Program-made: the position numbers and the translations under genes
Shown: piece after piece, positions 1 to 42,346 of the stretch
Layout: every line of letters starts with the position of its first letter
Position numbering within the stretch: the stretch's first letter is position 1
Notes under the pieces: model-generated
Told to the model about the DNA's origin: nothing
The model's database searches: none
Seen by the model: only the letters and a program-made list of their open reading frames with translations
NCBI GenBank assembly: GCA_017503575.1
Contig: JAFVSV010000022.1
Coordinates: forward strand, 1-42,346
Length of the DNA: 42,346 nt
Direction: 5' to 3'
Origin: Alistipes sp.
GTDB taxonomy: Bacteria > Bacteroidota > Bacteroidia > Bacteroidales > Rikenellaceae

Positions 1-102
1 CAATTCCGTGGTGTCAGCGATATACCTTTCTTTATATTTCGTTTAGCTACAATTTTTGCATAACTTTTTCGCGCCCCACCGGAATTTGCAAGTGAGCCGA
101 AA

Positions 103-119
103 TAGTCTTGAAAAGACTA
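103..119 (-). terminator. Weak stem-loop after tRNA-Pro(CGG)
   Basis: A 7-bp perfect inverted repeat (TAGTCTT / AAGACTA) with a 3-nt loop lies just past the 3' end of the first tRNA in its direction of transcription. The flanking AGTG (91-94) and CACT (123-126) could extend the stem. Only a short T stretch follows on the minus strand, so this may be a terminator or simply a processing hairpin. Confidence 0.35.
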
Positions 120-141
120 CGCCACTGTGAAAACAAACATG

Positions 142-216
142 TCGGGATACCGGGATTCGAACCCGGGACCTCCAACTCCCGAAGCTGGCGCGCTAACCGG
201 ACTGCGCTACATCCCG
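142..216 (-). tRNA. tRNA-Pro (anticodon CGG)
   Basis: The minus strand folds as a 75-nt cloverleaf. The acceptor stem is CGGGATG paired with TATCCCG (last pair G-T), followed by discriminator A. The anticodon arm is CCAGC / TTCGGGA / GTTGG, placing CGG at positions 34-36, so it reads the proline codon CCG. The T-arm is CCGGG-TTCGAAT-CCCGG. No CCA is encoded. It lies downstream of tRNA-Pro(UGG) on the same strand, beyond a terminator-like hairpin. Confidence 0.95.
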
Positions 217-245
217 AACTATTGGTCGATGCCAACGTCGTTATA

Positions 246-273
246 CGAAAAAAGGTCGTATTGCTACGACCTT
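246..273 (-). terminator. Rho-independent terminator between the two tRNA-Pro genes
   Basis: A perfect 9-bp inverted repeat (AAGGTCGTA / TACGACCTT, 4-nt loop) is followed on the minus strand by six T residues. It directly follows tRNA-Pro(UGG), so it should end or attenuate that transcript before tRNA-Pro(CGG). Confidence 0.75.
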
Positions 274-280
274 CCTGTTG

Positions 281-355
281 TCGGGATACCAGGATTCGAA
301 CCTGGGACCCCCTGCTCCCAAAGCAGGTGCGCTAACCGGACTGCGCTACATCCCG
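281..355 (-). tRNA. tRNA-Pro (anticodon UGG)
   Basis: A 75-nt cloverleaf on the minus strand. Its acceptor stem matches the neighbouring tRNA-Pro (CGGGATG/TATCCCG, discriminator A). The anticodon arm is CCTGC / TTTGGGA / GCAGG, giving anticodon TGG. The T-arm is CCAGG-TTCGAAT-CCTGG. The two genes share the D-arm and acceptor but differ in the anticodon and T stems, so they are diverged paralogues rather than recent copies. Confidence 0.95.
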
Positions 356-378
356 AGAGGTTTTATCATTTCGAGGGG

Positions 379-386
379 CAAAGGTA
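379..386 (-). promoter_or_regulatory. Bacteroidetes -7 promoter element for the tRNA-Pro genes
   Basis: The minus strand reads TACCTTTG, matching the TAnnTTTG -7 consensus of the Bacteroidetes housekeeping sigma factor, 24 bases before the mature 5' end of tRNA-Pro(UGG). No clear -33 TTTG is visible. Confidence 0.6.
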
Positions 387-440
387 GTGAAAATTTTTAA
401 TACGCCAAATTTTTTTGCATCTTTTTTCATCTTTACCCCA

Positions 441-478
441 AAAAAGTGACCCCGAGAGCCAGAACTTGTCTCGGGGTC
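441..478 (-). terminator. Terminator of prs
   Basis: A 10-bp perfect stem (GACCCCGAGA / TCTCGGGGTC) is followed on the minus strand by AC and six T residues, about 40 bp past the prs stop codon. This is a classic intrinsic terminator. Confidence 0.85.
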
Positions 479-518
479 GTGGGTTTGTCGAGGTCGTCAT
501 TGTGCCTCGAACGCATTA

Positions 519-1460
519 TTAGCGATAGAAGATTGACGATATAGACTTGTAGTTGTGTACGCGCTCGATGACGTCCGCAAAGATAGGCGCCACGCTGAGT
601 ACTGTAAACTTGTGCAAGTCCTCGCCCTCCTTCAAAGGAATGGTATCTGTTGTGATAACCTCCTGGATGGCGCTCTCGTTGATGCGGTCATAAGCCTTGC
701 CCGAGAGTACGGGGTGTGTCACAGCGGCACGAACGCTCTTTGCACCGCGATCCATAAGCATGTTAGCCGCCATGCAGATGGTACCTGCGGTGTCGATCAT
801 GTCGTCAACGATGATGACATTACGACCCTCCACCTCGCCAATAGCTGTCATTGAGCCAACGACGTTAGCCTTTGCACGCTCCTTGTGCGAGATGATGATA
901 GGTGCCTGGAAGTGCTTTGCGTATGATGATGCACGCTTAGCACCGCCCATATCTGGAGAGGCGATTGACAAATCTGGGATGGCCAACTTCTGGATGTATG
1001 GCACGAAGATGCCCGATGCGTAGAGAGCATCCATAGGCAGGTCGAAGAAGCCCTGAATCTGGTCGGCGTGGAGGTCCATGGTCATCACGCGCTGTACGCC
1101 CGCTGCGATAAGCATGTTGGCAACGAGGCGAGCGGTGATAGGTACGCGTGGACGATCCTTACGATCCTGACGTGCCCAGCCGAAGTAGGGTATAACGGCG
1201 ATAACCTGGTGTGCCGAGGCGCGACGTGCAGCATCTGCCATCATCAGAAGCTCCATAAGGTTGTCTGAAGGTGGGAATGTCGACTGGATGATAAATACTG
1301 TACAACCACGGATAGACTGGTGGAAGCAGGGCTGGAACTCGCCGTCGCTAAACTGAAGGACGTCCGAGTCGCCGAGCTTAATGCCATACTCGGCAGCAAT
1401 CTTCTCGGCGAGGTAGCGTGAGCCGCGGCCTGCGAAGAACTTAATTTTGTGGATCGCCAT
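519..1460 (-). CDS. prs: Ribose-phosphate pyrophosphokinase (PRPP synthetase)
   Basis: Makes phosphoribosyl pyrophosphate from ribose-5-phosphate and ATP in the cytoplasm, feeding purine, pyrimidine, histidine, tryptophan and NAD synthesis. The 313-aa product has the usual family length. The N-terminal half carries the conserved FSDGE region near residues 37-41 and the metal/ATP loop DLHADQIQGFF at 129-139. The PRPP-binding signature VDDMIDTAGT is at 218-227. A TACTTTTG promoter lies 37 bp upstream and a strong terminator follows. It sits downstream of engB on the same strand but probably has its own transcript. A standard class I prs with nothing abnormal. Confidence 0.97.
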   Translation of the reverse strand: MAIHKIKFFAGRGSRYLAEKIAAEYGIKLGDSDVLQFSDGEFQPCFHQSIRGCTVFIIQSTFPPSDNLMELLMMADAARRASAHQVIAVIPYFGWARQDRKDRPRVPITARLVANMLIAAGVQRVMTMDLHADQIQGFFDLPMDALYASGIFVPYIQKLAIPDLSIASPDMGGAKRASSYAKHFQAPIIISHKERAKANVVGSMTAIGEVEGRNVIIVDDMIDTAGTICMAANMLMDRGAKSVRAAVTHPVLSGKAYDRINESAIQEVITTDTIPLKEGEDLHKFTVLSVAPIFADVIERVHNYKSISSIFYR

Positions 1461-1496
1461 AATATTATAAGTAAGGTTGGTTTGTTAACTTTTATA

Positions 1497-1504
1497 CAAA
1501 AGTA
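1497..1504 (-). promoter_or_regulatory. -7 promoter element of prs
   Basis: Minus-strand TACTTTTG fits TAnnTTTG and lies 37 bp before the prs start codon, in the gap between engB and prs. Confidence 0.6.
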
Positions 1505-1535
1505 AAGCAAATAAGCCGAATAAACAACTTTTTTG

Positions 1536-2135
1536 CTAATAATTTGTGAGACACTCTTCGATAAAGGCGAGTATCTCTTCGCGGCCTGTGCCCTTCTCGC
1601 TCGACGACACGAGCATTGGTGGCAGCTCCTCCCACTGCTCTGCGAGTGTGCGTTTATATGCTGTGATACTGCGGTTTAGCTGTGCCTGCGAGAGCTTGTC
1701 TGCCTTGGTAAATATGATGCCAAAGGGGATGCCGTTCTCACCGAGTAGCTCTATGAAGTTAAGGTCTATCTTCTGTGGCTCGAGGCGTGAGTCAACAAGT
1801 ACGAATAGGAAGTGCATCTTCTCGCACTTGAGCACATAGTCGAGGATAATCTTCGAGAAGTCGCCGCGCGTAGACTTCGATACGCGGGCGTAGCCATATC
1901 CTGGCAGGTCGACAAGATACCAGCTGTCGTTTATCAAGAAGTGGTTTATAAGGCGTGTCTTGCCTGGCGTGCCCGACACCTTGGCGAGTCCCTTGATGCC
2001 TGTGAGCATATTCACTAATGAAGACTTGCCCACGTTACTGCGCCCGATGAAGGCTATCTCTTTGAGCTCATCCTTTGGTACTTGCGATATGCGTTCGGAG
2101 CTACACTTAAACTTTGCTTTTATTGTTACGGCCAT
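1536..2135 (-). CDS. engB: Ribosome biogenesis GTPase YihA/YsxC (EngB)
   Basis: A TRAFAC-class small GTPase required for late assembly of the large ribosomal subunit. From the ATG at 2135 the protein is 199 aa. G1 is GRSNVGKSS (31-39), the G2 region is GTPGKT (55-60), G3 is DLPGYG (76-81) and G4 is TKAD (143-146). The frame extends upstream to a TTG at 2162, but that codon overlaps the TAACTTTG promoter element (2160-2167), so it cannot be in the mRNA of that promoter. The ATG start also gives the usual family N-terminus. It is divergent from the MazG-like gene. Confidence 0.95.
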   Translation of the reverse strand: MAVTIKAKFKCSSERISQVPKDELKEIAFIGRSNVGKSSLVNMLTGIKGLAKVSGTPGKTRLINHFLINDSWYLVDLPGYGYARVSKSTRGDFSKIILDYVLKCEKMHFLFVLVDSRLEPQKIDLNFIELLGENGIPFGIIFTKADKLSQAQLNRSITAYKRTLAEQWEELPPMLVSSSEKGTGREEILAFIEECLTNY

Positions 2136-2159
2136 GCCTACGATGGTTTTTAATTTGTG

Positions 2160-2167
2160 CAAAGTTA
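2160..2167 (-). promoter_or_regulatory. -7 promoter element of engB
   Basis: Minus-strand TAACTTTG matches TAnnTTTG, 24 bp upstream of the chosen ATG. It overlaps the alternative TTG start and so decides against it. Its divergent partner lies 21 bp away. Confidence 0.6.
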
Positions 2168-2188
2168 AGAAAAAATAAAAAAAATATC

Positions 2189-2196
2189 TAATTTTG
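2189..2196 (+). promoter_or_regulatory. -7 promoter element of the MazG-like gene
   Basis: TAATTTTG matches TAnnTTTG and lies 32 bp before the ATG at 2229. It forms a tight divergent pair with the engB promoter. Confidence 0.6.
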
Positions 2197-2228
2197 TAGC
2201 ACTGAATAAACGCGAAAACCTAAAAAAT

Positions 2229-2630
2229 ATGCAGAAAGAGTGGAATGATGTTCGTGAGTTTCACGACAAGTTTGGACACCCCGTAGCGGAGCAGCCCAAG
2301 ATGATCGATAAGAAGCGCGCATTGTCGCGTGCCAAGTGGATGAACGAGGAGGTCGCCGAGTTCCTCGTTGCTGACAATATCTATGAGCAGGCCGATGCCA
2401 TGATCGACCTTATGTACTTCGCTCTCGGCACGATGGTTGAGATGGGCCTCGAGGCTGATGAGCTCTTCGAGATTGTGCAGCAGGCTAATATGGCGAAGCT
2501 GTGGCCCGATGGCAAGCCCCACTATAACCCCAAGGATGGCAAGGTCATCAAGCCCGACACATGGGAGGATCCAGCCCCCAAGATTAAGGCTTATATAGAC
2601 TCTGTAATTGAGGCAAAAAGAGAAAAATAA
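2229..2630 (+). CDS. MazG-like / PRA-PH-type nucleotide pyrophosphohydrolase
   Basis: A 133-aa all-alpha NTP pyrophosphohydrolase-family protein, probably a cytoplasmic house-cleaning or nucleotide-hydrolysing enzyme. The metal-binding pattern of the MazG/HisE superfamily is visible as EVAE (41-44) followed by EQAD (53-56) and D60 in the next helix. Its length and the long C-terminal tail (LWPDGKPHYNPKDGKV...) fit the PRA-PH-like proteins often annotated as phosphoribosyl-ATP diphosphatase-like. It is not a true HisE, since no his genes are nearby. It has its own TAATTTTG promoter. The substrate cannot be read from sequence. Confidence 0.8.
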   Translation: MQKEWNDVREFHDKFGHPVAEQPKMIDKKRALSRAKWMNEEVAEFLVADNIYEQADAMIDLMYFALGTMVEMGLEADELFEIVQQANMAKLWPDGKPHYNPKDGKVIKPDTWEDPAPKIKAYIDSVIEAKREK

Positions 2631-2639
2631 TATATTCTG

Positions 2640-3037
2640 ATGAAAGCTAATTTTTTGAGGTGCTCACCATTGCGGTTGTAGCACTCATGGGTCATGTCTC
2701 TTGCGAGAAAGATCCTGACGCCGAAAGTGGTAATATAGAGATATACGATAAAACGCTCGAGGCAAAGCCCGAGGGCGAGTATTCGTGCCTCTTGTACACC
2801 ATCTTCAACTACGTCGATGGTCTCGAAGATGAGACAATGTATAGCGATGACGTTCTGTTTGAGACGCTCTATGAGAAGGGCGCTTATTGGACTCTAACCT
2901 ACTTCCGTGGTGAATGGCAGTTCGGCATTGCTACTATCGGCAGGTAAAATGGCTTCAGCGATGTTGTAGTAACCCCAGAGCGCAAATTCCATAAAGAGCG
3001 TAAGGCTACGGAGCGTAAGGTGTATTTTGTGAGATAA
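2640..3037 (+). pseudogene. Broken small lipoprotein gene
   Basis: Starting at ATG 2640 the reading is M-K-A-N-F, but a missing base in the T run at 2651-2656 throws the frame off and it stops at TAG. The other frame (GTG 2660) gives a hydrophobic segment ending VSC-EKDPD, like a lipoprotein signal. It continues about 80 residues to an in-frame TAA at 2945-2947, then stays open for 29 more codons (NGFSDVVVTPERKF... to YFVR) before TAA at 3035. Two lesions make a decayed lipoprotein gene the simplest reading. A short intact protein from GTG 2660 to 2947 is the alternative. I recognise no domain. It follows the MazG-like gene by 9 bp and precedes a terminator. Confidence 0.6.
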
Positions 3038-3063
3038 TATGTAGTAAATCAGTAATATTGGTT

Positions 3064-3100
3064 GGGTTGCCTCCGCTTTTGGATTGGCAACCCCTTTTTT
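3064..3100 (+). terminator. Intrinsic terminator after the MazG-like gene and pseudogene
   Basis: GGGTTGCC (3064-3071) pairs with GGCAACCC (3086-3093) and is followed within two bases by six T residues. It separates this unit from the next operon promoter. Confidence 0.85.
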
Positions 3101-3157
3101 CTATGTTATAAATGAGCGTGTTCGTTGAATTTATTTCCTCGATGGGAAAGTTTGTCT

Positions 3158-3165
3158 TATATTTG
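3158..3165 (+). promoter_or_regulatory. -7 promoter element of the fimbrillin/DUF4493/PCMD operon
   Basis: TATATTTG followed by GC is a perfect TAnnTTTG match 30 bp before the ATG at 3196. No convincing -33 TTTG is seen at the expected distance. Confidence 0.65.
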
Positions 3166-3195
3166 CGCCCAAATTATTTATATATATAAACGACG

Positions 3196-4962
3196 ATGAA
3201 GATACTGAAACTGATAGCCCTTCTGGCTGGCTCTGCGGCGATGTTCACAGCATGTAGTGTGGAGCAGGAGGAGGCCGCCCCAAAGGCGGAGAGTGTTGAG
3301 GTTGGCTTTGCGCTACCCGAAGAGGCTACCCGTACATCGCTTGACCCCGATGGTAAGACTACGCGTTGGGCACCTGGCGATAAGTTGGCAGTGTGGGCTA
3401 AGGGCGCAGATGGCGACTTTGTATTTGAGCATGCGCAGTTCACAATGCGCTACTACTCCGAGGAGTATAACCACGCCTACTTCACATCAAACATCGAGGC
3501 TATGGCTGATGGTGAGTACACCTATATGCTCTCATACCCCATGCCCACCTCGACAAATGGTACCCTCGCAACATATACGCTACCCGCAGAGCAGACGGGT
3601 GAGTATGATGGCCGTTACGATGTGATGCTTTCGGAGCCTGTTGTGGAGGGTGCGCTTAAGGCGAAGTCGACGGTTGAGTTTAACACCGTGATGCGTCATA
3701 AGATGCACGCCCTGAAGATTGCCGTTCCCGAGGGTCGTAACCTCTATGGAGAGCGCTTCTACCGCCTTGAGATAACGTTCCCTACGGCTGTTGTTGGTGA
3801 TATCACTATTGATGTTAGCGATCCCAACGAGGCGCCTGTTTACACAAATACCTCCAATAAGATTGTTGTCGAGAGTGCTGCGGGCTTCGATGCTGGTGAT
3901 GTTATCTGGGTGTATGTGCTTCCAGGTACTGTCGATGGCGATGTGAGCTACAAGGTGCGTGGCGAGCGTCGTAGCTCTAACACGGCAACCTACCAGCTTA
4001 GCCGTGAGATGAAGGAGGGGCATGTGACGCCTATCAATATGGCAATCCCTACCATCTATCCCTACTACACCTCGTTAATGCTCTCTGTCGACCAGAATAA
4101 TCTTGGTGAGGACTTCAACTTCATCGATGTCTACGACTCGAATGGCAACCACATGGGTAAGTTCGAGCGCAATGCCAAGAATGAGTACTTTATCGACTAC
4201 GAGGGTGAGTTCGATGCTGACCAGTACGATAACTCTACATGGCGCGTAGTCTTCGACTCGGAGCATGCTGTGGTGGAGACAACCATCAACCTCGGAGATA
4301 TGACCGACTACTCGGAGCATGTTTGCTGGATGAATGTACCTTATCTCTTCTCGGAGAACTTTAGCTCGCTTCGTACGTTCGATGGTGACTACACCAGTGG
4401 ACCTCATACGTCTGTCGACAACGCCTCTAAGGCAGGTCGTGATTTGTCTCAATATGGTGCAACTTCAGGTTGGACAGGTGCTCGTACAGGCTGTGACGCT
4501 GCGGGTACAGCAATCCTCGTTAGTGGTCGAACAGACTATGTTATTGCGGGAGCTACACGAGCATACGGTCGATTGGACTCTCCTGCACTGTCGGCAATCA
4601 AGCCAGACAAGGATGTGAAAGTGAAGGTAACATTCGACTATGGTGGTGGTCGCTCAGGCGGTAGCTGGGCTTATGCCATTGTAAAGGCTGGTTACACAAC
4701 GACTCAGGGCATTCTCAATGGTTATGCTACACAGTTTAACAACAACGCAGCGTTCTCGGGTATTGATGGAGCTGTTGAAGTCCCTAATATTCCCACTTCA
4801 GGCTCTGCTTCGGCTCTTACGTTGTCGATGTCATATAACATTGATGCTTGTACGTCGGCGCACCGTCTATCATGGCATATTGGTAGCTTAGGTACTACAT
4901 TTATCGGTAACGGCTATCAGTGGATATACGTTGACAATGTGAAGGTGCAAATAGTAAAATAG
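3196..4962 (+). CDS. Fimbrillin-like surface lipoprotein with C-terminal beta-sandwich
   Basis: A 588-aa lipoprotein with signal peptide and lipobox FTAC, so Cys20 is the probable lipidation site. The mature start SVEQEEAAP is acidic, as in exported Bacteroidetes lipoproteins. Residues about 30-280 resemble the fimbrillin family, including TRTSLDPDGKTTRWAPGDKL (45-64), the usual N-terminal fimbrillin strand that follows a T-R processing-like site. From about residue 380 a separate domain begins (LFSENFSSL... ending WIYVDNVKVQIV), which looks like a lectin or jelly-roll sandwich. It is the first gene of a seven-gene operon. Probable roles are fimbrial subunit, adhesin or glycan binding. The family call is fairly safe; the function is inference. 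Confidence 0.75.
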   Translation: MKILKLIALLAGSAAMFTACSVEQEEAAPKAESVEVGFALPEEATRTSLDPDGKTTRWAPGDKLAVWAKGADGDFVFEHAQFTMRYYSEEYNHAYFTSNIEAMADGEYTYMLSYPMPTSTNGTLATYTLPAEQTGEYDGRYDVMLSEPVVEGALKAKSTVEFNTVMRHKMHALKIAVPEGRNLYGERFYRLEITFPTAVVGDITIDVSDPNEAPVYTNTSNKIVVESAAGFDAGDVIWVYVLPGTVDGDVSYKVRGERRSSNTATYQLSREMKEGHVTPINMAIPTIYPYYTSLMLSVDQNNLGEDFNFIDVYDSNGNHMGKFERNAKNEYFIDYEGEFDADQYDNSTWRVVFDSEHAVVETTINLGDMTDYSEHVCWMNVPYLFSENFSSLRTFDGDYTSGPHTSVDNASKAGRDLSQYGATSGWTGARTGCDAAGTAILVSGRTDYVIAGATRAYGRLDSPALSAIKPDKDVKVKVTFDYGGGRSGGSWAYAIVKAGYTTTQGILNGYATQFNNNAAFSGIDGAVEVPNIPTSGSASALTLSMSYNIDACTSAHRLSWHIGSLGTTFIGNGYQWIYVDNVKVQIVK

Positions 4963-4999
4963 ATAAAACATAACATAAATTAATTAAAACCAATCACTT

Positions 5000-5770
5000 A
5001 TGAGAAAGCTTTTTACAATCGCTTCGCTCTTTGCGGTGGCTCTCTCGGCTTGTTCGAAGGAGGATGTAAAGGGTGATGAGAAGGGTGAAGGACAGGTATC
5101 TATCAGCTGTGTGACAATCACAGAGGTTGATGATACCCGTGCCAACGTAAGCTGCACAACCCCAGCAGCTGAGGATTTCGCTCTCAAGATTGAGGGCGTA
5201 GGTCACACCTACATCGCAGATTATGCGACTATTGCCGAGTTCAACGAGGGTGATAACTACCTGAACAACGGCACTTTCAAGGCTACCGTAACCGCAGGTG
5301 ACATCACCGAGGAGGGCTACGATAAGGCCACGTTCGTTGGTAGCGCTGAGTTTACAGTTGAGGCTCGCAAGAATACCGAGGTTGAGGTTAAGGCAACCAT
5401 CGCCAACGCTCTGGTTAAGGTTGAGGTAACCGACAACTTCAAGAGGTACTTTGAGGGTGGCCACACTCTTAAGCTAACAACTGCCGCAGGCAGCGAGTTT
5501 GACGTAACGGAGCAGACCGAGCCTTTGTTCATCGCTCCCGAGTCGTTCACCGTCTCTGGTACTGCCGTAAAGCAGCCTAACCAGTCGGGTGCCGAGGGTA
5601 CAACCGTTGCATTGCCAGAGTATAAGAATACAGATGCTAAGGCTCAGACTCTCTACACTGTAAAGCTCGATGTGGAGAATGCAGGTAGCGCTCAGCTCAC
5701 CATCACACTTAACGACGAGCTCGTTGAGTCGATTGATATCGAGCAGGAGCTTAACGATAACGCTAAATAA
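5000..5770 (+). CDS. DUF4493-type surface lipoprotein (short)
   Basis: A 256-aa lipoprotein with lipobox LSAC, Cys18. The sequence after the cysteine (SKED) resembles the S/K-D/E-rich lipoprotein export signal that sends Bacteroidetes lipoproteins to the cell surface. The body starts with G-E-G-Q-V-S-I-S, then a D-D-T-R motif (R47), F-x-L-K-I, and repeated beta strands, the layout of DUF4493. It is shorter than its neighbours and lacks the C-terminal Ig-like or PCMD region. Second gene of the operon, 37 bp after the first and 14 bp before the next. Likely a cell-surface structural or binding protein; no enzymatic motif is seen. Confidence 0.7.
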   Translation: MRKLFTIASLFAVALSACSKEDVKGDEKGEGQVSISCVTITEVDDTRANVSCTTPAAEDFALKIEGVGHTYIADYATIAEFNEGDNYLNNGTFKATVTAGDITEEGYDKATFVGSAEFTVEARKNTEVEVKATIANALVKVEVTDNFKRYFEGGHTLKLTTAAGSEFDVTEQTEPLFIAPESFTVSGTAVKQPNQSGAEGTTVALPEYKNTDAKAQTLYTVKLDVENAGSAQLTITLNDELVESIDIEQELNDNAK

Positions 5771-5784
5771 TAGGAGAAAAAGAT

Positions 5785-7431
5785 ATGAAATCAGTAGTTA
5801 AGATGATGGGTATAGCCTTGACCGCGCTCCTTACACTTGGAGCTTGCAAGAAGGACAAGGTGGATTACATTGACCCAAATGATTCAGCAAAGGCGAATGT
5901 CGGCTACTTGCTCGTAGGTGGCATGGAGGCCTCAGTATTGGAGGATACAGAGAATATCTCCTCTCCCGCGTCAACACGCGCCGAGGGTTATGATATCAAC
6001 ACTTTTGACGTAGTTATCACCAACAAGGCTGGTGAGCAGATGGCATCGTTTAAGTATGGCGAGCGTCCATCGGAGCCTATCGCCTTGGAGAGTGGTGTCT
6101 ACACTATTGCAATGTCATCAGCAAAGATGGAGGGTGCCGCATGGGAGTCTCCTGTATATGCAGGCGAGAAGGAGGTTGTTGTTACTCGTAAGCAGACAAC
6201 CGAGGTTAAGGACCTTGTGTGTAAGCTCGCTAACATCAAGGTTACCGTTGCTTACTCGGCAGACCTCGCCGAGCAGCTCGATGCAGATCACACAAAGATG
6301 ACCGTTGAGTTGGAGGATAGCGGCCTGGAGTACGCCTTCTCGGAGACACGCGCTGGTTACTTCGCTCCAGTGGCTGCCGATAACACTCTTAAGCTTACAT
6401 TCAACTGCCGTTATAAGGGTGAGACAAAGGATATCACCATGACCAACGAGATTAAGGGTGTTAAGGCTGCGCAGTGGCGTAAGATTAACGTTGTCGTTCA
6501 GCACGCTGCTGATGGTACCGCTACAATTGGTATCGTTTGCGACACTTGGACATACGATGAGGAGGTTACGTTCGACACCTCTGCATCACTTATGGAGGAG
6601 GTTATTCCTGATGATACCGACGCTCCAGTAATCGTATGGGAGGGTCACGACCTCGCAGAGCCATTTGAGCTTACCGACGATATGTTCGACGCCGAGGGTA
6701 ACTTTACATCAAGCATCAACGTCGACGTAACAGCTAAGGCTGCTATCAAGTCGTTGGTTGTTAAGGTGTCGTCAGACAATGCTGACTTCACTGCTGCATA
6801 CGCCGAGATTATGGCTTTGGAGGAGGACTTGTGCGCTCCTACTGCATCGAGCGCCATCCTCAAGATGATGGGCTACCCAACAGATGCTAAGGATGCAACA
6901 ACCACTCGCATCAAGTTCGCTTCGCAGGCCGCTATGCTCAAGTCGTACGAGGGTACTCACTCATACGAGATTACCGCAACCGACATCAACGGTGCTCACA
7001 CAACGGCAACACTTACTGTTCAGTATGGTCAGAACGTTGCTCCACGCATCGTATGGACTGGCTACGATATCGACAAGCAGCAGACATACGTTGCTGGTAT
7101 GACTTGCGATCTTGCAATCACCGCTCCATTGACAATTGCCGACCTTGGCGTTAAGATTATCTCTGCTACGCTTACTCCAGAGGAGCTTGCTGGCGTAGGC
7201 CTTGCTGGTGAGTTCAGCCTTGTCAACGATACTCAGTACTTTGAGTCGTTGAAGAACCTCGGCTTCCCAGTAGGTGATGAGGTGGCTGGTAAGACAGAGC
7301 TCGACCTAAGTATCACCAACTTCCTCGGTGTGCTTAATATGCTTGGCGCTGGCGACCACAACTTCCAGATTAGTGTCGTTGATGCCGAGGGTAATACAAC
7401 AACAAAGACCGTAATGATGCACTTCGAGTAG
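5785..7431 (+). CDS. DUF4493 lipoprotein with Ig-like C-terminal domains
   Basis: A 548-aa lipoprotein with lipobox LGAC (Cys21) followed by KKDK. Residues about 38-270 form a DUF4493-like domain: NVGYLLVGG, then TRAEGYDINTFDVVITN (64-80), SFKYGERPSEPIALESGVYT, and AGEKEVVVTRKQTTEVKDL, a pattern typical of this family. Two beta-rich segments follow, each opening with [DA]P-x-I-V-W (APVIVWEG, APRIVWTG), which look like tandem Ig-like repeats. Two in-frame ATGs near residue 7 could also serve as starts. It lies inside the seven-gene operon. Surface location is likely, function unknown. Confidence 0.75.
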   Translation: MKSVVKMMGIALTALLTLGACKKDKVDYIDPNDSAKANVGYLLVGGMEASVLEDTENISSPASTRAEGYDINTFDVVITNKAGEQMASFKYGERPSEPIALESGVYTIAMSSAKMEGAAWESPVYAGEKEVVVTRKQTTEVKDLVCKLANIKVTVAYSADLAEQLDADHTKMTVELEDSGLEYAFSETRAGYFAPVAADNTLKLTFNCRYKGETKDITMTNEIKGVKAAQWRKINVVVQHAADGTATIGIVCDTWTYDEEVTFDTSASLMEEVIPDDTDAPVIVWEGHDLAEPFELTDDMFDAEGNFTSSINVDVTAKAAIKSLVVKVSSDNADFTAAYAEIMALEEDLCAPTASSAILKMMGYPTDAKDATTTRIKFASQAAMLKSYEGTHSYEITATDINGAHTTATLTVQYGQNVAPRIVWTGYDIDKQQTYVAGMTCDLAITAPLTIADLGVKIISATLTPEELAGVGLAGEFSLVNDTQYFESLKNLGFPVGDEVAGKTELDLSITNFLGVLNMLGAGDHNFQISVVDAEGNTTTKTVMMHFE

Positions 7432-7452
7432 CATAATTAAACCCCAAAGATT

Positions 7453-9519
7453 ATGTCTATTATGAGAAAGATATTAGCATTGTTGAGCATGGTGCTCGTT
7501 GTAGCAGCCTGCTCTAAAGATATAGCAGATACGAATGTTGAGATGGCACAGGGCGAGGGAGCTATGCGTCTTGCGATTGCCACTCAGTCAGATATTACGG
7601 CCGATGATAGCGTCGTAATAAAGATCTATAAGGTAGATGGCGAGGAGCAGTCGCTCATTCGCCGCTACGACTCTGTCAACGATCTCCCCGATTACTTGTC
7701 ATTGCTTGCTGGTAACTATGTTGCAAAAGTGCAAGTGGGCGAGAAGCGTGCCGTATCGTTCGACGAGAAGTTCTACTATGGCGAGTCTCAGTTTGAGGTA
7801 AAGCCTACGGAGGTGGCTGCCGTTACGGTAGATTGTAAGCTTCAGTCGACAATCGTTGCGGTTAAGTACGATGCAACGGTAGCAGAGAAGCTCTCGGAGG
7901 GTTACTTCACAACCGTGGCTATCGCCGAGTCATACGACAAGCAGGCCATAGCTACTGGTGATGTTCTCTCGCTTACATACGAGGAGTCGAAGGATGGTTA
8001 TGTAATGATGCCCGAGGGTCAGACATCACTCTATTGGCACTTCGAGGGTACTCACCCCGTGGAGGGCGATATCGTTAAGGAGGGTCTTATCGAGAATATC
8101 AAGCCCGCAGCACGCTACACCATCACGTTGAAGTACTCGAAGGATGCTCCAGGTAACCTCGTAATTGAGGCTACTGTTGATGAGAGCATCGAGGAGTATG
8201 ATGATGTTATCATCTTCTCGCCAGACCCAACAATCCTTGGCGATGGCTTTGACATGGGTGAGCAGCAGCTCTCAACAACTGCTTCACGCACATATAACGT
8301 GGCATCGTTGGCGACAATCTCAACAATGACACTTAGCGTGTCGGGTGTTGAGTACGACCTCTTGAACAAGGCTCCTCAGGGTATCACCGTGGAGAAGACC
8401 GATGACCTCACATATAAGGTAATCGTTGCTGAGTCGTTCTTCGCGCAGGTTGCTGGTGGTGCTCAGGCACTTACCTTCCACATCGAGGATGTCGATGGCG
8501 GTAAGCTTACGAAGGATGTAAACTACCTTGTACAGGGTGTTATGCCACTCACAACATCGGACTACGACCTCTGGTTTGGTAACGTTACGTTCAAGGCTAC
8601 GGTTCTCAATAGCTCGGCTTCATCTGTAAAGATTGCTTACTCGGCTGATGGCGCTACTTGGACAGAGGTGGCTGCTATGGCAGGTACTGATGGCACATAT
8701 ACAGCTGTTGGTACTGATTTTGCGGCAGAGAAGAACTATACCTATAAGCTCGTTGTAGATAGCGCAGATGCTGGTAAGGCACTTACTCACCAGACAGCTG
8801 CGGGTGCACAGATTCCTAATGGTGACATGGAGTCATGGTCTGAATCGGGTGGTGTTGTCTATCCATACGCCAAGGGTGCTTCACCATTCTGGCTTACAGG
8901 TAACGATGGCGCTGCGATGGCTGGTGCAACACTTACTAAGTCATCGACAGATGTTCGTCCAGGCTCAACAGGTCAGTATTCGGCATACCTCAAGTCGCAG
9001 AAGGCGGCGGTGATGGGTATAGGTAAGTTCGCTGCTGGTAACCTCTTCGTAGGTACATTCTCGATGAGCGGCCTTAATGGTACCGTAAACTTCGGTCGCG
9101 ACTTCAAGTTCACTGCCAAGCCTAAGAGCCTCTCGTTCTGGATGAAACACAATGAGGGTACTATCAACGAGGGTGCTGGTACTCCATCGGAGGCTACTGG
9201 TATAGATAAGGCAACCATCATGGTGATTATCACCAGCTGGGATACACCATACGCTGTGAACACTGCCGATACTTCGACATTCTTCTCTATGGCCGACCTC
9301 GCAACAATGGAGGGTGTCATTGGCTACGGCTATATCGAGAAGCGTGAGTCTGCTACCGAGTGGGCTGAGTACACTATCGACATCACATACCGTGAGGATA
9401 TGAAGAACGTTAAGCCTAAGAAACTTGTCGTATCGTTCACTCCTTCGGGCTTCGGTGACTACTTCACAGGTTCTACCGAGTCGTGGATGTATGTCGACGA
9501 TATTAAATTTAACTATTAG
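7453..9519 (+). CDS. DUF4493 plus PCMD-domain lipoprotein
   Basis: A 688-aa lipoprotein with lipobox VAAC (Cys20) followed by SKD. The N-terminal ~250 residues follow the DUF4493 pattern (LPDYLSLLAGNYVAKVQVG, then FYYGESQFEVKPTEVAAV). A middle section (about 250-455) has Ig/Fn3-like strands. From NGDMESWSE (about 456) to the end is a PCMD domain (putative carbohydrate metabolism domain): FWLTGNDGAAMAGATL, VRPGS, MGIGKFAAGNLFVG, FGDYFTGSTESWMYVDD. The last gene of the operon carries a close PCMD paralogue. ATG 7462 is an equally good start. PCMD proteins are thought to bind or act on carbohydrate at the surface, but the activity is unproven. Confidence 0.8.
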   Translation: MSIMRKILALLSMVLVVAACSKDIADTNVEMAQGEGAMRLAIATQSDITADDSVVIKIYKVDGEEQSLIRRYDSVNDLPDYLSLLAGNYVAKVQVGEKRAVSFDEKFYYGESQFEVKPTEVAAVTVDCKLQSTIVAVKYDATVAEKLSEGYFTTVAIAESYDKQAIATGDVLSLTYEESKDGYVMMPEGQTSLYWHFEGTHPVEGDIVKEGLIENIKPAARYTITLKYSKDAPGNLVIEATVDESIEEYDDVIIFSPDPTILGDGFDMGEQQLSTTASRTYNVASLATISTMTLSVSGVEYDLLNKAPQGITVEKTDDLTYKVIVAESFFAQVAGGAQALTFHIEDVDGGKLTKDVNYLVQGVMPLTTSDYDLWFGNVTFKATVLNSSASSVKIAYSADGATWTEVAAMAGTDGTYTAVGTDFAAEKNYTYKLVVDSADAGKALTHQTAAGAQIPNGDMESWSESGGVVYPYAKGASPFWLTGNDGAAMAGATLTKSSTDVRPGSTGQYSAYLKSQKAAVMGIGKFAAGNLFVGTFSMSGLNGTVNFGRDFKFTAKPKSLSFWMKHNEGTINEGAGTPSEATGIDKATIMVIITSWDTPYAVNTADTSTFFSMADLATMEGVIGYGYIEKRESATEWAEYTIDITYREDMKNVKPKKLVVSFTPSGFGDYFTGSTESWMYVDDIKFNY

Positions 9520-9574
9520 TAACGTAAGTGGGGTAGTGGCAGCGACTGTTGCCGCTACTCCAATACCTTTTTAG

Positions 9575-10381
9575 ATGAAGAAATTTTATTTAGCTCTCTT
9601 GCTGCTCGCCACCACCCTTGGTGTGTCGGCACAGCAGGCAGAGACCACACCAAAGAGTGCAGATGCGACTGAGGCGGTGGAGATGACGCCAAACGAGGCT
9701 CGTAAGCAGCGTGGCTTCTTCTCCAAGGATGTCTTTGTTCCCAAGGGACAGTGGATATTTGGTGGCTCGGCGGCCTACTCGGCACACCGTAACGATGGTT
9801 ATAAGTTTACGCTTATCAACGATATTGACTCCGAAGGCTACACCGTAACGGTAAGCCCCATGGTGGCCTATGCGCCATGGAAGAATATGGCTGTTGGTAT
9901 TCGATTTGGCTATGGCCGCTCGCTGTTAGCTTTGGATAACGCCTCGTTGTCGGTCTCGGATGTCGATATTAATGTCGATATGTTCCACCAGATTAAGCAT
10001 ACCTATACGGGTACGCTCTTTTGGCGCCCATATATCCCACTCGGGCATAGCAACCGTTTTGCCTTCTTTGCCGAGGTGCAGCTCAACTTCTCGGGAGGTC
10101 AGTCAAAGGTCGTTGCCGCAACACAGGAGGTCGATGGCATGCAGGACTATCGTGGCACCTACTCCGAACAGTTTGGGGCCCAGGTGGCTATCCAGCCGGG
10201 CATCGTGGCTTTCATCACGAACAACGCTGCTGTGGAGCTCTCTATTGGCGTCTTTGGCATTGGCTTTGACCGAGTGCACCAGATTAAGAATCAGGTTGCC
10301 GAGGGCGAGACATCGTCACTCGATACTAACTTCAAGCTAAACCTACTGTCCGTGGGCTTTGGTATGTCGTTCTACCTATAA
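9575..10381 (+). CDS. Outer-membrane beta-barrel protein (operon copy 1)
   Basis: 268 aa with a type I signal peptide (MKKFYLALLLLATTLGVSA, cleavage before QQ). After a short linker the chain alternates polar and hydrophobic residues in strands with aromatic girdles (YSAHRNDGYKFTLIND, VGIRFGYGRSLLAL, LFWRPYIPLG). It ends in MSFYL, an outer-membrane-barrel C-terminus. No lipobox. The next gene encodes a similar barrel, and both sit between DUF4493 and PCMD lipoproteins, so they may anchor or export the operon's surface lipoproteins. That role is inference; a small porin is the alternative. Confidence 0.7.
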   Translation: MKKFYLALLLLATTLGVSAQQAETTPKSADATEAVEMTPNEARKQRGFFSKDVFVPKGQWIFGGSAAYSAHRNDGYKFTLINDIDSEGYTVTVSPMVAYAPWKNMAVGIRFGYGRSLLALDNASLSVSDVDINVDMFHQIKHTYTGTLFWRPYIPLGHSNRFAFFAEVQLNFSGGQSKVVAATQEVDGMQDYRGTYSEQFGAQVAIQPGIVAFITNNAAVELSIGVFGIGFDRVHQIKNQVAEGETSSLDTNFKLNLLSVGFGMSFYL

Positions 10382-10393
10382 AATCGCAGCGCT

Positions 10394-11215
10394 ATGAGAA
10401 GATTTATACTATTTTTTGTTGCTGCTGCGTTATCACTCACGGTAGTAAACGCTGCAGAGCCACAAGGTGTTTCGGCTGACAACACCACGCAGAAGACGAA
10501 GTTCTTGCCTATGCGCCAACGTATCAACCGAAATATCGACCAGAATAAGTTTGTCTATAAAGGTGAGGTGATGATTGGTCTCTCGGCCTCTTATGGAAAC
10601 CTTAAGTCGCAGGATTCTGATTTGATGCTCCTTTTGGACAACATCAACATGGGTCTACGAAGTACAACCGTCAAGCCATTTTTCGCATACGCGTATCGCG
10701 ATAATCAGGCCGTAGGTTTACGCTTCGGCTATGAGAATATCGCTGGTGAGGTTGGAAACTTGGATGTTAACCTCGGTCTGATTGCCGATATGGAGAATCT
10801 TGGCATCTCGAATCTTGGCATCCACAATGAGAGCTTCATGTGGTCTATCTTCCACCGCAACTACATTGGCTTGGATCGTCGAGGTATTGTGGGTGTGATT
10901 ATGGAGACGGAGCTTATGGTTAAGAGTGGTACATCGACAATGTGGAGCGGTACGGGCGACGATATGTCGCGAAGCAACAGTCGCAACTTCGCCGCACGCC
11001 TTAACTTCAACCCTGGTATGGGTGTCTATGTATTCCCACAGGTTTGCTTGACAGTTACGGTTGGCGTAGGTGGCCTATACTACAATAACATCCGCCAGTT
11101 CGATATGTCGGGTGTTGAGACGGGTCGCCGCGACCGTTCGGGCTTGAAGTTTAAGCTAAACATCGCTGATATTCAGATTGGTCTGGTGGCCCATTTGTGG
11201 AATAATAAGAAGTAA
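10394..11215 (+). CDS. Outer-membrane beta-barrel protein (operon copy 2)
   Basis: 273 aa, type I signal peptide ending VNA-AEP, and the same architecture as the preceding gene: a linker with charged residues, then F-V-x-K-G-E-x-M-I-G-L-S-A-S-Y, V-G-L-R-F-G-Y, F-x-R-N-Y-I-G-L-D and further amphipathic strands. It lies 12 bp after the first barrel gene and 6 bp before the second PCMD gene, so translation is probably coupled. The shared strand motifs (VG[IL]RFGY, a central aromatic pair before the barrel midpoint) suggest an old tandem duplication. Function unknown beyond an outer-membrane location. Confidence 0.7.
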   Translation: MRRFILFFVAAALSLTVVNAAEPQGVSADNTTQKTKFLPMRQRINRNIDQNKFVYKGEVMIGLSASYGNLKSQDSDLMLLLDNINMGLRSTTVKPFFAYAYRDNQAVGLRFGYENIAGEVGNLDVNLGLIADMENLGISNLGIHNESFMWSIFHRNYIGLDRRGIVGVIMETELMVKSGTSTMWSGTGDDMSRSNSRNFAARLNFNPGMGVYVFPQVCLTVTVGVGGLYYNNIRQFDMSGVETGRRDRSGLKFKLNIADIQIGLVAHLWNNKK

Positions 11216-11221
11216 AGAGCT

Positions 11222-12817
11222 ATGATAAAGTTGTTTAGAACGCTATTTGTAGGAGCTCTTGCCATTGTGGCTGTGGGCTGTATCGAGAATGATGTGCCAT
11301 ATCCCGTTGTCAAGCTCGATATCCTCGCACTTGATGCCGAGGGTCTAAAGTCACAGCCTCAGATTGATGCTGTGAGCAAGAGTGTGAAGCTCGACCTTGA
11401 GGAGACTACCGATATCCGCAACGTGAAGATTAACTCTATCACGACAACCGAGGGTGCTACCTCGTCGGTATCGTTCCCTGGATCTTTCGATTTGCGCACA
11501 CCGCTATATGTCGAGCTCTCGAAGTACCAGACCTACGAGTGGACAATATCTGCCGAGCAGACTATCGAGCGCTACTATATGGTCGAGGGTCAAATTGGCG
11601 AGTCGAAGATTGATGCAGAGCACCATGTGGCTACGGCACTTGTGCCTATGGACCATGATATGAAGAGCGTAACTATCACCGCTCTTAAGCTCGGTCCTAA
11701 GGATATTACAACCTACTCGGTAGATTTCGCCGAGCTTACCGACTTTAGTGACGACTCTATGCGTCAGGTTACGGTGTCGTATCACGATGATATCGTGGAG
11801 ACGTGGACGTTGCAGGTTATACCCACCGACGTAGAGATTGAGTTCAAGGGCGTTGATGCTTGGGCAAGGCGTATATGGCTCTATGCCGAGGGCCGCAGCG
11901 GCGCTGATCTCGGCTTTAAGTATCGTAAGGCGGGTGATGAGGAGTGGCTCGCGGTTAACGATATTACGGTCAATGGCGGTAGCTTCTCGGCCTGTATCGG
12001 AGACCTTGAGACCTTGACAGAGTATGAGGTTGTGGCATACTCCAACGATAGCTTTACCGATGTCGTTAAGGTAACTACGGAGGATCTATTCGAGTTGCCT
12101 AATGCAGGCTTCGAGGAGTGGTCAACGGTAAACAATGTCGTTTGTCCCTATATTGATACTCCATTTTGGGGCTCGGGTAACGATGGTGCGGCTATGGCAA
12201 GCACAACGCTTACGGAGCCTACCGAGGATGTACGCCCAGGTAGCGAGGGTAAGTATGCTGCATCGCTTCAGTCGAAGAAGGCTGCGCTGATGGGTATCGG
12301 TAAGTTTGCTGCGGGTAACATCTTCCTTGGTGAGTTTGGTGGTCTTGTAGGCTTGGATGGCTTGGTTAACTTTGGTCGTCCTACTACGGCACGCCCCGTA
12401 GCTCTTCATGGCTGGGTTAAGTATAATTGTGGTGCTATCGACGAGCTTGGCCGTGTGCCTTCGGCACGCCCCGACCTTAAGAAGGGCGATATGGACGAGG
12501 GTCAGATTATGATTGCCGTGGGTAACTGGACTGCGGAGGAGTATGGCGGTAGTGCCGACTGCCCTGTGGTGGTTAATACGAAGGATGAGTCTACCTACTT
12601 TGATAAGGAGGGCAAGAACGTTATCGGTGTTGGTGAGATGATTCTTACGGAGTCTACCGATGGCTGGATGGAGTTTACCTTGCCTTTGGAGTACCGCACT
12701 ACAAGTGAGGTGCCTACCCACATGATTATCGTCTGCACAGGCTCGCGCTTTGGTGACTACTTCACCGGCTCGACACAGAGCTTGATGCTTGTCGATGATT
12801 TGGAGTTGATATACTAA
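11222..12817 (+). CDS. PCMD-domain lipoprotein
   Basis: A 531-aa lipoprotein with lipobox AVGC (Cys20) followed by IEND. Residues about 25-290 are beta-rich, with Ig/Fn3-like segments (LDILALDAEGLKSQPQID; EFKGVDAWARRIWLYAEG). The C-terminal ~240 residues are a PCMD domain closely matching the one in the gene at 7453: FEEWSTVNN, GSGNDGAAMASTTL, EDVRPGSEGKYAASL, MGIGKFAAGNIFLGEFG, RFGDYFTGSTQSLMLVDD. The N-terminal region resembles the extension often found before PCMD in Bacteroidales proteins. It is the last gene of the operon and is followed by a strong terminator. Confidence 0.8.
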   Translation: MIKLFRTLFVGALAIVAVGCIENDVPYPVVKLDILALDAEGLKSQPQIDAVSKSVKLDLEETTDIRNVKINSITTTEGATSSVSFPGSFDLRTPLYVELSKYQTYEWTISAEQTIERYYMVEGQIGESKIDAEHHVATALVPMDHDMKSVTITALKLGPKDITTYSVDFAELTDFSDDSMRQVTVSYHDDIVETWTLQVIPTDVEIEFKGVDAWARRIWLYAEGRSGADLGFKYRKAGDEEWLAVNDITVNGGSFSACIGDLETLTEYEVVAYSNDSFTDVVKVTTEDLFELPNAGFEEWSTVNNVVCPYIDTPFWGSGNDGAAMASTTLTEPTEDVRPGSEGKYAASLQSKKAALMGIGKFAAGNIFLGEFGGLVGLDGLVNFGRPTTARPVALHGWVKYNCGAIDELGRVPSARPDLKKGDMDEGQIMIAVGNWTAEEYGGSADCPVVVNTKDESTYFDKEGKNVIGVGEMILTESTDGWMEFTLPLEYRTTSEVPTHMIIVCTGSRFGDYFTGSTQSLMLVDDLELIY

Positions 12818-12834
12818 CTATCGCTAATACCATT

Positions 12835-12870
12835 GAGGAGGGATGCCGAGGGTGTCCCTCCTCTTTTTTT
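12835..12870 (+). terminator. Terminator of the seven-gene operon
   Basis: A 9-bp perfect stem GAGGAGGGA / TCCCTCCTC (12835-12843 with 12855-12863) is followed by seven T residues. Confidence 0.9.
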
Positions 12871-12904
12871 CGCCGTTTGGGGTTGTATATTGCGGAATGT
12901 TTGT

Positions 12905-12912
12905 TAATTTTG
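12905..12912 (+). promoter_or_regulatory. -7 promoter element of lnt-folC
   Basis: TAATTTTG matches TAnnTTTG and lies 27 bp before the lnt ATG. A TTG at 12883-12885 sits 19 bp upstream, roughly where a -33 element belongs. Confidence 0.6.
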
Positions 12913-12939
12913 TAGTCGTTAAACGTAAACCTTCGCACG

Positions 12940-14499
12940 ATGACACAGCTCACAACACGCAAACGACTTTTGCTCGTCATAATATCTGTTATACTGCTAT
13001 CCATCGGTTGGCTCGGTCTCTCGGGCATCACGCTCCTCTTTGCGCTTGTGCCGCTGATGATTATTAGTGAGCACTATGGCGAGTCGCGCCGCGACTTCAT
13101 GCGTATGATGGGGTGGGCGGCGATGACTTTTGCGTTGTGGAGTGTCGTCTCTATATGGTGGGTTACCATTGCCCATTGGACGGGTACGCTCACGGCAACC
13201 ATCGTTGGTACGTTCTGGAACTTGGTGGCATTTATGACCTACCACTATGTCTCGAAGCGTGCTCCTCGTGCCTTGGCATATACGCTACTTGCCACACTAT
13301 GGATTACCACCGAGTACCTCTACTACTCGGCCGATGTGATGACCTTCCCATGGTTGCTCCTCGGCCACGGTTTCTCGAACGATATATGGGCAGTTCAGTG
13401 GTATGAGTATACTGGCGTCTTTGGCGGTACGCTGTGGGCTATGGCGTCTAATATTGCTATCTTTGAGGCCATGCGTAGCCATACGAAGGTGGCAAAGGTG
13501 CGTGCTTCGCTTATTGCCGCACTTCCGCTGCTCGCATCCATTGCGATATATTTCACCTACGCGCCCTCCGATGAGCGTATGACAATCTCCGTTGTGCAGC
13601 CTAATGTGGCATGCTACGAGGAGAATAAAATCTCAAAGGAGGACATCGCAGAGCTTATTTCGGAGCTTCCCGACGATACCTCGTGTGTCATCCTTCCAGA
13701 GTCAGCATTGTGTTATGTGGAAGAGATGCCTACGCCTATGGTCGAGGAGTGTCTGGATGGCTATGCGCCATACTTGGTACAGCTCTTTGGTGGCCGTGAT
13801 GATGTGAGCATGATTGTTGGTCAGTCGACTATGCGTACATACGGCGACCATAAGGCCACCACCACGGCACGACATGGCGACTGGGGCTACTATGACCTAT
13901 ATAATACCGCACTTCTCGTCTCTACGGATGGTGGTGTTGATGATTCCTACCATAAGGCGAAGCTTGTTATTGGCGTTGAGGCTATGCCCGAGTTTGTTAG
14001 CTCGTTTGTCGACCTCGGTGGTGTTACAGGCCAGCTTGGTTGGGGCGAGGGACATAGGGTCTTTGCGGTTGATGGCCATAAGTTAGGCCCAGCGATATGC
14101 TACGAGGCTCTGTATAGCGACTACTTTGCGGGCTTCGTTCGTAAGGGCGCCGATGCTATGGCTGTCATCTCGAATGATGGCTGGTGGGGCGATACTGCGG
14201 GTCATAAGCGTCTCTTCGACTTCTGCCGCCTGCGTGCTATCGAGACACGACGCTCGGTGGCTCGTAGCGCTAATACGGGTATCTCGGGCTTTATATCGCC
14301 TCGAGGAGATGTTGTTGGTGATATCCTCGAGTGGGACGAGCGCGGCGCGCTCACTCAATGTATTGAGCTGCGTGATGATGAGACCATCTATGTGCGCTAT
14401 GGTGATTGGGTAGCTCGCATATCTATCTATGCAGCGGTGCTATCACTACTCTACTTTGTTGCATACCGTGTTCGTCGCCGCAACCACCTTGTAGACTAA
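12940..14499 (+). CDS. lnt: Apolipoprotein N-acyltransferase
   Basis: Adds the third acyl chain to the N-terminal cysteine of lipoproteins in the inner membrane. The 519-aa protein begins with several hydrophobic membrane segments (about residues 9-205), followed by a periplasmic carbon-nitrogen hydrolase domain. The catalytic triad is visible: Glu254 in LPESAL, Lys339 in YHKAKLV and Cys387 in AICYEA. Another conserved element is SNDGWWGDT (411-419). A final hydrophobic stretch near residues 487-505 (IYAAVLSLLYFVAY) matches the last helix. It is followed 27 bp later by folC and likely cotranscribed. It fits a genome rich in lipoproteins. Confidence 0.93.
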   Translation: MTQLTTRKRLLLVIISVILLSIGWLGLSGITLLFALVPLMIISEHYGESRRDFMRMMGWAAMTFALWSVVSIWWVTIAHWTGTLTATIVGTFWNLVAFMTYHYVSKRAPRALAYTLLATLWITTEYLYYSADVMTFPWLLLGHGFSNDIWAVQWYEYTGVFGGTLWAMASNIAIFEAMRSHTKVAKVRASLIAALPLLASIAIYFTYAPSDERMTISVVQPNVACYEENKISKEDIAELISELPDDTSCVILPESALCYVEEMPTPMVEECLDGYAPYLVQLFGGRDDVSMIVGQSTMRTYGDHKATTTARHGDWGYYDLYNTALLVSTDGGVDDSYHKAKLVIGVEAMPEFVSSFVDLGGVTGQLGWGEGHRVFAVDGHKLGPAICYEALYSDYFAGFVRKGADAMAVISNDGWWGDTAGHKRLFDFCRLRAIETRRSVARSANTGISGFISPRGDVVGDILEWDERGALTQCIELRDDETIYVRYGDWVARISIYAAVLSLLYFVAYRVRRRNHLVD

Positions 14500-14526
14500 T
14501 TTACTGTTTAACAAATATTTCAGATT

Positions 14527-15819
14527 ATGAACTATTCACAGACACTCGACTTTCTCTTTACTTCTATGCCGTCGTTCCAGCGTGTTGGTGGCGACGCTTA
14601 TAAGCCGGGATTAGAGCGTATTGTTGCCTTCTGCCAGCACCTTGGCAACCCCCAGCGCAACTACTATACGATACATGTTGCGGGTACCAATGGCAAGGGC
14701 TCTGTATCGCACATGCTTGCCTCTATCTTGCAGCAGGCGGGCTACCGCACGGGTCTCTTCACGTCGCCCCATTTGAGCGACTTCCGCGAGCGTATTCGTG
14801 TCGATGGCGAGATGATTCCCAAGCAGAAGGTCGTTAACTTCGTCGATAAGCACCAGGCGAAGATGCAGGAGCTCGACTTGTCGTTCTTCGAGATGACTGC
14901 GGCCATGGCCTTCGACTACTTCGATCAGAGCGATGTCGAGGTCGCTGTTATCGAGACAGGCCTCGGCGGTCGCCTCGATGCTACAAATATTATTACCCCT
15001 ATACTCAGCGTTATCACCAATATAGGTATGGAGCATACAGAGTTCTTGGGCGATACCATCGAGAAGATAGCTGCCGAGAAGGCGGGTATCATCAAGAAGA
15101 GCGTGCCTGTGATTATCGGCGAGTCGTCGGAGGCCTATAATGGCGTCTTCGAGGCTCGTGCCGAGGAGCTTAACTCGCGCCTTATATATGCCGAGAAGGA
15201 GTGGATATTGAATGCTGTTGAGCACTTCGACGACAGCAGTCAGCACTTTAGCCTTGTGCGCACACGCGACGAGCGTGGCTACGAGCTCGATGTCGACCTC
15301 TTGGGTAACTACCAGCGCCATAACGTCATCACGGCGTGTGCCGCTGCCGACCTCCTTGCCGAGCAGACGCCTCTTACCATCTCGCGTCGCGCCTTCCGCG
15401 AGGGCTTGGCCACCGTAGCACAGAATACGTCGCTTATGGGTCGTTGGCAGGTGCTTGGCAACGAGCCATATATTGTTGCCGACACGGGCCATAATGTTCA
15501 TGGCTGGCGCTATGTTGCCGAGCAGCTCGAGGCGTTGGAGTGCGACCGCTTGTTCTGCGTTATTGGCTTCGCCAAGGAGAAGGCCTTGGAGGATATCATG
15601 GCACTGCTACCACGCAAGGCGCACTATATCTTCACTCGTGCCTCTATTGAGCGTGCTCGCGCCGTTGAGGATATCGCTGCTGTTGCCGATAAGCTTGGCC
15701 TTGACTATGAGTGTAGGCCCACTGTTGCCGAAGCTCTTGCCCATGCCAAGTCGTTGGCACTGCCTGCCGATGCTATCTTTATTGGCGGTAGTAACTTTGT
15801 TGTTGCCGAGATAGAGTAG
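14527..15819 (+). CDS. folC: Bifunctional folylpolyglutamate synthase / dihydrofolate synthase
   Basis: A Mur-ligase-family enzyme that joins glutamate to dihydropteroate and folates in the cytoplasm. The 430 aa include the ATP-binding P-loop GTNGKGS (53-59), the downstream TSPHLSDFRERI segment, the ETGLGGRLDATN motif and a C-terminal Mur-ligase domain with a VADTGHN-like motif. Length and order are standard. It is the second gene after lnt, with a terminator directly after its stop. Confidence 0.95.
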   Translation: MNYSQTLDFLFTSMPSFQRVGGDAYKPGLERIVAFCQHLGNPQRNYYTIHVAGTNGKGSVSHMLASILQQAGYRTGLFTSPHLSDFRERIRVDGEMIPKQKVVNFVDKHQAKMQELDLSFFEMTAAMAFDYFDQSDVEVAVIETGLGGRLDATNIITPILSVITNIGMEHTEFLGDTIEKIAAEKAGIIKKSVPVIIGESSEAYNGVFEARAEELNSRLIYAEKEWILNAVEHFDDSSQHFSLVRTRDERGYELDVDLLGNYQRHNVITACAAADLLAEQTPLTISRRAFREGLATVAQNTSLMGRWQVLGNEPYIVADTGHNVHGWRYVAEQLEALECDRLFCVIGFAKEKALEDIMALLPRKAHYIFTRASIERARAVEDIAAVADKLGLDYECRPTVAEALAHAKSLALPADAIFIGGSNFVVAEIE

Positions 15820-15839
15820 GGCGGGAATAATGTTTTATT

Positions 15840-15870
15840 GGGCTGCTGCGCACTGTGGTAGCCCTTTTTT
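15840..15870 (+). terminator. Terminator after folC
   Basis: GGGCT pairs with AGCCC around an imperfectly paired GC-rich centre, followed by six T residues. It ends only two bases before the ATG of the HAD phosphatase, whose frame extends back into this hairpin via an unlikely GTG at 15855. Confidence 0.65.
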
Positions 15871-15872
15871 AT

Positions 15873-16532
15873 ATGGATATGAGGTGTAAGCATATTATCT
15901 TCGATTTCGATGGCACGTTGGGCGATACGCGCCAAAATATTGTTGTCACGCTTCAAGCTACGATGCGCGATATGGGACTTGATATGCGTAGCGAGGAGGC
16001 GTGTGTTGCGACTATTGGCCTCACCTTGGAGCAGAGCTTCATGACGATGTACCCCACGATGAGCCGCGAGGAGGCGCAACGCTGCGTTCTCCACTATCGC
16101 GATATCTTCTATCGCAGTATCGAGGAGTATGTGCCGCGCTCTTTCGATGACGTTGTGGCGACCCTTGCCGAGCTGCACCGCCGAGGTATTACCATGAGTA
16201 TAGCCTCGTCGCGCTCGTCGCCATCGCTGTTGCTCTTCTTGCGTAGTATGGAGATTGCCGACTACTTCTGCTATGTCCTCGGCTCGGATAGTGTTACCAA
16301 GCATAAACCTGACCCCGAGCCTGTGAATAACATCCTCTCTACGCTCCGTTTAAGCCCCTCTGATGCGCTTGTGGTGGGCGATATGCCCGTAGATATTCTT
16401 ATGGCGCGTGATGCCTCTGTGCGTAGCGTAGGTGTCACCTATGGTAACTCGTCGCGCGAGGAGCTGTTGTCGGCGGGTGCGGACTATGTTATCGACTCTA
16501 TCTCGGAACTTCTCCATATCGTCGAGAGGTAA
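15873..16532 (+). CDS. HAD-superfamily hydrolase, phosphoglycolate phosphatase-like
   Basis: A 219-aa soluble phosphatase of the HAD subfamily I (PGP/YjjG-like) type. Motif I is DFDGTLGDT, with nucleophile Asp11 and acid/base Asp13 counted from the ATG at 15873. Motif II is the Ser in SIASSRSS, motif III is the Lys in KHKPDPEP, and motif IV is VVGDMPVDILMA. A helical cap lies between motifs I and II. The upstream GTG at 15855 falls inside the folC terminator, so ATG 15873 (or 15879) is preferred. The substrate is uncertain; phosphoglycolate, pyrophosphate or nucleotides are possible. Confidence 0.85.
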   Translation: MDMRCKHIIFDFDGTLGDTRQNIVVTLQATMRDMGLDMRSEEACVATIGLTLEQSFMTMYPTMSREEAQRCVLHYRDIFYRSIEEYVPRSFDDVVATLAELHRRGITMSIASSRSSPSLLLFLRSMEIADYFCYVLGSDSVTKHKPDPEPVNNILSTLRLSPSDALVVGDMPVDILMARDASVRSVGVTYGNSSREELLSAGADYVIDSISELLHIVER

Positions 16533-16546
16533 ATAAGCAGTTTCCC

Positions 16547-16682
16547 TGCGCTTGGTCGGGCACTTCGCTTGGTTGGGCGCTTCGCTTGTTCGGGCACTTC
16601 GCTTGTTCGGGCACTTCGCTTGTTCGGGCACTTCGCTTGGTCGGGTGCTTCGCTTGGTCGGGTGCTTCGCTTGGTCGGGCGT
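16547..16682 (+). repeat. 17-bp direct tandem repeat array, 8 units
   Basis: Eight head-to-tail copies of a 17-bp unit with consensus TTCGCTTGKTCGGGYRC. Units 3, 4 and 5 are identical; units 6 and 7 are identical to each other; units 1, 2 and 8 carry a few changes. There are no spacers. The array starts about 14 bp after the stop of the HAD gene. Seventeen is not a multiple of three, so the array does not encode a protein repeat. The blocks of identical units suggest recent expansion by slippage or unequal exchange. Confidence 0.9.
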
Positions 16683-16701
16683 TCCTCTTGATTAAAATTA
16701 A

Positions 16702-16750
16702 GGGAGCTCCGCTCCCGCCCGATTAAGCAGGCTCTGCCTGCGCCCGATAA
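16702..16750 (+). repeat. Pair of 25-bp hairpin repeats (REP-like)
   Basis: Two consecutive units each have a 6-bp perfect stem, a 3-nt loop and a constant tail. Unit 1 is GGGAGC-TCC-GCTCCC with tail GCCCGATTAA. Unit 2 is GCAGGC-TCT-GCCTGC with tail GCCCGATAA. The stem sequences differ but pairing is kept, while the tail is conserved. The tail contains GCCCGA, the complement of the TCGGGC in the 17-bp repeats next door, so the two elements may be related in opposite orientation. Confidence 0.75.
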
Positions 16751-16771
16751 AGTGCAATATCATCTATCAAT

Positions 16772-16802
16772 AAAAAAGCAGCACCCCGAAGGATGCTGCT
16801 TT
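16772..16802 (-). terminator. Terminator of the GLUG/beta-helix lipoprotein gene
   Basis: On the minus strand a 9-bp stem AAAGCAGCA / TGCTGCTTT closes a GC-rich loop and runs into a T stretch, about 20 bp after the stop codon. Confidence 0.85.
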
Positions 16803-16820
16803 AATATTGGAGTTTTATGA

Positions 16821-19800
16821 TTACTTCAACTCGCAATCAGTACCGTTAATCTTAACAGTGATCTCGTTGTGTGACCAGATGTAATCAAGGAAATCCTTAT
16901 AGTTCTCAGCAGTGTATGGTACACCATTGATAGTACAGTTATCGAACTTGTAAGTACCAGTTGTGCTGATGCAGTCGATCCACTCAGTAGAAGCTGAGCC
17001 GTCGAATGTGAACTCACAGTTCTTGAATGTTGTGCTACCCCAGAGGTTTGCGCCGTTGTATGCGCTTGGGCCATCCTTGAAAGTACAGCCATCGAATGTC
17101 AACTGAGTGATTGCACCAGCGAATGCGTTGAAGCCAGACAATACACAGTTCTTATAAGTTACATCGTTTGCACCACCATCGAAGTGAGCACCATAGAGGC
17201 TACCCTCGAACAAGCAGTTCTCGAAGTAGCAAGTCTCACCTGCGTAAGCCCAACGAAGACCGTTGCTACCTACGAAGTCGCAATCCTTGAATGAACCGTT
17301 GATAGTGCTGGTAGCAGCAGTATCACCAGGGTTAGAGAATGTTGCACCAACAACAGTTGAACCATTAATGTTCAAACCGCTCTTACCCTCAAATACAGTA
17401 CCCTCCTCGCAATAGATAGTTACATTCTTGCCAACCTTAGGGAATGTACCATAGTTGCCCTCAGCTACAACTACAGTCTCGCCCTCCTCCATCTTATCGA
17501 TGCTATCCTTAAGCTCTGCAGATGTTGTTGCAGGATCACCCTTGGTTACAACCCAGTTAGCACCATCCTTCTTAACAGTGCAACCAGCAGCTACCCAACG
17601 AGTAGGATTGAAGCCGAAAGTACCACCGTAGATGATAGTCTCGCCTGTGCCCAAGATACCATCAGTGTAGCCAGAACGTGTAGATGCCTTACCGAATGTA
17701 CCATCGTTGATAATAACCTTAGCGCCTGGGCCTGTGTATACATAAGCACGCTTCTGGTTGTCTGCAGGATCCCAGCTATATGAACCACCGTTTACGGTAA
17801 TAACAGAACCCTCACCATAAGCATAGAAGATATATCGACCGCTTGTGCTACTTGAATCAATATATGCAGAACCGCCATTGACAGTAACCTTAGAGCCATC
17901 AGCAGCAGCGATAGCACCACCACCAGAAACGATATTTGCATCATTAACTACAACCTCAGCACCCATATTTGCAATCAAGCCATAGTTAGAGGCATTACCC
18001 AAATTAAGATTATGGCCATCAGCGTTAAGAGTTACGTTGGTACCACTCGCCTGCAAGGTCTTATTCTCCTCTACATCAGCTGTAAATGAATAAGTACCAT
18101 CAGGAAGCATAACGATAAACTCCTTGCTATCATTGATATAATCAGCGATCTTATCTTCCTTAGGCATAACGATAACACGAACGGCAAGAGCATTAGCTAC
18201 GGTCTCTGTCTGTCCAGCATACGTGTTATTCTCGTCCTTGACGTTAGCATGCTTCCAACCGATAATTCTGCCAGCGTCAGCGGGCTTATCCTCCTTATAC
18301 TCAGCGGTCATATCAGCTGTGATATAAGAACTCTCAATATAGTTGCCAGTAACCTCAGCAGCGAGATTTGCAGCACCTACGATACCACCAACCTTGCGGT
18401 AAGCAGTGATCTTGGCATTCTTAACAGTACAGTCCTTAACCCAAGCTGTACCACCATCAGCTGCAAGGTAACCAGCGATAGCACCTACGTTGTTAGCGTC
18501 GTCCTTCTCATAAGGAGTAGACAAAACGATAGCGCCATCAACGTGGCAGTTCTCAATCTTAGTGCAGACAGCGTCAGCAACGATAACAGCAGCCTTGAAG
18601 TTACCATAAACCTCAGCGTTCAATACTGTAAGGTTCTTAATAGTTGCGCTGGGGCAGTAGCCGAACAAACCAGCAGATGCCTTACCTGTCTCGTAAACGA
18701 AGAGACCCTCGATCTTGTGGTTATTACCATCGAATGTGCCCTTGAATACGCCAGTTGCACCGATAGGCTCCCAAAGCTCGCCATTGAGGTGAATATCCTT
18801 TGCAAGCTTGATTGTCTCGCCTGCGAAGTCACGACCTGCAGCGCGAGTAGTGCCGTTTACCTGATCTGCAAACCAAGCAAGCTCAGATGCCTCACGAATG
18901 ATATAGGTCTTTGTAGCACTATCATACTCAGGCGTAGTAGCTGACTTACCATCCCAAAGGTTGAAGTAGTGGTTGCCAGCGAAGTTGTCGTCAACAGATA
19001 TCTCAATGTGAGTAGCAGTAGTAAGCACGTTACCGATAACGGTAGTGAGGTGGTTACGCTGTACTGGGATATCAGTATCGAAGTTGGTAGTCTTGATAAG
19101 GCCATCATCCTTGTCGTAAGCCGAAATCTCAAAGTGGATAGCCTCCTGCTCAGTCTCAGCAAGGATGTAGTCTGCCATAAGTGTCATGTGAGTGTGACGC
19201 TCAACGCCAGCAGCGCTTGTTGCCTTCTCAGCATCGTAACCTGCAGTGTAGGTGTGGTTTGCAAGACCGCCCTTCTCAACGTCCTTGTAGAGATCCTGGT
19301 AATTTACGGTGTACTCGTTTGTAGCGTACTCGCCAGAGATCTCACCTGTGATAGCGTTAAACTTATTAGCATGCTTTGCCTCGTACTTAACAACGAGCGT
19401 TTTAGGCTCAACATTGGTGTTAAGCTCGGCGAGGTCAGTAGCGATAACGCGAAGCTTTGCGTATGGACGACGCAAAACAATCTGCTCGGGCTTCGAGTTC
19501 TTAACATTCACATCCAAAGTTGCGAAGTAAGCATCGGCAATCTCGTCGTTAAGAGCATCTTTCTTAACTGTGATGGTCTCCAAGGTGTCGCCAATGTCGT
19601 GGCGCAAACCAAGGTTTGCCTGTGCACCAGCATTGTGCAGGTAAGTGTCGGTAAGAACATCGTTAGCTACGAAGTCAGCGAATACTACGAAGTGGTAGTC
19701 GCGGTTAGGAGCCAAACGAAGGTCGAAAGTTACAGGCTCGTACTTGTCAACGATGATAACCATACGATCCTTTACAGGTGTCTTGCCTGCATAGTCGTCA

Positions 19801-20081
19801 GCCTTGTCGTAAACCTCCAAAGTGTAACGGAGGTTAACGTCGTTCCAATCCCAACGCAAATCGTCCTTAGACTCCTTCATGTAGTCGATAGCGCCATAAG
19901 CACTGTCGTAGTCGTTCTGTGAGTCGCCATCGAGAGCACGGGTCTGTGCAAGCTCGGGAGCAGCTACAGAGAGCTGGAAGTCAACCTCGCCCTTGCCACC
20001 AGGGGTAACAGTGTCGACATCCTGCGTACATGATGCCAATCCAAGCACCAATGCCGCCAAAGCTAAAAATCTTGCTTTCAT
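16821..20081 (-). CDS. Large surface lipoprotein with DUF6562-like, GLUG and beta-helix regions
   Basis: 1086 aa with signal peptide and lipobox LASC (Cys18), then TQDVD. Residues about 30-370 resemble the fimbrillin-related DUF6562 fold (GEVDFQLSVAAPELAQTRAL, later DYHFVVFADFV and LRRPYAKLRVIATDL). The next region (about 385-620) holds GLUG-type repeats (ASAGLFGYCPSATIKNLTVL; NVGAIAGYLAADGG; VGGIVGAAN). From about 650 to the end, short strands with regular N and G residues (VTVNGGSAYI, ITVNGGSYSW, VIINDGTFG, TFDGCTFKDG, TFKNCEFTF) indicate a right-handed beta-helix. A surface adhesin or glycan-binding stalk is likely; no polysaccharide-lyase catalytic residues are identifiable. It has a long leader containing a C9 tract. 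Confidence 0.75.
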   Translation of the reverse strand: MKARFLALAALVLGLASCTQDVDTVTPGGKGEVDFQLSVAAPELAQTRALDGDSQNDYDSAYGAIDYMKESKDDLRWDWNDVNLRYTLEVYDKADDYAGKTPVKDRMVIIVDKYEPVTFDLRLAPNRDYHFVVFADFVANDVLTDTYLHNAGAQANLGLRHDIGDTLETITVKKDALNDEIADAYFATLDVNVKNSKPEQIVLRRPYAKLRVIATDLAELNTNVEPKTLVVKYEAKHANKFNAITGEISGEYATNEYTVNYQDLYKDVEKGGLANHTYTAGYDAEKATSAAGVERHTHMTLMADYILAETEQEAIHFEISAYDKDDGLIKTTNFDTDIPVQRNHLTTVIGNVLTTATHIEISVDDNFAGNHYFNLWDGKSATTPEYDSATKTYIIREASELAWFADQVNGTTRAAGRDFAGETIKLAKDIHLNGELWEPIGATGVFKGTFDGNNHKIEGLFVYETGKASAGLFGYCPSATIKNLTVLNAEVYGNFKAAVIVADAVCTKIENCHVDGAIVLSTPYEKDDANNVGAIAGYLAADGGTAWVKDCTVKNAKITAYRKVGGIVGAANLAAEVTGNYIESSYITADMTAEYKEDKPADAGRIIGWKHANVKDENNTYAGQTETVANALAVRVIVMPKEDKIADYINDSKEFIVMLPDGTYSFTADVEENKTLQASGTNVTLNADGHNLNLGNASNYGLIANMGAEVVVNDANIVSGGGAIAAADGSKVTVNGGSAYIDSSSTSGRYIFYAYGEGSVITVNGGSYSWDPADNQKRAYVYTGPGAKVIINDGTFGKASTRSGYTDGILGTGETIIYGGTFGFNPTRWVAAGCTVKKDGANWVVTKGDPATTSAELKDSIDKMEEGETVVVAEGNYGTFPKVGKNVTIYCEEGTVFEGKSGLNINGSTVVGATFSNPGDTAATSTINGSFKDCDFVGSNGLRWAYAGETCYFENCLFEGSLYGAHFDGGANDVTYKNCVLSGFNAFAGAITQLTFDGCTFKDGPSAYNGANLWGSTTFKNCEFTFDGSASTEWIDCISTTGTYKFDNCTINGVPYTAENYKDFLDYIWSHNEITVKINGTDCELK

Positions 20082-20180
20082 AGAAAAATGAGTTAAAAAA
20101 TTGTGTTATGTTGTTAAGTTCTTATATTCTTGTGATTTAGTAATGTATTCACGCCTAACGTCAATTCGAGGCAGCTAAAT

Positions 20181-20189
20181 CCCCCCCCC
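20181..20189 (-). repeat. Homopolymer tract of nine C (G9 on the transcribed strand)
   Basis: Nine consecutive C on the plus strand, about 100 bp upstream of the start codon of the 1086-aa surface lipoprotein and between its predicted promoter and its ATG. Tracts of this length are prone to slipped-strand length change and could alter leader structure or expression. Confidence 0.85.
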
Positions 20190-20261
20190 TCAATTAGTTA
20201 TGTCGAGAATATGAACTAAATCGCTAATTTTCAGTGCTGAAATTACCACTGTGTATTTGCA

Positions 20262-20269
20262 CAAAAATA
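20262..20269 (-). promoter_or_regulatory. Candidate -7 element of the GLUG/beta-helix lipoprotein gene
   Basis: Minus-strand TATTTTTG matches TAnnTTTG. It is the only match I found between the start codon and the dispersed repeat and implies a leader of roughly 170 nt. Confidence 0.45.
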
Positions 20270-20477
20270 ATACTTTTTCCACAAACAACAAAATTTTTTC
20301 AATGAAAATTTCGGTTCTTTTTATCTCTTGGCTAAAGCTGTCACCTCGCGTGGGGTGCATAATGCGGCCGCGCACTACTTACGAGGCCTATGTTACTTGC
20401 GCCTTTTATGTGATATTTTGTTCTATATTGCCATGTTGTGTTACAGCTGATGATGCGATACAATAATCATGCAAAAA

Positions 20478-20641
20478 GAGGCTGAATAAAAAGTGTATTT
20501 TGTCGTTATGCTCGCCCTCAAAATGCTCATTTACGCAGAGTAAACTCCGCTTTTTCGGGCTTCGCATGCCTAAAACTACATCTTTTTCTTCAACCTCATG
20601 ACACAAAGTGGGGGTGGCTAATTTACTTTTTAGTCACCCCC
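20478..20641 (-). repeat. 164-bp dispersed repeat, copy 1
   Basis: Nearly identical to 39393-39556 over the same 164-bp length; differences are a few substitutions and changes in the hairpin. In both copies the element begins about 20-40 bp past the stop codon of a minus-strand gene and starts with a stem-loop: here GGGGGTGACTAA with TTAGCCACCCCC, one A-C mismatch. The rest is AT-rich with the motif GTCGTTATGC. A short open frame on the minus strand is shared, but the base changes alter its residues. It may serve as a 3' transcript-end element. No transposase or terminal repeats are seen. Confidence 0.85.
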
Positions 20642-20663
20642 TTTTGTAAAGGTCGGTGTGTTA

Positions 20664-23600
20664 CTAAAATACCACCTTTACGCCTATCTGCATGTGCCAG
20701 CGTGAGGCAATATCATCAACCGTATATTGTGCGCCATTGAACTTGTACACAGGGCGATAGCCACCATCTGTCTGTTGTAGCTCGGTGACGGTAACGGGTG
20801 ATAGCGTCCAGCTCGAGGTGCGGTGCACAAGACCCCACGAGCGAGATAGGAGGTTCGAGAGGTTGATGATGTCGAGCGAGAGCTCCACGCGGCGACTGCT
20901 GCTCTTCGAGAAGTAGAACGCCTGCGCGAAGTGCAAATCGAGGCGGTGAACGAAGGGCAGCGAGTGTGAGTTGCGCTCGGCAAACTTGCCACGATGTGAG
21001 CTCAAGTAGCCATCCTTCTTAATGTAGTCGTTGAAGGCTGTTGCCGAGGTGTCGTCGGCCCAAAGCATGGTTGCCATCTCTGCCTCTGTCGGTATGTATA
21101 TCAGCGAGTTGCCCTTGTATGAGTCGCCATTAACATCGACCTTGCCCTTGGCGTATGTGAGCGAGTAATGCTCGCCCGAGTGCCCGTTGTAGAGGAGCAT
21201 CACGTTGGTGCCAAACAGTCCGTAGCGACGTGAGTATGAGATAGATGCCGCCACCTTGTGTGGAAACTCGTATACGGAGTTGCTCAACGCAGGGTTGTTG
21301 CTATCCACAGCGTATGTACGACCCCAGTTAGACGACGACTGTGCCGAGACGCCATCGTTGATGCTCTTCGACTGCGAGTAGGTATAGGCGGCGGTCATGC
21401 GTAACCCCTCCAGCGCCCCTGCGAATGAGTACTCGGCGCGAGCCGTGGCCGACCACGAGTAACCCCTCTGTGTATTGCTTAAGCGATATACTGCCGAGAA
21501 ATCTTTTGTCGTTGAGTTATAGTATGTTGCAGAGGTGTTGTTGCCCTCGCCACCAACAAGTAGTCGCTCTCCGTTGTCTGCCGCCACGAGGTTCTCGACG
21601 AAGATATTATTGATGCCCTTCGTATAGTCGGCATCGAGGTTTACGCGCAGACCTCGATATGTATACTCGAGACCCAATGCAGCGCGGAATACCTGTGGGT
21701 AGCGGAAGTTACGCGCAACGATGTCGATGGCGGGGTTGCTCATGATGCCCACACTCTCGGGGTTAAGGCTGAAATCGGGCGTCTCGGCGGGGTTGTTCAC
21801 CGTGACGCTCGTTGAGCGTAGACCGGTATTCTGGTAGCAGTTCGAGAGCCAGACGAAGGGTATGCGACCTGTGTAGATACCGGCACTTGCGCGTAGCTCG
21901 AGGCCTGCGGTTAGTGTGCGCTTGAGACCGATGCGTGGCGACAGAAGTATCTGTGCGCGAGGTATATCGCCAGTCTTTGTGCCATACTTCGCGGCGAAGT
22001 CGCTGCCATTGAACTTCTCATTTGCCACTGGGGTGTTGAACATCATAGGTATATCTACGCGCAGACCGAAAGTGAGTTGTCCGAGGCTTGTCATCACTTC
22101 ATCCTGGGCGTATACCGCGAACTGCCCCGTTGTGATGGGGAGGTTGCGCTTGCCGTCAGCAAAGTAGCCATACTGATACTTCGATGCGTTGTCGGCCATG
22201 AAGTCCTCGAGTGTGTTGTATGTATATGTGCCGCGCGCGTTCGCGAGATATAGGTTGTCGGCGCGATATATCTCGTTTGAGGTGCCTATGGTGATATAGT
22301 GCATGCCCGCGCCCCGAATATGAATATCGTCGCCAAAGATAAATACATCCTGCTTCAAGAGATTGCAGCCCGAATATGGGTTTGTGCCTATCGTCGCAGA
22401 GCCGTTGCCACGCTCGCCCAAACCGTTGATAATCACCGCTGGTAGGCTCTCGGGTGTAGTGCGGCCATCCGTAAGGCGCGTGTAGCCTATGCGGGCACTA
22501 TTTGAGAGGTTGTGAAATTTATCCGACGAGTTGAGCTCCGCCACTACCGAGTGCGTGCGGTTGATGTTGGTGTACTCCGAGCCTGTGAAGTAGAATGACT
22601 GCAGCGAGTTTGCCGAGTCGTGGGCGTCGGCATGAAGCATGTTGTAGCGCAACGATAGATGGTTGTTGTCGTTGATATTCCAGTCGAGACGCGCTACTGC
22701 TGAGCCTGTTAGCGCCAACACGCCATGTTCGCCATAGCCGCCGCCATCGTAGCCCGTGAGTGCCTTGTAACGCTCCGAAATCTGCTTTGCCTCGTCGAGT
22801 GTGAGTGCCGCATCGCCAGTGGTAGGGTGGTATGTCGAGGGCGTCATGCTGCGGTTGAACTCGCCAGCCACGAAGAAGAAGAGCTTATCTTTGATGATGG
22901 GGCCCCCGAATGTTACGCCTGCGATGTTTGTAATCTGCTCCGATAGATGTGTGCGGTTTGCAATGTCCCTGCCTGGTGTCGTGCCCCAGAAGTGCTCATT
23001 ATTAAAGTAGGTATATGCCGAGCCCTCAAACTCGTTGGTGCCGGCGCGTGTCACCGCCTTTATCGCACCGCCAGTAAAGCCGCTCTCGCTGACATCAACC
23101 GTTGATGTCGAGATTGTTATATTCTCGAGCGCATCGAGCGGGATGGGATTTGCCTCGGTCAGCGAGCCTGTCATGCCCGTTGTGCCAAGACCGTAGATGT
23201 CGGCCGATGGTGTGCCGTCGATGGTGAAGGCGTTGTAGCGTGTGCTCTGGCCACCGAGGATGATGCCTCCCGAGGCTGGCGCTACGGCTGTCGACATAAG
23301 GTTTGTGAGGTCGTAAATCGAACGGTCTATCGAGGGGATAACCTCCATCTCGGAGCGCGAATAATCGTTGACATCGCGCAGTCTTCCGGAGTATGCAATG
23401 ATGACCATATCGTCGAGCTCTGTGACGCTCTCGGTGAGCTCGGTGTTAATCTCCTTTATTTCGCCTATGCTCAATGTGATGCCTTCGTATACAGCGTCGT
23501 TATATCCTATATATGAAATAGTTATAGAATATGGGCCGCCCACGCGCATTCCACTAATTGCGAAATAGCCGTCTGTGTTTGTCGATGCTCCATACTGGGT

Positions 23601-23750
23601 GCCAGATGGGGTGTGAGTGGCTACGATTGTAGCGCCGAGAAGAGGGTTGTCGTTGTTGGTTACGCGGCCTCGTACCGACGAGGTGGTAACCTGTGCCGAT
23701 GCCACTGCCACGACAAGAGACAGTGCGACACTCAAAAGCAGTCGCTTCAT
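20664..23750 (-). CDS. Oar-like TonB-dependent outer-membrane receptor
   Basis: 1028 aa with a type I signal peptide (MKRLLLSVALSLVVAVASA). Residues about 22-110 form a carboxypeptidase-regulatory-like domain (VRGRVTNNDNPLLGATIVA). A TonB plug region follows (about 110-250) containing STRYNAFTIDGTPSADIYG and GFTGGAIKAVTRAGTNEFEG, the typical Oar/TonB plug signature. The remainder is a large beta-barrel with alternating aromatic strands, ending QIGVKVVF. Unlike SusC it has no SusD partner. Oar-type receptors import or help export proteins or peptides across the outer membrane; the substrate here is unknown. It is transcribed alone from the TAATTTTG element at 23827-23834. Confidence 0.88.
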   Translation of the reverse strand: MKRLLLSVALSLVVAVASAQVTTSSVRGRVTNNDNPLLGATIVATHTPSGTQYGASTNTDGYFAISGMRVGGPYSITISYIGYNDAVYEGITLSIGEIKEINTELTESVTELDDMVIIAYSGRLRDVNDYSRSEMEVIPSIDRSIYDLTNLMSTAVAPASGGIILGGQSTRYNAFTIDGTPSADIYGLGTTGMTGSLTEANPIPLDALENITISTSTVDVSESGFTGGAIKAVTRAGTNEFEGSAYTYFNNEHFWGTTPGRDIANRTHLSEQITNIAGVTFGGPIIKDKLFFFVAGEFNRSMTPSTYHPTTGDAALTLDEAKQISERYKALTGYDGGGYGEHGVLALTGSAVARLDWNINDNNHLSLRYNMLHADAHDSANSLQSFYFTGSEYTNINRTHSVVAELNSSDKFHNLSNSARIGYTRLTDGRTTPESLPAVIINGLGERGNGSATIGTNPYSGCNLLKQDVFIFGDDIHIRGAGMHYITIGTSNEIYRADNLYLANARGTYTYNTLEDFMADNASKYQYGYFADGKRNLPITTGQFAVYAQDEVMTSLGQLTFGLRVDIPMMFNTPVANEKFNGSDFAAKYGTKTGDIPRAQILLSPRIGLKRTLTAGLELRASAGIYTGRIPFVWLSNCYQNTGLRSTSVTVNNPAETPDFSLNPESVGIMSNPAIDIVARNFRYPQVFRAALGLEYTYRGLRVNLDADYTKGINNIFVENLVAADNGERLLVGGEGNNTSATYYNSTTKDFSAVYRLSNTQRGYSWSATARAEYSFAGALEGLRMTAAYTYSQSKSINDGVSAQSSSNWGRTYAVDSNNPALSNSVYEFPHKVAASISYSRRYGLFGTNVMLLYNGHSGEHYSLTYAKGKVDVNGDSYKGNSLIYIPTEAEMATMLWADDTSATAFNDYIKKDGYLSSHRGKFAERNSHSLPFVHRLDLHFAQAFYFSKSSSRRVELSLDIINLSNLLSRSWGLVHRTSSWTLSPVTVTELQQTDGGYRPVYKFNGAQYTVDDIASRWHMQIGVKVVF

Positions 23751-23826
23751 AGGTTGTGATTTAGGGACACTATTTATGTGTCAGGTTCGAGATTAGGTTG
23801 TTGTCCTCGTTGCGAGGATTGCGGTG

Positions 23827-23834
23827 CAAAATTA
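23827..23834 (-). promoter_or_regulatory. -7 promoter element of the Oar-like receptor gene
   Basis: Minus-strand TAATTTTG matches TAnnTTTG, 76 bp before the start codon. Confidence 0.55.
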
Positions 23835-23977
23835 TAAAAAAAAATTATTCTGCAAACGTTTACTCTCTATTTTTGCGAATAAAATATCCATTGTGGAGAT
23901 TCTGCGACGGCTTGGTTGGGTGAAATAGGGTGTTGGCGATATAAATCATGCCAAAACATAAAAAAGAAGAGATAAAT

Positions 23978-24008
23978 TTTGCAGATTTAGAATAAATCGT
24001 TATCTTTG
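23978..24008 (+). promoter_or_regulatory. Complete Bacteroidetes promoter of the SusC-SusD operon
   Basis: TTTG at 23978-23981 and TATCTTTG at 24001-24008 are separated by exactly 19 bp, the textbook -33/-7 spacing of Bacteroidetes. The transcript would have a leader of about 80 nt before the SusC start. Confidence 0.8.
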
Positions 24009-24097
24009 TGCATTGACTCTGCGCGTATAGCGTTGGCTGTTGTGTGGGGAAGACGAAAACTTTAATAACTTTATAAAACTTTATTTACTTAAAACTA

Positions 24098-27000
24098 ATG
24101 CTTATGGTTAGAAAAGTTGTACTATCAATGGTTGCAACTCTGATCTTGGGATGCGCAAGCGTATTCGCACAAGATCAGCGTGTTACCGGTACAGTGACCG
24201 ATGAGACTGGTACGCCAGTCATCGGAGCTACGGTTGCAGTAGAGGGAACTACCCGCGGTGCTGTTACCGACATTGCCGGTTTTTATGAGATCAACGCTTC
24301 GGCTGATGCTACCTTGGTATTCCAGTACCTTGGTTACAAGACTGAAGTTGTTGCTGTTGCAGGTCGCACGACTATCGACATCAGCCTTACACCAGACTCG
24401 ACAAAGGTGGAGGAGATTATCGTTCAGGCGTTCGGTACTGCAAAGAAGGAGGCCTTCACGGGTTCTGCTGCTACGATGAAGTCTGATGAGCTTGCAAAGG
24501 TTCAGACATCAAACGTGGCAAACGCCCTTACAGGTAAGGTTGCGGGTCTTCAGACCTCACAGGGTTCAGGTTCGCTTGGTTCGGAGCCTACTATCCGTAT
24601 CCGCGGTATCGGCTCTATCAACGCTGGTAACGACCCATTGTGGGTTGTCGATGGTGTGCCTTACGAGGGTGATAAGAACAACATCAACATGGCCGATGTT
24701 GAGACTTTGACCGTCTTGAAGGATGCTGCATCTAACGCACTTTACGGTGCTCGTGGTGCTAACGGTGTCATCATGATTACTACCAAGCGTGCTAAGGCTG
24801 GTGATGCTCGCGTTAACTTCGACGCTAAGTGGGGTGTTAACATGGCAGCTCGTCAGCTCTATGACTACACACGCGATCCAGGTCAGTACTATGAGATGCA
24901 CTACACTGCATTGAAGAACAAGTATATGGACAAGGATAAGCTTGATGCTTCTGCAGCTCACATTATGGCTAACCAGGTTCTTACATCAGCTGGTGAGGGT
25001 GGTCTTGGTTACAATGTGTTTACTGTTCCTGCAGGTCAGACTCTTATCGGTTCAAATGGTAAGTTGAATCCTAACGCAACACTTGGCCGTAAGTTCTCTT
25101 ACAACGGTCAGGAGTACACCGTTCGTCCAGATGATTGGTACGACGAGTTGTACGATCCTTCATTCCGTCAGGAGTATAACGTATCTATCGCTGCTGCATC
25201 TGAGAAGTCTAACTTCTTCGCATCTTTCGGTTACTTGAACAACACAGGTATTACCGATGGCTCTAACATGTATCGTTGGACTGCTCGTTTGCGTGCTGAC
25301 TACCAGGCAAAGAAGTGGTTGAAGGTCGGTGGTAACGTAAGCTACACTAACTTCAACTGGAACGGTGCATCTTCTACTAACGAGGGTGATGGTTCTACTG
25401 GTGACGTTTTCGCAGCTGTATCTGATATGGCTCCTATCTACCCAGTTTACATCCGCGACGCAGAGGGTAACATCATGTACGAGGACAATAAGGCTGGTCA
25501 TGGTTACTATGGTAAGAAGTATGACGAGAAGTGGCCTATCTACGATACTGGTGATGGCTCGGTTTGGGGTCTTACTCGTTTCTCGGGCTCACAGTCTAAC
25601 CCATTGCAGAACATCTGGTTGGATGAGGCTAACTCAGAGGGTAACGCATTCTCTGTAAACGGTTTTGCTGATTTCACAATCATCCCTGGCTTGGTACTTA
25701 CTTTGAACGGTTCGGTTACTATCGATGAGACTCGTGGTACATCGTTGAAGAACCCATACTACGGTCAGTTCGTAGCTAACAAGGGTGTTGTTACAAAGAG
25801 TCACGGTCGTCAATACAACCACAACTTGCAGCAGTTGTTGAATTACAATAAGTCATTCGGTGCAAATGAGGAGCACAACCTTCAGGTATTGCTCGGTCAC
25901 GAGACTTATAACCTCCGTTCATACTCTTTGGGCGGTTTCAAGACTAATGTTTACTCTACTGATAACCTCGAGCTTGATGGTGCTATTGTTGATGGTAAGA
26001 GCGTTTCTTCATCATTTGGTGAGTATGTTAACGAGGGTTACTTCGTTCGTGCTATGTACGAGTATGATGGTCGTATCTTCGCATCAGCATCATATCGTCG
26101 TGACGCATCTTCACGTTTCCACCCAGACCACCGTTGGGGTAACTTCTGGTCAGTAGGTGCTGCTTGGATTATCAACCGTGAGAACTGGTTCAACGCTCCA
26201 GTATTCAACATGTTGAAGATTAAGGCATCATTCGGTTCACAGGGTAACGACGCTATCGGTATGTACCGTTACACCGACCTCTACGCTGTAACTAACGATG
26301 GTAACGATGGTATCTCTATCATGTTTGGTGCAAAGGGTAATCCTAACATCACATGGGAGACTAACTCTAACTTGAACATCGGTGCTGAGTTCGGTTTGTG
26401 GAACGATCGCTTGAGCGGTAGTGTTGATTTCTTCTATCGTAAGACTTCTGACATGTTGTTCGAGGTGCCAGTAGCTCCATCTATGGGTTACTCATCATAC
26501 TTCGACAACATCGGCGATATGGCTAACACTGGTATCGAGCTTGTATTGAATGGCGATCTCGTTCGTACACAGAATGTTGTTTGGTCATTGAATGCTAACC
26601 TTACTTGGGTTAAGAATAAGGTGTTGAGCTTACCAGAGTCTCGTAAGGACCGTACAGTTGATGGTCACGAGGGTTTCATCAAGGGTAGTACATTCCTTGC
26701 TGAGGGTCTTCCATTGAACACTCTTTACATCCACGAGTACGCAGGTGTAAATCCTGATAGCGGTTTGTCACAGTGGTGGATTAAGGACGACGCTGCTGAG
26801 GGCGGCTGGAGCAAGACTACTGATTATGGTATGATCTCTTCTGACCACGACTCTAAGAAGCTCCTCGACTCTACATTGGCTGACGTATTCGGTGGTTTCG
26901 GTACTACTTTGTATGCTTACGGTTTCGACCTCTCTATCGCATTTGACTATCAGCTTGGTGGTACTACTCTTGATGGTTCTTATGCTGGTTACATGGCTCC

Positions 27001-27352
27001 ATCTACAGCATCGTCACTTGGTAAGAACTATCACCTCGACTTGTTGGATGCTTGGACTAAGGATAATCCAAACTCTAACATCCCACGTTTCCAGTTTGCT
27101 GATGAGTATGTAGCTGTTACATCAACTCGTTTCTTGATTAGCTCTAACTACTTGAATATCTCTAACATTAGCATCGGATACAACTTCCCAGCTAAGTGGT
27201 GGAATGGTAAGATTCAGAACTTGCGCGTTTATGCAGTATGCGACAACGTATGGTACTGGTCAGCACGTAAGGGCTTCGATCCTCGTGGTACAGGTACCGG
27301 TCAGTACTCTCCTATCCGTACCATCTCTGGTGGTGTAACCTTGACATTCTAA
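24098..27352 (+). CDS. SusC/RagA-family TonB-linked outer-membrane transporter
   Basis: 1084 aa with signal peptide ending VFA-QDQ. A CarboxypepD_reg-like domain spans about residues 28-105 (VTGTVTDETGTPVIGATVAV). The plug has the SusC hallmarks NDPLWVVDGVPYEG and VLKDAASNALYGARGANGV. A long TonB barrel ends PIRTISGGVTLTF. The start could be ATG 24098 or 24104. It pairs with the SusD gene 21 bp downstream to form a lid-and-barrel importer for oligosaccharides or peptides. No glycoside hydrolase lies nearby, while two S8 proteases and a C10 protease follow, so a peptide substrate is plausible but unproven. Confidence 0.95.
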   Translation: MLMVRKVVLSMVATLILGCASVFAQDQRVTGTVTDETGTPVIGATVAVEGTTRGAVTDIAGFYEINASADATLVFQYLGYKTEVVAVAGRTTIDISLTPDSTKVEEIIVQAFGTAKKEAFTGSAATMKSDELAKVQTSNVANALTGKVAGLQTSQGSGSLGSEPTIRIRGIGSINAGNDPLWVVDGVPYEGDKNNINMADVETLTVLKDAASNALYGARGANGVIMITTKRAKAGDARVNFDAKWGVNMAARQLYDYTRDPGQYYEMHYTALKNKYMDKDKLDASAAHIMANQVLTSAGEGGLGYNVFTVPAGQTLIGSNGKLNPNATLGRKFSYNGQEYTVRPDDWYDELYDPSFRQEYNVSIAAASEKSNFFASFGYLNNTGITDGSNMYRWTARLRADYQAKKWLKVGGNVSYTNFNWNGASSTNEGDGSTGDVFAAVSDMAPIYPVYIRDAEGNIMYEDNKAGHGYYGKKYDEKWPIYDTGDGSVWGLTRFSGSQSNPLQNIWLDEANSEGNAFSVNGFADFTIIPGLVLTLNGSVTIDETRGTSLKNPYYGQFVANKGVVTKSHGRQYNHNLQQLLNYNKSFGANEEHNLQVLLGHETYNLRSYSLGGFKTNVYSTDNLELDGAIVDGKSVSSSFGEYVNEGYFVRAMYEYDGRIFASASYRRDASSRFHPDHRWGNFWSVGAAWIINRENWFNAPVFNMLKIKASFGSQGNDAIGMYRYTDLYAVTNDGNDGISIMFGAKGNPNITWETNSNLNIGAEFGLWNDRLSGSVDFFYRKTSDMLFEVPVAPSMGYSSYFDNIGDMANTGIELVLNGDLVRTQNVVWSLNANLTWVKNKVLSLPESRKDRTVDGHEGFIKGSTFLAEGLPLNTLYIHEYAGVNPDSGLSQWWIKDDAAEGGWSKTTDYGMISSDHDSKKLLDSTLADVFGGFGTTLYAYGFDLSIAFDYQLGGTTLDGSYAGYMAPSTASSLGKNYHLDLLDAWTKDNPNSNIPRFQFADEYVAVTSTRFLISSNYLNISNISIGYNFPAKWWNGKIQNLRVYAVCDNVWYWSARKGFDPRGTGTGQYSPIRTISGGVTLTF

Positions 27353-27373
27353 TTTTAATATAGGTATAAGATT

Positions 27374-29101
27374 ATGAAATTCACAAAAATATTGACAACT
27401 GCGGCTGTTGCGCTTGGTGCAACTGTCGCGCTCAGTGGATGTATCCGCGAGACCTTCCCCAAGGAGAGCACCATCACACAGGAGCAGCTTATGGGTGGTC
27501 AGATGGATATTGTGGCTGAGAACCTTCTTAAGGGTATTCCTCGTGGTATTCTTGCACCAGCTGCTGGCGGTTGGGAGCACACTGACTTTGGTTTCCCATC
27601 AGTAGGTTTGTATAACGACCATGCTGCACAGCTTATCTGTACTAATGGTTGGACTTTGGGTAATGCTCCTGCATACAACCGTTTCTACCTCGGTTCATGG
27701 GGTAAGGGCTATGGCGCAAATGGCGCTATGCCTCAGCACATCTGGTATACATACTATCCTCAGATCAAGTCATGTAACGATGTAATTACATTGACTGCTG
27801 ACAATGAGAATTTGGCATCATATTCAGCTATTGCTCGTACATATCGTGCTTACTTGTACCTCGATCTCGCTCGTTTGTTCGAGTGCTTGCCTATCGGTGG
27901 CGAGAGTAGCTACGATGAGACAGCTTTCAATGTAGCTGGTCTTACAGTGCCTATCGTAAATGAGTTCACTAAGGAGGATGCTGCTGAGAACAACCCACGA
28001 GTTACTCGTGAGGAGATGTTCACTTTCATTCTTGATGATTTGAAGTTTGCTGAGGAGGCATTCGCATCTGAGAGCTATGTTCCTATTGGTACTACCGATC
28101 CTACTTTGGCTGTTGTTTACGGTCTTTACGCTCGTGTATACCTCTGGTTGGGTGGCTTTGAGGATGGTCTTAATGGAGCACTTCCTTCAGGCAACGAGGC
28201 TTATCAGAAGGCTGCTGAGTATGCTCAGAAGGCTATCACTACATTCGGTGGTGCTATCATGAGCGAGGCTGAGTGGACTAATCCTACTACTGCGTTCAAC
28301 ACTAAGGCTTCTTCTTGGATGTGGACTTTGTATCACTCAACAGATACCTTGGCTGGCAACCTTCACCAGTTTGTAGCTCACATGGCTCCTGAGGCATCTT
28401 ATGGTTACTGCCCATTCACTAACCCAGGTGTTGGCTCAAAGGCTTATGACCGTCTTGGTGATGGTGACTTCCGTAAGAAGCTTATGATTGATCCTAACCA
28501 CTTCGACGTAGTATACAACGAGGATTTGCAGCAGAATGTATTCAAGTCAAATGAGAATACTGAGGCATCGTGGAACGCATTTAAGCCATACACCTTGATG
28601 ACTTCTAAAGACGAGTATGCTACATTTGCACCTTACACATTCTTCAAGTTCCGTCCTGCACAGGGTAACCGTACTGACTATATGACAGCTGGTGCTATTG
28701 CATTGCCTTTGATGCGTTGCGAGGAGATGTACTTCATCCAGATGGAGGCTACCTACCACACTCAGGGTGCAGATGCAGCTATGCAGCAGCTCGCTCAGTT
28801 TATGTCGAACCGCGATTCGGCATACTCAATCAGAACTCAGAATATTTTGGATGAGATTATCTTCCAGAAGGGTATTGAGTTCTGGGGCGAGGGTCAGATT
28901 ATGTACGATATGAAGCGTTTGAACATGGGTGTTAACTGCGCATACGAGGGCTCTAACTACGACCCACAGCGTCGTTTCAACACCGCGACTCGTTTGCCAT
29001 GGTGGACTCCTATGATTCCTCTGGGCGAGACTCAGGTTAACCAGGGTATCCCTGCTAAGGATAACAACCCAGATCCTACTAACGTGGTAATGCCTTTGTA
29101 A
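27374..29101 (+). CDS. SusD/RagB-family nutrient-binding lipoprotein
   Basis: 575 aa, signal peptide and lipobox LSGC (Cys23). The SusD TPR-like N-terminal core is seen in YTYYPQIKSCNDVITL and ARTYRAYLYLDLARLFE. The C-terminal RagB/SusD region includes LPLMRCEEMYFIQMEA and ILDEIIFQKGIEFWGEG with YDMKRLNMGVN. It forms the surface lid over the SusC barrel encoded just upstream and captures the ligand. Length is typical. Confidence 0.95.
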   Translation: MKFTKILTTAAVALGATVALSGCIRETFPKESTITQEQLMGGQMDIVAENLLKGIPRGILAPAAGGWEHTDFGFPSVGLYNDHAAQLICTNGWTLGNAPAYNRFYLGSWGKGYGANGAMPQHIWYTYYPQIKSCNDVITLTADNENLASYSAIARTYRAYLYLDLARLFECLPIGGESSYDETAFNVAGLTVPIVNEFTKEDAAENNPRVTREEMFTFILDDLKFAEEAFASESYVPIGTTDPTLAVVYGLYARVYLWLGGFEDGLNGALPSGNEAYQKAAEYAQKAITTFGGAIMSEAEWTNPTTAFNTKASSWMWTLYHSTDTLAGNLHQFVAHMAPEASYGYCPFTNPGVGSKAYDRLGDGDFRKKLMIDPNHFDVVYNEDLQQNVFKSNENTEASWNAFKPYTLMTSKDEYATFAPYTFFKFRPAQGNRTDYMTAGAIALPLMRCEEMYFIQMEATYHTQGADAAMQQLAQFMSNRDSAYSIRTQNILDEIIFQKGIEFWGEGQIMYDMKRLNMGVNCAYEGSNYDPQRRFNTATRLPWWTPMIPLGETQVNQGIPAKDNNPDPTNVVMPL

Positions 29102-29134
29102 TTAGTCGGACTATAAATTAAAAATTTGAAAAGT

Positions 29135-31432
29135 ATGAAAAGATTTAATTTTATATATCTGTTTCTTGCCGTTGTAGGTGTCCTTTCATTGGCATCGTGC
29201 GAGCACAAGTATGCAGATTATACCCCTGGTTCGGCTGATAAGAACACGGGTGTATACTTCCCAAGTACTGCAGCGCTCGCTGTTACGGCTGAGGATACTT
29301 CAGTAGAGATTCCTGTAGCTCGTCTCAATGCTGATGCTGAGGCTACTGTTACATTCCGTGCGGAGGATGTTAGCGAGTCTGGTCTCTTCACAATTCCTAA
29401 TGAGGTTAAGTTTGCGGCTGGCGAGGCTGAGTCTAAGATTGTTATCAACTTCGATGGCACAGAGCTCGTTACAGGTATTAAGTACCCTGTAAAGATTAAG
29501 CTCGCTGAGGAGGAGGCTTCTTCTTATGCTATCTCGGAGTATACTTTCAACATCTATATTCCTGAGCCATGGAACTCTATGGGCCAGGGTATCTACTTCG
29601 ACGACCTTCTTTGGACTATTCTTGATGGCGGTGAGATGTACCAGGGTGTAGGTGCTTATGTTGAGTTCCAGCAGCACGCTCTCGAGCCTAACCGCATCCG
29701 CGCTGTCAACGTTTATGCTCCAGAGACTATCGGTACTATGTGGGGTGGCGTTCCTCAGTTTATGACTTTCACTGCAGGCGAGGAAACTACTTACGTTGAG
29801 TTCGATATTACCGATCCTAACAACGTTAAGTTCGGTGAGGTTTACACAGACTCTGAGGCTGGTAATGCTCAGGTAGTGTACCTTAATATCAAAGTGGTGG
29901 GTGACCAGCAGGGTACTCTCTACGACTTGGCTTGCCTTGTTTGGGAGAGTGCTGGTCCAGTAGTTTTGAAGGATGGCGTTATCACATTCCCTACACAGGG
30001 TGTTGAGCTTGCTGCATTCAAAGATGGTGCCTATGCTGGTTACTTCGGTATTGGTAATACTGCTGGTTACATGCAGTACTACTTGCCTGGTACCGAGTTC
30101 GTTAACTACGATATGGCTGTAACATACGATGGTATGTATGTATCGGCTGATGGTACTACTGCAAGTGCTATCTTCAACTTCGCATTTGGTGCTGACGTAG
30201 CTACTTACAAGTTTGCATTCCTTCCTGGTGACATTACTGCCGATCCAGCAGAGGCTATCGAGGCTATCGTTGCTGGTAGCAGCGATCTTAAGATCTACGA
30301 GGGTGATGTAGATACCAAGCGTTGGGAGGTTGAGCTTACTAAGGGTGTTTACACTCTTGTAGCTGTTCCTTACTCTGCTGAGGGTGAGGCCAAGGCTGAC
30401 AATGCTATTGCTTACAACTTCTACTTCAACGGTACAGGTGATATGCCCGAGGTAAATGTTGAGGTTGAGGTTAATACTCCTGCATACTTCGCCGAGGAGG
30501 ATAAGAAGGCAGAGGTAGAGGCTGAGTCACCTGCTTGCTTCAACGTTGCTTGCAAGGTTGTTGCCGATGCTTCGCAGCTTAAGGCTGTAAAGTACTGGTA
30601 TGGTAATGCTGAGGCTTTGGTATCGCAGAAAGTTGATGATGACACTCTCTTCGCTAACTACGCTGGCGATGCATCGAAAATTATTGAAAAGATCGCTGAG
30701 AATGGCGCTGCTCTTATGACCTTCAACGTTACTGCCGAGACTCCTAACTTCGTTGTCAAGTTGCGTTTCGAGACTATCTACGGCACTAATGTAGATAAGA
30801 CTATCGAGTACGAGCTTCCTAAGTACGATGGTACATTCCCTGTAGGCGCTTACAAGTTCACCGAAGGCGACTATGAGGAGGTCTTTACTATCGTTCCTGC
30901 AAAGAGCTATACTACCTTCTTCTGGACTAACTCTACATTCGATGGCTCGTCTTGGTATTGCGATTTCAACCCCGAGACTTCAATCCTTACAATGGATGGT
31001 ATCTTGTTCAACTACGAGGATGAGGGTAGCCAGTTTGGTAAGCTCTATGGTTACTATAACCAGGAGGGAACATTGGTATACTCTTATCAGAGCTCGGATA
31101 ATGCTGAGTTTAATGGTATGGCTCCTCTCCAGCTCTCTGTAGCTGATGGCGCTATGGCTCTTAAGACATACTACGGTGCAGCTATCTTCAATTACACTGC
31201 AGAGGATCAAAGTTTCACTGGCCAGTTCCACTTCCTCTTTACTCCTGAGGCTACTATCGAGCCTTATGTAGAGGAGGAGGCTCCCGCTACATCTGCAAAG
31301 GTGTTGTCTGTTGCTGCTGACAAGGTTGATTATGCTGGTGTTAAGGCTGTTATGGCCGAGCGTGTAGAGGTTGTTAAGCCTATGGCTGCAACTCCACTTG
31401 GCTCTATGAAGCCTGCAACACTTAAGCGATAA
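29135..31432 (+). CDS. Surface lipoprotein of the SusCD operon (Calx-beta-like N-terminus)
   Basis: 765 aa from the ATG at 29135; an upstream in-frame TTG at 29126 is less likely. Signal peptide with lipobox LASC (Cys22). Residues about 35-150 have the strand pattern of a Calx-beta/DUF4843-like domain (YFPSTAALAVTAEDTSVEIPV, then GESKI and YPVKIKLAEEE). The rest is beta-rich and repetitive, without recognised catalytic motifs. The C-terminal ~60 residues turn basic and Ala/Lys rich (SAKVLSVAADKVDYAGVK). Third gene after SusC and SusD, in the position of SusE/F-type binding lipoproteins, so a surface ligand-binding role is inferred. Confidence 0.7.
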   Translation: MKRFNFIYLFLAVVGVLSLASCEHKYADYTPGSADKNTGVYFPSTAALAVTAEDTSVEIPVARLNADAEATVTFRAEDVSESGLFTIPNEVKFAAGEAESKIVINFDGTELVTGIKYPVKIKLAEEEASSYAISEYTFNIYIPEPWNSMGQGIYFDDLLWTILDGGEMYQGVGAYVEFQQHALEPNRIRAVNVYAPETIGTMWGGVPQFMTFTAGEETTYVEFDITDPNNVKFGEVYTDSEAGNAQVVYLNIKVVGDQQGTLYDLACLVWESAGPVVLKDGVITFPTQGVELAAFKDGAYAGYFGIGNTAGYMQYYLPGTEFVNYDMAVTYDGMYVSADGTTASAIFNFAFGADVATYKFAFLPGDITADPAEAIEAIVAGSSDLKIYEGDVDTKRWEVELTKGVYTLVAVPYSAEGEAKADNAIAYNFYFNGTGDMPEVNVEVEVNTPAYFAEEDKKAEVEAESPACFNVACKVVADASQLKAVKYWYGNAEALVSQKVDDDTLFANYAGDASKIIEKIAENGAALMTFNVTAETPNFVVKLRFETIYGTNVDKTIEYELPKYDGTFPVGAYKFTEGDYEEVFTIVPAKSYTTFFWTNSTFDGSSWYCDFNPETSILTMDGILFNYEDEGSQFGKLYGYYNQEGTLVYSYQSSDNAEFNGMAPLQLSVADGAMALKTYYGAAIFNYTAEDQSFTGQFHFLFTPEATIEPYVEEEAPATSAKVLSVAADKVDYAGVKAVMAERVEVVKPMAATPLGSMKPATLKR

Positions 31433-31453
31433 TCGTTAGATTGTCCTGATATT

Positions 31454-31483
31454 GCGGCCTGCTCTTCGGAGTAGGCCGCTTTT
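31454..31483 (+). terminator. Terminator of the SusCD operon
   Basis: An 11-bp stem with one G-T pair (GCGGCCTGCTC / GAGTAGGCCGC) around a stable TTCG tetraloop is followed by TTTT. Confidence 0.9.
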
Positions 31484-31624
31484 CTTGTGATAAGCGGCAA
31501 ACTGCAGCATAACAACCGAGACAACCAAGACAGCATAGTGAACAGAGGCTGCAGAGACAACTCGGCTCGTTGCAACTTTTTCTATACTTTTTACTTAAAT
31601 ACTTCTTTATTGGAAAATTTTATC

Positions 31625-31632
31625 TATATTTG
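31625..31632 (+). promoter_or_regulatory. -7 promoter element of S8 protease module 1
   Basis: TATATTTG matches TAnnTTTG, 45 bp before the ATG at 31678. It starts a 20-bp stretch, TATATTTGCATCTTGAGAGA, that is repeated exactly at the promoter of the second protease module (34426-34445). Confidence 0.75.
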
Positions 31633-31677
31633 CATCTTGAGAGAGAAGGAAATTTTTAATTTTTTCAAATAAATAGT

Positions 31678-33723
31678 ATGAAGAAGGTTAAATTATCATT
31701 GTTTGCCTTGGCTGCAATCTTCGCAGTATCGTGTGTGCAGGATCCTACAATGGAGGAGTCAACCGATAATGTGCAGGTGAGTGCTACCAAGAAGATTATC
31801 AACACCGCGGATAATGCCAATGCTGGTGAGCTTATCCTCTATGTTGATGAGGAGACTGCCGACCTATGGGCTAATGCCGAGTCTGTGACACGTTCGGGTA
31901 ACGCTAACCTCGACGCTTTGGCTGCCGAGCTTGGTGCTACATCTATCGAGCCTGTATTTAACATGAATATCAATGGCGAGGAGAAGCGCGCTATGGGCTT
32001 GCACCGCTGGTATGCCGTAGAGTTCGACAAGGAGGCAGATATTCAGGTCGCTGCCGATAAGTTCGCCTCAATGAAGGAGGTAAACCGCGTCCAGTACTCT
32101 ACAATATTGGTGCGTCCTGAGATTACCGCTACGCCTGTACAGGAGATGCCCGCTACACGCGCTGACGAGGCGATGCCTTTCAATGACCCTATGCTCGAGC
32201 TTCAGTGGCACTACCACAATCAGGGCTTGAAGGCTCTGTTCCCTGGCGCAAAGGCTGGTGAGGATATCAACGCCTTCGCTGCATGGAAGTACACCACAGG
32301 TCGTAACGACATCATCGTAGCTGTTATGGACGAGGGCGTTAAGTACAACCACCCCGACCTTGAGGCTAACATGTGGGTTAACGAGGCAGAGAAGAATGGC
32401 GCCGAGGGTGTCGATGACGATAAGAATGGCTTTGTTGACGATATCTATGGCATCAACTGCGTCGATGAGAGTGGCAATATCTCGTGGGATGTCCCAGCAT
32501 ACAATAGCGATGGTGACTATGTGGGTGATTCTGGTCATGGTACGCACGTTGCAGGTACTGTTGCTGCTGTGAACAACAATGGCATTGGTGTTGCTGGCGT
32601 TGCAGGTGGCTCGGGCAATGGCAATGGTGTGCGCATCATGTCTATCCAGATCTTCGACGGCCCAGACAACAGTTCTGCAAAGCAGAATGCACGCGGTATC
32701 CAGTATGCCGCAGATAATGGCGCTTGTATCCTCCAGAACTCATGGGGTTATCCAAACTCACAGTTCAAGGACTCTGATTATGAGCAGGCTATGAGCGCCG
32801 AGTGCGATGCATTGCGCTACTTTGCAAAGCAGAGTGGCTGCTCGGCAATGAAGGGTAATGTTGTCATCTTCGCTGCGGGTAACAGTGGTAAGGCTACATC
32901 TGACTATCCTGGTGCTTATAACGAGTTTATCTCTGTAACAGCATACGCTCCCGATGGCCTCCCAACATCATACACCAACTACAATTTAGGCTGTAATGTA
33001 GCCGCTCCTGGTGGTGATACATGGGCGCAGGATCGCCAGTGGAAGGACGAGGGTACTGTACTCTCGACAATTCCATCGGAGACTATCGATCCCTTAACAA
33101 AGGCTCCTTATGGCTCTGACTACGGCTATATGCAGGGTACATCTATGGCGTGTCCTCATGTGTCGGGTGTAGCAGCTCTCGTGTTGTCGTATGCTGTGGA
33201 GAATGGCATCACCCTTACTAACACACAGCTCTACGATATCCTTACATCGTCGGTACGCAACATCGACAACTCTCTTACGGGTACAGTGACCCGATGGGAT
33301 GCTTACGGCAGGGCGTTCAACATGAACCTCGATAGCTACAAGGGTAACATGGGTACTGGTAAACTCGATGCGCTGATGGCTATCCAGGCTGTGCGCGGCG
33401 ATATCTGCATCCCTGTGGTTGTTGGTAAGGAGTTTGAGCTTCACCCCAATATGGTGATTGGTAATGGTGACATCAGCGTTAAGGGTCTTGATGGTTACAC
33501 AATCTCGGACGATACAAAGAAACGCCTTGGCATCGAAAAGATTGATACATTCAACGGCAAGTTCTATTTCACATGTAAGAATGCTGGCATTGGTGTTATC
33601 ACCATCCAGTATATTGCAGGTGGCAACAAGGTCGGTGGCGGTAACACCACTGGCGGTAAGCTAATGGAGAAGGATGTCGTTATCGTTGCTCGTGATAACA
33701 ACGTTGCTGGCGGCTGGTTCTAA
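31678..33723 (+). CDS. S8 subtilisin-like serine protease lipoprotein (module 1)
   Basis: 681 aa; lipobox AVSC gives Cys19. A propeptide covers about residues 30-165 with a Fervidolysin-type inhibitor-like fold (NAGELILYVDEETADLW, HRWYAVEFD). The catalytic domain has Asp218 in VAVMDEG, His287 in GHGTHVAGT, oxyanion Asn402 in AAGNSG and Ser489 in GTSMACPHVSG. The Ca-like loop GVDDDKNGFVDDIYG sits at 244-258. After the catalytic domain a ~100-residue C-terminal region ends glycine-rich (AGGNKVGGGNTTGGK) and finishes VAGGWF. Nearby T-R-[SA] motifs at 71-73 and 160-162 suggest processing. It belongs to a two-gene unit with the small lipoprotein that follows. Confidence 0.93.
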   Translation: MKKVKLSLFALAAIFAVSCVQDPTMEESTDNVQVSATKKIINTADNANAGELILYVDEETADLWANAESVTRSGNANLDALAAELGATSIEPVFNMNINGEEKRAMGLHRWYAVEFDKEADIQVAADKFASMKEVNRVQYSTILVRPEITATPVQEMPATRADEAMPFNDPMLELQWHYHNQGLKALFPGAKAGEDINAFAAWKYTTGRNDIIVAVMDEGVKYNHPDLEANMWVNEAEKNGAEGVDDDKNGFVDDIYGINCVDESGNISWDVPAYNSDGDYVGDSGHGTHVAGTVAAVNNNGIGVAGVAGGSGNGNGVRIMSIQIFDGPDNSSAKQNARGIQYAADNGACILQNSWGYPNSQFKDSDYEQAMSAECDALRYFAKQSGCSAMKGNVVIFAAGNSGKATSDYPGAYNEFISVTAYAPDGLPTSYTNYNLGCNVAAPGGDTWAQDRQWKDEGTVLSTIPSETIDPLTKAPYGSDYGYMQGTSMACPHVSGVAALVLSYAVENGITLTNTQLYDILTSSVRNIDNSLTGTVTRWDAYGRAFNMNLDSYKGNMGTGKLDALMAIQAVRGDICIPVVVGKEFELHPNMVIGNGDISVKGLDGYTISDDTKKRLGIEKIDTFNGKFYFTCKNAGIGVITIQYIAGGNKVGGGNTTGGKLMEKDVVIVARDNNVAGGWF

Positions 33724-33756
33724 TGTAAATCATTAACGTAATAACAAGTACGATAT

Positions 33757-34224
33757 ATGAAAAGTTTGAAGATATGGTCATTGGCGGTGGTGCTGCTTAT
33801 GGCAATGGTAGGATGCGATAAAAATCCCGATGACGAAGGTAAGAAGCCACAGCAAATAGGCGGCTTTGATGGCATAGAGAAGGAGTGGAAGCTCGTGTCG
33901 GTAAACGATGTACCTGCAGATTTCAATGTTTATGTCCAGTTCGAGTCGGGTATGTTCGCCATGTACCAGCAGGTATATTCCCACGACTATAAGTTCTATG
34001 AGGGAGAGTACGAGATCAATGGTGATAAATTGTCGGGTAGCTACTTCGACGAGGGTGGCTGGAGATGCGACTATAAAGGTGGCGTATCGAGCGATGGCAA
34101 GTCGTTGATTCTTACGAGCGTAGAGGACAACCCTATCACTTGCGTATATGAGGAGTGCACAATTCCCCAGGAGGTGAAGGATGAGGCGTTGACACGTTCT
34201 GTGGAGGTTGTTCCTTTCCTATAA
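33757..34224 (+). CDS. Small lipocalin-like lipoprotein paired with S8 protease (module 1)
   Basis: 155 aa; lipobox MVGC (Cys20) followed by DKNPDDEG. The core, residues about 38-130, has the strand order of lipocalin-like/DUF5004-type Bacteroidetes lipoproteins (EKEWKLVSVNDVPADFNVYV, QQVYSHDYKFYEGEYEINGD). The C-terminus is TRSVEVVPFL, shared with the paralogue at 36526. It starts 33 bp after the protease stop and likely shares its transcript. Two copies of the same protease-lipoprotein pair make a functional link likely: inhibitor, chaperone or substrate. No direct evidence of inhibition. Confidence 0.8.
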   Translation: MKSLKIWSLAVVLLMAMVGCDKNPDDEGKKPQQIGGFDGIEKEWKLVSVNDVPADFNVYVQFESGMFAMYQQVYSHDYKFYEGEYEINGDKLSGSYFDEGGWRCDYKGGVSSDGKSLILTSVEDNPITCVYEECTIPQEVKDEALTRSVEVVPFL

Positions 34225-34311
34225 TTTTCGATTATAAGGCCGCATCTGCGACCTTCTAATCAATAATTGAATTTAAGATTATATTGGGCCTCATTGGCCC
34301 ACCCTAAGCAT

Positions 34312-34348
34312 AATCCCGAAGGCTAAGCACTATCCTTCGGGATTTCTT
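34312..34348 (+). terminator. Terminator of protease module 1
   Basis: An 11-bp perfect stem AATCCCGAAGG / CCTTCGGGATT (34312-34322 with 34334-34344) is followed by TCTTTG. A second small hairpin (GGGCC/GGCCC) lies at 34286-34300. Confidence 0.8.
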
Positions 34349-34425
34349 TGTGCGATAGATAAAAATCTGTTCTTTGCGACAACTCTATTTTATTAGCTAA
34401 ACTCTTCCGATTCAAGTTTTTTTTG

Positions 34426-34433
34426 TATATTTG
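34426..34433 (+). promoter_or_regulatory. -7 promoter element of S8 protease module 2
   Basis: TATATTTG matches TAnnTTTG. The 20 bp from 34426 to 34445 are identical to the module 1 promoter, while the surrounding leader differs, pointing to shared control of the two modules. Confidence 0.75.
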
Positions 34434-34497
34434 CATCTTGAGAGATTGTTAATTAGGCAATCATCCTTAAATGCGTAAACATTTAACTTAAACTACT

Positions 34498-36495
34498 ATG
34501 AATAGAACTAAACTCTTTATTCTTGCTTTGATGGGGGTATGCTTGGCATCATGTACCACTGACAACGTCGACGAGCCCCAGTCAGCCTCTCCCGAGGCAA
34601 TAGCGGCAAAGAAGTTTGTGAACACCTCGGCAGATGCTATCGAGGGTGAACTTATCATCTATGTCGATGAGGCTACCGCCTTGCAGCTCGAGGGCGCAGA
34701 GGTGGCTACACGTTCGGGTGTATCGTCGCTCGACGCATTCGCAGCAGAGGTTGGCGCTACGGCGATTAAGCCTGTCTTCAACCTTAAGGTTAATGCCGAG
34801 CGTAAGCGTGCGCTCGACATGCACCGCTGGTATACGGTATCTTTCCCCGCAGAGGAGAACCTCGATGAGGCAGCACAGCGCCTTGCACAGTGCGAGGTCG
34901 TAGAGCTTGTGCAGTTTGCAACGCGTATCGCACAGCCAAAGGTTACTGCAACAGAGATAAACCTCGACGAGGTGGCTACAACGCGTGTGGCGGATATGCC
35001 TTTCGACGATACGCTGCTTCCCAAGCAGTGGCACTATAACAATGATGGTACTGTCGACTTCCCTAATGCAAAGGCTGGCGCCGATATCAACCTCTTCGCT
35101 GCGTGGGAGCTTACGACAGGTCGTCCCGATGTTGTCGTAGCGATTGTTGATGAGGGTGTATGCTACACTCACAAGGACCTTCAGCCAAATATGCACGTTA
35201 ATGAGGCCGAGCAGAATGGCGAAGAGGGTGTTGATGACGATAATAATGGCTATGTTGACGACGTCTATGGCTACAACTTCGTTGACAATGGCCGTATTAC
35301 TTGGACTCGTAATGGCGATGGTGGTCACGGTACTCACGTTGCAGGTACTGTTGCTGCCGTAAACAACAATGGCATTGGTGTCGCTGGTGTCGCTGGTGGC
35401 TCGGGCAATGGCGATGGCGTACGCATCTTCTCATGCCAGATTATCTCGGGTGGTAATGCTGCTGGTGTAAATGCTACTGCTGCGGCTGTTGAGTATGCTG
35501 CCGACCGTGGCGCTTGCATTTTGCAGAACTCTTGGGGCTTTAACGCAGGTGATATTGCCAACGACAATATGTTTGAGACCGGCCAAACAAGCGTTGAGTG
35601 GAAGGCGTTCCAGTACTTCATGTCAACGAAGAATCATCCCAACCTTGAGGGTGGTATCATCATCTTCGCTGCGGGTAACGATGGTAAGGCTTATGCTGGC
35701 TATCCAGCCGCATACAACAAGCTTATCGCAGTGTCGGCTATTGGCGCTGATGGCAATCCTACATACTACACTTGCTACGACCGTGGCTGTAATGTGACGG
35801 CTCCTGGTGGTGAGTACTTCCGCCGTAACGGCTCGACGGTGGAGAGTGGCTGTGTGGTTTCGACATTGCCTGGCGATAAGTATGCTCTCATGCAGGGTAC
35901 ATCAATGGCGTGTCCTCATGTTTCGGGTATTGCCGCCTTGGCTATATCTTATGCTGCTGACAACGGCATCGTGCTTACACTCTCAGAGCTTAAGGATATC
36001 ATCGTCTCTTCAGCATCTGGCCTCAAGTTCGAGGGTACGAAGTCAAACTACGGGACTAATGGCACGATGAATCTCCAAGTATATAACAACAAGATGGGTA
36101 CAGGTCTCATCGACGCATATCGCGTGTTGATGGCCGTTCGTGGTACTACATGTATTCCTATACCACTTGGCGAGCAGGCTATCCTCGATATCAACTACTA
36201 CATCGGCGATGGCAACCTTCAGGTAAAGATGCTTGAGTCAACCATCTCGGACGAGGTTAAAGATAAGCTCGGTATCACTGACTGCCGCTTTATGGGTAGC
36301 AAGCTTCTTCTCACATGTACAAAGCCTGGTACAGCTCTCGTGACATTGAAGTATATTGCTGGTGGTAACACCGCTGGTGGTGGCCAGATTACTGGTGGTA
36401 TGGAGGCAGAGCAGGAGTTTGCCTTTGTGGTTCGTCCAGGTATTAAGGTCGATGAGGGTACTGGCGCTCCTATCGTTCCTGGTGGCTGGTTGTAA
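34498..36495 (+). CDS. S8 subtilisin-like serine protease lipoprotein (module 2)
   Basis: 665 aa; lipobox LASC (Cys19). It is a close paralogue of the module 1 protease with the same order: propeptide to about 168, Asp218 in VAIVDEG, His277 in GHGTHVAGT, Asn394 in AAGNDG and Ser469 in GTSMACPHVSG. The stretch around GGHGTHVAGTVAAVNNNG and the following GVAGVAGGSGNG is nearly identical between the two. It lacks about ten residues in the loop before His. The C-terminus is again glycine-rich (AGGNTAGGGQITGG) and ends PGGWL. All catalytic residues are present, so it should be active. Surface or periplasmic protein degradation or processing is inferred. Confidence 0.93.
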   Translation: MNRTKLFILALMGVCLASCTTDNVDEPQSASPEAIAAKKFVNTSADAIEGELIIYVDEATALQLEGAEVATRSGVSSLDAFAAEVGATAIKPVFNLKVNAERKRALDMHRWYTVSFPAEENLDEAAQRLAQCEVVELVQFATRIAQPKVTATEINLDEVATTRVADMPFDDTLLPKQWHYNNDGTVDFPNAKAGADINLFAAWELTTGRPDVVVAIVDEGVCYTHKDLQPNMHVNEAEQNGEEGVDDDNNGYVDDVYGYNFVDNGRITWTRNGDGGHGTHVAGTVAAVNNNGIGVAGVAGGSGNGDGVRIFSCQIISGGNAAGVNATAAAVEYAADRGACILQNSWGFNAGDIANDNMFETGQTSVEWKAFQYFMSTKNHPNLEGGIIIFAAGNDGKAYAGYPAAYNKLIAVSAIGADGNPTYYTCYDRGCNVTAPGGEYFRRNGSTVESGCVVSTLPGDKYALMQGTSMACPHVSGIAALAISYAADNGIVLTLSELKDIIVSSASGLKFEGTKSNYGTNGTMNLQVYNNKMGTGLIDAYRVLMAVRGTTCIPIPLGEQAILDINYYIGDGNLQVKMLESTISDEVKDKLGITDCRFMGSKLLLTCTKPGTALVTLKYIAGGNTAGGGQITGGMEAEQEFAFVVRPGIKVDEGTGAPIVPGGWL

Positions 36496-36525
36496 TATTG
36501 TTAACGCATAAAATTAGAACGAGAT

Positions 36526-36975
36526 ATGAAGAAGTTTTTTGCAGTTTTTGCAATCGTAGCACTCGCCTTGGTCGGTTGCGAGAAGAACCCCGACAATAGT
36601 GGTCAGGGAGGCGGTAGTAATAGCGCTATCGATGGTCAGTGGCATATCACCGAGTGGAATGGCGAGGCTCCCGAGTTCGATGTATATATCAAGTTTGAGA
36701 AGGGCGCCTTCGAGATCTACCAGCAGGTGTGGACACTCGATTATGAGCTATTCAAGGGCACATTTAAGATTAGTGGCAACATCGTAACAGGCTCATACGA
36801 GAATGGCTCTAACTGGGCTTCGGGCTATAAGTTTGCGGTTGAGGGCGACATACTCACCATGCACAGCCAGGAGGATCAGAGTGTGACCAGCGTTTACGAG
36901 AAGTGTGAGATTCCTGCTGAGATTATCACAGAGGCTACAACAACGCGTGCTGCGGAGGTTGTTCCTTTCTTGTAA
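36526..36975 (+). CDS. Small lipocalin-like lipoprotein paired with S8 protease (module 2)
   Basis: 149 aa; lipobox LVGC (Cys18) followed by EKNPDNSG. It aligns throughout with the module 1 small lipoprotein: DGQWHITEWNGEAPEFDVYI, QQVWTLDYELFKGTFKISGN, SVYEKCEIPAEI. The tail is TTRAAEVVPFL, compared with TRSVEVVPFL in the paralogue. It begins 30 bp after the protease stop and is followed by a terminator-like hairpin. Inferred to work with the S8 protease; the mode is unknown. Confidence 0.8.
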   Translation: MKKFFAVFAIVALALVGCEKNPDNSGQGGGSNSAIDGQWHITEWNGEAPEFDVYIKFEKGAFEIYQQVWTLDYELFKGTFKISGNIVTGSYENGSNWASGYKFAVEGDILTMHSQEDQSVTSVYEKCEIPAEIITEATTTRAAEVVPFL

Positions 36976-36997
36976 TCATTTGATTATTAATGGTAAT

Positions 36998-37032
36998 GGG
37001 GTGATTCCTGCGTGGGAGTTACCCCTTTTTTT
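36998..37032 (+). terminator. Terminator or attenuator just before the C10 protease gene
   Basis: GGGGTGATTCC can pair over 11 positions (two G-T wobbles) with GGAGTTACCCC and is followed by seven T. The T run ends only five bases before the ATG of the C10 protease gene, and no TAnnTTTG element lies between. The C10 gene may therefore depend on read-through, or on a promoter I cannot see. Confidence 0.75.
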
Positions 37033-37037
37033 AGACG

Positions 37038-38777
37038 ATGAAGAGACTACTTATAATTGCTGCCCTCGCTGTTGTGTCCATCTGTGGGGCGGTGGCCAAG
37101 GAGATACCATCAACTGTGGCGCTTGACATAGCGCGTGGCGTGTTGGGCGATGCTACGCGAGGCACGGATGTCGTTGTGGCGTGGGATAGCCATGCGCTCG
37201 GCACGACGCGAGGAGGTGATGCCCCAACGTTCTATGTTATTACCCCAACATCGGGTGTGGGCTTTGTTATCGTCGCTGGTGACGATAGGGTAGCGCCCGT
37301 ATTGGCATACTCTACACGCTACACAATCGCCGACGAGGATATGCTACCTCCCAACTTTGCAGGATGGTTAGTGTATGTTGATGATGCTGTGAAGTATGTC
37401 CGCGAGAACGACATTGCTGCTGACGAGGCTACGGCGCGACTATGGTCCGAACTGTATGTGCCAACCAATGCTACGCTACTTAACACTGCTCGTTGGAGTC
37501 AGTATCAGCCATATAATAAGTACTGCCCACTTGATGATGGAGCACTCTCGCTAACGGGTTGTACGCAGACGGCAATGGCTATTATCATGCACTACAACCG
37601 CTGGCCAGCGGAGGCGCAGGGTACGACCGTGCCATTTACGACATCCACAAAGGGTCTCGATGTCCCCGCGCGCGACCTAAACCACAAGTACGATTGGGAT
37701 AATATGCTCTATGAGTATGTCGAGGGTGAGTATAGCGATGCTGAGGGCGATGCTGTGGCGGTGCTTATGGCTGACCTCGGCCACTCGTTCCAGGCTGACT
37801 ATTCGGCAATTAGCACGGCGGCATTTCCTAATAATGTGGCGATGTACGAGAACTATGGTTATAGCCCTTCGTGCTATATTGCTATGCGCGACTACTACTC
37901 TGCGGAGAGTTGGAACGCTCTGTTGCGTAGTGAGATAGATGCTAATAGACCTATCTTTTATAGCGCTTATACCGCTGATGAGGCAGGTCACGCCTTCGTA
38001 ATAGATGGCTATGATGCGAACGACTACTTCCATGTCAATTGGGGTTGGGGCGGCATGAGCGATGGCTTTTTTAAGATTGAGGGGCTTGTTCTCGAGGAGT
38101 ATGTCTTCGACACGATGCACTGGGCATTTCTCGGTATTCACCCTGTGCGTGATGGTGAGATTGACAATTGGATATATCTATCGGCACCTGGTATGACAAC
38201 CCAGACCAAGGAGTTCGAGACGGGTGTATCGTTTGTGATTGACGGTATCTCGATAGCTAACCCTGCGGTTGTCAACTTCGATGGCGAGGTGCGCGTGGGA
38301 GTCTGCGATATTGAGGGTGAGTTTAAGTCGTGGGCGTCGGATGCAGTCGCCTTCTCGCTCGACTCGGGCTATGCCACCTCGGTGGTAAATATCACAGCAC
38401 AGGTCGAGGATGAGATTTTGTCAGGCGATAGGCTACGAGCATTCTATCGCGCCAAGAGTGGTGATAAGTGGCATTTGATGATGCCATACGCCGATAACAC
38501 CCAGTGGGAGATTGTCTTGAAGCACCCATCTATTGGCGATACTACCTCGCTAAAGTTCGATAAGACTACTGGGCTGATGACTATTACGCACGACGAGGAT
38601 GTCATCGCGACGCTCAATATGCTCGGTAGTGTTGTGGAGAGTGGCGTTGAGACAACATCTCGCTTGTTGATTATTGATACCAACATCCTCAATCACAAGG
38701 ATTTGTACACCATCTACTTGGAGCATGAGAGTAGTGGCGAGAGTAAGAGCTATACATTTACACTTAACGACTTGTAG
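37038..38777 (+). CDS. C10-family (streptopain-like) cysteine protease
   Basis: 579 aa with a type I signal peptide (MKRLLIIAALAVVSICGAVA). Residues about 22-145 are the Spi-type propeptide (PTFYVITPTSGVGFVIVAGD, NFAGWLVYVDDA). The mature enzyme follows at LLNTARWSQYQPYNKYCP. Catalytic Cys175 is in LTGCTQTAMAIIM and His318 in AGHAFVIDGYD, with the HVNWGWGG motif after it. The C-terminal ~190 residues are beta-rich, probably a secretion or Ig-like region. T-R-G motifs at 40-42 and 57-59 lie in the propeptide. It sits at the end of the S8 protease modules. Likely secreted and self-activating. Confidence 0.92.
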   Translation: MKRLLIIAALAVVSICGAVAKEIPSTVALDIARGVLGDATRGTDVVVAWDSHALGTTRGGDAPTFYVITPTSGVGFVIVAGDDRVAPVLAYSTRYTIADEDMLPPNFAGWLVYVDDAVKYVRENDIAADEATARLWSELYVPTNATLLNTARWSQYQPYNKYCPLDDGALSLTGCTQTAMAIIMHYNRWPAEAQGTTVPFTTSTKGLDVPARDLNHKYDWDNMLYEYVEGEYSDAEGDAVAVLMADLGHSFQADYSAISTAAFPNNVAMYENYGYSPSCYIAMRDYYSAESWNALLRSEIDANRPIFYSAYTADEAGHAFVIDGYDANDYFHVNWGWGGMSDGFFKIEGLVLEEYVFDTMHWAFLGIHPVRDGEIDNWIYLSAPGMTTQTKEFETGVSFVIDGISIANPAVVNFDGEVRVGVCDIEGEFKSWASDAVAFSLDSGYATSVVNITAQVEDEILSGDRLRAFYRAKSGDKWHLMMPYADNTQWEIVLKHPSIGDTTSLKFDKTTGLMTITHDEDVIATLNMLGSVVESGVETTSRLLIIDTNILNHKDLYTIYLEHESSGESKSYTFTLNDL

Positions 38778-38779
38778 AG

Positions 38780-39367
38780 ATGAAAAGAGTGCTGTATATA
38801 GTTGTTGCACTTATACTCCTTGCGGGATGCAAGAAGCATAAGCCACTACCCGAGCCTGTGATTGATGAAATCACAATGGAGGAGGATAAATATCAGCTTG
38901 ATTATAAGGGGCAAACTCTGACCCTTGAGTTTGAGACTAATGCCGAATATAGCTTTGAGATAGGTGACGACTGGATTACACTTCTCGATGATAGTCGCGC
39001 TATGGTGGGCTATTCGCAGAGCTTTGTAGTTGCAGAAAACAACTCTGCCGATACGCGTAGCACCTATATTAAGATTATTGCTGGCAAGGTGGAGTATACG
39101 GTAACAGTCGAGCAGGCGGGTTGTCCCGAGCTATTTAACCTCATCATCCGCCATAGCACCAACAGCCTCGATTCGCCCGAGTGGGTAGGTGAGAAGGTTG
39201 AGGGTTATGTTGACTGGGGTGATGGTTGCGAGGATACATATAGCGAGGGTGTGAGCCACGACTACACCTCCGAGGGGAAGTACAGTGCTACGTTCGAGAT
39301 GGAGGGTGTTGATGGCTTTGAGATTAAGCGACTTGGCGATATTGAACATCTGGGTATAGCCTTTTGA
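38780..39367 (+). CDS. BACON-domain lipoprotein coupled to the C10 protease
   Basis: 195 aa; lipobox LAGC (Cys17) followed by KKHK. Residues about 40-115 resemble a BACON domain: DYKGQTLTLEFETNAEYSFE, DDWITLL, and the closing strand VEYTVTVEQAG. The remaining ~75 residues contain a PKD-like YVDWGDGCEDTYSEG followed by HDYTSEGKYSATFEME, and end abruptly after GFEIKRLGDIEHLGIAF. The start lies 2 bp after the C10 stop, so translation is coupled. C10 proteases in Bacteroides are known to have inhibitor genes alongside; whether this protein inhibits, anchors or is a substrate is unknown. The abrupt end could mean truncation of a longer surface protein. Confidence 0.72.
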   Translation: MKRVLYIVVALILLAGCKKHKPLPEPVIDEITMEEDKYQLDYKGQTLTLEFETNAEYSFEIGDDWITLLDDSRAMVGYSQSFVVAENNSADTRSTYIKIIAGKVEYTVTVEQAGCPELFNLIIRHSTNSLDSPEWVGEKVEGYVDWGDGCEDTYSEGVSHDYTSEGKYSATFEMEGVDGFEIKRLGDIEHLGIAF

Positions 39368-39392
39368 GTGAGGCGATGAAAATGATATTAAT

Positions 39393-39556
39393 GAGGCTGA
39401 ATAAAAAGTGTATTTTGTCGTTATGCTTGCCCTCAAAATGCTCATTTACGCCAAGTAAACTCCGCTTTTTCGGGCTTCGCATGCCTAAAACTACATCTTT
39501 TTCTTCAACCTCATAACAAAATTGGGGATGGCTAAAATACTTTTTAGTCACCCCCC
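39393..39556 (-). repeat. 164-bp dispersed repeat, copy 2
   Basis: The second copy of the element at 20478-20641, in the same orientation and again adjacent to the 3' end of a minus-strand gene (waaA). The stem-loop next to waaA is conserved but longer, because AAAA/TTTT extends it, and it has a G-T pair where copy 1 has G-C. Both copies keep one A-C mismatch. This pattern of changes that keep pairing suggests the RNA fold matters. It occupies most of the 220-bp convergent gap. Confidence 0.85.
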
Positions 39557-39587
39557 ATATTTATGAGGTGTGTTGATGTGCGTTCTA

Positions 39588-40823
39588 TTATTTCAGCTTC
39601 TTGAATACCGCCCTTACGACAAGTGCCGTTGCGCCGCAGTTGTGCTCGGCATACTCCTTGGCAGCGTGACTCGTCTTTGCGAGATGCTCTTTGTCGTCGC
39701 GCAAAGGCTCAAACCATGCCTTAAGCTCCTTGGCACTCTTAACGCTCGTGGCAGCGTGAAGCTCTATCATGTCGCACGCCTCCTGGAACTTCTTGTACTT
39801 TGGGCCAAAGGCTATCGGAAGTCCGAATGTAGCAGCCTCCAAGGTGTTGTGTATGCCAACGCCAAAGCCGCCACCAATGTATGACCATGTCGCATAGCCA
39901 TATACGGCAGATAGGATGCCTATGGTGTCGAGGATAAGTACTTGCGTATTGCTGAAGTCGCTCTCCTCTGTCGACTTGGTATAGCGTGCTGCGCCACCCT
40001 TGACTGATGTTATGATATGCTCTATGCGTGCCTCATCCATCTCGTGGGGCGCTATGACAAAGCGAATGTTGGGGTTCTCATTTATAAGCTCAATGAGTAT
40101 CTCCTCGTCGGGACCCCATGTAGAGCCTGCTACAAAGAGACGCTCGTCGCCCTTGAACTTCTCGACGATGGGTATGTGGCGTTGCATCTTGGCTATGGCC
40201 GCCACGCGGTCGAAGCGAGTGTCGCCAGCGATGACAATGTTGTTGTGGCCGATGCCCTTAAGTAGGCGTTTTGACTCCTCGTTCTGAACGAATATCGTTG
40301 TGAAGCTCTTTAGTGCCTTGCGCCATGCCCAGCCCCATGGGCGGAAGAATATCGACTTGGGACGGAATATTGCCGAGACGACATACGTCGGTATCTGGCG
40401 TTTGCCAAGCTCTTCGAGGTAGTTTAGCCAGAACTCATACTTTATGAAGATAGCAGCCTTGGGCTTCACGATCTCCATGAAGCGCTTGACGTTGCGGCTA
40501 CGATCCGATGGTAGGTAGAATATGTAGTCGGCGCCCTCGTAGTTCTTGCGAATCTCGTATCCTGATGGCGAGAAGAAGGTGAGCAGGATTTTTATGGAAG
40601 GGTCAACTTTGCGTATCTGCTCGATGATAGGCCTGCCCTGCTCGAACTCACCTAACGACGCACAATGTACCCATACGATATCTTCGTTGGGTTTGATGCT
40701 CTGGGACATACGGTCGAAGATGTCGCGACGACCCTCCTTCCAAAGCTTGGCCTTCTTGTTGCGGAGTGCGGCTACCCCGACACCCCTCTCAAATAGCCAC
40801 ATGCCAATGTTATACATGCCCAT
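39588..40823 (-). CDS. waaA: 3-deoxy-D-manno-octulosonic acid (Kdo) transferase
   Basis: A GT30-family glycosyltransferase that adds Kdo to lipid A in the inner membrane during LPS core synthesis. The 411-aa protein begins with a hydrophobic N-terminal anchor. It has VWVHCASLGEFEQGRPII (50-67) with the catalytic Glu of the family, FFSPSGYEI, then KYEFWLNYLEEL and a C-terminal donor-binding half with YIGGGFGVGIHNTLEAATFG. Length is typical. Two ATGs (40823, 40817) are possible starts. Promoter TACTTTTG is at 40852-40859. Confidence 0.94.
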   Translation of the reverse strand: MGMYNIGMWLFERGVGVAALRNKKAKLWKEGRRDIFDRMSQSIKPNEDIVWVHCASLGEFEQGRPIIEQIRKVDPSIKILLTFFSPSGYEIRKNYEGADYIFYLPSDRSRNVKRFMEIVKPKAAIFIKYEFWLNYLEELGKRQIPTYVVSAIFRPKSIFFRPWGWAWRKALKSFTTIFVQNEESKRLLKGIGHNNIVIAGDTRFDRVAAIAKMQRHIPIVEKFKGDERLFVAGSTWGPDEEILIELINENPNIRFVIAPHEMDEARIEHIITSVKGGAARYTKSTEESDFSNTQVLILDTIGILSAVYGYATWSYIGGGFGVGIHNTLEAATFGLPIAFGPKYKKFQEACDMIELHAATSVKSAKELKAWFEPLRDDKEHLAKTSHAAKEYAEHNCGATALVVRAVFKKLK

Positions 40824-40851
40824 TTGACGTTAGGTTTGCGTTTACAAAGCA

Positions 40852-40859
40852 CAAAAGTA
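40852..40859 (-). promoter_or_regulatory. -7 promoter element of waaA
   Basis: Minus-strand TACTTTTG matches TAnnTTTG, 29 bp before the start codon. Confidence 0.55.
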
Positions 40860-40920
40860 ATAAAAAAATCTGTATAAACCTATATTTATTGAATAAATGT
40901 ACCTATTAAGGTGATAAATA

Positions 40921-40968
40921 GCAGACGAGGCTGACTAAAGAGTGCAATCATAGGTCAGCCTCGTCTGC
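40921..40968 (-). terminator. Long stem-loop after yraN
   Basis: A 15-bp perfect inverted repeat (GCAGACGAGGCTGAC / GTCAGCCTCGTCTGC) lies four bases past the yraN stop. On the minus strand it is followed only by TATTTATC, so it is probably a terminator or 3'-end stabiliser for pepE-yraN rather than a textbook terminator. Confidence 0.65.
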
Positions 40969-40972
40969 GAGT

Positions 40973-41326
40973 TTAGATTATGTTCTCGGTGTACTCTATG
41001 GTAAAGTGCCCCTCGTCATCATGCTCCACGGCGATAAGGTCAAATTGCACGATGCGTCGTGGTCGCCGTGTTGCGCGGTAGTAGGCTGCGGCACGCCTTA
41101 ACGAGCGTATCTTCTGTTCGTCGATACTGTCGTATGCCGACTGCCAGCTTCCCCTCTTGCGCGTCTTGACCTCGACGAAGTGTAACGTGTCGTAGTGCTC
41201 GGCGATGATATCTATCTCGTAGCGTCCTACGCGCCAGTTGCGCTCTACGATGTAGTAGCCTCTGTCGCGTAACCACTCCATGGCGACATCCTCGCCTTGC
41301 CGACCTATGAGGGCACTTTGCTCCAT
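40973..41326 (-). CDS. yraN: YraN/UPF0102-family protein (endonuclease-like fold)
   Basis: 117 aa, the usual family length. The restriction-endonuclease-like core is visible: GRQGEDVAMEWL near the N-terminus, ILERNW-like VERNWR, EIDIIAEH, and HFVEVKTRKRG, together the D/E-x-K pattern with Asp and Glu before VKTR. Biological role unknown; often near rnhB or rsmI in other bacteria, but not here. It starts 6 bp after the pepE stop on the same strand, so the two are cotranscribed. Confidence 0.9.
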   Translation of the reverse strand: MEQSALIGRQGEDVAMEWLRDRGYYIVERNWRVGRYEIDIIAEHYDTLHFVEVKTRKRGSWQSAYDSIDEQKIRSLRRAAAYYRATRRPRRIVQFDLIAVEHDDEGHFTIEYTENII

Positions 41327-41332
41327 GGTGTA

Positions 41333-42046
41333 CTACTTCGTGCGCTTGATAAGGAAGCTGATATCGTCACCAGCGTTCACCTCGTATGTCTGCATGCCCT
41401 TCTTGAAGATGCGCATTGGACGCTTGCCGATAAGCTCGATGCTATCCTCTGTTACGCGAAGCATACAACCCTCACGAAGGCCTACAACGTAGCGGCTACG
41501 GTTTGCCTCGAGATACTCCAAGATACGCTGCTCGCGAGTCTCGCCAGCATGACCCTCGGGGTTGGCGTCGAGGTAGTGTGGGTTGATCTGGAATGGCACA
41601 AGACCTATTGCGCGGAACGATGAGGGCTGTACGATAGGCATGTCGTTTGTAGTGCAGATTGTAGGACATGTGACGTTGCTACCAGCCGACCACCCAACGT
41701 ATGGCGTGCCTGCCTTAACGCGGCGGAAGATGGTGTCGAGGAGATCCTCTTCCTGCATCTTCTTGAGCAGTGCAAAGGTGTTGCCACCGCCAATGACGAT
41801 AGCCTGAGCATGACGCACGAAGTTGCGCTTGTTGAGGGCGTGGTGTACCGAGCTCACCTTGATGCCTATCTCGTTGAAACGCTCCTGCACCTTACGCTCA
41901 TACTCGTCGTAAGAGAAGGTAACGGCAGCGTAGGGAATAAATACAACTTCGGTTACGCCTGCGAGAGTCTTTTTAATCTCCTCGATGGGGTATTTCAAAT
42001 AGGGCTCACCGGCATTGGTGGAATTGGAAATTAGTAATAAGTTCAT
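41333..42046 (-). CDS. pepE: Dipeptidase E (peptidase S51, alpha-aspartyl dipeptidase)
   Basis: Cleaves dipeptides with N-terminal aspartate in the cytoplasm. The 237-aa protein shows the S51 nucleophile elbow GWSAGSN, with Ser120, and Asp135 in NDMPI and His157 in NPHYLDA, the same positions as the triad described for Salmonella PepE. The Rossmann-like first half holds VIGGGNTFALLK (84-95). Length is standard. First gene of a pepE-yraN unit, divergent from acpP. Confidence 0.94.
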   Translation of the reverse strand: MNLLLISNSTNAGEPYLKYPIEEIKKTLAGVTEVVFIPYAAVTFSYDEYERKVQERFNEIGIKVSSVHHALNKRNFVRHAQAIVIGGGNTFALLKKMQEEDLLDTIFRRVKAGTPYVGWSAGSNVTCPTICTTNDMPIVQPSSFRAIGLVPFQINPHYLDANPEGHAGETREQRILEYLEANRSRYVVGLREGCMLRVTEDSIELIGKRPMRIFKKGMQTYEVNAGDDISFLIKRTK

Positions 42047-42117
42047 AATGTATTAGTTATTAATAGGTTAATATGCGATGTAATCAAATTGTTAATAATT
42101 TTTTTGCGTCATAATGT

Positions 42118-42125
42118 CAAAGATA
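42118..42125 (-). promoter_or_regulatory. -7 promoter element of pepE
   Basis: Minus-strand TATCTTTG matches TAnnTTTG, 71 bp before the pepE start. Confidence 0.55.
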
Positions 42126-42138
42126 ATAAAAAAAGTGT

Positions 42139-42146
42139 TATTTTTG
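42139..42146 (+). promoter_or_regulatory. -7 promoter element of acpP
   Basis: TATTTTTG matches TAnnTTTG, 85 bp before the acpP start and only 13 bp from the divergent pepE element. Confidence 0.6.
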
Positions 42147-42231
42147 TGGCGTCTCTTGAAATTTTTTTTCATGGAGCCTATTACAGTAGATGCAATTTAC
42201 TACTATAATGTTTAACTAAAACTTAATTATT

Positions 42232-42346
42232 ATGTCAGAAATTCAGTCAAAAGTTGTCGAGATTATCGTTGACAAGTTGGGCGTTAAGGAGTCAGAGGTA
42301 GTGCCTGAGGCAAGCTTTACAGCACACCTTGGTGCAGATTCTTTGG
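42232..42346 (+). CDS. acpP: Acyl carrier protein, partial (runs off the window)
   Basis: The first 38 codons of a fatty-acid-synthesis acyl carrier protein. The reading begins [18 protein letters not shown] and reaches LGADSL, which includes the phosphopantetheine-attachment serine; the window ends in the next codon. It is preceded by a TATTTTTG promoter and an AT-rich leader of about 80 nt. Not visible as a full ORF because it is cut by the window end. Confidence 0.92.

Follow-up and report, generated by a model that had tools for sequence, protein, structure and literature searches.

Duplicated subtilase-lipoprotein modules in Alistipes sp.

The 42,346-nucleotide stretch of Alistipes sp. 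DNA analysed here (positions 1 to 42,346 of contig JAFVSV010000022.1, assembly GCA_017503575.1; hereafter the window) encodes a duplicated protease-partner module, in which each lipoprotein protease of the S8 (subtilase) family is followed on its 3′ side by its own small lipocalin-like lipoprotein (LIP). We found that gene order and genome content both link the LIP family with the S8 family, and that the C-terminal tail of the LIPs is real and conserved as a family trait. What this tail has in common with the pro/catalytic junction of the protease is T-[R/K]-[A/S], not the PF half.

The S8-LIP-S8-LIP cassette is bracketed by two terminator-like hairpins (Table 1); such sites number 9 in the region, versus 5.4 ± 1.9 in shuffled sequences. 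Both subtilases have the catalytic domain with an Asp/His/Ser triad and an oxyanion Asn. The candidate residues, located by script, are D218/H287/N402/S489 in S8-1 and D218/H277/N394/S469 in S8-2, and we presume their roles from known subtilase motifs. D218, H287, N402 and S489 are invariant in the S8 alignment (A4), as is Cys19. Direct reading and a script agreed with the original prediction that both LIPs end in TR-x-x-EVVPFL, and the script also returned the two predicted junctions, TRADEAMPF and TRVADMPF. The predicted spacing match between tail and junction is present in module 1, while the module-2 junction is one residue shorter. LIP1 and LIP2 are paralogues with 43% identity, and therefore their tails are not independent observations.

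Upstream of the cassette lie a SusD gene (Pfam) and a gene that we take to be SusC-like, and a C10 protease with a fused Spi inhibitor (I69; Pfam) is found within the gene run of the cassette. Two C11 (clostripain-type) proteases are present in the Alistipes sp. genome; a search of this genome for a C25 gingipain-type protease gave no match, and the control search was equally silent.

Table 1. Positions in the window of the genes, segments and hairpins of the cassette
Feature	Position	Strand	Description	Evidence
S8-1	31678..33723	+	lipoprotein-type subtilase, C-terminus AGGWF	PF00082 5.5e-48, PF16361 propeptide 1.2e-30
S8-1 pro/catalytic junction	32155..32181	+	TRADEAMPF, residues 160-168	positions by script
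LIP1	33757..34224	+	small lipocalin-like lipoprotein, 155 aa, 33 bp downstream of S8-1
LIP1 C-terminal tail	34192..34221	+	TRSVEVVPFL (T146)	direct reading and script
S8-2	34498..36495	+	second subtilase of the cassette, C-terminus PGGWL	PF00082 8.1e-44, PF16361 1.1e-25
S8-2 junction	34981..35004	+	TRVADMPF, residues 162-169	positions by script
LIP2	36526..36975	+	small lipocalin-like lipoprotein, 149 aa, 30 bp downstream of S8-2
LIP2 C-terminal tail	36943..36972	+	TRAAEVVPFL (T140)	direct reading and script
Upstream hairpin	31454..31479	+	terminator-like, 11-pair stem, then T-rich run	consensus match only
Hairpin 3′ of LIP2	36998..37025	+	terminator-like, 12-pair stem, then TTTTTTT

LIPs are lipocalin-like lipoproteins with a conserved tail

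LIP2 matched Lipocalin_4 (PF13648) at 24.4 bits, above the curated cut-off of 22.4, while LIP1 scored 20.0 bits, under this cut-off, and matched no Pfam family at E <= 0.001. At E <= 0.01, matches of 74 LIP homologues were spread over 11 families; Lipocalin_4 was matched by 62 of the homologues, and I9 was not among the 11. The cysteine following the signal peptide (Cys20) is invariant in the LIP alignment (A3).

Tail counts were made in the window and in 80 stretches hand-picked among the matches listed, one of which (L120) merely extends another. The counts (121 LIPs and 114 S8s) keep near-identical copies and, given how the stretches were picked, are conditioned on LIP presence. TR was found within the last 22 residues of 94 of the 121 LIPs; it stood exactly eight residues from the end in 67 of these 94, and in 81 the next residue was A or S. 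An aromatic-Leu C-terminus was present in 98 of the 121, and the predicted conservation of the tail among homologues was thereby largely borne out. Beyond the globular part, most LIPs end in T-[R/K]-[A/S]-x(3-8)-[aromatic]-Leu-COOH, and long low-complexity spacers separate this tail from the barrel in L074 and L076.

The tail is not always needed, since it is absent from the LIPs of the S8-x-LIP arrangement (0/9) and the strict pattern is missing in 14 of 118 LIPs directly 3′ of an S8. The expectation that orthologues keep the tail therefore fails for the S8-x-LIP arrangement and mostly holds elsewhere. Most tailed LIPs are S8-adjacent, as expected if the tail were confined to protease-linked LIPs, but three (L105, L116 and L118) have no S8 neighbour inside the fetched stretch. 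The tail-by-arrangement count scored six tailed LIPs as having no S8 in the locus; among them, L143 and L114 are actually S8-adjacent, with a false upstream start, and L104 is cut by the contig end. Eight further rows scored in this way are distant, tailless lipocalin-like proteins. Wherever two rows agreed over their last 60 residues (L140 = L056, L141 = L076), the repeat was dropped from both this count and that of adjacent pairs.

LIP and S8 genes occur together

Directly 3′ of an S8 lay 123 of 152 LIP ORFs, at a median gap of 30 bp. Among 180 congeneric genomes, 152 carried both families, 6 were counted as S8 only, 2 as LIP only and 20 as neither. The S8-only genomes comprise G128, G157 and G163, in which complete S8s end in VIKK or IIKR and further matches are cut or open; G053, which does carry a tailless LIP relative; G178, whose S8 ends in NGWL close to the contig end; and G006, whose S8 match runs off the fetched stretch.

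When loci were picked by S8 alone (n = 60, with at least 700 bp downstream; L151, with 599 bp only, was left out), a LIP was present in 15, whose S8s all end in W-L, and the remaining 45, many of them distant S8s and some from other phyla, had neither a LIP nor a W-L ending. The association between the W-L ending and LIP presence was strong (Fisher, 8.6e-13) with one GAWL-ending S8 counted against it, namely S8-1 of L140, whose LIP was scored as without GWL.

The C-terminus of the proteases themselves is mostly G-W-[LMF], with W at position -2 in 112 of 114 S8s, and the LIP tail resembles it. We searched the Alistipes sp. genome (78% complete) for both endings with patterns that cover TAA and TGA stops, not TAG stops or GFL endings: GW[L/F]-stop and [P/R]F[L/F]-stop gave 22 and 23 matches, respectively, and the long ORFs among them were three S8s and two LIPs only. 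Short matches included L242 (a 51-aa ORF), L265 (95 aa) and L266 (84 aa), the latter two running antisense to longer, real genes. The third tailed LIP of the genome ends in GFL. A proteome-wide sorting signal was rejected for this genome within the reach of these patterns, which placed the endings on no other long ORF.

Likeness of the tail and the protease junction

Several solved subtilase chains start about three residues ahead of the equivalent of S8-1 F168/N169, which by homology places the junction close to the pro/mature boundary, as the original prediction proposed for the TR segment; these starts may be set by the constructs. The conserved sequence with which the catalytic domain opens includes the PF of the junction (alignment A4). 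Of 123 adjacent pairs, 104 remained once copies had been removed along with pairs whose junction could not be recognised; the junction carried TR in 93 of them, with A or S as the next residue in 81 of the 93.

The full nine-residue form, TRxx[DE]x[AVILMF]PF, was found at the tail of 33 of 121 LIPs, in 3 of 114 S8s and in no other ORF (265,084 residues; window and 80 stretches), and both partners carried it in only 2 adjacent pairs. Counted from TR to the aromatic residue, 65 junctions had a distance of 6 and 59 tails one of 7, with equal values for both partners in 17 of the 104 distinct pairs; relatives do not retain the exact spacing match seen in module 1. A tail was more like the junction of its own partner than expected (0 of 5000 shuffles as high, 104 pairs). 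Within the group of tails with P, 1255 of 5000 shuffles were as high, and within the rest 866 of 5000. The likeness of tail and junction is one of groups, and partner-specific copying of the whole segment was not supported. P in the tail and P at the junction were associated in raw counts (Fisher p 1.8e-6), but showed no concordance in tree-independent pairs, and co-evolution of the PF half was rejected on this ground. Tails ending in RFL or RWL adjoin S8s with PF junctions.

The basic, P1-like residue tends to switch its identity in both partners. Scored as junction-tail in 107 pairs, the residues were R-R in 92, K-K in 5, R-K in 4 and K-R in 0, with six unscored (Fisher, 1.6e-6). The five pairs with K in both partners lie outside Alistipes, four Alistipes pairs break the concordance, and the independent events are few: tree-independent pairs gave 3.0 same, 0 opposite and 3.0 no difference (p 0.25, not significant). 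This scoring adds L143, L144 and L114 to the pairs above; the junction of L114 was misread and scored as '-', and L147 (tail VKSL) falls beyond the scoring stretch and was counted as unscored. Where a tail held both K and R, we chose to score the residue preceded by T or S. Thus, of the predicted covariation between tail and junction, the PF half did not stand, and the R/K position tends to co-switch, not significantly.

TR at the junction and TR in the tail each changed 7-8 times on the tree, and 7 independent pairs gave 1.5 changes in the same direction, 0 opposite and 5.5 no difference. The observed/expected ratio of TR was 2.37 in S8s and 2.03 in LIPs, both counted over related sequences; among the other ORFs, it was 0.88 in the lipoprotein-like ones (n = 43) and 0.93 in the rest (n = 127). 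Over the whole length, the first of these two values gave no support to a general processing of exported proteins at Arg; within residues 20-120, TR lay above expectation in both comparison sets as well, at 1.46 in other lipoproteins and at 1.43 in other ORFs.

Possible roles of the LIP tail

We tentatively suggest, with somewhat less than even confidence, that LIP may be an anchored inhibitor or guard dedicated to S8, similar to the potempins, with a flexible tail that would engage a protease or be cut by one. The tail might enter or line the substrate cleft, as the propeptide of a subtilase does with its C-terminal end, and might be cut after the basic residue of T-[R/K]-[A/S] by the activity that also splits the S8 boundary, for which S8 itself and a clostripain-type C11 protease are candidates. 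Inhibition would in that case be releasable. It is doubtful that the tails are matched and made for each other, such that the LIP tail would serve both as an inhibitory peptide and as a switch: a cut by the zymogen-opening activity would then release an -FL octapeptide at the cell surface and couple activation to the loss of inhibition, a propeptide trick on an unrelated lipocalin-like fold. In the S1 region of the S8s, the position that we take to be equivalent to 166 is variable, with G in 41, D in 19, S in 16 and C in 10 of 102 and further residues in the remainder, yet TR persists in the tail; this speaks against the partner S8 as the source of the TR preference.

An Arg/Lys-specific surface protease might instead cut the LIP tail as well as the S8 boundary, without any inhibition by the tail, which would be removable or would free a peptide some eight residues long (here [A/S]xxEVVPFL), perhaps imported by the neighbouring SusCD-like system. 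The eight residues that follow TR in 67 of the 94 LIPs with TR, the joint R/K change, the two C11 proteases and the upstream SusD gene, with the gene presumed to be SusC-like, are in keeping with such a common cleavage site; the lack of TR enrichment over the full length of other lipoproteins speaks against it, and a waste peptide leaves the conserved -FL end unaccounted for. We see this reading as possible but improbable. Rather unlikely is a docking role, in which the GWL of S8 and the FL of LIP would be ligands of a single pocket, located on the partner or a third protein, and would serve assembly, retention or surface display in place of inhibition. The near-invariant W of the S8s, the aromatic-Leu end of most LIPs, the S8s lacking both the W-L ending and a LIP, and the restriction of the endings to these long ORFs by pattern would all fit. 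However, S8 retains GWL or GWM in most loci with a tailless LIP, so the two tails are mutually independent; the common ancestry of the clade accounts for the association equally well, and a general sorting signal would be expected on further proteins.

The original prediction went further and saw the tail as a copy of TRxx[DE]x-hydrophobic-PF of its own protease, acting as a tailored decoy. The exact match in module 1, the raw association of P with P and the own-partner likeness in the shuffles point this way; the near absence of pairs sharing the nine-residue form, the loss of partner-specific similarity within groups and of concordance in independent pairs, and the place of PF in the catalytic-domain start point the other way. 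The PF half is largely refuted and the reading as a whole is very unlikely: the tie between LIP and S8, the conserved tail and the common T-[R/K]-[A/S] stood, and partner-specific copying of the whole segment did not. Slightly less probable still is that LIP is an ordinary solute- or cell-surface-binding lipocalin-like lipoprotein, expressed along with proteases, whose tail is built into its own barrel as a C-terminal strand or plug. The 62 of 74 LIPs that match Lipocalin_4, which is a broad family, and the tailed LIPs that stand alone agree with this, but the co-occurrence of LIP with S8 does not, and the long spacers of L074 and L076 are ill-suited to a barrel strand.

Comparison with known inhibitors

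Potempin E (PotE) is an eight-stranded barrel, and potempins block their target enzymes with loops and are not known to do so with tails. LIP gave a weak, distant match to PotE (8ehd; E 2.7e-4 with the signal peptide), which without the signal peptide was also weak (E 0.0021, probability 13.5%). In the KLIKK-protease/potempin system of Tannerella forsythia, potempin genes are reported to encode small lipoproteins and to be paired with genes of secreted proteases, and their products to inhibit the co-expressed protease, for which then-unpublished data are cited (PMC7296668); the partner of PotE is given as forsilysin, a metalloprotease (PMC7296668, PMC4404884). LIP is likewise a small lipoprotein encoded beside a secreted protease. 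However, the LIP gene lies downstream of the protease gene and the potempin gene upstream, the partner protease of potempins has a C-terminal domain that ends in KLIKK whereas the lipoprotein proteases S8-1 and S8-2 end in GGWF and GGWL, and the conserved C-terminal tail is a feature of LIP.

Stand-alone propeptide-like subtilase inhibitors are reported to have a C-terminal region that can enter the active-site groove, a precedent for the tail placement proposed for LIP, and the SUB1-ProM gene to adjoin subtilase genes (PMC6993865, PMC10580911). These MEROPS I9 inhibitors (POIA1, yeast proteinase B inhibitor, SUB1-ProM) resemble the proposed LIP role as dedicated subtilase inhibitors, but LIP scores as lipocalin-like rather than I9, and its tail ends in -FL with a T-R/K-A/S site. 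Spi (I69) of the C10 proteases is likewise a dedicated inhibitor of its own protease, and differs from the S8-LIP pair in both Pfam family and protease class. Inh/SmaPI (I38), a small beta-barrel encoded beside its protease, inhibits serralysins and inserts a terminal tail into their cleft; this tail is N-terminal and the target a metalloprotease, whereas the LIP tail is C-terminal. We found no description of the S8-LIP pair in the titles and abstract openings searched, which came mostly from outside the subscription literature.

If LIP is an inhibitor, the subtilases of commensal Alistipes and relatives would belong to an attack-and-guard system of the potempin kind, whose gene order and protease C-terminus differ from those of the oral pathogen's system and which adds a new tail-based device. 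The motif T-[R/K]-[A/S]-x(3-8)-FL is short and testable, and it occurs in small proteins that Pfam knows as lipocalin-like only. The S8-LIP pair would also offer a route to ask how gut Bacteroidales shield their own envelope from surface proteases.

Results

The two S8–LIP modules lie in a gene run ordered SusC-like, SusD, large lipoprotein, S8-1, LIP1, S8-2, LIP2, C10 peptidase and BACON protein, of which we take the first to be SusC-like. S8-1 and S8-2 are subtilases, each with a lipobox and the full set of catalytic residues, and are followed after 33 and 30 bp by the lipocalin-like lipoproteins LIP1 and LIP2, respectively. No Pfam match was found for the large lipoprotein between SusD and S8-1.

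Features of the window. Terminator-like hairpins rest on a consensus match only (9 found versus 5.4 expected).
Feature	Position	Remark
Lipoprotein-like ORF	3196-4962	EEATRTSL; TR shortly after signal peptide
Lipoprotein-like ORF	5000-5770	VDDTRANV; TR shortly after signal peptide
Lipoprotein-like ORF	5785-7431	ASTRAEGYD; TR shortly after signal peptide
Lipoprotein-like ORF	16821-20081	AQTRALDG; TR shortly after signal peptide
Terminator-like hairpin	31454-31479	5′ side of S8-LIP-S8-LIP cassette
S8-1	31678-33723	
LIP1	33757-34224	
S8-2	34498-36495	
LIP2	36526-36975	
Terminator-like hairpin	36998-37025	3′ side of S8-LIP-S8-LIP cassette
C10 peptidase	37038-38777	fused I69 Spi-type inhibitor domain; TRG sites at residues 40, 57

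LIP relatives were found in 131 of 180 genomes of the genus with a two-sequence profile and in 154 with a 74-sequence profile; beyond the genus they are rare: across the order, 12 of 393 genomes had one, a figure that counts the window's genome. Most of the genomes compared are assemblies of varying completeness. An S8 gene stood immediately upstream in 123 of 152 LIP ORFs. Tallied from the lists of matches, with unlisted negatives obtained by exclusion, 152 of the 180 genomes hold both proteins, 6 S8 only, 2 LIP only and 20 neither. Among the six S8-only genomes, one proved to encode a tailless LIP relative, two are cut, and the complete S8s of three end in VIKK or IIKR. When loci were picked by S8 alone, limited to 60 S8s with enough downstream sequence, a LIP followed 15, all ending W-L, while 45, many of them distant, had neither a LIP nor that ending. 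LIP and this S8 clade belong together as an association at clade level, not as a tally of independent events. Only where tree-based pairs are given can counts over relatives be read as independent. At three loci (L052, L067, L068), three or four S8 genes are arrayed with LIPs between them, a pattern suggesting that the module is duplicated whole.

The S8s of this clade end in G-W-[LMF], with W at −2 in 112 of 114, and an R that is almost invariant (R672 in S8-1) lies nine or more residues ahead of the end. Among ORFs of at least 100 aa in the window's genome, the only matches were three S8s to GW[L/F] and two LIPs to [P/R]F[L/F]. The fourth S8 of this genome, on contig C58, ends NGIL and is separated by a 262-aa protein from a tailless LIP; at eight further loci with the S8 400-1500 bp upstream, all LIPs were tailless.

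The tail at the LIP C-terminus, TRSVEVVPFL in LIP1 and TRAAEVVPFL in LIP2, is conserved among homologues. In 121 LIP ORFs from the window and hand-picked stretches, TR occurred within the final 22 residues in 94, followed by exactly eight residues in 67 of these, and the residue after the tail R was A in 44 and S in 37. The last residue was L in 111 and the penultimate F in 96; an aromatic-Leu ending was found in 3 of 256 other ORFs of the LIP loci. Near relatives share the VVPFL form of the window, and elsewhere ERFL, EHFL, RWL and similar endings occur. The ending stays at the extreme C-terminus despite long low-complexity spacers (L074, L076) or added N-terminal parts (L101-L115). In L074 and L076 (the latter the same DNA as L141), TEGGDGTEG-like or TPE-rich spacers separate barrel and tail, TR is absent and the end is GVPFL. 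The large LIPs of L101-L115, about 400-540 aa, have extra sequence N-terminal to the lipocalin-like domain and retain the tail; some occur as tandem pairs.

The original prediction held that the tail copies the propeptide/catalytic junction of its own protease (TRADEAMPF in S8-1, TRVADMPF in S8-2), and a script found the motifs where it had placed them. TRxx[DE]x[hydrophobic]PF did not occur in the other ORFs of the window and of 80 fetched stretches, which amount to 265,084 residues, indicating that it is not a common word. It was present in 3 of 114 S8s and 33 of 121 LIPs, with both partners carrying it in 2 pairs; relatives thus do not preserve the exact match seen in module 1. The catalytic domain of the proteases opens with a conserved stretch, (P)FNDPxLxxQWH, to which their PF belongs. 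What tail and junction have in common is T-[R/K]-[A/S]: TR was found in 93 of 104 junctions, with A or S next in 81. TR is about twofold above expectation in S8 and LIP, while neighbours are not enriched over their whole length; in residues 20-120, neighbours too reach about 1.4 times expectation.

Own partners resembled each other more than shuffled ones over all pairs (0 of 5000 shuffles as high), but this likeness did not hold within either subset, with 1255 of 5000 shuffles as high among tail-P pairs and 866 of 5000 among the remainder. On the S8 tree, tail P underwent 8 changes and junction P 10, and the two sets were not concordant. Of 101 pairs in which tail and junction were both scored, the 5 with K at the junction all had K in the tail, and 92 of the 96 with R at the junction had R in the tail. 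Across six independent tail R/K changes on the tree, the junction matched three, did not match three and opposed none (p 0.25). Joint switching is thereby hinted at but does not reach significance; when TR was scored simply as present or absent, the trend had the same direction and was weaker.

Discussion

By homology, the TR stretch of S8 is close to the maturation boundary: in solved structures, among them those of deseasin MCP-01, BprV and mirolase, the chains begin about three residues before the F168/N169 equivalent, although such starts may reflect constructs. Subtilase propeptides remain bound once cleaved and place their C-terminal tails in the substrate groove; inhibitors that resemble a propeptide but stand alone can act similarly, the tail being helpful, not essential, in the SUB1 case (PMC6993865, PMC10580911). 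The potempins are small lipoprotein inhibitors that Bacteroidales place beside secreted proteases (PMC7296668, PMC4404884), and the LIP profile weakly matched Potempin E.

The motif might instead be a plain cleavage site shared by both proteins, or the ends might be docking tails; these are the main rivals. Given the propeptide and potempin precedents, the Potempin E match and the near-boundary stretch, we take LIP to be an anchored potempin-like partner of its S8 that probably inhibits it. Linkage, conservation and the motif are direct results, and inhibition, tail position and cleavage are inferred. The flexible tail of LIP would engage the module's own protease and may be cleaved at a site of the sort that marks the zymogen boundary.
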